Origin: Cymodocea nodosa | Taxonomy: Eukaryota; Streptophyta; Magnoliopsida; Alismatales; Cymodoceaceae | Assembly (NCBI GenBank): GCA_036874045.1 | Contig: CM072336.1 | Span: 25,805,501-25,869,500, forward strand | DNA: 64,000 bases | Direction of reading: 5' to 3' | Shown here: positions 1 to 64,000 of the stretch, in pieces | How the letters are laid out: the number at the start of each line of letters is the position of its first letter | How positions within the stretch are numbered: position 1 is the first letter of the stretch | Program-made: the position numbers and the translations under genes | Notes under the pieces: generated by a model | Told to the model about the DNA's origin: nothing | Databases searched by the model: none | The model's input: the letters and a program-made list of their open reading frames with translations, nothing else

Positions 1-178
1 TGACCTTGATGGCCACCGGCTCGTTGGTGCTGGCATTTTTGGCGACATAGACCTTGGCGAAGGTGCCCTGGCCGAGGAGTTTACCCACCTCGTAGCGACC
101 GAGGAGGAGGGAGGAGACGGTGGCGGCGGTGGAGGAAGGGGGTTTGATGACGGTGGACGGCGGGGAGAAGGTGGCCAT
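1..178 (-). CDS. CBL-interacting protein kinase (CIPK), N-terminal part, cut by window edge
   Basis: The minus strand opens with ATG at 178-176 and reads 59 codons plus one base to the edge. Residues 27-35 (GRYEVGKLL) begin the kinase domain. The glycine-rich loop GQGTFAKV is at 36-43 and the VAIK lysine is K58. A Ser/Thr/Pro-rich leader of about 25 residues precedes it. The wording GQGTFAKVY is typical of CIPK/SnRK3 kinases, which bind calcineurin B-like calcium sensors and phosphorylate channels and transporters at membranes. The NAF domain that would settle the family lies outside the window. The exon is GC-rich, unlike the DNA upstream. Another SnRK-type kinase is possible but less likely. 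Confidence 0.8.
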
Positions 179-758
179 GTCTTCGATTAGGTATCTTGGG
201 GCATCGGCGGAGAGGATGGGCAAGAGGAGGACGAGGCGGTGGTGAAACAAAAGGTTCGGCAGATCTGGCGATCGACGTGTACGTTCTTCTTGTTTACTTA
301 ATCTTTTATATATAACTTTTCTACCTCATTAGTCATTGCCAAAATAAAACTTTTATATATAATAATTTGCTTTTTTGGTTTTCGTCAAAAAATTATTTTA
401 CTTACAAATAGGATTCGGTTACTTTTACTTTTTCCTGTCGAAAAAAAAAAAAGGTATTTCACAAAAAGAACCGATTTTATTTTTGGTTTGGTGGAAAAAA
501 ACATAATTATAAAATAATACTTGATGGTTTGGAAGTTACCAACCAAACAATAATGGTTTAGGAAAATATCTTGTCACAAGTTCAAGTGGTCGACACTAAT
601 GGTTTGTAGAGGATCCCCACGATAATGGTTTAACATGAGTTTAGAGTGTAATGCTAACTATTTGTAGGGAATCACATAGAGTTGGGTCACCTAACCAAAT
701 GTTGCATTGTAATTAACACCAATGTGACCAACAAACATGGTTTAGGATATCATACTAA
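179..758. other. CIPK upstream region, no further gene seen
   Basis: AT-rich sequence upstream of the CIPK start. It presumably holds the promoter and 5' UTR. No coding stretch or clear TATA position could be fixed. A Harbinger-type MITE begins immediately after it. Confidence 0.5.
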
Positions 759-1772
759 GGGCCTGTTTGTGCGCCTAGAATTTGAATTCCGTAGAATTTG
801 AATTCTAACGGAATTTGAATTCTACAGAATTTGATGGAAAGAATTCAAAATCTAGGTGTTTGTGCACGTTTAGGAATTTGACATAAATTGAAATTTAGGT
901 GTTTGTGCACATGACATAATTGAATGAAATTGAATAGAATTGATTTTTAATAAAGTTAAGTAATGAATTAAAGTAATTAGTGAAAATGTAATTAATCAAG
1001 AAATGAATTACTTACATTAATAAATGAACATATTATTAAATTAAATATTTATATATCATTTATCAATTAATTAAGTATATCATTATATAAAATAAATAAA
1101 AAATTACAAAAATTGATAACTTTTTAGTTATAATACATGTTTAAAACAATAAAAGGTTAATTATAAATTCTATATTCCTCATAATGTAATAATAAATAAC
1201 TTTTTTAAAAATATAATTATTATGAAGTGAATAAATGAAAGTAAATAATAAATAATTATTGAAATACTTTGATTATAAAAAAATATAATTCTGAACATTC
1301 TATTAGGTATAAATGACTTTTAAGACTTCGTTTGTGTTAGCCACATAAAGTTAGGAAAATTATATAGTTTTTAAAATTTTGATATTATATATTAAATAAA
1401 ATAATAAATAAAATAATAATAATAATAATAAAATTAAATAATATTTATGATTTTAATATTATAAATTAAATAATATTAATAATAATAAAATAATTAATAT
1501 TTTATTTTTAATAAAAATAATATTAAAATAAATAAATTAATTAAAAAATATTAACAATATATACTTCAACAGGTGAGGGTGAGCGTTGAGCGATCTTTTG
1601 GAAAATGAATTCCGACCTTTTAAGTTGAGAATTCATTTTCCCAACCTTTACACATGATTGGAATTCAAATTCTCAAGGAATTTGAATTCCAAAAAGCACA
1701 GACACCTCATGACTCGAAATCTGATGGAAAAAATTTTCAATTCCGTCAGATTCCGAGTGCACAAACCCCCCC
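759..1772. mobile_element. PIF/Harbinger-type MITE, copy 1 (1014 bp)
   Basis: The ends are inverted: the left starts GGGCCTGTTTGTGCGC and the reverse complement of the right starts GGGGGGGTTTGTGCAC. The element is flanked by TAA on both sides (756-758 and 1773-1775), the 3 bp target duplication typical of PIF/Harbinger (Tourist) elements. The subterminal region repeats the motif GAATTTGAATTC. The interior is very AT-rich and has no transposase frame, so the element is non-autonomous. Two further copies lie at 5695-6681 and 34452-35443. Confidence 0.85.
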
Positions 1773-4700
1773 TAAGCCACACCAAAGTTCAAGGTAAATA
1801 ACTATGTTTTACAAAAGACCTTAAAGAAGCAAACTTCGCCATCATGTAAATAACCTACTTTATAAGACTACCCTATCTTGTAACTTCAACTTGTGGAATC
1901 TTCGCTACTTTGTAAAAAAGGAAGAAGAAAAAACTATCTACAACACTATGAGATAATCTTAAATTCAAGTAAAGATAAAAGCATTTCCTGTATCAAAATT
2001 CTACCTTCACACGGAAGTTTCTGGAATTTACCCTGTAGGCACTTATCCTTTGACGAAAACCCAGTGGTTTCCTGTGAAGTTAGAACTAATAGCATAGTTT
2101 TATTTCAATAATCTTAATAAAATAAAAATCATCTTTCAATCTGTGTAAAAATGTTCCTACCATCAAAAAAAACCATCTTTAATTCCTTGATTTGGATCTT
2201 TTCCGATTTACCATAATTCAGAAGATTTTTTTTTGCGGTTCCGTGAGCGCAATCTTAATGCAATTAAATTACAATGTTTGATAATTAAATATAAAATTAT
2301 ATAAAGAATCGATTTTTACATTTAAGCTTGTATTATATATTACATAACATCTCAAAGACCTAAATTTTTCATGATCAAGGACCAGAAATTATAACGATAA
2401 AAATTCAAATATTATAAACAAACATAATTCAATTAGATTCATATTACAGACAACCGAACATGCCACGAAATGGGCCCTATTTTCTTTCTTGAAGCCCATT
2501 TTCCCCCAGTGGCTGGAACCAATTCATCAGTCTAGACTGGGCCCGAACATTCGGCCCACCATGGGGTGAACGAAACCGATAGGCCGTTTTATTTAATCTA
2601 CGATAATAATCGTTATCATTAGTATTCCATTTATGCATATTTTTGGAGGCAACAGACGACAATAGCAATTATTTGGTTCAAAATTTTCTACCCACAACAC
2701 TTCTTCACTTTCTGACCAACCACCATTAAATCCACTGTAACCGTAATTTACCTAAATTGTCAATCACGTGCGCCTTTTGTGGGATTTGAACATAATTTAG
2801 TATCATTATTATACTAAATCACCGATGAACTTGGGTTTCATTTAGAAATAATTATTTAAAGATAACGCTTTTAAATGAACTGGTTCTTGAGGCATTTTTT
2901 TGGTCTCACAACCTTGCTTCATATATATATTAGCATTTTTCGTTTGGCAGTTTTTGAGAAGGCAAAAGTAACATTTTGAGTTTATTAGTTTCTCTGGTAC
3001 TTGTAACTCTTTTTGTCAGGGGGATATTTAAAATTAATAATTTACATGTAAGATTATTAAAAAACGACATATTAAATTTAGTTTCAATATACTATTTTTT
3101 GGGTAATTCATGAAAGAAGTGAGATAATAATTGAAAGTAAAAAAAGGTAAGAGGCATTTACGTAATTTATGAAATACATTTTGGAGTGCAAGACATATTT
3201 GTGTGTGTTAATAATGTGAGTGGAGGTGTAATTGAAAATGATAAGAAACAGAGGTGTAAGGTAATATGTGTTTACGTAAATTACAAAGAAAGTAAGATAC
3301 AATCGAGAGCATGTGAAAAAATATATATTTGTACAATCCATAAGAAAAGCAAAAAATGTAATAGAAAGCGATAGGATTTCTTCTCTCATTTTATTTGATC
3401 AATTTTTAAGATTCCGTGAATGTTAATAATAATATTTTATTCCTATTTATATGTAATTTAAATAAGCATTGGCACCTGTTTTGAAAATCTTAAGATTTAC
3501 CGATATTTGTTAAGTTTCAACCATTAATTTGGTAACAAGAAGTCGTAAATGAATGTAACACAAATTAAGCTTGCATTTTAATATGTACCATAAGTTAACT
3601 AATCATCAAGTATATTTTGATTTTGTAATAAAAAATTTAAAAAAATAAGAGGTACCGACCTCTAAGTAACATTACTTTGTAGTATTTTCAAAATTGATCC
3701 GAACAATCGATTGAACCATTGAGAACGAGGATGACCAAAAGCTCTACAAATGTTATTTGGACTGGGCCGGGCCCAACTGGACCGGTACGGTTCGATATAA
3801 TCAAATCGGACCGTTGACATAATGATCAGAAAGCCCATGGAAAACAGAAGCCCGCCGGAGAGCAACCTACACGTTATTTGGGGTGGGCCCACTGGACTGA
3901 TATAGTTCGATATGTGACCTATAAAATCTAATTTTCTAAGTTTTTTAGGCAAATCTTTAGAATAATCGGACAATGCGAACACGTCAGGCAATTTTTGTTG
4001 ATCCTTTGCAACTATTCTTTTTGCCTTTATTATATATATATTTGTAATTTTAATGTATTTTGAAATTTAATCTTCGATGAAGTAAAAGTTCAATATTTAT
4101 TTTTGTAATTTAAATTCAAACAATAAAACAAATATCAGTTTTTATTTTTACTATTGTTGATGTTATGTTTATAACACAATCTCAGTGGTGTAAGGCAGAA
4201 TTCGATTTAGACGAAATCAAAACTTGCAACAAAAAAAAAAAAATTAAAATTAGATAAACAAACGAATGGTACGACACGCGTACACGTACAGGAGCAATAC
4301 ATTGATTGGGCCCCACCTGTCAAGATCATCTCAAGGGGATAACGCGAACGCCCGGTGCCTTTACCTACCTTTTGCCGAAAGCCAACGCCGAATCTTATCG
4401 CAATTGCTAATTTATTAAATATTCCACACGTCACGTTTTTTTTTTAAAGTTTATAAGCATTAAAAACCTTGATATGAAACCACTTAACCTCGTCAAGGAG
4501 AGGATACAAAAAGAATGTTCGGTCAATCATAAGGTGAATTAAGAGATCATGAAGACGAACTAAACAAATACTGAGCTGATATTGCATTTTTATTTCTAAA
4601 TTAAAAATACTATGAAATATCAAGTTGATATTCTTTCTTTTGTTTTTAAAAATAATATTATTGTAATTGAACCCAACGATCGAAAAACAAGCAAGGAGAA

Positions 4701-5694
4701 TGGTATCCCAAGCTTTTTAAAAAGAAGGTTAGACTTCTAATTTTGAACGGGTAGTTGTAATTAACAAAAATCTGTCTTGTAGATTCAATTTAGATATTAT
4801 AAAGTGAACAGGTGGTATTTAGATAAGATTTCTTTGTAAAGAATTCTATCTTGTAATTTAGCCAGACAAAAATTTTCACTTTTAAAAAGAACACAAACTT
4901 TCCAAATGAAATCAATTATCAATATGCGCGCTTAATGTGTAGTACTACCTTTATTAAGAAGGGAATAAAAAGCTTTTGGACGGATAAACTTCGTTAGAAT
5001 CCGGATTCCAAGTGATAATGCCATTTCCCCTGGATAGATTAATTGAGGTGACGATGTTTACGAAATTAGAAACGGTCATTCAAAATATCAGATACTAAGC
5101 GTGGAAAAAGGGCTCTAAATAGAAAGAATTTACGTCAATCTTATGATTTTTACAGCAGTTATAAATGAATGGAAAGTTGTACGTATTTAAGCTGCATATA
5201 ATCAAACCAATGATTTTCCCAAAGAAGGAGTTTTGGTAGAAGTAGGGATAAATCCTCCTTTCTCAAAGAATTAATTTAGTCTAGCTTAAGGATTTTACAC
5301 TAAAGAAGTCTTGATCCATTATCCAAACAGATTGACGTTTCAGTGCACGAGACAACATATACAAGCCCACCACATTTTTTTCGGTTTGTAGATATTGTTC
5401 CAATTTATGACATCTGGCATTTCGGCCCGCATTCATTTCTTTCAAACGAGCATATCTAGAAATAAATGCACTTTTGACTATTCTACCATGAATATTTTTT
5501 TTAATATTCGATAATTAAGTTGGTTAATTTATCTATTTTTGATACAGAGAAAATCAAAAAATTTCAGTCGTAATGCTAATACTGTTAATGTTGTGACCAA
5601 CACTGAATAAGAAAAAGCAATTAATAGTTGTACTTTTATTTTACCGTATTAGTTGTTTTTGGTTAAACTTTACGTATTGATTTAATTGAATTAA
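1773..5694. other. Gene-free spacer with GGCCCA-rich patches
   Basis: No gene recognised; short reading frames here show no family similarity and no splice context. Patches around 2469-2565, 3766-3900 and 4308 contain several TGGGCC/GGCCCA hexamers (TCP 'site II' type), but no nearby gene start explains them. Confidence 0.5.
3751..3915. repeat. Imperfect direct repeat rich in GGGCC
   Basis: The segment at 3751-3799 (TGTTATTTGG, then TGGGCC, ACTGGAC and GTTCGATAT) recurs in the same order at 3882-3915. It looks like a small local duplication, with some bases missing from the second copy. Confidence 0.55.
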
Positions 5695-6681
5695 GAGGGG
5701 GGGGGGGGGATTTGTGCATCTAGAATTTGAATTCCACAGAATTTGAATTCTAACGGAATTTAAATTCTACAGAATTTGACGAAAAGAATTCAAAATTTAG
5801 GTGTTTGTGCACGTTCAGGAATTTGACGGAAATTGAATTCCAAGTGTTTGTGCACATGACATAATTGGAGGGAATTGAATAAAATTGATTTTTAATAAAA
5901 TTAAGTATTGACTTAAAATAATTAGTAAAAATGTAATTAATTTATTAATGAATTGTTGACATTAATAAATAAATATATTATTAAAATAAATGTTTATATA
6001 TCATTTATCATTATATAAAATAAATCAAAAATTACAAAAATTGATAACTTTTTAGTTATAATACATGTTTAAAACAACAAAAGGTTAATTATAAATTTTA
6101 TATTCCTTGTAATGTAATAATAAATAACTTTTATAAAAATATAATTATTATGAAGTGAATAAATGAAAGTAAATAATAAATAATTATTAAAATACTTTAA
6201 TTATAAAAAAATATAATTCTAAACATTTTATTAGCCATAAATGACTTTTAAGACTTCGTTTGTGTTACCCACAGAAAGTTAGGAAAATTATATGGTTTTT
6301 GAAAATTTGATATTATATATTAAATAATATAATATAATAAATAAATAATATTTATGATTTTAATATTATAAAATTAAATAATATTAATAATAATAAAATA
6401 ATTAATATTTTTATTTTTAATAAATAAAATATTAAAATATTTAATTAAATAAAAAAATATTAACAATATATACGTCAACAGGGGAAGGTAAGCGTCGAGC
6501 GATCTTTTGGAAAATGAATTCCTACCTTTTAGGTTGAGAATTCATTTTCCCAACATTTACACATGATTTGAATTCAAATTCCTTGAGAATTTGAATTCCA
6601 AAATGTACAAACACCTCATGACTCGGAATCTGTCGTAAAAAATTTTCAATTCCGTCAGATTCCAAGTGCACAAACCCTCCC
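5695..6681. mobile_element. PIF/Harbinger-type MITE, copy 2 (~987 bp)
   Basis: Closely similar to copy 1 over its whole length and in the same orientation. It shares the GAATTTGAATTC subterminal repeats, the AT-rich core and the right end CCAAGTGCACAAACC. The left end runs through a G homopolymer, and the right flank reads AAA rather than TAA. The target duplication is therefore not clean and the exact left edge is uncertain by a few bases. Confidence 0.8.
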
Positions 6682-9540
6682 AAAGTAGCACAACTGAGTT
6701 TTTACTTTAATATATATATTTATCACGTTAATTTCAAAAAAAGCCATTTTTGTTGTTTTAAACTAAAGAAATTACGAAGATGGCGTTAAAAATTCTGGAC
6801 AACGATTCCTCGCTTTTTCGACTTTTGTCAGCTTTTTGAAAATACTAAATTTTAATTTAAGCACAGAAGCAACCACTTTTTCAAAAAAAAATTACAGCCG
6901 TTGGATTCAGATGCGGAAGAAATTAAGGCATCTGTCGAAAGCGACGTCGCTTTGTGCACCGTCACATTTCCTTTTTCTTTTTTCTTTTCTATCGTCTAAA
7001 AAGAGCATCAATTTGGTCGTTCCTTTTTGTCGCACCGACTAAATACTAATTGAAGTTTATGCTTAAAATCTATCGAACTTAACTTATATATTAATTATTA
7101 GATCCATCCTAATCTCAACCACAAAGCGACGTGCATATTTTACACGCATTCAATCCATGTTCAGAATGTATATAATTCATTAATCTGATCCTTCGATGCC
7201 CCATTACATCAATATCCTTTACATGAAAAATATTTTACGAATGCTTCGATTTGGTTTAGTTCTTCTATTTCTGCAACTGTTGGTTGGGACTGGTTTGGTT
7301 TTTAATTATTCTTGGTGCAGTTAACTAAACTAATATATATATATATATATATATATTTATAAATATTGTATTTAGTACACATATGATATATTATATAGAT
7401 CTTTCTCAATCTACATCCGTTATTTTAGCACTACATAAACTTTACTCGATCCAATTCTATCTCTTTATTTGTGATGTTCTTTTCGAAGAAAGGAATCTGT
7501 TCTTGATGTATCCGTCTACCATTACAATAGGGAATCCATTTATTACTTTTCTAGATGTTCATGATAAGATTTTCATTGTGCAATAACTAATATTATGTTA
7601 GTTGCAGGCTTATTTAGTTATGCGCTATTATATTTTGTTAAAGTGATTAATTAAACCGTCGACCAATAATTCTTCCCATGTGAACCTATTTCACATGGCA
7701 AATAATTCTTTACTTGTTGGTTTGTTTTGTACTCCCAACGTTTTGCGTTTGAACTTTTTTCCCTCTCTTTTTAAGGTTATCCTCTTATTGTCTGGGTTTC
7801 CTTGCAATACACTCATTGTTGCTACAAGAGCTAGGAAGGTATTATTATTATTATACTTGTACATCATTTGTGAGAGACATGTATATATATATATACTTTA
7901 ATTGTGATGGCACCAATTTGCATGCATTAATTGCTCTTCAACGCTTCCTCGAGCATATATCAAACTCTCCTCCACAGTTAATTTCAAAGTTGGTTAAAGA
8001 CCTTCAGTATTTTAATTGGCTAGGGTCTTTATATATAAGAATTATTGTAATAGATTGCAATGTGATCAATTCCTTTGGTTCTTTAAAAAGGAAACCATCA
8101 TGTACGCGTTATCTATATATAATTAGGAAAATGAAATATTCCTTACTTTGCCATCAACTTTCAAAAGTGATACATAAGATTGTACGTCAAGACAGTTGAG
8201 AGATCTTTTTATCCTCATCTTTTCAATTGTAGGTTTAAAATCTCTGAGAGTAAGATTCAAACACACATAGAGAAATCTTTATTTTGCAAAAAAAAAAAAA
8301 AAAAAAAAAAAACTCCAGAAGTGGCATTCAACCTTATCTTGTAGCATAAGGGAAAAACTTGAATTCGCACATTGCTTGTCACTGCTCATCGATCAAAAAA
8401 GATGATAAAATTATAAAAAACTCTTAAGAGAAGAAGTCTTTAATTTTACATAGGTGAAAAATCTTCTTAAACGATCATAGGTTCGAAACAAACCAATAGA
8501 TACATGTTATAAAAAAAAAATGCTTTGAATTTTAACACAAATAATAATATCATGAAATTTTAAAAAAACCATGCATTCAATTTCCACGTCAGGCCTTTCC
8601 ATTTCCAAGGTGTCAAGTGTTTGGCCGGACGTGTACAAAACGGAGACGTTGGAAGATTCCCAGGGGGTTGCTGAGTCAGACACATGCCATTGATTTCCAT
8701 GGCACGCACGTGACTTCCTCCTGTAGAAAAAACAGCATCCGCACCCACCCGGTGAAAGAACAAGGGCAGGTTTGGTAATCTGAATCTGACGCTTTTCAAT
8801 ATCTAAACCTTACCACAACTTACAGATCTTGTTTGTTTGTAAATTTAATTGTTTGTTAAGTGTGCTCAACATTGTACACCAGAGAAGGAAAGGAGGAGTT
8901 TGGAGATACGATTAATGGTGAGTACGCCAATGTCTTTTTATATTACAAGACCTTTGAAGAAAAAAGTCTTCTGTTCAAACATTACTAAAAAAAAAACATT
9001 GCTAATATAAAAAACCCAAATAATATCACAAAAAAGTTTCCCATATCATCATCATCACTGAGAATATTTCATATGGTTGTCTTGTATGCATGGATTTTAC
9101 TCCAACGCAATTTTTTATATATGTGAAAATATAATAGCAGAAAATGCTTCATGATATGGAATTTTTCAATGGTTACACCAAGAAATATTACAAGATTTCC
9201 TTTCCTTTTCTTTTGCTTGTACCGAGACAAAACCAGAGTAATCTTGATGACAGTATGGTATGATAAGATCTGTATTATCTACAGGAATGGCAGGGATGAT
9301 GTGTACAATCAATCGCAATGGAAGCATCAGCGTGCTGGGTCTTGAGTTGCAGTCAATGACATCCCAAGATTTCCAACGGTAACTTTTCCGGTTCGCAGCA
9401 GCCGCAACAGCAGGAAGCATCGGAGCAGGAAAATACCGGGTGGAGATTGGAATGGTGGTGGGGGCATTTCTGGAACGCCAGAAATACCAACGGACCAATT
9501 CCCGGTATTGCTGCCGCCGTTGGGCTGCCCCTCCCTCCCT
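6682..9540. other. Gene-free spacer with (TA)n and a long poly(A)
   Basis: No gene recognised. A (TA)n run lies at about 7333-7357. A 25-base A run at 8288-8312 follows a degenerate tRNA-like box B sequence (GATTCAAACAC, about 8250). That could mark a SINE tail but is too weak to call. The stretch at 8560-8800 is less AT-rich but does not read as a gene. Confidence 0.5.
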
Positions 9541-9610
9541 TGAGAGAGAGAGATGGAGATAGATACATGGGCAGAGAGAGAGAGAGAGAGATAGAGAGAG
9601 AGAAAGAGAG
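9541..9610. repeat. (GA)n microsatellite in the NAT promoter/5' UTR
   Basis: An almost pure GA purine tract about 370-440 bp upstream of the transporter ATG. A candidate TATA-like sequence (TTATTTAATAG) follows at about 9829-9840. GA tracts are common in plant core promoters and 5' UTRs. Whether it acts as a GAGA element here is inference. Confidence 0.75.
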
Positions 9611-9982
9611 GTCGATGTGCAAAAGGAGAGGCGATTCTGGCAGAGGGTGAGGGGATAAAAGGGGGAAGGATGGATGTGGGGGTGTGGTTGGCATGTGACG
9701 AGCGTGCTGCCTCAGGCACACACTGCTCACTTCTAGTGCGCTACCATTCTCCAAGCAACACTTTTCTCTTGGTTCTTGCTGGTTCCACCCCCACCGTCTC
9801 TCTCTCTCCCACACGTCTCCTCTTGCTTTGTTATTTAATAGCTTTCAGTTCGATCGGTTCGATTCTGCATATCCCCCCCAGTCGGAATATCTCTCTTGGG
9901 TCTTCCTTTGTTTTAACGTTCGGTTGATACCCAAGTGAGAAGTTCGGCCTTTCTTGTATCGATTCTGCATTCCCAAAAAGGC

Positions 9983-12900
9983 ATGGCAGAGCTCAAGCCG
10001 GAAGAGATCAGCCACCCCCCCATGGACCAGCTCCAGGGCTTTGAGTACTGTATCGACTCCAACCCATCATGGGGTACGCTCTGATTCTCCTGATAACCTG
10101 ATGTGACGAGCCGTGTTTCTATGGTTTTGATGCTGAATAATACTTGGAGTTGGTTTTTCTTTTTTGGGGTGTAGGAGAGGCCATTGCTCTTGGGTTTCAG
10201 CACTACGTACTTGCACTGGGGACTGCTGTGATGATCCCAACCATGCTTGTTCCTTTGATGGGTGGAAGTGATGTGAGAATCGATCATTCCCCTCTTATAT
10301 CCTATTATGCCTGCCATATCTTACTTTTATTAGCTTCCTCAGAAATGAACTCCTTTATGGTATTCTGTAGAAGCTATATTTAGGATGGAAGTGGATGAAA
10401 CTATTATAAACCAACCAATTAACGAATCTGTGGAAATGTTTCTTGGTTAGCTGAACAATGACTTTTCAATAGTAGTAATAAAGGATAATCCACTGTCTGT
10501 GCCTCTCAGTAGCTTTGCAATCAACAAACCAGCATCTCATTTCAACCATACTCTTCACTTGCACTTTCAATTGAATTAGATGTTGGTACGTCATGCTTCA
10601 CCAAGATTGCACTGGATTCATGCAAATAGGAGATACATACAAATAGGAGATAGCGTTATGTATTCTATTGTTGGTTCTGATAGTGAAGTGCAAGTTATGG
10701 CAGGATGACAAAGTGAGGGTAGTGCAGACGCTGCTGTTTGTTGGAGGACTGAACACTCTCATACAGACACTCTTTGGGACCCGTCTCCCAACAGTTGTTG
10801 GTGGTTCCTATGCATTTGTAGTCCCAATTTTATCCATAATCCGTGACTCTAAGCTTGCAGAGATACCCAATGACCATCAGGTGTGTTGATTTCTCTCTTT
10901 CTTTATTAATTTATGTATTTTTATGCGCTTCCAAATGATGTGATCAGTACATATTTTGAATCTGGAATGATGTGTTGTGGTTTGTTCTCGTTCATTATTG
11001 CAGAGGTTCCTTGAAACCATGAGGGCCATACAAGGGGCTCTTATTGTGGCTTCTAGCATTCAGATAATTCTGGGTTACAGCCAGTTGTGGGGCATCTGCT
11101 CAAGGTACTTGTTTCCTCTTCTCAGGTTCGGCCTCTGTATTTTGGATGGTTCAAACCAGAGCATGCGTCCACTGTTTTCAAAAATCAATACGCTACCAGA
11201 ATTGTCTCTTTCTGGAAATCTAAGAATCGTATAATCAATGGTTATTAAGTCTTTGTAACATAAGTACTAGTGTAAATGGTGGTGGCAATGGTAATAGTAG
11301 TTTCTGTAATATGGTGGAAATTCTTCTCTTTCTTCAAAAATTCTAATTGTAAAGGGGATAAATCACATAATTTTTCAGATTCTTCAGCCCTCTTGGGATG
11401 GTTCCGGTAGTAGCACTTGTGGGATTTGGTCTGTTAGACAGGGGATTTCCAGTGGTATTTGCTAAACCCAAATAAATAATACAATTTCAGGCCATCTTTT
11501 ATTTAAACCGTGATAATTTTTCTTTGCATGAATTATTTATGCACCAGGTTGGGAGATGTGTGGAGATAGGTATTCCCATGCTCATACTTTTCATTGCCTT
11601 ATCTCAGGTATATTCTCAATTACGGTTAAATCACTCTTTCCGGCAACTTGCCAATGTACATGCGTAGACCAGATTGATAGTTCATTTCCCAGATTTTCGT
11701 AGTTAGAAAAAAAAAAAGGTTATTTTGTTATTTGTTGGCTTCTAATGTTAGAAAGAAAATAAAAATTGTTGTTCTTTGTTGCAGTATCTGAAACATATAC
11801 AAGCAAAACATGTACCGATACTTGAGAGATTCGCACTGCTAGTTTCTACCACGATCATCTGGGCATATGCCCATATCCTGACCGTCAGTGGGGCATATAA
11901 TCACCGTCCCCAGCTTACCCAGGTCAACTGCAGGACCGACAAGTCCCACCTCATTTCCTCTGCTCCCTGGTATTAACCTCTGCTACATTTAATTCCATTC
12001 CCCTAAAAATTATTGTCTTGGTACTGATAGTACAGGATTTTATTTGTTTGAAGGATAAAGATCCCATACCCTCTGCAATGGGGTGCCCCAACATTTGATG
12101 CTGGTCATTGCTTTGGGATGATGGCAGCTGTTCTTGTCTCTCTTTTTGAGGTAATGAAGTCAACTAGAAAGAAGCTTGGGGGTTATGTGTCATGCTTTGC
12201 TAATGCTGAAAATTTACACAGTCAACAGGGGCATATAAAGCTTCAGCACGTCTAGCAAGTGCCACTCCTCCTCCTGCTCATGTTCTTAGCCGTGGCATCG
12301 GGTGGCAGGTTTGCATCAACTACTCCCAAGTGTATTGTATGTAGCCCACAAATTAGGTTTTGCCAGCGTAGACCTGTACTTCTATCACTACAACATGCAG
12401 GTCAACATGTTTTGAAATATATCTTTTTCAAAGAAAGAAATATGTTTCGAGTATTGAAATGTATCTTTGCATCATTCCATTGTACAGAGAGATACGGCAC
12501 TTATTGATTTCTTTTGTTGCGTTATTCACTGATTGAGGTGTAAATAGACTCTTCTGACTTGATTTCCTCGAACACAGGGTGTAGGGATTTTGCTGGATGG
12601 GCTTTTTGGAACAGGAACGGGCTCCACTGTGTCAGTGTGAGTAGCAAAATTTGACATTTGAGCAGATCTTACAATCTTCTTTCCAGCTCTTTTATGCACC
12701 ATACCAGGTTTCTTTGGTTTTGATGATGCTAATAGACTCTTATTACAATCTTCTTTGGTTTGGACAGTGAGAATGTGGGAATGCTGGGTGCAACAAGAAT
12801 CGGGAGCCGAAGAGTCATACAGATCTCTGCTGGTTTCATGATATTCTTCTCAATCCTAGGTGCAACAAGAATCATATATATTAACCTAATTATTCCTTTT

Positions 12901-13639
12901 ATATTGTAATCTAGCTATACTAATCTAAAACCCAAGTCTTGGTTGGTTGCAGGAAAGTTTGGTGCACTATTTGCTTCAATTCCATTCACCATCTTTGCTG
13001 CAGTTTACTGTGTCATGTTTGGGCTTGTAGGTATGATTCTAAGCACAAGTACACACAGGCTTTTAGATTTTCTTCTGCTCTGCATGTATTTGAATTTGTA
13101 GCGTATCTTTCCTGCAAATTGGTTTCTGAAGATCAACAAAGCCAAGTGGGTAACATTTGTTAATAATGATGATCCTCAGCTGCCGTGGGACTTTCATTTC
13201 TGCAATTCACCAACATGAATTCAATGCGCAACCTTTTCATCGTTGGAGTCTCACTGTTCCTTGGCTTGTCAATTCCTCAATATTTCAACAACTACACGAT
13301 GGGATCGCACCATGGCCCTGCCGACACCAATGCTGGATGGGTGATTATCCTTCTTCACTTTCACCTCACTTCTTCATATCTAAGTTTCTGTTCTTTTGCT
13401 CATTTTTGTTTCCCTGCATTCCACAGTTCAATGACTTCATAAACACAGTGTTCTCGTCGCCACCAACCGTGTCGCTGATCGTTGCTGTTTTCCTGGACAA
13501 CACCCTCGACTACAAGGACACCGCCAAGGACAGGGGAATGCCATGGTGGGTCAAATTCCGGACGTTCAAAGGCGACAGCCGTAACGAGGAGTTCTACACC
13601 CTTCCTTTCAATCTCAACCGGTTCTTCCCACCATCTTGA
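9983..13639 (+). CDS. Nucleobase-ascorbate transporter (NAT/NCS2 family), complete, 14 exons
   Basis: Multi-pass plasma-membrane transporter of the NAT/NCS2 family, which moves purines, uracil and related compounds with protons. Exons: 9983-10073, 10175-10272, 10704-10880, 11004-11104, 11379-11454, 11548-11607, 11785-11969, 12054-12150, 12222-12308, 12578-12636, 12768-12859, 12953-13030, 13180-13340, 13427-13639. They join without a frame break to 1575 bp, 524 aa, the usual plant NAT length. The N-terminus [18 protein letters not shown] matches the NAT1-4 clade. [16 protein letters not shown] and the NAT signature ([10 protein letters not shown], about 345-354) are intact, as are [11 protein letters not shown] and the C-terminal end NLNRFFPPS. 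The start is the first ATG of the conserved N-terminus. The substrate cannot be told from sequence. Confidence 0.95.
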
Positions 13640-16121
13640 TTGAGTGCTGCTGCAACAAGACAACGGAAGAGAAGACTCAGGAAGGATGAGAGTGAGTGAG
13701 TAAGTGTGTCCTTGAACGCCTTATGGCTACTAATTTTGCCCTGTAAATTCTTTCACTGGCCGGTTTGAGTAGTTTTTATATGATGAAACAGCTATGCTTG
13801 ACAGTATCAGAATGCTCACATTACACATATTCATTTCCAAGAAATTAAACACACATTGATGGGTCATTACCCCCCTATCAACCATGCTAATAAGGTGGTA
13901 TCAACCGTGGTTTTTATTTTTCATTTAAAAGAAACCTTGGTATTAGGTTTTTCAATGGAAAACTTACAGATATTCTGGATTACGATATCATTCTTAAAAT
14001 TATGTGTAATATGCTTTTTAGCTTTTACACTCAGTGACTTCTCAATCACCCACAACAACAACCATACGACAATCATTTTTTTGGGTAATGAAGTAATTAA
14101 TATTAAGAAAAAGGATCTTAAAACATACCACAACTGTTGTACAAAAGTATCAAAAGATAACAATGTCTGCTCACAATAACAAAACTAATAAAAAAACAAA
14201 GAAAAATGCTAAATGAAGAAAGATCAGTTGCTATCTTCGTCTTTGTAGCTTCTCTTAGTAGTTTAACGTTGACTTATTAGGGGGTGAGGAATTATCTCAG
14301 TATTGTTAGCATTTGAGTTAGTGTCAAAGATTAATTTGTCTCAGTTAGTTTTAATATCCTTGACTTGATCAATACCCGCCGCATCAGTAACTAAGTTATC
14401 TAATTAAAAAGAAATAAAAGATATCACATAATCGAATATTGAGAGGACTGACTCCTACTTTTAGAAGGACCGATCAATTACTTACCAAATAGTTCAAATG
14501 AAACACAAAAAACCATGGAAAACAAAAGATATTTAAGAACAAATGAGACTTTTTTTTTTTTTTTTTTGTAACTTTCATGTATGATTCATATACAAACAAA
14601 AATCTCCTTTTTTTTACAAGGGATGGATAGAATTAAAATCTCAATTGTGAACACAAGCAAAGGGTTACGGCATGAAATGTCAAGTTTTGAAAATCAACGT
14701 CGGTTGAATAGTTAAAATCTCGAGTTTCAAATGGGATACGACAAAAGCAAACAACGGAAGAAAGGCAAAGTAACCAGATAAAAAGGAAGAAGATAAAGAA
14801 AAAAAATCATATGAATACGAAAATACTAGATAACAAATCAAAAATTGAATCAAGAAAAATAACGTTACTAGCACTTTCAACTAAAAATGACATATTAATT
14901 TAAAATTTATCAAATGTAAATATTATATTTGAAATAAATGTTGAGAGATAGCTATTTATTATATATACAATTTTTACTACCGACAGATTTTAAATTAATA
15001 TATTTAGATATGAATATTTGTAATATTTTTTAAATATCTAGAATTCAAATTAAATATACTAATAAGGTATAAAAATAAAGAAATTACGTTCAAAGGCGTT
15101 GAACGAAATAAAAATAGCGCAGTAGTGCATCCATTACCGCAACGCCACCTGCCCTCCTTTGACCATACCTGTCCAATTGACCACACATAATTACGAAAAT
15201 ACCACGATTGAACCATGCGCCACCACTGTGAGCTGTCCAGCGCCACTTTCGAAACAAGACAACGAACTAACGTCCACACGATCACCATCGGACGGCGGAT
15301 AGAAAGCATACAGGTGGAACTGGTCTCCGGGACGAGTGTGGAATGACCCTATTGCCCTCACTCGTACCCTGCTATTCTCGGATATGGCCCCCATCCAGGT
15401 TGTCTCTGGGGACCACCGCCACCGTCTTTCATTTGACCGAGGTTGCAACGTTGGAACGTGACATGCTCCGTAACGCCATGCCTTTCCATTTTATTTTATT
15501 AGATATCTTAAAAAAAAAAAAAACATAAGCTTGTATATTCAAGTGTTAAGTAATTTTTTACTCACTTACAATATTACAGGCTCGAATCTATTTGGACGCA
15601 TATTCGAATCAACGGATTATATCCGAAAAATAATATCTTTTAAAAAAATGTAAATTTCCTTTTTGGATAACTTGTGACATGGAAGTCGTATACATCAATG
15701 CAGCGTATGATTAAAGTAATGTAGAATAGAAATATAAGATGTGACATTTATGTATTTTAAATTTCAACATACCAAAATGATAATTAAGTAAAAAAAGAAA
15801 TGTCACGATGCAAATAACTCTGATTAGAAATTTGATTTGTTTGACCAGAACTTGTCTTCAACTTGTGATTGGGGTATGATTCAACTCATCCCGGAATAGA
15901 AAATTGCTCTACACTAGGAAGAAACTTTGACCAGTGGGAGGACAGAAGAGTCATTTCACACATCGTATGTAATTCCATGGTAATACTAAGGCCCTTTTCC
16001 TTCCAGTCCACGGCTTGCTCTGCTATTTTATGAGCGGTGAACCGGAACTTCCATTTTTTTAGTGCCCTTTTTTTTCTGGCGGCGAAGGTTGTGTAAGGGA
16101 AGAGGGGTGGAGCTCATCCAC
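13640..16121. other. NAT 3' region and GSK3 upstream region
   Basis: No further gene recognised. The part after 13640 is the transporter 3' UTR. A 19-20 base T run lies near 14551-14570. The stretch 15090-15490 is less AT-rich but has no family-like reading frame. The last few hundred bases should hold the kinase promoter and 5' UTR. Confidence 0.5.
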
Positions 16122-20941
<4,820 letters not shown>

Positions 20942-22806
20942 GAAGATCTGTGATTTTACTACCATGTACACACCAATCTCTAAATGGTGAAGGCTCCCTT
21001 ACGGCCTTTGCCCCCCAAAAGTGGGGGATTGGGAGGGAAGTGAAGAACGATTTGAAGCAATGTTGTAGTGGACCTGGAAGGTTCTTGTTGGGGTGGTGCT
21101 CATTTGGTCCTGCTGGTGTTGCAGGCTTGTATATTATCCTACTTCTAGGGTCAACTCGAAGACAGCTTTGTGTATCTGCTGTGAGATAGAGATGGCTGGA
21201 AAAAGGGGGATGGCCATGTTTTAGTCTTGTATTTTATTGGAGTCTTACCCAAGGAAAAGGTATTTTGCTTCAGCTCCCCTCTATTTCCAATTTCGATTTA
21301 GTTAGCCTAGGCATCTCTTTGTAGTTTTAGGGTGTACATGTATTGTAGCTTGAACTGTATCATGCCTTGCTTTCTGATCCTTCAGCGACAATCTCAGTTA
21401 AATGTGACTTGTCAAGTAAGAGAGTCGTGTCAAGCAAGTTAAATTGTTCTCCCTATGCCTGCTGACTGGTATGCCATGGAACTTTTTGTAGTATCACCAC
21501 TCTGGACTTGCACGGTTTGATTTAGTTCGATTTTTGTATCAACTATTAATCGAACCATGTCTATTAGTTTTCAAAATTTTAAAACCAAATCAAACTATGT
21601 ATAGCACAAACTGAAATGAATTAAATTTTGAAAAAATGATCGATTTCATATAAGAATAGGGTATGAATTAACATGTAATTTTAGCAAGTAAAAGTAATAC
21701 AAATGCCTATTTTCATTAAAAACTTGTTACTCAGTAACTTTTCTAGCTTTCCATTATTTTTCATTGCCGTATATCTTTTACCTAAATTAATAAATATCTG
21801 CCCTTGATTCAAAGGTAAAATTCACAAGTTTTTTGTTTAATTTAATCATTTTTAAAAACGAAAATATAAGAATATAAGTCAAATGCAGAAGCATGGTAGA
21901 TTATACTATGATTAACTAATGATATAAATAGATTTTAATTCAAAAAATTAAAAAGTTCAATGTTATGCCAAAATTTTTTTAGTGATGTCGCTAGGAACAT
22001 TATTCTCTAAAAGAATAATCTTTACAAGCATAAATGTTACATAAACGCCATATTAAAAAAAATCATGGAAAGTAGTATTTAATGAGTCTAATTAGCATTA
22101 TTGTGTCGCACTAGCACTTGTTAAGGTAAGAATAAAATGTGAAGATTAAAACAGTATATGAAATCATTTCCAATGGCCTTAGAAGTGAAAAATCAAATCA
22201 AAGCAGTCATTTTTTTGTTAAATGATTAATATCATAGACAATGGTTTGGTGCAATCAACCTCCGGTTTTAACCCAACTATTGAAATCCCAAACCACCTCT
22301 ACGTTTTCCCCCCATTATTTTACCGGTTTGGATTTGTCGAAGAATAAAGAACCGCGGGTAATTATCATTGTATTCAACTTAATTTTCTCCATTGGTTGGG
22401 TTGAGGTGATACCTCAAAATGTAAATTAACAAAAGCTAGAAAGTTAAACGTTGATGTTTGCATTGGTCACGTCATGTTCGGCCAGTGCTATTATATATAA
22501 TTTTGCATCACCTAAGATCTATCGGTGTTCTAACGTAATCTCTCTTGTCGGAGGCAAAATCAAATTTTGTTCATCTCATTTTTAGGTTTAATGTAATTTT
22601 TTCAATTCCAAAACGAACAAATGTGCACTTTTAGATATATTAATTTAAAATTTAAGAGTTACATTAAAAGAGAAATATTTACTTTTTTAGATATAATTTC
22701 TATCATTAATAAATAACTTTAAATTGATATTAGAATACCTAGTATTTTTTATTGTATTGACGGCCATTCAAATATTAGAAAGACTATGATAATTTTTATT
22801 TTTCTT
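20942..22806. other. Convergent 3' spacer between GSK3-like and coiled-coil genes
   Basis: The GSK3-like 3' UTR probably runs several hundred bases past 20941. The rest is AT-rich with no recognisable gene. The two flanking genes are transcribed toward each other. Confidence 0.5.
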
Positions 22807-23661
22807 CTAAATTAATAAGACTACACTTCCACTACTTGCGGCGTACCTGTTGATGAATGATCTGCCCAGTTGTTTGTGAAGCTGCTTCTGCAGCAGCGAC
22901 CTCAACCGACGATTGGAGGCCAAGGTCTCGTCCAGCCTGGTCTTCGCCGCCAGGAGCTCCGTCTTCCTTCTCTCCGCCTCGACGATCTCCGAGCTGCTCT
23001 CATACCCATCGCTACCTTGAAGCTCTTTCACCGTCGCTTGGAGCTGCGGGGGCAATCCACCGCAACTCAGAACAACCCCACCAACACCAACACACACTCC
23101 AATTCAAACAAGCTAGGGGGGAATTAGAATCAAAAGCTGCGTATGCACCTCCGCGACGCAATCCCGCAGCCGCCCCACCTCCGACCGGCTATCCTCCACC
23201 TGTTTGCCCACCTCCTCCTTGAACGACTCCATCTCCCTACTCCTCGCCTCGTAGAACGCGTCGTCCTTCGCCTTCCTCTCCTCCATCTCCCCGGTCTCGC
23301 TCCTCATCGCCCTAAATAAACAATGGGAGAACTGGAGAAGAGCTTTGATTAATTTAAATAAATCAATGCATACGTAAATAAAATAATCTACGAACCTGTG
23401 TTTCTCGGCGAGTTCGTCGAATCTTGCGTCTAGGGATTCGATCTGGGACTTTCTGGCGAGGATGAGGGTGGAGACAATGGCGTAGCGATGGCGGAGGAGG
23501 TGGCACCTCTGCTGGGCACGGCGGAGGGAGGATCGGCGGGCAGAAAGGAGGAGGGACTTGCGGCGTTGGAGGTCGGTCTCGGCGTGGAGGAGGGAGAGGC
23601 GTTGGTCGGTGGTGCGCTCCATGTCGTGGAGCCTCTCCTGGAAGGTCGACGGCAGCGCCAT
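22807..23661 (-). CDS. Small plant coiled-coil protein of unknown function, 3 exons
   Basis: Exons on the minus strand: 23661-23396, 23311-23149, 23043-22807, with GT-AG introns of 84 and 105 bp. They total 666 bp, 221 aa. The protein is almost all charged heptad-like helix rich in E, K, R, L and A. Landmarks are MALPSTFQERLHDMERT at the start, then KSQIESLDARFDELAEKH and ERRKTELLAAKTRLDETL. No catalytic motif or membrane segment is seen. I recall similar uncharacterised plant proteins beginning MALPSTFQERL, annotated only as coiled-coil or tropomyosin-like. The frame is open further upstream, but the ATG at 23661 is preferred because that N-terminus is the conserved one. The first exon is GC-rich. 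Confidence 0.8.
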
Positions 23662-25877
23662 CGGCGTGCTTCCCGCGGCACCGCAACCGATCTCGTGAAC
23701 TTTACAGGTGTCCCCTTCGTGATTTAGAACGGTTATGATTCTGCGATGTTCGCGAAAGGTCACGTGACAGCGCGAGTGGAGAAGGAGGGGGTGGGTGACG
23801 AGAGCAGGCTGTGCGTGACCGAGAGTCACGTGACTCACGATAATTACGTTAATAGAACTGAGTTACGACTTACGTTGACGAAAGTTTGCGTGATTTATGT
23901 TATTTAATATATGTTTAAATCAATATAAGTTAATAATTAATTTTAAATTAGAATTGTACGAGGTATCTAATCTTAGAATTCAAATGATCCTGAACTAAGT
24001 AGATTAAAGACTGAAAACAGAATGTAAGTTTAGGAATATTGATGAACGCAAAAAATTGGACGGTTAAAAAATTACTAGAATTTTAGATATTTAAGATTTA
24101 TAATAAGTAATAATGAAGCAATTATAGAAGTTGTTCATTACAAAATTGAAGTTGGATGAAGTGAGAAAATTATATATCTAAAGTGTTATGTAATTAAAAA
24201 TATGTATAAATTTTTTAAAAAAAAATTACGCAAAACATCTTTTTGCTTGGTTATAATTTATGGAATAGAATTAGTATTCAGAAGGTTAGTGTAATAGAGA
24301 TGTAAATGTTAATATTAATTAATGGTAGTGCAATAGGCGATGAGTTTAAAAACTTATTTCATCCAAAATCAAATAAGAAAATATATTCTAGATGATTTAA
24401 TTAAATTCATAAAAGGCCTATCGATACATGTGTCTGTAAAAGAGAATTAATTGATACAAGTTAATTTAAAAGAGAAGATAGAGGAACATCGAAAATCCAT
24501 TGTTTAAAAAAAATTGAAAAAGTTTTAAATTATATAATTTAACGACAGATTTAGCTATGAACAGAAATAAATGAAAAAAAATCATATATTTAACCCAATA
24601 TCGTGGAATGAAGGCATTGATTATTGTTGTGGTAGTTTGAACAAGAAATGAGCTTCAGGACACATCAGACCCGAGATAAAAGACGAAGAAGACTTTAACC
24701 TTGCCAAGAATGGAATTCCTCCCCCATTTTTTCTTCTTTCGAGTGTTGTTCTCTTACGGATTTTAAGATTAATTAGGAAAACTAAAAAACGATAGGAAAA
24801 TTTACAAAAAGGAATATTCTAACAAATTTTAGCATTTCTTTTATTCGTGTAATGGTGCAGATTCCAATGCTGACCACCGAGAAAAAGTAAATTATCATGG
24901 GTGATACAAGTACAGTAATCTTTATCGGTACCTTTCATGATAAGATACAAAAAATGGCTATGTAAAACTGATCTTTCCTTATTTTAAAGGAATCAGATTC
25001 GTCCCTACACAACATCTAAGCATCTACGTATTTTATGCACGACGCTGTCAACGGATGTGATTGGGTGGACGATGGGAAAAACCTCGATGAATGTAAATAT
25101 GTAAAGTTAGTTAAAGGCTTGCTAACGTGTGAAGCTTTTTCGTCATTTGAGTTATGTAATTAAAATTGGACGATTTTAAAACCACACTCAATCCAACTTT
25201 ACTCTAAATCAAACCCACAACACAACCTTCTCACTAGAACAGAACAATTCTCGTGGTTTGTGTGGACCGTCTAAAACTAATTAAACATACAAAGGGTCCT
25301 TTGTTAGTGGCAATGAAGAATAGGAACGATGAGGTGTATAGTGGGTGGCAAATGTAGGTCGAAAAGGCATACGTACGATTTGGTAATGTTTACTGAGATT
25401 CAAAAACTAGAGAATTTTAGGTTGATGGAGAATCTTTTACTTAAACATGCAAAACGCACATTTCATAAAAAACTCAAACTAAAAGATTTACCAACAATTC
25501 TCATAAATCTCAAACTTTTCGTTCTCAATAATCTAGAATAACTATAATCTTGAGCATCATAAATATCAGCAAAACAAAACTTAAAACCTCTCAACTAAGG
25601 AAATTTCATCAGCTCCCTCCCCTTAATTTAAGTCTTGCAAGTAAGATAAGCCTAGAAACAATATAAAAAATTCAAAGACATTCAAGCTTTTTATGAACGT
25701 CAAAACCAACCATTCAAAAAAAGACCACTTGAAACAGAACGAGACATGCAATCTAAATGTAGTATTAATTCCTTGCGATCGAAAACAGGAATGATGAAAA
25801 ATGAGAGGAAGACCTCTTCGACAAATAAACAGTACTAGAAAATGGGCTTACAAAAAGAAAAGACTTAAGTTGAAGGC
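23662..25877. other. Spacer upstream of the coiled-coil gene; contains one arm of an inverted repeat
   Basis: Promoter side of the coiled-coil gene and, at the right, the 3' region of the RPL11 gene. No additional gene recognised. It carries the first arm of the inverted pair at 24078-24525. Confidence 0.5.
24078..24525. repeat. Left arm of a ~450 bp inverted repeat flanking RPL11
   Basis: The reverse complement of this segment matches 28521-28971 over nearly its whole length. Shared blocks include GATGTTCCTCTATCT, TTAACTTGTAT, TGAATTTAATTAAATCATCTA, ATTACATAACACT, CACTTCATCCAACTT and AATATCTAAAATTC. Similarity stops abruptly after the last block, giving one sharp edge. No coding potential. 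It is probably a non-autonomous mobile repeat present in two opposite copies, but terminal repeats were not identified. Confidence 0.75.
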
Positions 25878-27822
<1,945 letters not shown>

Positions 27823-27875
27823 TGGAGCGACGGCAGTGTGCGAACCGTGGAATGTGGACGATGGACAGAGAGAAA

Positions 27876-27928
27876 AAACCCTAGCGGCGATGGATGGGGC
27901 ACTGGTTTGCGATGCTTTAATAGGGTTT
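27876..27928. promoter_or_regulatory. Two opposed telo-box motifs upstream of RPL11
   Basis: AAACCCTAG lies on the plus strand at 27876-27884 and AAACCCTA on the minus strand at 27928-27921, about 55-105 bp upstream of the RPL11 ATG. The telo-box AAACCCTA is well known in promoters and 5' leaders of plant ribosomal-protein genes. The exact transcription start is not visible. Confidence 0.65.
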
Positions 27929-28520
27929 TGTTCACGGTGGGAGGGTTCATGTGAATGGACGGTTTTGCCATTGTCTGACGCCTGCCCTCGGGGAGTGATG
28001 CCAGCGTAATTATTACACAAGAAATATTCCTAAAGGTAATTTTACTAATTTTTTTTAAAGAATTAAAAATTTATATCGTAACGAGCACAGAGGGAATTAT
28101 TTGTCACTTGTTCTTCTTCTTTTGCTTTGGATCGTTTTGTTTTGTCTAATAAGTAGTTAATGGTTACATAAGATGTCAGATTTTGATGCTAAAACAACAT
28201 GGAAGATGCTTCTTTTTGTTGGAACAGCGATTGTTAGATGAACATAAGTTAGAATTTTTTGATGTCACAGGAAATATATTTCACTGATATCTTAAACTGC
28301 GTTGTCAAGTCCGTACGTTGATTTAGGTTATTACACGCTTGTTTTCGTTTTAACCATGCCTTCTTATGAAAAGAATACTGAAATTTGGCAGAAAATTCAC
28401 TTTTTAATTTTTTTTTTATCGATATTCATCTTTTGCCTTGCTAATGTTATAATCCGTAAGAAAACCATTTTAATTGAAAGAAAAAAAAAAGGTGAAAGAA
28501 TTCTATTTATGGCAAGATTA

Positions 28521-28971
28521 AGATCAACTTTTTCACTATTCTTTAAATAAGTATTTTCAGATGTTCCTCTATCTCTTTTAATTTAACTTGTATTAATTAA
28601 TTCTCTTTTCAATACAGATGTATCTATCTATAGGCCTTCTATGAATTTAATTAAATCATCTAAGATAAATTTTCTCTTATATTGTGCAATTCTTATTTGA
28701 TTTTGAATGAAATGATTGTTTTTTAACTTATTTGTTATTGCATTATCATTAATTCATATTACACTAACAGAACATGCATGAATTCTATTCCATTAATTAT
28801 AGCAAAACAAAAGGATGTTTTGCATAAAATTTCTTTTAATTTTATAGATACTTTTTTATTACATAACACTCCATATATATCATTCTTTCACTTCATCCAA
28901 CTTATTTTAATTTTGTGATGAACAACAATTTCTTCGTTATTATTTATTATAAATCTTAATATCTAAAATTC
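28521..28971. repeat. Right arm of the inverted repeat flanking RPL11
   Basis: Reverse-complement partner of 24078-24525, with clear but diverged identity (many single-base differences and small indels). That suggests the two copies are not recent. No reading frame or structural RNA recognised. The rest of 27929-29836 is AT-rich spacer and RHON1-like 3' region with no other gene seen. Confidence 0.75.
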
Positions 28972-29836
28972 TTCGTTATTCTCATGTCATGACATTCACG
29001 GTTTAGGGAGGTAGTAATGTTCAAAGCAAATCATTGTCGTCTTAGCAATAGGTAGTCATTTTTCTTGAACCTTTTTAATCTATATATCATACTTCCTTCA
29101 GAAGAGATCTAGTTTGCTTTTGTACTGCGATAGACATGGTAAGGAAATTTTGTTTATGATTTTCTATTTTTATTATAATGAAAGAAGAAAGAAAAAATAG
29201 ATTATTCCATCTAGCATCCATTGGTCTCTTGTCCTAGTAAATAAAATAGTTGGCATGTTTACTTTTTTTATTACTATTTTATCAATATATTTGCATTTAC
29301 ATTTATATTTTTTTCGAAGTAAGATATCTCTTGAATTGGATATTTCTATAAAATAGACGTTGAGAAAAGAACCTTTGGGTGGAAAATAAAATCAGGTATG
29401 GTAATTTTGTTCAATGCATCACCAAATAAATCATCAAACCATTCTGTGGTGGAATTTATTGTAAATTTTAAGAATCTTAGCCACAGTTTCAGCATATACC
29501 ATATGACCCTAACTGCGAGAGAATTTCTCAACATAAAGGGATGACAGTGAATTCAACGTCAGTGAAAACTGAAGTCCGAAGAACATCAGGAAAAAGAGAG
29601 AGAAGTTATCTCAATCTGCATCTTATAGAAAAACTGCTGATGGTCCATTTAACAAAAGACCGTGAACAAAAGTTGCTTCTCGGTCTAACAAAATTGTGGT
29701 AGAAAAGCGAAAGAAGGATGCAAGGAACGCATGCCCAATGCACTGTTCAACAGCCTTTTTTCTACTACATTAATGGATTAATTCATGAATTCTACATTGA
29801 AATGAAGCTTCTTAGGTTCAACCTAACCCGCCCTCG

Positions 29837-32800
29837 TCATGAAGGTCGTGTCATACCTTTCAGCAGCTCCACTAGCTCTGCTTTCTTCAGCTTTGAGAAT
29901 CCTTTAACTCCTTGTGACTTTGCAAGTTCTTTCAATTCAGGGAGTTTTAATTTGTGAATTTCCTGCAATTCCAATGGCTCAGATTCTGTGGCAGGCACCG
30001 CACCTCTAACCACATCTCTGCTTTCTACCTCAGGCACGTTTTCTCCTTTTGTTGATGCCATTGAGCGTACTGGTGATCTTTTCACAAAATTTGATGCTGG
30101 TCTTGGTAATCTAGCTTGTGGGGAAGCATCGGAGTCTGTTTCTTTCTTATCTGGTTTGACCTTTTTAATAGGCACGTCATCTGGAGCAGCATCAGAGTTT
30201 CTTTCTCCCTTAGCTGGTTTGACCTTTTCAATAGGCAATACATTTTCTGGAAGTGAACTTTTATCTGAATGAGATGTAATCTGTTAGATATTTGGGGATC
30301 ATAAGCGTCTCCCACATTTTTCTCACTGTTGGGAAAGTGAACCATTTTTAAATCACCTGGCTAGAACTAATAACATATTCCGACCTTTGTTGGGACTTTG
30401 AGCCTTGGGGCAGTGAAATCATCATAAAACTCAAAGAATGATTAAATATAACTACAAGAATAACCCCAAAAATCCCAATGTCTAATAACAGGATCAAGAG
30501 AAATGCACAAGGAGACTAAATTAAGTACCTTGACACCCTTTTTCCCGACAAACTATATATTTACCTGTGACATGTTTTTGAGGTGGATGCCATCGTAGAT
30601 CTTCGAGAACTGATTCAGTTGGTTTCCTATCTTTTTTCCTTTTAGAGCTTCCCTTTTTGCTCACCGTAGATTCTTTTGAAATAGATGACTGTATCCTCTT
30701 GAACAATGCAATTATTTCCTCCTGACTGGAGGATTTGGATGCTTCACCGTCAGATTCCCTTGGATCCAATGTACTGCCCTCCTTGATTGGTCTGCTAGAA
30801 CTCCTGGACCTTCGAGGTCGTCCTCTCCTGGTCCCTTCCGATCTGATGCTTGAAACAGAAAACTGGAGCATGTCTCTTTTGGAGGAAAAGTAAAGAGATA
30901 CATCTGCAAACTCTGCCAAGTACAGTAAGCTGCATCAAAGAATGACCTCTTAGTTGCTAATATGTTGCCGCTAAGATGAACAATGAGACATCTTAAACAG
31001 CTTACAGTAGGAGAAACGAAATACCACAAATAAATTTATGCTTAAAATCTTTTCAGAATATTTAGTTAAGAAATATAAAAGGATATGGTGATACACTAAA
31101 CAGTCATCTTGAAGGAAAGAAATAAGGATTAGGTCAGAAAAAGTGCCAATACAAAAGGCTGATTATATGATAATATCTATTCCCCTGTAGGTAGGGTTTA
31201 TGAATCTAGGAACTGCATATACTCGAACACAGTCAATTTGTAACCAACACCAAAGTTCCAAACAAAAAATTTCCAACACTTTGTTTTTTATTGGTAATGA
31301 AAAAAAAACTCCAACACTTTATTCTAAAGCTGTTTTGAAATCAATAATGGGATAGTATAGCTGGTCTTCTACTTCGTTATAAGGGTTGATATCTTGAGTT
31401 CAAATTTAAGACAAAACACTACCATTACCAAAAAAACATTGTGCTTATTTCTGACCCTAGTTTATGATTCTTCCATAGAATATAATTTCGCTTTAATCAT
31501 AAGGCTAACAAATTTACAAAGAAGGTCAGAGATTCAACCACACTTTCTGTTTTCACATTTGGTTCAGGTATCAACTAGAAAATGATCTGCGTCAAAATCT
31601 GTCCCAAAAGCACAATGCGCATTTGGTTGGGCTAGAATGTATACATAAATCAAAACCAAAATACATGGAAAATGCCACATTTGGAAAAATTCCATGTTTA
31701 CTAGCCCATAAAAGAACTGAAAATGCACGAATAAAATTAAACATATAAAATATAACACGTAATTTATATCATTATATTTTAAAAAATATTAATATAAAAT
31801 ATATTATATATATTATGATATATTACATAAAAATATTATTCAAATAAAATTGAAGGAAATTGGGTGAAAGGTATTTCAGACAATGCCAACAATTTCTTCT
31901 AAAAAACATCAGGGATAAATAATCCAAACCAAACATGAAAAGTTGTGTATTAACGGCATGCAATTACATCGGCACAAATAAAACCTAGAAACGCACAGTT
32001 TTTGTTATGCTGTCAGGAAATAAACCCTACGAGATAGCTCATGTCTGATGAAACGTTCCTGTATTAGATTCTGATCTCATAGTGTCACCATCACAAAAAT
32101 TGTTGAACACATCATATTGATGTCTATTTTGTCCAATTTGCTGATTGGAAACAAGTATTCTCTCCAGTAAGTAGACTAAATAGCTGAAATGTAAATACAT
32201 ATGATTCCCAACTATCATAAGACATAAGGAAATGTAAATCCCTGTGAATTTCCTTTCATCATTGCCAATCCAAAAAAAGGAAAATAAACCTACTTCTATA
32301 GTATTTGACTGAACTACACTTTTCCATGTTTTGCAGTATGCGTGCATCTATTTACACTGTATACATATATATATCCAATCAAGTTTTACTACTTGCTACC
32401 AACATTTGGCAAAGAGAACAAAATAGTCTCGGTATTTAATAGCCTAATGGGTGACTTGTTTAAGATTCCTAAGTGTTTTTGAGGTTAAGCTTTTGGCAAG
32501 TTTTGAAAGTTTTAAAAACACCAAAAATGACTGTTGAGCTTTTCAACCCTTGGCTTATTAGATGAAAACTTACCTAAAAAGCTGAAACCTGAGACGCTCA
32601 ATATATGAGCTTTCCATTACTTATATATGTATATGCCACTACTCTATTTTTTCTTTCATGGTTCTCTTTTCCTCCTTCCAACCTTTTGGCATGGTTCTCT
32701 CCCTTCTAAAATAGGTTTTTGATGACGTTGTCATTGTTGAGAATCATGTTGTCTACATCAATGCGTCATACAATGAATACCGATTGGGGCAGGTGAGGAG

Positions 32801-33505
32801 GTGAAAATGAAAATAACCCAATCTGCCAACAGAGATAATTTGTCTTACAAAATGTTATTGTACTTAAAATCTCTACAAAAGATTTGTCTTGCAAAAACAA
32901 ATTGTATTTAGAGCTTTTGAACTTTCTATAAGATCTCCCTAATGGCTTATCAAGAAAATCTTAAACAAATTAGGCCTAAGTGTCTATATGGACGGAACAA
33001 ATTATTGAAATCATGCTTTTGAATCTCAAAACCATATTTTAAGCCTAAAATTGTAGCTTTATAACATGACTTTTGTGTATAGCCAAACATGTTGAATTGT
33101 TTTGACAAAATACATTATTTCTACCATTTGTTTAAATACATGAATGGTGAGATTTGCAATTGTAAATAAAACATTCGTTATTACCATCAGGTAATTATAC
33201 TTTGCAAAAAAACTCCCATAAAGTTTTCTAACAACAATATTTCACATCATAATCTCACAACGTGAGGTAGGTTAGATGAATCCCTTTCGGAACCATTGCC
33301 ATTTTTTTCAGAAAGAGGGTTGAAACGATTCCAAGGCATTGAGCCCTGACCAACGAACAAGAACTAATATGATTTCATCCGAGCTGCGACATTACGACCG
33401 CTCACACCAAAGCTCCAAAAATGGCAGTTATTTACCTTTTCTTGACCTCGGGGCGATGGGAAAACCGGCGGTGGGAAGGCGAAGGCCGGAGAGGAACGCG
33501 TGCAT
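29837..33505 (-). CDS. RHON1/BP-73-like Rho_N (SAP-like) domain protein, probably plastid
   Basis: Exons on the minus strand: 33505-33436 (23 codons plus one base), 30903-30565, 30264-29837. They total 837 bp, 278 aa, with consistent phases. The last 45 or so residues form a Rho_N/SAP-like domain (LPELKELAKSQGVKGFSKLK). Upstream are basic RGRPRRSRSSSRP and SSSQEEIIALFKRIQSSIS, both typical of RHON1/BP-73. RHON1 binds chloroplast RNA and takes part in plastid transcript processing and termination. The short GC-rich first exon MHAFLSGLRLPTAGFPIAP looks like a transit-peptide start, and a 2.5 kb intron follows it. The link of exon 1 is my inference from position, frame and splice sites. A second acceptor 9 bp upstream of exon 2 (after TTGGCAG) is also usable. 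Confidence 0.8.
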
Positions 33506-34451
33506 CGTCGCCCGGAGCGATCCGGAAGAAGGCGGCCGGGCGTGGAGGAGTGGCACTTGCGCGAAAGGGGTTCGGATAAGATTCGGCCAAATATCTTTGC
33601 CGGTTGGGTTATTACCATGTAGACACCCGGAGTATCTTTTTTTTGCATTGACTTGTACGAGCTTTTAATTGAAAAAAATAGAGATTTTTAATTTTTAATA
33701 AAATTTAAATTTTGCTAAATGTAATAATCAGAATCGATTGAAAAGTAATACATTTTCTATCAGATTTCAGTTAAGACTTGTTTTTACGGAAAATGAATTT
33801 CATCTCCGGTTGAACTTTAGGAAAAAAATTTCCCAAAGTCCTGAATTTGAAAATCTCTAGAATTCAAATATATAATAATGATTTTAACTAAGATCTTACT
33901 TTACTGTGATGACATGATAATTATATTTTACAATTTCAACTAATATCTTATATTTTTGATATTTTTTGATCTTAAAAAAAAATGATATACATGGATATAG
34001 ATATATACTTTATATTTTTACATTAAAATCAGATGAAAAGAACATTGATACAATTATTGTAGTTGAATTGTAATTCAGATGGACTGTATTTTAAAAGGAA
34101 CCTGTAAATAGCTAATCAGAGCATGAGAAAATTTCATAACAGCACTAAAAAAAAAGAAAAGAAATCATGAAAACATACAACTCCAAAAATTGCTGATTCG
34201 TACGGAGAAGCAGCATGATTAACCGCAATATTCAAATGAAAAGATAAATGACAAAAAAACCGTTAATAAAATCACGTGATCAAAAAAGTTACCTAGACCT
34301 TACATTATTGTAGTTGACTTGTAATTAAGAGAGAATGAATTTTAAAATGAATTCACAAATAACTCATCAACATAACTTTTCAAGTTAAAAGATAAAAACA
34401 TTGAAATGTTAAGTTAAAAGATAAAAACATTAAAAGATTTAGATATAGTAA
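33506..34451. other. Upstream region of the RHON1-like gene
   Basis: Promoter-side AT-rich sequence with no other gene. Two similar stretches (about 34055-34120 and 34310-34380, both starting TTATTGTAGTTGA) form a weak direct repeat. Confidence 0.45.
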
Positions 34452-35443
34452 GTTGTTTGTGTATTTAGAATTTGAATTCTGTAAAATTTGAATTTTAACA
34501 TAATTTGAATTATACAGAATTTGATATAAATAATTCAAAATTTAGTTGTTTGTGTACGTTTAGTAATTTGACATAAATTAAAATTTAGTTGTTTGTGCAC
34601 ATGACATAATTGAAGGAAATTGAACAGAATTGATTTTTAATAAAGTTAAGTAATAAATTAAATTAATTAGTGAAAATGTAATTAATCAAGAAATGAATTA
34701 CTTACATTAATAAATGAATATATTATTAAATTAAATGTTTATATATCATTTATCAATTAATTAAGTATATCATTATATAAAATAAATAAAAAATTACAAA
34801 AATTGATAACTTTTTAGTTATAATATATGTTTAAAATAACAAAATGTTAATTATAAATTCTATATTCCTCATAATATAATAATAAATAAATTTTTTAAAA
34901 ATATAATTATTATGAAGTGAATAAATGAAATTAAATAATAAATAATTATTAAAATACTTTGATTATAAAAAAATATAATTCTGAACATTCTATTAACCAT
35001 AAATGACTTTTAAGATTTCGTTTGTATTAGCCATAGAAAAATAGGAAAATTATATAGTTTTTGAAATTTTGATATTATATATTAAATAATATAATAAATA
35101 ATAATATTAATAATAAAATTAAAAATATTTATGATTTTAATATTATAAAATTAAATAATAATAATAATAATAAAATAATTAATATTTTATTTTAAAAAAA
35201 TAATATTAAAATAATTATTAATTAAAAATATTAACAATGTATGTGAAGGTGAAAGTCGAACGATCTTTTTAAAAATGAATTTTAATATTTTAAGTTAAGA
35301 ATTTATTTTTCTAACATTTATACATGATTAAAATTTAAATTTTTAAAAAATTTAAATTTCAAAATATACAAACATCTCATAACTCAAAATATAACAAAAA
35401 AAAAAATTTCAATTCCATCATATTACAAGTGCACAAACCTTCT
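34452..35443. mobile_element. PIF/Harbinger-type MITE, copy 3 (992 bp), strongly AT-shifted
   Basis: Full-length relative of copies 1 and 2, flanked by TAA on both sides (34449-34451 and 35444-35446). The left end is GTTGTTTGTGTATTTAG; the reverse complement of the right end is AGAAGGTTTGTGCACTTG. Where copies 1 and 2 agree on G or C in the end regions, this copy mostly has A or T, by transitions and also G-to-T/C-to-A changes. It is probably the oldest or most heavily mutated copy. Confidence 0.85.
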
Positions 35444-35814
35444 TAAAGCATTTTGTAACACGAATTTGACACATCTATTCATACAATTATATACGGAATA
35501 GTTATTACGTAAGCAAATGGTACTACAATACAATTTAGCAACAAAAAAGAGCACAGATTTGGTTGAAGTCCATAAAGGCTATCAACATTGTCATACTGCA
35601 CGCAAGTACATCAAAAACAGCTTTGTCTGCAGAATTAAAAGCCCTCCATGATGGGAAAGAGCAGAGATGTCCTATATTTATGTGGAGATGTGTCATTTTT
35701 TATTGAATAAAGGAACCCAGAATCAGATCATCTTTAACAAAACTTAAAACATTGAAATGATCTGCCTTGTTCGGCAGCAACTTAATCCTTTAAATTAGAG
35801 ACAAAAATTGCGTA

Positions 35815-36075
35815 ACTGTCATTAGTGCCACACATTCCAGAAGCTAAAACTCCACCAAAGTCTGTTGCAATTGCAATTGAGAAATAAGGATAATGGATAA
35901 TGTACCCAAATTTGTTTTAACCAAATCATCTTAAACAAATCTTTAATTATATGCTGACATTTAAAAAATGAACCAGTTGTCATCTATCTCATGAGAAATG
36001 TGCACTACGAATTCTGCACCTGTCCTTGGTGTCACATATTTCAGGAAGTAAAACTCCACCAAAGGCAGTTGAAAT
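35815..36075. repeat. Two copies of a ~60 bp dispersed motif
   Basis: 35815-35879 and 36018-36075 share CTGTC, TTRGTGYCACA, ATT.CAG.A, then TAAAACTCCACCAAAG and GTTG.AAT in the same order. A third copy is at 61106-61168 and a weaker fourth at 60345-60375. On the minus strand copy 1 reads open as DFGGVLASGMCGTNDS, but this is not a family I recognise and the other copies do not conserve it well. The rest of 35444-36996 shows nothing beyond the 3' side of the GT47 gene. Confidence 0.6.
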
Positions 36076-36996
36076 CAGCCTTTTTGATTGGAAAGTGCCT
36101 TTTGTTCTGTTTTAATCAGCCTTTTTGATCAGTTGAGCTGTTTTATACCAACTAATAATAATTATGTCATTCTTTGTTGTAGTTATGTTATAATTTGTAG
36201 TTATTTTGATTCAATAATAATCTTTAGTTATTTTGTTTAGTTTGTAGTTATTCGTCTCTCCTTTCATCAATTTCATATGTTAAACATTGTTTTCTTCCAT
36301 ATATCTACCCTTTTATCTTTCTTCAGTTCATTCCTTGTAGTTACTAATCATGCCAGAATTCTTAGCTATTTGGTCTATTTTATTTAGATCAAACGCAAAT
36401 AAGTAAAAATTTATCTTATAATTAATGAAACAATTAATTCTATTATAAATCTGTTATATTTTAGTATTTTATTTTACTTCAATATTGTTATCTTTAACCA
36501 TTTTATATGGTACTAGATAACGATATTATGTCACTTACATCAAATACGAAAGTTCATTATGAGAAAAACCAATTCAAGTAACGCCTACAGCTATTAATAG
36601 TGGTAGAGCAAAACGAAATTTGGAAGGATGAACACGAGATCAAGCCTGGATTCATCAAGAGAAAAGCAACCCCTTCAAATTGAAACAACAAAATATATAA
36701 ACTTGCTCACTTCACTGTCACTTGAAATTTTATTTTATGGTAATTAATAACCAGTCTAGAGTGATCAACAAGTAAAAGAGATTTACATACTTGTTGGCGA
36801 CGAAGTAGAGTACAAGTCTTCGAGCAGAGAATAATTCATTCTTCATCAAAGAGTTATTCATTGCCACATGTGGATGGGGAGACAAAATGAAACCCAAGCA
36901 AACAGGCATTCCTATTGGTATTATATAGTATCAACCAACAAAATTTGCACACGAATGCACATTCCTTCCTGCACAACAAAGACACATTACAAGTAT

Positions 36997-39900
36997 TTAT
37001 ATACAATGGCAGCGCAGTGGTACTGATACTCCCTGAGGTTTTCGCTTCTCCCTGATGATTCCTTCCCTGATCATTGGTAGCTTTTGGAGGACTTTCATCC
37101 ATATGTGGTTGACGGCACCATCGAAAGGTATGGGTCCTTTACCGATGGGACTGCCATTGTCATACTCAAACATGGGCTGCACAAGTGCAAGGTTAGCACG
37201 ATATTTCCTTTTCTGCTCTTTGGAAATGCTCCTCAGGTAATTAACTAGCCAGTTTGGTTGCAAGGCATTGCTGACCGATACAAAGATTGAGAACTCTGTG
37301 TAGTCAGTCATACCCTCGAAAGGTAGTTCAATGCTGTTGCTGACTATAACTGGTATGCAGAGACTAGAAATAGCATCGAATAAGCGACACGAGGTAGGCG
37401 TATCTCCAGCTGGATGCAGGCAGAATTCCGATGATCGCATGCCTCTAATTGACTGTTCACGGCCAACGGCATCAGGGAAGCCTTCTTCTATGATCACATT
37501 AGGTTCTTTAACCAGTAGGTCCCACAACTTCTCACGAATCTGACCCCCCTACAACACCAGGCTAAAGTGAGACTCAAAAGTATAAATCTAATTAGTACAA
37601 GAATTGATGCATTGCCTAACAATGAATGGTTCCTCGGTACAATCCAAATATCCATTATCCAATGAGACGTAGTTGTCTTCCTTGAGATTGAAAGAAAAAC
37701 TGAGCACGAACAAGAAATATGCACATAAAAACCAGACAACCTTTTTATTGCTGAGTTTGCCATACGTTATTTTGGCAATTGTAATAAACTGCTTAAATGG
37801 CCGATGTACATGAGACCACAATGCTGGGCATAACTTGTGTGGCAATACATTCAAACCAAATAATTAATGTAAAAGGGCAACCGTAATCAAATACAACACA
37901 ACATAGTAACAAAAGGTTAACTACCACTTCCTTGAACAGTTTGCCACACAATGACATCCGCCTGAGTGCTATAAATATATATATTGTTAGAAAATATAGT
38001 TTGACATGGTGTAATATTGACTAATAAAAAGATAAGAACTAGTTAATATAAAAAAGACATCTTCACTCATAGCCAATTGATCTTGAATTAAATGTTTATA
38101 TTCCAACATGACTCCAAAGTAGAAAAATTCTAGCGAACTCACATTAACCAAAAAAAAATACTTATAGAATCTAAAAAAATTCATAAGTGAGGAAGAGTAT
38201 TGCAAAATATAGTTTCACATGGATTACTTAAAACAAGAGAATGAGTAACCATTGAAAAAGACATCTTTACTTATAGCCAATTGGTTTTAAATTAAATGTC
38301 CCTATTTCAACATATATATATATACCCTAGATTTATAGCATTTGTTTAGTTGCTTCAATTACAACCAATTTGCTTTATCTTGCACAATCATCCTTTACGA
38401 AGCACTGTAAACTCAAAAAAAATTAAGATTGAGTTATTTCAATGAGAACAATTCAAAGAATAAAGATATGATGCTTAATATTATTTGTTATATATTTTCT
38501 CTATTATTGAAGTACACTGATCTGACTAATTTGTACTTCTTTTGCTGCCCTACCAACTTGATAGTCTAAAAAATGATTCTCATAATGAAATCTAAGTCCC
38601 CACACTCCACACACGCACAACATCTCATTTCCTACCTTGTAGGCCACAAGTTTAATCACATCCTTTTTGAATCTCATCCACCCTTGAGCGTAGATGGATG
38701 CACATTACCTTGACCATATCTCTGAAAATGTGTTCTAGTCAACTAGAAACTCTGCTCAAACAACAATTCATTGGGGGACAACGAAAACAACCCTCTTCTA
38801 CCCACAATAGTACTCTTTTTTTCATTGCCCGAAGAAGACAAGCTTCCCTCTTGACACTCCTCTGTTCGGCACCACCTCCCATATTACATTCCCTCTCCCC
38901 TACCCCACTCTCTCCTTTAGCCTCTCTTTGAGTCCAACATCAGTCTCTTCTACATCTTGGAAAAAAGAACAAGGTGGACACACAAAAGATGGAGATGCAG
39001 TTAGTGTTTGGCGGAAGATCGCATGGAACTATATTCCCACAGAAACCACATTGATGCAGTTCCTCACATCACTTGCTCCTACACCCACACCCACTAGATC
39101 TTTCCCACTTGATATTTTTTGTTCCCTGTGTACACTTAAATCTTATTATTTGTCAACAAGAAATCCAAATTTAAATTAATATTTTATTTTCTATAACAAA
39201 AATGTAAATTGAAATTTCAAAAATTATGAACCAACCCGATGCCTATGCTTAGCCCCTTTGAAGTAAAGAAGTGCATGCCGATCTTCATCTTCTGCCAAAT
39301 CAAGCCTTGGAAGCAAATGGGTATAAGGAATTATGATGTCTTTGATAAGTGAAACTTGAGTGTGCAGTATCATCTGTGAAGAGTTACTCTCAGCTGATAT
39401 AGAGTCCTGTTTGTACCAACCACCAAAATCCACCACTAAGAGGATTGCTGGAGCAATCTCACTCCTTACATGCCACATTGCAACTGGATCTGCCAAACAA
39501 TGCTTCAAGTTTTAAGACAGCCTGACAATCCAAAAATTTGATCACAAGCTGGCTGCAACATTTTCTCAATAATAAAGAGTTATCCTTTCTTTAGAGAATT
39601 TACGTCACATGAAAATGAATTCATCCTTTGAGTAGAATAGTAAATAACAGAAGTATGCAATTATTATAAAGAAAGTGATATAACACTTGAACTATTTAGA
39701 GAAACAACTAACATAATAGATATCGAGCCCTTAAATGGTAGGCAACATAGAAAATCAAATTCATATACAGATTTGTCGATCACCGATCGGCCCCTGCCAG
39801 ATTGCCTAGTCAAGGTAAAAAAGGTGGTATTTTCATATTCAACACCTGTGGTTGGTAACATAACATCTGTCATGAAAAAACAACATTTACTACTACCAAG

Positions 39901-42900
39901 ATATTTGTATAAACCCAAGACACTCTTACCCAATCTTAATGGCATTCTTGTACCAAAATCTTCTAGCACACGTGATTTGATAAAAATAATAATTCAAGGA
40001 TATAATGATTAGGATGAGAGATAATAAATTCCCATGGATCATGGGACATTTAACATCTGTAAGACCTATGCAATCCACCAGTTTCATTAGTAGGTTCAAA
40101 CATTATGAATATTATTCAAGGATTGTCATGCTGACTACCTGGTGGTGAGTGGTAACCCAAATCTTGGCTGCCACGCACTTACATCCTCAGTGTGTAATCA
40201 GGTAAACTGAAAAGGCCAACTGCCCCTCCCATTTTCTCAGTAACACTAAACCAACTGTGAGAGAAATCAAGAAGGTGAAATTGGGATCACCTCCTCAACA
40301 TTTTTTAACACCTATTCATCTTGCCAGTGGTGGAAAGGCCTATTCTTGACAATGGTGGGGGGTTGTTTTAGGGTGTTGATGTTCAGCGTGCATCTTCTCC
40401 TAGAGTCAGAGTCAAGCATGCTCTGCTCTTATCTGAGTGCTTATGTGGCTCAATTTGTTATCTCCTCTTCCTCCCTGTTCTTTTCTTTTCTTTGCCGTTT
40501 TGCTTCTTCCATGTTTTATGCCTATCACCTGTACAGCTGGACTCCTACTAAAATAAATATGCATTAATAGTTTATCTACCACAGGTATGTGTGTGGATCT
40601 CCTCTTCTATTTTTTTTCTTTTACGTTAATATGTCTCCTAACTACAAAAATACCTTTTCATATTTACATAGAAAAATCAACCATCATCTAAAGTTGTTTG
40701 TGTCATGTAATCAAGCATATATTCTGTTTATGAACAAGAAAATTACAAGTGCAAATGTGCGAAGTGCATGCTTTTGCTTTTAAGTCTTGTGACAGATAGC
40801 ATCACCATTAATAGGGCATCAAAAGCATTGCTTGGAAATTGGGATTATATCATTATCAAGACGTCCAATTTCTAGCAACAAAATGGAGTTGACAAGAATG
40901 CATTGTCATAAGCAAAATGCATTAATCGAATGAAGAAACATTTGGTAGGTGTGAAAGGAGACATTACTACATGACAGAAGGTCCCATGTGATGTTAGACA
41001 CCAAGTGCTTTGCAATTAAAATCCTAAACCCAACTTAGCATGTGAAGTATGTTACCAACTCCTGAAGTGATAAGCACGACCCACCTATTGAGAGGCTACA
41101 CCACGACCTACTAGTCATACGTTAGGCAGCATGATGAAACCAACCAAGCCCCAAACTCATAGGTCACCACCAATGCCAATTGAACTACCTCCACCAATCT
41201 TACCCCAGACTGACCCACAACTCTGATGATTGCATGAAGAGTAATCAGCAAGCCAACTTTAAGAAAAAGAAACTTGCCACAAAAGAAGATTGTTAGTCAA
41301 TGTAAGCCTATGCAATCCAAGAATTTGGAAACCCTAGCCATCATTCTCAAGGTTTCAAGCCTTATAAAAAGATAGGTAATAGCTAAGGTAAAACACTTTT
41401 TCTCTCCCTAAGAGAACCCAATCTATTGTCAATCTTCTTTGACCTCTCTCACTTAAAATTGTAGGCTTTGTGGCTTCTCACATACCATGGATTAGAACTC
41501 CCTTGCTCTTTTCTTATAGGCCATTCACCATAGATTGGGAAGGAACCAATGAGATCATGGGTTGGGGTTCACCAATGAGAGGAGAAGAGAAATACCAAGA
41601 TCAGTTATCCTCAGAAGGCCCTGGATGGAGCCAAGAGAATCATTAGTGATAGCAAGAAAAGATATATGCTTTATTGAAAGATAATCGACAAAAGATGAGA
41701 CAAGTAATTGCATGAGAATATCCATTAAGTTTGTATTGGTTACATCCAAAGTTCCAATATAACAAGAAAACATCCTCAAGAAATCCAAACTTTATCATGT
41801 CATTGAGAAATGGCACGAGGAAGTATATCTTTGCATCAAAAAAAAAAGAAAAAAGATGGAGATATTCACTTCTAAGGGAAAAAACCTTGGAAGAAAATTG
41901 ACAAAAAAAGTTTGAACATACAATTGCTAAGTTGACATCACTACAATTCATTTTCTGTAAGACTTGAGACTTGATTTTTTCTGCAATTTCCCTCTTTTTA
42001 TTTTCTCGTTTAATTAATTTATTAATGGCATAATTATGACATCACTATATCAGATTGGTTGGCCAGTTGGATGGCATTTCAATCAAACGTGATACTAAAA
42101 TGGTTCAATGCCCAGTCTACTTACAAAAACATTACTCTAACTAGTATTGTAAAAACATTATCAAAAAACCATCGTCATAGAAAACCTATTCACACAAATT
42201 CTAGACATTTAAGCATAGAAAACAGTCAACTAAATTGTACAAGTGAACATCGATGTCTAACCTCAAGCTAAATGAGCAAACCCATGCAAATGACAAGGGT
42301 CAACCCGAGATGTTTCCAGTAAAATTCAATATGGCTCAAGCTAGGAGAAGTTTGAATATGTGAAGGTATGGCCCCAACTAAGCACAAAATTTAAATCATC
42401 TAGTGTGTAGTTCCAATAAAATCACCAGTTTATCATCATAAGCTAACAAGTGAGCCATCATGTTCATTGAAGCTCATTTACTGCACTCATGTGGTTCAAA
42501 TCTCAGGTTTTAATTGTTTTCACAAGGGTACTACCTTTCATTGATGGGCTGTTGTCAATTATCACCAGCTTTTGCTCCATTGAAACTTTAAATGCTTAAA
42601 ATATTTCCGTGCATGTGCAATGCCAGCATGGCACACAGTGTAAAGAATTTCTTTTTAGAGCGAAGGAACACTGTGTAAAGAATTTATTGGTTCCAATATT
42701 ACAATTGGCTATACATTTTCCAGAAAAGTTGCACAGGCCGACTAAAACAACCCACAGGTCAGTCCTCACTTCATCGCTTCTGAAGGATATGATTCCTGTA
42801 AGGCATTGTGACCAACTCCCCCAGAACAAATCATCAAAAGCCAACAAAGCACACAAGTCGTCCACGGCAACTAAAATCTTAAATATCAACAAGAGGCCAA

Positions 42901-44239
42901 CAAGTCCCATTCTTGCATCTTTTATATTTTACAGTGGCCCACGTTAAAGACGACAAAAGAAAACAAAAAAAAAACCTGTTGTGGTCCAGAGTAGTACTCG
43001 ATGATTCCTACGAAGGCAGAACGCCAGAAGGTCAGTGTCCCACCGGCAGGTTCCATACCCTACCGCAGATGCAAGAGATTGCGTATGATACAGAAACGGT
43101 TTGGTCGTTTTAGCAAAAAGAAAAAGATAAAGAGACAGTTTGGTAGCAAAGACAATTTGATTGCTATGCAAAAACCTGTTGCACACTGCATGAACACTCT
43201 CTGACCGATTGATCTTTCAAGGTAGAATCTCTTAAATCATAACAAATGATATCAGAATCAATACATACAGTCCAAATTAAATCTCCAAAAAAGTCACCTA
43301 AGGGCCATGTGATTTCTCCTAAATGCTCATGGTAAGCTATCAACGATCTGTTGAAATTTTAACCTAAAATAGATCGATATGAATAAAAAGATTCATCGAC
43401 TAATTCTATTTGATTGGTAGGAGTTCTCCGACGAAACCTCGACCGTCATGACCGCAAAATACATCCGTCAAGAACAAAAAGAGGGTAACAAATAAAAAAT
43501 AAAAGCTAAAAGAGAAAAGGAAAGGAATGGTTGAAAAAGTAAAGAACGCTCCGCACATACCAGTGAGGACGAAGACGTGATCTCTTCCGCCGGACCTCCT
43601 CCACGCGGCGGACCTTTTCACCCTATCCACGGCCTCCCTCTGCCTCCTGTAATCCCCATTGCCCTCCTTCCTCCGAAACCCGCCCTTCCTCCCCCATCCC
43701 AGCTCCAGTTCCGCGCTCAACGTCGCAAAGAAGGGCACGAACACCACATCAGCGTCCTCCCATTTGTCCACCCTGATCGCCACCGAACCCTTCGCCCTCT
43801 CCTCTTCCTTCGTTTCCAGGTCCCCCAGCAGCCAGTATTCCGCGCTGTACTGCCTTATCAACGGACTTTCCGGGTACCGGAGGAACAAGGGGTTGGACTC
43901 GTTACGATCGGCGGCGCGGCGTTGAAAGGAATCGGGATCGGTCTTGACGCGGGAGTCCGGAGTGGGGAGGGACCAGTAGTGGCGGAGGAGGCCGTAATTG
44001 AGGTACCTGGGGAGCTCGGCGACGTAGACCTTGAGGCGAGGGGTGGGGTGCAGAAAGAGGAAGGGAGGGGAGGAGGAGGAGGAGGAGGAGGAGGAGGGGG
44101 AGGCGGTGGGGGAGGAGTGGAGGAAAAGGAAGGGGATGAGGAAGGCGGTGGCGACGACGGCGAGGAGGAGGAGGAAAATTGAGGGCGATGGAAGAGATTT
44201 GGCGGCGACGGTGGCGGAGGTTTTCATGGTTTCCTTCAT
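36997..44239 (-). CDS. GT47 exostosin-family glycosyltransferase (ARAD1-like), complete, 3 exons
   Basis: Predicted Golgi type II membrane protein acting on cell-wall polysaccharides. Exons on the minus strand: 44239-43561, 39489-39236, 37548-36997, totalling 1485 bp, 494 aa. Introns are 4071 and 1687 bp. A signal anchor (SIFLLLLAVVATAFLIPFLF, about residues 20-39) is followed by a serine run and then the exostosin domain: LKVYVAELPRYLNYGLL, SAEYWLLGDLE, DADVVFVPFFATLS, GGRDHVFVLT, RHALLYFKGAKHRHR. The conserved nucleotide-sugar region has SEFCLHPAGDTPTSCRLFD, then PVIVSNSIELPFEGM. It most resembles plant proteins annotated 'probable arabinosyltransferase ARAD1'; the true donor and acceptor are unknown. 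The first ATG is used; an in-frame ATG at 44227 is an alternative start. The (GAG)n tract coding the serine run (about 44067-44100) may vary in length. Confidence 0.9.
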
Positions 44240-45199
44240 GCTACTTTCGTTGGTCACGAGGAAGAGCGTTGGTTTTTGCCGTATTCACTCTCGTCGAGGT
44301 GACGGGAATGGCGTTGCTTTACAAGCACTCGGGGGGATGTCGCAAATATTCCGGTCTTTTTGCATCATTTTCATCTAGGAAATTCATTATTTTGAAAATA
44401 TCTTTTCTATTTTCAAATTATATCTCCCATCCATATTTGGTTCGGAATGTCTCACCTAAATATTTAGCTCCTTATCCAGCTAGAGTTGATCCCTCGCTTC
44501 ATTTTTGAATACTTTTCACTTTTTTATGATAAAAAGATATTTTTTATTTTTTACAATATATATCATTAAATTTTATATCGTCAATAAAAAATTTTCAAGA
44601 CTACAAAGAAAGATCAAAGTTGATTCAAATAACACTTAAACTCATGTTCTCTGGGTGTGGCGCGTGTGTAGCCTCAAATAAGCAAAAACTTTTCTTTTAG
44701 TGTATACAGATGATCACAAGTTTCCCTAGATGAACAGAACCTGTGGGTAGATTATGATGCAAACCATATACGATGACAAAAGATGAACGACTCTCATACA
44801 CCCATATATGGGTAAGGTGGGTGCGCACTCGATCGTCCGTGTCATTCAAAAATAAAATAAAAAGATCATGCGGTCACAAAACTTTCACGTATATCGTAAC
44901 GCACAAATTGTAAAATTAACGAAGACAAATAAAATAGAATGTGGGCGTTTACGTGTTCCTGCACCCTGGAGTCGACCCGAGGTGACTGGTGCGATCCGCC
45001 TGTCGGTGCTTATATATGTTATTATTTCCCGTAATCCATTTGCACCGTCGACGCCATGTATATTTATATATAAATATGTTGGAACCTGCACGCGCTCCGT
45101 CTGTGTCATTATATATATTCGATGTCTTGAGATAAGATTCTGCTCTATTTATATAACAGTATTTACTTTCATACTTAATTATCCTCGGAATTTCAAAAG

Positions 45200-45234
<35 letters not shown>

Positions 45235-46924
45235 CACATAAGGTTCTTATCTTGAAAATCAGGTAGTCGCAATGACACTCATAATAATCTGAATCACAAT
45301 TTTATTATCTTTTCATATATTTTTATTTATTTATCCTCAAATTTTCAGTTTCACTCTTGAGCAAGCTCGATTTGACGACTTGAAAGGTTGTGCTTTTGAG
45401 AGTGCAGTCTTTTCCAACATCATGAGCTGCCTGTGGACCTTGCCGGAAGGGGGTTTGAAGTATCCTCAAATCTGTAGAGGTGTGATAGTTCTTTCAAGTG
45501 GAGTCGGTTGTATCATTTTCACCATTTTGTCATTTTATCCATAGTTTATCATAACATTTGATTTTAAAATTATGGTTAAGTATTGAATGCTCACGTTACT
45601 TGCCGTTGAATCTTATCTTAATTCTCAGTAAGTTAATAGTTTAAGTCATTTGCAAGTTTGTCTTGTTGTAGAATTTATTCTTACGTTGCTAGTTATATTT
45701 CTGTTTAGATGATTTGTTTTGCAGTCAAATTTCAGCAGAGTAAGTATAGGTTTACATCTATGTTTTAGTCTATTTTGGTGTCTTAATGTTTACTTTATAG
45801 ATCTCATAGTTTAGATAAGTTTAAATAAGTTGCAATTGAAATCAAACACAGGTAAAAAAAGTAGACGAGGTTGCTTCGAGACCCATTGTAGTTTTAGGGA
45901 CTGTTTTGTAGGTTCATCATTTTCTCCTGATTTTAACATAGCAATCTCACCTTCTTATGTATTGATCTGGTAGTTTATATAGTTCCTAGTGTGCAAAATC
46001 GATTTCATGATTTGTAGGGGCGTTATGGATTTTATTTATATTGATTTCACTTTTGCAGTTTTTTTCTGCTAGTATCGAACGTCATGAATTCCAATGAATC
46101 TCGGGGTAAACTGCACCTATTTGTGTGATTCTTAAAATTCAAGTTTATGCTTGTTGGAAATTTCATCCAATGAGCTTTCATTTTCCTTTCATTCCTTCGA
46201 ATTTCATTGAGAGAGATAGGAGTTCTAGATTTTTCAAGTTGGAGGTGTAGTTTTGGGTTTTATATTGTCTGCGTGCATCTGTCAAGAAACATTCAAATTC
46301 TACTCTAATCCGTGCAAGGAATTTCTAGTTTGATAATTTTTCTAGATTGGAAACTTGACGACCTCTTCATAGGTAGTTTATATGTGATTTTTCGTGGATT
46401 CTAAGAAGGTGTTTATGCACAATTTCCACCGGAAAAGGAAATAATGGGAATTAGTGAAAATGTTGGGAAATGGAAAATTTAAGAAATAACGGGAAAGATT
46501 AAATGTTTATGCATGTCAGGAAATGACGAGAAATAATAGAAAATTTTGACATATTTGTGTAGAACGAGAAATGAAATAGAAAATGACATAAAATTTTACT
46601 TGCAAGATTGAAGAACTTTTTGATTGCTAGATTTTGCTTGCTTGCATCTTCATTTTGTCTGATTTCACATTATCTATTTGGTGTATTTCAAGCCTAATTT
46701 ATTTTTCTTGCATGGGGGGATTCCTCGATGTTTTTATTGCATATTATTATTATTATTTACTCAAGTCATTCATCTTTCATTTTTTATTTGCATTATTGGA
46801 GGATTCGGTCTAACCGCATTTAAATCGGTTGGACCGAATATTGCCACCAGATCGTGTTTTGGTACGGTTAGACCAAGTTTAATATATATATATATACATA
46901 TTATTCTTATTTATTTATTTACTC
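44240..46924. other. Gene-free spacer with a (CA)n(TA)n microsatellite
   Basis: Upstream region of the GT47 gene, then AT-rich DNA with no recognisable gene. A (CA)n/(TA)n microsatellite lies at about 45200-45232. Near 46411 a GTGTTTATGCAC motif with AAATG/GGGAAAT repeats resembles one end of a Harbinger-like MITE, but no matching right end was found. Confidence 0.5.
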
Positions 46925-47240
46925 TTTTAATAATAAATCTTTTATTAACTTTGGATGTTTTTACTTTACATCTAGAACATTTTAAGCTCTTTTATATTTT
47001 ATATTTTACTTGCTTTACTCTAGATATTGTTATTTCTTATCTAATATATATATATAAATATTTTATAGTTTCAGACATTATGTTTTGTATTTAAAATTTC
47101 TTACTAAAGCCTCTTATTTTCACTTTAGTTTTAGATGTTATATATTCCATATCTCAACACTCTAATTTCCTTCATATTTTACATTTTTATTTGAAGCACT
47201 TTATTCCTACTTTGATTAACCCACTAGAATTAAGTTCACA
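46925..47240. repeat. Degenerate ~90 bp AT-rich tandem repeat, site 1
   Basis: Repeated phrase TTTAGTTTTAGATGTTATAT, CCATATCT, then TTTATATTTTAC and TTTAAAGCAC. One clear unit starts near 47125, with diverged units before it. The same phrase recurs at 51968-52230 and at 63921-64000. Confidence 0.6.
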
Positions 47241-47744
47241 TACTTTGAGCCTATCTAGGGTTTATTTCTATGCATAAATATGGGATATTGTACAAGACTA
47301 TCTTATAGGTCTCCAACTCTCTTCATTTTAAGTTCATCAATTTGCTCCTCTTTAGGTTTGTTAACTCAACCTTCACTTTTGTATTGCACATATAGATGCA
47401 TTGGCATCTAACATATACACATATTATCACTTATCAAGCATCTAAGAGGTCAACTCTTTGTTAGGCGTGTGAGGTGTCTAACCATTCTTCACATGTAACC
47501 GAAAAACTTAACTTAAACTCTCTAGTTAGGTTAGCTAATCTTATCTTCTTCAAACATTAGATATGAATGTCACTTACATGCATCACATGACATAACATCG
47601 AAAGGTTTTTCTAGTTTACCCATTTAATAGACTTAAGTGATAACTCCTTTTCCAAGCAATGAATTAAGCTGTCGGTCGAATCACTTTGTTGATAGTTACG
47701 TCATAGATGACATTTTTAATTAATTACAGTTTATTTAAGAAAAG

Positions 47745-47885
47745 AAGAATTATCTATAAAATAGCTACAAAGAATAAATTGACATGATGTTTGTTGTTGC
47801 AAATGCATAGGCAATGCATAACAAATTTAAAAATTAAAATTAAAATTAAAATTAAAATAGTCTTCAAGAGAATAAATTTTTTATT
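47745..47885 (-). pseudogene. NLR relic: linker/intron fragment
   Basis: GAATTATCTA, then CTAC.AAGAA.AAATTGA and GATGTTTGTTGT.GCAA match the intron of the decayed minus-strand NLR at about 58680-58735 in the same orientation. The match resumes after an (AATTAA)n insertion with TAG.CTTCAA and ATAAATTT. It carries no NLR coding domain and marks the left end of the NLR neighbourhood. Confidence 0.5.
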
Positions 47886-48300
47886 AGATGTGTGAGGTGC
47901 CATCAAATTTTTCATATAATTAGCAATTTCAGTATTACAAATTAAAGGACCGGTTGGAGTTCCTCCGATCGAACAGAAGATGTTACGACGTATCATGACG
48001 GGAAACCTCATTTCTCAAATAAAATACATATGAAGCTATGAATATTAAACTCTCCCCTCTTTTTTTTTGAACATTCATTAAAATATGTACGGTTTCAATT
48101 GAACATCCCTAAAAATCGTAATCCAATTGACCTCAGAAAAAAGATCTAACGCATAAGACCGTCGGTGACCGATTGGCCGCTACTTGACCTCTTCTATCGT
48201 TAAATAGATGCTCGGCGTCGGTACCGTGAACACATCTATCATTAAATTAATCCAATTGCTTTTTTCGATAACAGTTGATTCCAAATTAATCTGTAAAAGT

Positions 48301-49195
48301 CAGGCGTTTCATACCGTCAACCTCCTCCTCGTCATCGTCTCTCTTTAAATTACCTTACAATTAATATTCTAATTGTCAGCAGATATCTATACAAATACTA
48401 TATAAATTATACATATATAATTTAGGTGTTAGAATGATTTACAAATGACCTGATGCTTCCTCCAATTCATGTGGGTACTCTGACTGCTTCTACTACTGTT
48501 ATCATCGTTGAAGATGATGCCATTACTCCTGCTCATTATTTCTCTGTCTTTTCTTCCACGCTTCCATGATCTGATTCATAGATGCATCGAAGAACACCGT
48601 CAGTGAATGACACTTCACGCTTAAAAAAATCCCCGACACCATACAAAACCACCTGACAACTTCTTAATGCAATTTTTCTTAATTTGATTCCATGTTAATC
48701 CAGTTGTCCGTAGGCTGTTCTTGTCGATCAATCACGTGAAGGCCAATACAAATGTCTCCAAATTAAGCTTCAAGCATATTTTACATGGTGATGGACCGAT
48801 AGGCGTATCATTAGACTATTTCCTTCCTTCCTGTCACTGCATCTCGATCCATAAATAATTAGTTCGGACCGATCACGGCATTGCTGTAAAATTCTAGATC
48901 AAATTTAAATAATATTACTGTCAATATAATATAAAAACTCATGCATGTAATTCCATTAATGTACGCGTTATCGAAAGATAGACCTAAGTGATATTTGTAT
49001 GAATCTAGAGCTCATAAGATTCATAAGAAATAACAAGTGGACCGAAGATATATATAATAGAAAAACATATATATATATATATATATATATATCAGGCGTT
49101 TCCCGCCCTCAGCCTCGTCGTCGGCATCGTCGGTCTCTCTTTAAATTATCTTGCAGTCAGTATTCCAATTGTCGGCAGATGTCTACAAAAATTAT
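48301..49195. repeat. ~100 bp direct repeat in the NLR neighbourhood
   Basis: 48301-48399 and 49093-49195 match in the same orientation: CAGGCGTTTC, CTCGTC, CATCGTC, TCTCTTTAAATTA, ATTCTAATTGTC/ATTCCAATTGTC, then CAGAT.TCTA. The second copy follows a (TA)n run at about 49068-49092. The spacer between them contains no recognisable gene. Confidence 0.65.
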
Positions 49196-49198
49196 TAT

Positions 49199-49298
49199 GA
49201 AAAGCCACGTAAGTATTCTCTCTACGTAAGTATACTTACGTAGATCTTTGAGAAGTCTTTCCACATTGCTTGTATGAGAAAAGCCACGTAAGCATTCT
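49199..49298. repeat. Perfect 22 bp palindrome between two 21 bp direct repeats
   Basis: The palindrome at 49222-49243 has the half-site CTACGTAAGTA, followed by its exact reverse complement. It lies between two direct repeats, 49199-49219 and 49278-49298 (AAAAGCCACGTAAG, then ATTCT after one variable base), which differ at that single base. The core GTAAGTATACTTAC is also a self-complementary splice-donor-like sequence, but no exon is near. Confidence 0.7.
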
Positions 49299-49349
49299 GT
49301 CCTTTCATCATTTTCATATGTTAAACATCGTTTTCTTTCATATATCTAC

Positions 49350-50519
49350 GTTTCGAACAAAAGGGGTGATGTAGATGATGACGTGGCAACTAATGTGGAC
49401 AACTAATGTAGAACGAGCGGAATTTAGGGCTTCGAAGTCTCACAGAATTATTTGTTAAAAACTTAGATTCGTACAACCGATGATGTGTTGTATATGCCTT
49501 GTTAAATACAATCTAGATCTCGGGTCGGGTATGCGAGGTTGTCGGATCCAACAATGTATTTGAAAAATAGAACATTTCTCTACCTTTCTATGTATAAGAT
49601 TAAAGATGGAAGTAAATTACTTTCCCTCTTTTCCGATAGGAAAGTTAGCCAAGGAAAGTATCCACGTTTAAATTGATGGACGGAACTGTCATGAATAATT
49701 AGGTCACAGGAAGGGATATGATTATGGGGGAGATTGGGATGTGATGCCGAATGCGCTCACTTGCAGAGTTTGAGGATGTTCTTGGTGGTCAGGGGGCATC
49801 ATTCGGTATGGAGATCGATGATGATGTCTCGAGCGCTGGTCACCGTGTGAATCGGCATCTTTGGCCTACGCCATTCGTCATTGACACCTTGGACCTCCCG
49901 TGCCTGCTGTTACACTCACGCGAGGTTGAATTACACTCGGTGAGTTAAGATTCGAAGAGGTAGTCAAACCAACACCATAGTTTCGTAATCGATTCAGTTA
50001 CTGAGGGAGTAGCGAAGTGGAACATCGATGACTACTACGGAAGACGAACGGTCACGAGGCGAGTAACGCCAACTTGTAATGGTAGGAGAGTACTACCGTA
50101 ACAGTCATCGAGAAAGACGAACCGTGATGACGGTGGTTTTGGGGCCGCCACCGTTGCAGACATTAACGTAATAACCTCATCAAATGGTGTTGGTTGAAAT
50201 ATTCACTGAAGAGGAAATCATATAGCTATCAAAATTCAGAGAGTATAAAAGGTCTTTTTTGGTAAGAAAAAGGTCATGAGAGTTACTTACCTAATAAACA
50301 TGTGCAGGTCGGACTGAGCCTATTTGACAAATAATCAATACAGACTGAAGGTCGGACTAGACTAATGATCCGTAAAAATTAAATTTTTAAGGAATCGAAT
50401 CCGACCTAGCCTGTAGGCTCGACCCGTATGGGCCAGGCCAGAGTCATCCACGGGCCTACGCAAGTGGCATCGATGTGCAACTCGATTAAATACATGTTCG
50501 GTTGCGACCAAACATTTAA
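49350..50519. other. Unassigned NLR-neighbourhood spacer
   Basis: 49640-49676 (GATAGGAAAGTTAGCCAAGG, then AAAGTATCCACGT) matches intron 3 of the intact NLR near 53400-53435. 50159-50221 matches 51875-51939 upstream of the intact gene. 49740-50150 is less AT-rich and reads open at 49751-49948, but I recognise no family. Confidence 0.45.
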
Positions 50520-50960
50520 TCCAGTGGGACGTAAGGATATTTTGTGCACGATTTTGATTAAAATAGGAAAAATCAAAATATCATACAATGAAAATCTTGG
50601 CTTTTCTAGATGCGGTAGATTTGTATTATTACAAGAACAAAACTATTTATACAGGAAAAATGAAACTATTTTTACGAATATTTGTTGCAGCAAATACCTT
50701 TAGCCATGTGATATTTGGAGGTCACACACACACACATATACACAAGGAGAAAGAGTGATATTTGGGAACAACGAAGTCTTGGAAATTCTGAAGCCAAGTT
50801 ACTCGACTACCGTGGAGATTGAAGCAATGTTTTCGACACAATGACGGAGATGCAGGTCGTGGAATGCCCGGCCGTGGAGGAATGGTGTCGAGATCGTGTG
50901 CACAACTATCGATGGTAACGAATAGAAAAAGGCAGGTACGAAATTCTATATATAATTTGT
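50520..50960 (+). pseudogene. Mosaic NLR relic with a large internal deletion
   Basis: 50520-50650 is one unit of the 105 bp spacer repeat. 50650-50725 matches the sequence at the end of the minus-strand NLR relic (about 57161-57235). 50766-50834 then matches the NB-ARC codons of the intact gene (54528-54600: ATTCTGAAG, then GGAGATTGAAGCAATGTTTT). 50835-50960 matches its last codons and 3' sequence (55962-56110: GACACA, GAGGAATGGTGTCGAG). About 1.36 kb of the gene, including all the LRRs, is missing at the join. It cannot make an NLR. Confidence 0.75.
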
Positions 50961-51967
50961 CATTTGGTTTTGTTGTGATTTTTTTATATATATAATGGAT
51001 TTAATTACAAGCTCCAACAAAGTGTTTGCATACTCCAGTGGCACCCACGTCAAACCTACTGGACGACGACCGTACGATGTGAATGACTCTGTACGTTTAT
51101 GGGGGCGGTTGTCGTAGGATGCATTTGAATTTAACAAAACCAGCGGTACGTTTTCGCTGCAGGCGGGTAGAGTTGTAGATTTTAGCATCCCCAATGGACG
51201 TGATCTACACGGTAAGAGCGTTGCACCGTCGTCGATGACCACCACCACCAGGTAAAAGACGAAAATGCCCCGTTGTTCATTTATTGGCATGATGGCCAAC
51301 CACGACAGACGCATGAAGTGCCCAAATCATTATCATTGTTATATGTGGAGGTCGATAATTTCATGGCCGCGTCAATGCTCCGAAATATTTTTCATTTTTG
51401 ATTTATATTTTTAAAATGCGCCTGGACACTATTCATATAAATGATATTGATTGATAAATGGTGCTACGGCTGTATCGTGTTGCAAACGGGGGACTCAGAT
51501 TAAAGAAAACACCTGACACCAAGTTAACGTAGTTTTTTAAAATTTGATTTCCTGTTAATCCAGTTGTCAATGAAGAGATGTTTTTCGTTTTTTCCCTTTG
51601 AAGTTAACGAAGGATAGTATTAAAAATCTTTTGTAAAATCACAGAAAGAGAAGAAAATAGTATAAAAAAATTTCACCAAAACAAAAATGATACGGGAGAG
51701 ATCGAAGGTGAAGAAATAGAGGCCGAGGAAGAATTAGATTCCACCGTCATCTTTTATTTCTTATGTTCGTTGCGGTTGCGGTGGCCACGAGGTTGGGGGT
51801 GTCAAGTCCCAGACAGTCATCTGCTTCGAGCAGGAAACGGAACGAAGGAGAATTGACGGAATATAAAATATCAAGACATTAATGTAATAACCTCATCAAA
51901 TGGTGTAGGTTAAAATATTAACGGAAAAGGAAACCATATCTAGAACACATCAAATGTGCATGCATCG

Positions 51968-52230
51968 TATTTTCGCTTTAGTTTTAGATGTTATATATTC
52001 CATATCTAGAACATTCTATTTTCCTTTATATTTTACTTTTTTATTTAAAGCACTTCGGTTTTACTTTGGTTTTAGATATTACATCTTGTATCTCAAATAT
52101 TTTAATTTCTTTCTTTGCTTTAGACCTTTATATATTTTCATTTAAAGTACTTTAGCTTTAAACATCACATCACATCCCATATCCAAAACTTTTAATTCCT
52201 TTTAATATTTTATATTTCTTTTACTTTAAA
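51968..52230. repeat. Degenerate ~90 bp AT-rich tandem repeat, site 2, upstream of the CNL gene
   Basis: About three units, starting near 51973, 52062 and 52151. Each has a TTTAG.TTTAGA phrase, CATATCT or a variant, a TTTTA-rich middle and TTTAAAG.AC.T. The first unit is almost identical to the last 80 bases of the window. Confidence 0.65.
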
Positions 52231-52257
52231 TATTTGCATTGAACATCTACGAAGATG

Positions 52258-52330
52258 AGAGAAATGGTGTGAAGCCCATGACTCCACCACCTTGCCCAAG
52301 ATCGAGATCGTGCGCAGGACTGGGGAATTA
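52258..52330 (+). pseudogene. NLR relic: C-terminal tail just upstream of the intact CNL
   Basis: GTGTGAAGCCCATG, then CTCCACCACCTTG, CCAAG and TCGA matches the last codons of the intact gene (56008-56065, encoding EWCRAHASTTLAKVEI). It is the 3' remnant of an older tandem copy, about 110 bp upstream of the intact start codon. Confidence 0.65.
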
Positions 52331-52442
52331 ATTGATGGATGCGTTGACGACGAATATAATCGATGTGCGATAGATCTTCTTATTAGGAAGGTAAGTAAGG
52401 CAGGGAAGGAAAGAAGGACAGGGAAGGAAAAGGCGATCTACA

Positions 52443-55400
52443 ATGGCGTGGTTGACGACGACTTCCCCAATCTTCCGTTTGGCGCAGCGATTGAAGGACG
52501 ACGACGACCTCCTCTGCATTCCAGATCGAGAGGGCGTGAAGGCGGATGCTTTGTTCTTGATAGAGACCTGTCCGATGATCGAGGCCGTGCTGAAAGATGC
52601 GGAGGAGAGGGAGATACAGGACGAGAGCGTGAAGCGCTGGCTCTGCGATCTCAAGTACCTCGCCGCCGATGCGGAAGACGTTCTTGAGGAGTACGAGTAC
52701 TACTACTCCGCCGCACACAATCATCGTGACGTGGTACGTGTTCCCAACCTTTTTCTAAAAAACTAAATTTACAATTAATTAAAATGGACATTTGTGTTAC
52801 ATTGCAGATGGACAACGTAGACGAAGAAGAGCAACATGTACGAGGAAACCTTGAATGGCTGGGGTCGTACATTCAGCTCTTATCCCAGTACTCTGGTCGT
52901 CCATTCCACTGGACGGAGGGAAGGAACGACGAACTGGGAAGTAAAGGGGGGGAATCTTCAATGGCGCCGTTGAGGATGACGTCCCCAATCATCCGTTTGG
53001 CGCAGCTGTTCAAGGACGTTGCTTCGTTCCTGGAAAATACCTGTCCGCATATCGAGGATAAGCTTGTCGATGTTGATGCGGAGGAGAGCGTCAAGGACTC
53101 GCTCAAGTGCCTCCTCGCCGATGCGGAAGACATCCTTAACCACTACTCCGCCGCACACAATCATGACGTGGTACGTGTTCCCAACATCCTATTTTTTAAA
53201 AAATAAATTTACAAAAAATTAAAAAGGACATTTATGTTACATTGCAGATGAACAACGTAGATGAAGAAGAGCAACATATACAAGGAAGCCTTGAATCACC
53301 CATCAATTTAACTCTTTCTCTAGGACGGGATTTGTGTACGAGGAAAATAAAGAAAAGAAAGGTAAGTGAAAATAAATTCCTTTTGATTAACTTTTTTTCT
53401 AATAGGAAATTTAGCCAAGGAAAGTATCCACGTCTATCAACCCTCCTCGATACCCTTGATATAATTTCCACAAAGTTATTCGCAATATGCCAAATAAAAA
53501 ACTATCACCTTAATGTTGAAGTTTATCAATGTTGAATTTAATTCAAATTCATTCATGGTGGTTGCTTTGTTGATAATTCTTTTCTTTTATTGTTAATGAA
53601 ATATGTAATTAATTACTTAAAGAAGACATCTATCATAAATTGCAGATGGAAGATGTAAAAGCAAAAGTAAAAGAATTGTCCCAAGAGATTCAAAAGATTC
53701 GTAAGAGATTCGATGACATCTACGTGAGAAGGAAAGCCCTCCGATTAAAGGAACATGACGGGGATAGACGTCCAGAGACTCCAATAAGGCCCCCATCTGG
53801 TCATCTTCCGAATGAACCCATCATCTATGGGAGAGACGATGACAAGAAGCATCTACTTAATCTCCTGAAGAACAACAATCCTGAAAATGGCATGGTGATC
53901 GGCTTGATCGGCATCGGTGGTATTGGAAAAACAGCCCTAGCTCAAGTCCTTCACAATGATGAGGAAATCAAAAAGTACTTTAACTGCAAGGCATGGGTTA
54001 CTGTGTCAGAGACATTAAGTGTAGTGCAGATTACAAAAAATATTTTGGAGTCCTTCGTAGGCAAAGATGAAGCTTCCAACTTAACCCAGCTAAGTGTTAT
54101 CCAAGGAAAGTTAGAAAAGCTATTGCAAGGGAAGAAGTTTTTTCTCGTGCTCGACGATATGTGGGAAGAAAAAATATTAAAAAGCTTGGAGTTCCTTTTG
54201 CAAATGGGTTCGATTGGAAGCAAAATCTTGATTACAACGAGGATAACACCAGTTGTCAAGGCCATGGCTACTGCTGCATCAGTAACTATTGAACTAAAGC
54301 CACTTTTGAATGAAGATGGGTGGGACCTATTCCGTAGGCATGCTTTCAATGGTAACAATGAAAATCAGGTGGCATCAGATTTGGTGAGCATTGGCAAGGA
54401 GATTGTGAAAAGGTGCAAAGGCTTACCATTGTTACTAACAGTTCTTGGTGACGACCTTCGAGGTGCTGACAAGAAGAGATGGAGACATATCTTGAACCAT
54501 GAAACATGGGAGATCGAGGATGATAGTGGAAACAACAAAATCTTGGAAATTCTGAAGCTAAGTTACGTTCGTCTACCATGGAGATTGAAGCAATGTTTTC
54601 TCCATTGTTCAGTATTTCCAAAGGATCACGAGTTGCCGTTGGAGACATGGGCTCAATTGTGGGCTGCGTATGGATTGATCGAGACAAAAGGATCACGACA
54701 AGTCTATGATATAGGGAAGGAGTGCATCGACGGTCTTCTTGAACGATCGTTCTTTCAATCATCCGAATACAAAGAAACGATGTTTTTCTCTTTGCACGAT
54801 ATCATGCATGATCTAGCACAATACATTCTTCAGAGTGAGCAATCTCTAATCCAGGTTCCTGTTACTACATTGGAACTCCATCGTACACTAATGGCAGGAA
54901 CATCTCAAACATTAACGTCTGATTATGAACCTATCGTCGGACGAACCCTTTATCACTCTTGGTGCACGTCTGAACAGGGACCAGCAATTGATATGCTTGC
55001 CCAACACTTGAAGCGCTTACGAGTGCTGATACTCCATTGTGTACTAGATGATGAACGGGAGCGCGTGGATGTACCAGACTCAATTGGTGATCTAAAGCAC
55101 CTACGTTACCTACTTCTAGACTATCCATCCTTGAGAAGGTTGCCTGACTCAGTGTGCTCACTCCACAATTTACAAACATTAGACTGCTTTAGTGTCGAAG
55201 AGCTACCGCAAGATATAGGAAGGCTCAAGAGGTTGCAAGATCTCTCTGTCAAGGCGGATAAGTTCCCTCCTGGGATCGGTGAACTAGTCGAGCTTCAAAG
55301 GTTGTGGAATTTTTATGTGATGGATGGAGATGATAAGTTGGCTCATTCATCAGAGTTGAACAAGTTGACGTGGCTTGGAGGAAGCTTAACTATCAAAGGC

Positions 55401-56069
55401 CTCGAAAACATCGATGGGGCTGAGGAAGCTAAATTGTTAGGCTTGTCCAACAAGCCCAACCTCCGATATTTGGCATTATTTTGGAACAACACTTCCTTCG
55501 ATGAAGATGATTATTGTCGACGAAGCGCATCGGTGTTGAGCAATCTGATGCCGCATGACAACCTTGAAAAGCTCCTTATAGGAAAATACGCTGGCGCTCA
55601 ATTCCCATATTGGTTGGGGAGATGCTCGTTTAACAAGTTGACCTCGATGAGGTTGTTGCGTTGTCCCAATTGTGAGGTACTCCCAACGCTTGGTGAACTA
55701 CCATCCTTGAAATACTTGTACATTACAGATATGGAATGCCTGCAATGCATCGATTCCGAGTTTTACGGGAGGAGTCCATTTGATGCGTTTCCAAATCTTG
55801 AATATCTAGAGTTATCATGTATGCATAGTTTGGAAGAGTGGTGGGGAATGGACAAATGCCCCTTCCCTCGACTTTCTAGGCTTGAATTGGATAATTGCCC
55901 TTTACTACACTTCCCCGATGTTGACATGGACAACGAATGCCAAGCTGGCCTTGCTTGTATGTTCGACACAGTTATGCAGATGCAGATCGGGGAATGCCCG
56001 ATCGTGGAGGAATGGTGTCGAGCCCATGCCTCCACCACCTTGGCCAAGGTCGAAATCATGTACAGATAA
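52443..56069 (+). CDS. CC-NB-LRR disease-resistance (NLR) protein with duplicated CC exon
   Basis: Intracellular immune receptor. Proposed exons: 52443-52733, 52808-53170, 53248-53361, 53646-56069, every intron in phase 0, total 3192 bp, 1063 aa. Two Rx_N-type CC units are seen, MAWLTTTSPIFRLAQRL (residue 1) and MAPLRMTSPIIRLAQLF (from 52961). The NB-ARC is intact: P-loop GIGGIGKT (about 345-352), kinase-2 FLVLDDMW (about 422-429), RNBS-B GSKILITTR, GLPL as CKGLPLLL, RNBS-D CSVFPKDHE, MHD as HDIMHDLA (about 643). About 12 irregular LRRs follow. Exon 4 alone is one open frame of over 800 codons. Introns 1 and 2 are near-copies of each other, so unit 2 arose by tandem duplication. Exon 1 could also splice straight to exon 4, and isoforms are possible. 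It probably recognises a pathogen effector, directly or not. Confidence 0.88.
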
Positions 56070-56606
56070 TGGTGGGAAATAGAAAAAAGGTAGGAAATTC
56101 TACATATAATTGGTCTTTTTTCTTATTCTATATATATCCTCTCAATTTTTTGGTTTTGTGTTGATCGGCTGCGTGCAGAATTGGAGGAGTGGAACAAGGA
56201 GAAGGGGGACGACAGCTGAATAGAAGAGAAGAACTGCCTCCAAAAAGCCCTAAGTTGTGCGTTTATTTGAGTTGAAATAATTGCAACTAATCCCTTGAAG
56301 ATGCTTGTAATTATCGACATTTTATTTCTGCATTAAAAGTTTAACACTACAACTATAGAAATAAAGATCAGAAACAAAATGGTAAATATAGTTTGTGATG
56401 CCAAGATGCTTCCCAACCTTGATCTACTAAAATATGATTCAATTTGTTCATTTAAATGACATTAAAGTGTAAATTACGTGCAAGTCCCTTAAAAAATATC
56501 TGTCATGTAAAACACTACAAGAACTTTAATAATTCCACCATAAGTCCTTAACAAGCATGAATAACAACAATGAACAATCTCACAAATTGACACACGACAC
56601 CATACA

Positions 56607-57160
56607 TTTTTATTATAACATGAAAGGACAATTGGTATATGATTTTGATTAAAATAAGAAAAATCAAAAGATTATACGATAAGAATCTTCACTTTCATTG
56701 ATGCTATAAATTTTTATTATAACATGAAAGGACCATTTGTACACAATTTTGATTAAATAAGAAAAATCAAAACATCAAGCAACGAAAATCTTGACTTTTA
56801 TTGATGCTGTACAAATTTATCATAAGATGAAAAGATCAGACAATAAGGATTTTGATTAAAATAAGAAAAATCAAAAGATCAGACAATGAAAATCTTGACT
56901 TTCACTTTCCTCGATGTTGTACATTTCTATCATAACACGATAAGATTATTTGCGCGCAATGTTAGTTAAGATAAGAAAAATTAAAAGATCAGACAATAAG
57001 GATTTTGACTTTGATCGATGCAAATACTTTTTTATTAGAACATGAAAGGATATTTGTGCACTGTTTTGATTAAAATAAGAAAAATCGAAATATCAGACAA
57101 TAAAAATCTTGGCTTTTCCAGACGCTGTAGATTTTTATCATAACAAGAACAAACTATTTA
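56607..57160. repeat. ~105 bp tandem repeat array, about 5 units, between the two NLRs
   Basis: Units start near 56607, 56711, 56816, 56924, 57028 and 57132 (the last partial), period 104-108 bp. Each contains TTTTTATCATAACATGAAAG, then TTTTGATTAAAATAAGAAAA, CAGACAATAAAAATCTTGAC and GATGCTGTA. One stray unit lies at about 50545-50650. No coding potential. The array fills the spacer between the convergent NLR 3' ends. Confidence 0.85.
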
Positions 57161-57185
57161 TACAGGAAAAATAAAACTATCATCT

Positions 57186-59056
57186 TTACGAATATTTGTT
57201 GTTGTTGCAGCAAATATCTTTAGCCATGAGATGTTTAGGTATAAAAGATTTTGGCATTTGTTCCTGCCCCCACCACTCTCTCAAACTACTCATTTCAGTC
57301 ATTCGTAATGCTTTAAGAGACGGCAATGCCTTGAATGGATTCGTCCTATAGAACTCAGGACCGATGCATTCTAGGCATTCCATGCCCAGTAGTCCCAACC
57401 CAGAATAGGAAGACAACGTCACAGATCGGCTTCCCAACCAATTTGGGAATCGAGCACCAAGGTAGCCGTATATTACAAGAGATCTAAGGTCATCATGTGG
57501 CTTAAGTTTGTCCAACACCAATGTGCTTAGTTGATCATCATACTCCTTGAAGCCATCCCATCATAAATACAGCTATTGGAAGTAGGGCCTACTGGACAAG
57601 CTCAATAGTTTAACTTCCTCATTGTCATTGACGTTGTTGAGATGATAGATTTCCAACTCACAAACGAGCACAACTATTGCCTCCTCTTGCTGCCACATCA
57701 AACGTTTCTAACTCGGTAGGCCACTTGTCGACCTCGACAATGAGATGCTGCAACTTCTTGAGCCTTCTGAATCTGGAATAGCTTTCAAGAAAATATGTTT
57801 GAATATCAACACTCGTAAACGCTTCAAGCGTTGGGCAATCATATCGATTATTGATACTTGTTTGGACAAGTGGAAAAACTGATTAAGAAAGGTTTGTCCA
57901 GCAATAGGTTCATAATAACACCTTAATGTTTGAGATGTTCCTGCCATTAGCCTTCGATGAAGGTCCAATGTGTTGATATGATATTTGGTTAGAGACTGCT
58001 CACTTTCGAGAATGTACTGTCCCAGATCATGCACGATATCTCTGACTTGTTGTAATCCTTCTGTCTCAATCAATCCTCGCACAGCCCAAAATCGAGCCGA
58101 TTCATCCATTTCGAAGTTGTAATCCTTTGGAAATACTGAACAGCAGAGAAAACATGGCTTCAGTCTCCATGGTAGGTGAACATAACTTCGCTTCAAAATT
58201 TCCATGGCATAGTTGTCCCCACTGATCTCCCATGTTTCCTTATTTAAGATCTCTTCTTGTCACCACCAACTTCTCGAAGGGTGTCACCAAGAACCTTCAG
58301 CAACAAGGGAATGCCTCTGCACTTTTGCATGATCTCCCTGCCCAAATCCGTCGCCACACAATCATCTTCGGTAGCCTTGGCCACTTGACACCTTGGAACC
58401 CACCGAACTTGTGTGATGAAGATTTTGTTTCCCATGGAACCCATTCGCGAAAGGAACCCAAAGCTATCCAATTTTTCTTCGCAATTGACTTACTAACTTC
58501 TCTTGGATAACACTCAATTGGGTCAAGTTTGAATCTTCCCCGCCAACATACTCATATTTATCCAAGAGCCCGTTGTTCTTTAGGAGATCCACCAGATTCT
58601 TCTTGTCCATGTCTCTCCCGTAGATGATGGGTTCGTTTGCAAGATGACCAACCTGGGGCCCTACCAACAAAAGAAAAGATCGAATTATCTACAAAGTAAC
58701 TACCAAGAACAAATTGATGAGATGTTTGTTGTCGCAAGGTAGACTTCAAAAACATAAATTTATTGTTGTGCAAACAAAATGTATGGTGTAATCGATGGTA
58801 ATAAATTTTGCTACCAATAATGTTGAAATGATCGTATGCCTCGTCACGACCACATCCTGTAGAAGACGCTTCTTCCTCTCCCTCGAGGTGGTGCTCGTAC
58901 TTCTCCAGGAGGTCTTCCGATGCAGCCTCGATCCTCGGACACATCTCCGCCAGAAACACAGGCACGTCTTCCGGCACGCCCTCTCGGTCCGCACGCAGGC
59001 GGACGCCGTCGTTCAAGCGCTGCGCCAAACGGGAGATTGAAGACATTGTCCGCCAT
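57186..59056 (-). pseudogene. Decayed CC-NB-LRR gene, opposite strand
   Basis: Homologous to the intact CNL in order on the minus strand. The CC start MSSISRLAQRLNDG (near 59046) is followed by FLAEMCPRIEA joined to EDLLEKYEH, so about 40 CC codons are missing. Next come GHLANEPIIYGRDMDKKN (58640s) and then SNLTQLSVIQEKL, with the whole P-loop and RNBS-A lost between LLKNN and GEDSNL. Then follow KCRGIPLLLKVLG (58300s), SYVHLPWRLKPCFLCCSVFP (58180s), MIAQRLKRLRVLI, and LRR pieces such as GARFPNWLG (57440s). The frame changes several times and the first LRRs are missing. Without a P-loop it cannot bind ATP normally, so it is not a working NLR. Confidence 0.9.
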
Positions 59057-59153
59057 CCCCCTTCCTTTCCGCCCTCAGAAATAAATAAATACTTGATCAA
59101 AATAAAGCCACGCCAGTAAAAACGATAGTTTATGCGGCAATACTTGATCATAC

Positions 59154-59442
59154 CATGCCCGTAGAGAAAATGTCATGCGTCCTAAACCCCCTGCTTAAAG
59201 TCTCCATAACTGCATTCTCAATTCTCTTCGCAGCATTTTCTTCTCCCAGTCCGTATCTTAACAGCATGGCAGCACTGAGAATCGTTGCTAATGGGTTTGC
59301 CTTGTCCTGCACATTACATGATGAGGAAGCCTGACAAGAGTAGTTACCGATTTGCAGTGGTGAAAACATAATTGTTCGGAAATCCAACCTGTCCAGCAAT
59401 GTCTGGGGCAGAGCCATGAATTGGCTCGAATAGTCGAGGTCC
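59154..59442 (-). pseudogene. Two-exon fragment of 3-isopropylmalate dehydrogenase
   Basis: Exon a, 59442-59389, encodes 18 residues: [18 protein letters not shown]. Exon b, 59306-59154, encodes 51 residues from [20 protein letters not shown] to [12 protein letters not shown]. Both are open, with good AG and GT borders and phase 0. This is the C-terminal part of the plastid leucine-biosynthesis enzyme, which oxidatively decarboxylates 3-isopropylmalate. The upstream catalytic exons and the final exon are absent nearby. It lies 97 bp upstream of, and on the same strand as, the decayed NLR, so a read-through transcript could join them. It is probably a duplicated and moved fragment. Confidence 0.88.
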
Positions 59443-62400
59443 CTGAAGAACAACATATCAAAGTACACATCAGGTACTACGTAGGTCCACCTCGAAGACC
59501 AAGATATGGAATCATAAGCTGACAACACAGTAAATACCGATTCACAGTATAATATGATTAAGTTCATTTATATAATATGAAGGAAGCTTCCTTGTGATAA
59601 TAATATGATTAAGTTCAATGTGGTTTGCATGCAATAAAGTTGTTAACATACATCGGTAAGCATAGTAAAAAGGATAAACTTTAAATTATTTGTCCTTTCA
59701 AAATTTAACTTTTCAATGGAGTACTATTAAAATATACATAATTATTGAAATATATAATTGCATACATATTAGTATTATCATGCCTTATATTTTGATGTTA
59801 TTTTAGAATTATTTATTTATTTGAACGTTATTTGGGAAATAATAGAGTTAAAACCATACATAATTATTATCAAATTTGTATAAATATATATATATATATC
59901 TATACTTAAAAATAAAAAAATTAGATCTTTTAACAGGCTCCTAGACACTGCTTGGTTAAATATTTTAATGGATGCCCAGGAATTGCCCAGCTTATCACTT
60001 GGGAGCTTGAGCACCTTAAAAAAAGTGAAATGCAAAGTTATTAACTTGACTTCAAAATCACAATCCATATCATGTTTTACTTGAATGGACGTCCTGTTCC
60101 ACTTTTGTATTCTTTTTGTTACTAAGATAACTCACTCTCTTTCCCTCGTCTTCTTTCACATTTCCCCTTCACAGAAGTTGTGAAGAAGAAGAAGAATGTT
60201 GAATGTTAGGCCTAGATTTTCATCAAAAACAGCACGTGCTACCAAGGTGTTTGACGAAATGCCACAAGGGGGTGCACACTAAATGTGTTGATTTAGGCAA
60301 ACCCATCCAATGCTTCAACGTATGCATACATATACATATATACAAGTTTCAAGAGGTAAAACTCCACCGGTGCCTGCTGTAAACGAAAGAGTGAAAATTG
60401 AGAACAACGAGTAATAACATGTAGGAAGCCTGTCACAATTTAAAATCCAAAGTTAAAAATTACCCAAATTTGTTGCTCCATTTTAATACACCCTTAAATC
60501 AAGGACATAGTGTTAGTGAAATAAAATATGCAAGACTAACAATTAAGATAGATGTATGCTATTTTTCAGACTAAATTTCCAAACTAAAGTTCAAAGGATT
60601 CTCTTCCATTAGTTCCACTCACAAATTCCAACTATTGGCTAATTTGTTACTTCTTTCTCACGGGCACCTACAAAATCAATATCTAAATATCTACAAAGAA
60701 ATATAACTACAAACCAAGTACAGTCTCTCCCGTACCTAAACCGTGCATTATCTCCAATATAACAAATGTGAAATGATGCATAACAAAATGAGGTGAGGGC
60801 AAGAAGGGGTGTACCTGGTTTACTTGACCCAATCGAAATAAAAACCAAAAGGACTTGTGGTCCATGACAATTCCCTTTCTTCTTTTCTTCCACGTGAGCA
60901 TCCAAATAAAGAAAGAACAAGGAGCAAATTTCCCTCTTCCATACCTACATTCTACTTTATCCTCGATATAATAAAACTTATAATATTATCTAATTAAGAT
61001 ATTAAACAGAAAATATCAAAATTTGTCCTGTTCAAAATATCAACATTAAGGTATGTGAGGAGAATGAACCTATATCAGGACTTAAACTAGAAACGGAAAC
61101 GATACACCTGTCGTTAGTGCCACTTATTGCGAGAGATAAAACTCCAACAAAGGTTGTTGCAATTGCAGATGCACTTCCATCTAAAAAATTGCACTAATAC
61201 ACCGATATATGTGCATGTAAGACATCATTACACCACTAAAGAATTTCAAGATGAATCAAAGAATTTCGAATCAGGGTTTTCCAAGCAAGGAAAGGGACTA
61301 GCCTGTCTTGATCCAATTAGAGTTATAATAATATATCTATATTTAAATCTTCCCTCCTAAATATAAAAATATATGTTATTGAAGTATTTATATTACTTAT
61401 TACAAGAATTAATTCTATTTTAAATTTATTATAAACATTAATAATATCTTGTTTAATTTTACTCCTAAAAACATGTTTAAATTGTAGACAATATGTTTAC
61501 AAAATATTCATTAATACTAAAATTAATATGTTAGTGATAAGTTTAGCATGCAATTCCTTAACCTTTTTAGAATGTCATGTTCAAATATTACTTTCAAGCT
61601 TAAAACTAATTTGACTTTTAACTATTTTATTTTTAGCGTAAGTAGTTAAATGTCTATTTAAATAACTTGTATTATCAAAAAATTGACAAGAAAAATCATC
61701 TGCATTGTAAATGTTGCAAAACATCATCTTTTTCATAATATCGTCTTCCTTGAATTTCACCATTATTGTAAAGTTCATCCACACATTAAATCTTCTTTTA
61801 GCCAACGGTTGAGAAGTAGCATTTGAAATTGCTTCAATATCCACGGTTTGAGACTGTTTGCGATTCTAACTCAAAAGCCTGAAATTTAATATTGTCAACA
61901 TTGTTTAATTGGCTAAAGTTGTACGTCATTTTGCTTGAAAAGATTTGAGTTTGTAAACTTATAAGTTGTTAAAAGAAAATTGTGAATTATAATTTGTGAA
62001 ATTGATGAGAAGAAGAAGATTTTAGTATTTGAATTGTGTTGTAAAGACTTTTCATTATTCCTTTCTCTCAATTTAGAAGTATTTGAATGTTACGTTCGAT
62101 CAAACGTTATGTTAGATTAAATTAATGCCCATGGGTCAAGCTCGACACGGGCTCTGAGTAGAAAAGTTATCTCTTCCTTAAGATACAAATATCATTTGCA
62201 TATATTACATTACATTACATCTTAGGACTTTTTTTAATTTACCTCTCTAACAGATTAAGTGATGACTTCTTTTCTTCGATACGTAGGAGAATCATTTCTA
62301 AGCGTTTAGACATGGACTTCGATCGATTTACTCTATCGATGACAACGACATATATATATATTATAAAAAAAGTAAAGAAATTGCAACACAAAAACTTTAT

Positions 62401-62465
62401 AGATTAAGAAAAAGAACATGCATGCAAGTTACTTACCAATTGATTACACATTGTTATACAATTCA
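59443..62465. other. AT-rich spacer with dispersed motif copies
   Basis: No full gene. 60345-60375 and 61106-61168 carry copies of the ~60 bp motif seen at 35.8-36.1 kb. A 28-codon PPR-like frame sits at 60196-60282. The rest shows only short chance frames. Confidence 0.5.
60196..60282 (+). pseudogene. PPR-like gene fragment (28 codons)
   Basis: ATG at 60196 opens MLNVRPRFSSKTARATKVFD, then EMPQGGAH and stop. ARATKVFDEMPQ matches the end of a PPR motif (the common form is A.KVFDEMP.R). A PPR protein has many 35-residue repeats; only part of one is seen here, so it is either a relic or chance similarity. Confidence 0.4.
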
Positions 62466-63000
62466 TAGTCAAGGCATGGGCTTCACACCATTCACTCAAT
62501 TGCGGACACGCGCAGACGCTCATGAATCGAACTGGGTCAAACATACAAGCGAAGCGTCATTTTAATCATAATTGTGTAAAAATGGTCAGATCGATCTTCT
62601 GATTATTGTAAAGATCTATGGTATGAAGATCGTGAATGATGATACAAATTACGTAATTGGATTACTCTAGTTGTTTTTCTAAAATAGTTGATTCTAAGTT
62701 AATCTAATCGTTACTAGAAAGTTTTGTTAATTAATAATATAACAACATCGAATAATGAACTGTAATGATTATTACAGGGAAAATTTTAAGGTTAAAATAT
62801 TAACGGAAAAGGAAACCATATAACCATATTAATGCTTAACACCAACGTTGGTTGATAATCACCTTCCTCGGCGTAACACCACTCTAAAGTTAGATCTTGC
62901 AGTTACGGCCAGTTGGACAAACTCAAACAGTTTAAATGTCTTCAACGTTTGCAACTCGACCAGTTCCCCGATCTCGACAGGGAACTTGCACACCTCGTTC
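62466..63000 (-). pseudogene. NLR relics: one LRR piece and a C-terminal tail
   Basis: On the minus strand 63000-62900 reads CKFPVEIGELVELQTLKTF, homologous to DKFPPGIGELVELQRL of the intact CNL. 62548-62466 reads MFDPVRF, then CPQLSEWCEAHA, homologous to its tail MFDTVMQ and EEWCRAHA. They are in gene order but only about 330 bp apart, so most LRRs between are lost. 62787-62823 also repeats the upstream element at 51900-51939. Confidence 0.75.
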
Positions 63001-63003
63001 ACA

Positions 63004-63920
63004 ATGAGACTCTATGAATAAAACTCTATTATTATCTCTAGACTTCCTTCGTCTAACCTTAGCCAATTTATATATTCTATTTTTCTCTTCTTTTGTGTTG
63101 AAACTATTATATAATTTCTTGTAGATTTGATTTTTTAACTTCTTTGATAATTTTCTTACTATTTTCTTTTACTAATTTTTTGTCATTTCTACATTTATCG
63201 TAGGTTTTATAACATTCTTTTCTACGTTTTCATTTTGCCACCACCAACTTTTTTTTTACTTGACAGAGATATCTATTGTCATGCTTTAAGAGAAAAGAAA
63301 ATGACAATGGCCATAATATTTAAGAGAAACAATCACACTTAAATAAAATCAAAAGCACATAAAAACTCTACCATTTAATATTATAAGGTTGATATCTGCT
63401 AAAAGAGGTATAACAGTAAGAAGCAAGGTAATAATTAAAAATTAAGGTTTCATAGATAAAACTCGTAACAGAAAAAGTGAAAATTTCTTTATAATCTAAC
63501 CCCTAACAGAATTACACAAGAGGGGTATTATTCACAAATATTTGTTCATTCACAAAAATGCAATCACATTTGACAAAAGCTAACTGACACAACCTATCCT
63601 GCTAACACTCACTCACCCTAGGGGTTTGCGAACCCAGTTAACCAGGAGGGGAACGTGTAGACTAGTCTATTACGACGAATACAGTTTTTTTATTAGGACT
63701 AACGTAATCCATGACGATTGGCTAATTTATTATGACAGAAGAATTACAATTTGCACATGTATATGTCACTATTGTTCGCGCATGTAGCTTGAATGGTATG
63801 TATATTCTTATTGTAATGGAAGTTGTTCCCATTACGATGCATGCATCTATCGTAATACATTTGAAGATAATAAAAGGTGGTCTATCACCATTGTCATGTA
63901 CATGTCACTATGGTTCGTGC
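63004..63920. other. AT-rich spacer at the right side
   Basis: No gene, RNA or element recognised. Confidence 0.45.
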
Positions 63921-64000
63921 ACGCATCGTATTTTCACTTTAGTTTTAGATGTTATATATTCCATATCTAGAACATTCTATTTTCCTTTATATTTTACATT
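63921..64000. repeat. ~90 bp AT-rich tandem repeat, site 3, cut by window edge
   Basis: From GCATCGTATTTTCACTTTAG to the window end the sequence is nearly identical to 51958-52045, which lies about 400-490 bp upstream of the intact CNL start. It is on the same strand and cut off by the window end. Confidence 0.75.

Follow-up and report, generated by a model that had tools for sequence, protein, structure and literature searches.

An in-frame partial duplication of the coiled-coil exon in a predicted NLR gene of Cymodocea nodosa

A predicted NLR gene in a 64,000-nucleotide stretch of Cymodocea nodosa contig CM072336.1 (the window; positions below count from its first letter) carries, between its first and last exons, a second copy of the exon that encodes helices 1-3 of its coiled-coil (CC) domain. 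The locus therefore raises the question of whether the gene encodes a receptor with two CC domains, or an ordinary receptor in which part of one CC has been duplicated. An earlier note on this DNA took the former direction, describing two Rx_N-like units whose exons could be joined to make NLRs with one CC, two CCs or neither.

By its open exons and its Pfam matches to Rx_N, NB-ARC, WH_DRP and LRR models, the gene is predicted to be an intact CC-NB-ARC-LRR (CNL) gene of four exons, E1 to E4, on the plus strand, as the earlier note had held for an intact NLR. E1 (52443-52733, 97 codons) encodes helices 1-3 of an Rx_N-type CC. Intron 1 (52734-52807, 74 nt, GTACGT...TTGCAG) separates it from E2 (52808-53170), which is open across 121 codons. 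Intron 2 (53171-53247, 77 nt) is a near-copy of intron 1 and leads to E3 (53248-53361, 38 codons), which ends in AAG/GTAAGT. Intron 3 (53362-53645, 284 nt) precedes E4 (53646-56069, 807 codons and a stop), which carries helix 4 of the CC, the NB-ARC, the winged helix and the LRR region. Each exon has a length divisible by three and no internal stop, all introns run from GT to AG, and all three are in phase 0, as had been stated for every boundary. It had also been stated that any exon could join a later one without a frame break; all four splice combinations leading from E1 to E4 are free of internal stops, with products of 904, 1025, 942 and 1063 residues. The 904-residue form joins E1 directly to E4, while the 1063-residue product (the full form) uses all four exons. 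The boundary motifs reported before are likewise present: E1 ends in AAHNHRDV and the second unit in AAHNHDV, each followed by a GTACGTGTTCCC donor, and the three acceptors all read ATTGCAG/ATG, the exons opening with M-[DNE]-[ND]-V.

Within E4, Pfam identifies NB-ARC (163 bits), WH_DRP (65.5), LRR_R13L1-DRL21 (128.3) and LRR_14 (110.9), and the exon contains strings that we take to be the P-loop, kinase 2, RNBS-B, GLPL and MHD motifs. An N-terminal CC of the Rx_N type, an NB-ARC with its motifs and an LRR region, the features by which a CNL is recognized, are all found. The MADA motif, an N-terminal feature of a subset of CNLs, was not seen on inspection by eye of the first 20 residues.

E1 and its surroundings occur twice in tandem. 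Unit A (52402-52856) and the block that contains unit B (52917-53296) each run from the leader through E1 and the intron into the following exon, of which they take in the first 49 nt, and the repeat scores far above chance (blastn E=1e-55 and 2e-20); the first of these values rules out a chance resemblance of the two units. The leader part of unit A (52402-52442, plus strand) is identical to 52917-52960 at 33 of 41 aligned positions, with 3 gap positions in addition. Introns 1 and 2, which the earlier note called near-copies, agree at 66 of 74 aligned positions with 3 gap positions besides, and the starts of E2 and E3 agree at 44 of 49 nt. In the CC part, 70 codons of E1 align with unit B itself (52961-53170, plus strand, a shortened E1 copy of 70 codons), and, according to the alignment used, 43 or 45 of the 70 encoded residues are the same; tblastn reports 46% identity over 94 columns (E=5e-12). 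E2 consists of the exon-start copy, the copied leader and unit B, and what was once 5' leader would now be read within it as protein. The rest of E3, beyond its first 49 nt, showed no relative in comparisons within the window. The leader upstream of E1 also holds an 18-base tandem repeat (52386-52430, 2.5 copies), which overlaps a consensus donor, AAG/GTAAGT, at 52391.

The acceptor before E4 is also related to the other two, though more remotely. The tail of intron 3 together with the start of E4 aligns to the corresponding stretch of intron 1 and E2 with a score of 51, and to that of intron 2 and E3 with a score of 48, and none of 500 shuffles reached either score; the intron 3 tail is identical to each of the other two tails at 27 of 40 bases. 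Past the acceptor, comparison of the E2 and E4 starts showed no homology (254 of 500 shuffles reached the score). When the E3 tail and the intron 3 head were compared with the 5' leader, 22 of 500 shuffles reached the score, and we do not regard homology there as demonstrated; for intron 3 as a whole against intron 1 the figure was 9 of 500.

All boundaries are in phase 0 because one phase-0 intron was copied. We therefore rejected this regularity as independent evidence of function, since duplication of a single such intron suffices to produce it. The independent features, we infer, are the joining in frame of the second exon start to the copied leader, the stop-free passage through that leader, and the new donor of E3. 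The stop-free passage spans 51 codons and has a probability of about 0.13 under a first-order Markov model. For the open frame of E2 as a whole the Markov model gives about 0.01, although much of that openness is inherited.

Alignments to known structures place the CC of this gene across the E1/E4 junction, so that E1 alone is not a whole CC. E1 matches Rx_N with 60.6 bits (Pfam cut-off 27.7) over residues 29-89, and among eight proteins tested it was the only one to match at E<=1. Its single-sequence structural model (pLDDT 70.7) has three helices of at least 4 residues; fold comparison of the model returned 86 matches at E<=10, none of them at E<=0.001, with no NLR among the 50 matches listed, and is thus uninformative. 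When E1 is joined to E4, eight of ten PDB rows align through the junction, including NRC2, Sr35 and RPP13-like protein 4, which we take to be ZAR1; against NRC2, query residues 13-218 are aligned to chain residues 13-215. The first residues of E4 fall in these alignments on what we take, in numbering the CC helices, to be the helix-4 region. In the PDB alignments of both E1+E4 and the full form, helix 4 was found only in E4. E2 and E3 therefore split one CC rather than add a complete one, and a product that includes them has helix 3 separated from helix 4 by 159 additional residues. The match to ZAR1 scores 46.7 bits for E1+E4 and 41.7 bits for the full form, in which it falls into two stretches, of 7.7 and 32.2 bits. 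Unit B joined to E4 scores 37.1 bits, and the best (significant) stretch begins at residue 78, in helix 4. The Rx_N score, 59.5 bits for E1+E4 and 60.0 bits for the full form, hardly depends on the form because the matched stretch lies in E1. The earlier scheme of one CC, two CCs or neither thus had the anatomy wrong: with a CC that spans E1 and E4, splicing of E1 to E4 would give one canonical CC.

Unit B has 70 codons to the 97 of E1, a loss of 27 codons or net 81 nt. Pfam reports no Rx_N row at E<=1 for unit B alone or for E2 alone, and none at E<=10 for unit B with E4 or for E2 with E3, a search in which the HMMER filters drop most weak matches. The joined N terminus of E1, E2, E3 and E4 (308 aa) contains a single Rx_N stretch, located in E1. 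Of the two Rx_N-like units described in the earlier note, therefore, the second is indeed related to the first, by the tblastn match, but lacks an Rx_N match of its own. A tandem CC-CC-NLR has two recognizable CC domains; Pfam recognizes only one here, and weak PDB alignments run contrary to that result. For the full form, three of twelve PDB rows (one of NRC2 and two of NRC2a, at 21.3-22.1 bits) match best over a stretch that begins in unit B rather than in E1 and runs from residue 190-191 through E3 into E4. For unit B with E4, only two of eleven rows extend into unit B (both NRC2a, 22.6-22.8 bits), and these begin at its residue 18. From these alignments it follows that unit B keeps some CC likeness. 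Compared alone with PDB sequences, E2 gave seven rows with E values of 0.13-0.42, no NLR among them, and its single-sequence model is poor (pLDDT 54.6), with two helices in unit B, not three.

Ka/Ks between E1 and unit B is 1.34 (bootstrap 0.71-3.03) or 1.15 (0.55-3.04) over 70 aligned codons, a small sample; both intervals include 1, and no purifying selection between the copies was detected. In the MAFFT alignment, and likewise in two of six pairwise settings, the gaps of unit B relative to E1 measure 45, 12, 9, 12 and 3 nt. All are multiples of three, which suggests translation after the duplication. In the other four settings some gaps fall out of frame, in the poorly aligned, divergent middle; as proof of selection the in-frame gaps are weakened accordingly, with only two of six pairwise settings in accord, although MAFFT agrees. 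The in-frame codon score of unit B (0.30) is near that of E1 (0.37). The link before unit B scores 0.18, and E3 0.15 (0.18 in frame 1 of E3). Best-frame scores of non-coding sequence are 0.18 for the 5' flank, 0.17 for the 3' flank and 0.13 for intron 1, so that codon usage is unusable as coding proof for E3 and the link, which do not outscore the flanks in their best frames.

The surroundings suggest how such a copy could arise. An NLR pseudogene on the minus strand (about 57186-59049) faces the intact gene, its body broken over several frames. Its order is an E1-like exon, intron-3-like sequence and E4-like sequence; it lacks about 80 nt of the CC, with no counterpart to E1 positions 52586-52671, and it also lacks the start of E4. 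The stretch that follows its E1-like exon resembles intron 3 (none of 500 shuffles reached the score), and in the same stretch no match was detectable to unit B (336 of 500), the first 153 nt of E2 (230 of 500), E3 (246 of 500) or intron 1 (139 of 500). This comparison supports E1-intron-E4 as the older layout, with the reservation that the E4 start is missing from the pseudogene and that intron 1 finds no match there. The intron-3-like piece may be a dispersed repeat, because it also resembles a sequence at about 47703-47802. Further NLR relics at 50746-50965, 52259-52312 and 62467-62553 lead us to regard the locus as an NLR cluster undergoing turnover, a setting in which unequal exchange is expected. 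The relic at 52259-52312 (plus strand), from an NLR 3' end, has 85% identity to 56007-56060 at the end of E4 and lies about 130-185 bases upstream of the start codon. A mosaic relic occupies 50533-50965: its first part (50533-50716) matches 57046-57236 (85%), and the short NLR pieces that follow (50746-50965) come from the NB-ARC/winged-helix region and the LRR end. Short LRR relics lie on the minus strand at 62467-62553 and 62943-62987.

Other features of the window were recorded along with these. A minisatellite with about five copies of a 104-base unit (56602-57149) lies between the two convergent NLR sequences, and a dispersed repeat, up to 96% identical, is found upstream of the gene (51956-52071) and at 47109-47217 and 63917-64000. 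On the minus strand, an exon at 59148-59567 matches the final part of the Iso_dh profile (isocitrate/isopropylmalate dehydrogenase, 54 bits), and two open frames (36997-37548 and 43406-44284) correspond to opposite ends of the exostosin GT47 profile and may belong to one gene with a long intron.

Which product the gene makes depends on splicing. Sites were scored with an approximate splice matrix and ranked within 52300-53700 (67 donors, 91 acceptors). The donors at 52734, 53171 and 53362 rank 4, 3 (the first two with tied scores) and 1, and the acceptors at 52807, 53247 and 53645 rank 3, 1 and 4. Among all GT sites of the window, 3.7%, 3.7% and 0.1% score as high as these donors, and among all its AG sites 1.4%, 0.8% and 2.0% score as high as these acceptors. 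Inclusion of E2 and E3 in mRNA is plausible on this basis. Those same sites, and the intact frame, weigh against a reading in which E2 and E3 are intronic relics that never enter mature mRNA, E1 being spliced to E4 across a 912-nt intron or transcripts starting at 53646 without helices 1-3. That reading overlaps with our preferred explanation, so that the odds given here do not sum to one, and it draws on the ZAR1 match, which is best for E1+E4 among the three joined forms, and on the leader donor at 52391, which ties with the E3 donor for top score and could bypass E1. We consider it unlikely. An optional cassette, with E2 and E3 spliced in or out to yield a compact CC (E1-E4) or one whose assembly is altered by the insertion, and thereby active and damped forms, is a little more doubtful. 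Its donors suit it, since that of E2 equals that of E1 in sequence and score and that of E3 shares the top score of 67, and all four combinations are open; but such openness is expected from the copying of one phase-0 intron, and the lack of detectable purifying selection between the copies counts against it.

A true tandem-CC receptor, with the 1063-residue form as main product and unit B as a second working CC, is improbable. Unit B is clearly related to E1 and has kept its frame, its weak alignments through E4 to NRC2 and NRC2a fit the idea, and there are predicted CC-CC-NLRs in Marchantia, one of which (Mp3g09210) has an internal CC that, alone among those of two such receptors, triggered cell death (PMC11218826). 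Set against this are the missing Rx_N row, the 27 lost codons, the two rather than three helices in a poor model, and the confinement of helix 4 to E4. Most improbable of all would be a splice-selectable CC, in which helix 4 of E4 pairs either with helices 1-3 of E1 or with their shortened counterparts in unit B, giving two CC heads and a resistosome tuned by exon choice.

We favor, with a probability of roughly 0.6, an ordinary CNL whose single CC is split by a phase-0 intron and which has undergone a frame-preserving partial duplication, the copy not being a second working CC. Recombination in the NLR cluster would have copied about 500 bases (leader, E1, intron and the beginning of the exon after it), the copy coming to lie between E1 and E4. 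The copy would be readable as an in-frame cassette, E2 and E3, because the copied intron was in phase 0. It would since have lost 27 codons, and is probably decaying. The working CC most likely comes from E1 and E4, with E2 and E3 either skipped or translated into 159 residues that the CC tolerates between its helices 3 and 4; in either case they would form no second working CC. The anatomy, the duplication, its frame and the absent Pfam Rx_N match of the copy are direct observations, and the order of events, the dominant splice form and the copy's lack of function are deduced from them.

Should E2 and E3 be used, the gene would offer a natural test of whether a CC can accommodate a long insert separating helix 3 from helix 4, and would illustrate how NLRs come by N-terminal variation through a phase-0 intron. 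If they are unused, it captures an NLR cluster in the course of turnover and cautions that a false CC-CC-NLR may be called by gene predictors.

Tandem CCs in one NLR have already been reported in the literature. In Marchantia polymorpha, Mp3g09180 and Mp3g09210 are predicted tandem CC-CC-NLRs and, like the gene described here, have two CC-derived units in one predicted NLR (PMC11218826). As far as the available text of that paper goes, each Marchantia unit was tested singly as a CC, whereas the second unit here has no Rx_N row and helix 4 occurs once. A CC-CC-NBS-LRR class in perennial ryegrass has the same domain order in a flowering plant, but the consulted portion of its source lists the sub-class only, without exon anatomy (PMC2694799). 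Rice Pb3, another flowering-plant NLR, has a 'double coiled-coil region', in a description that, in the part available, includes neither exon anatomy nor a duplication (PMC9698523). Wheat BED-NLRs such as Yr7 are described, in the accessible text, as carrying an additional domain ahead of the NB-ARC and behind an N-terminal CC-like region (exon-1 construct, aa 1-100), and NLRs with two BED domains are mentioned there too; that additional piece is a zinc finger, while in the present gene it was copied from the CC exon of the gene itself (PMC7761493). Another wheat study describes, in the part of the source consulted, a foreign domain fused at an NLR intron (PMC5819176). With the terms searched, the accessible portions of the open full-text literature yielded no description of a CC exon duplicated beside its own intron. 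ZAR1, Sr35 and NRC2 have one CC before the NB-ARC and LRR, and the joined E1+E4 product resembles them, aligning across its junction. Unlike these three, the present gene has two additional exons, both in frame, that lie between the sequences for helix 3 and helix 4, and one of them contains a shortened copy of E1.
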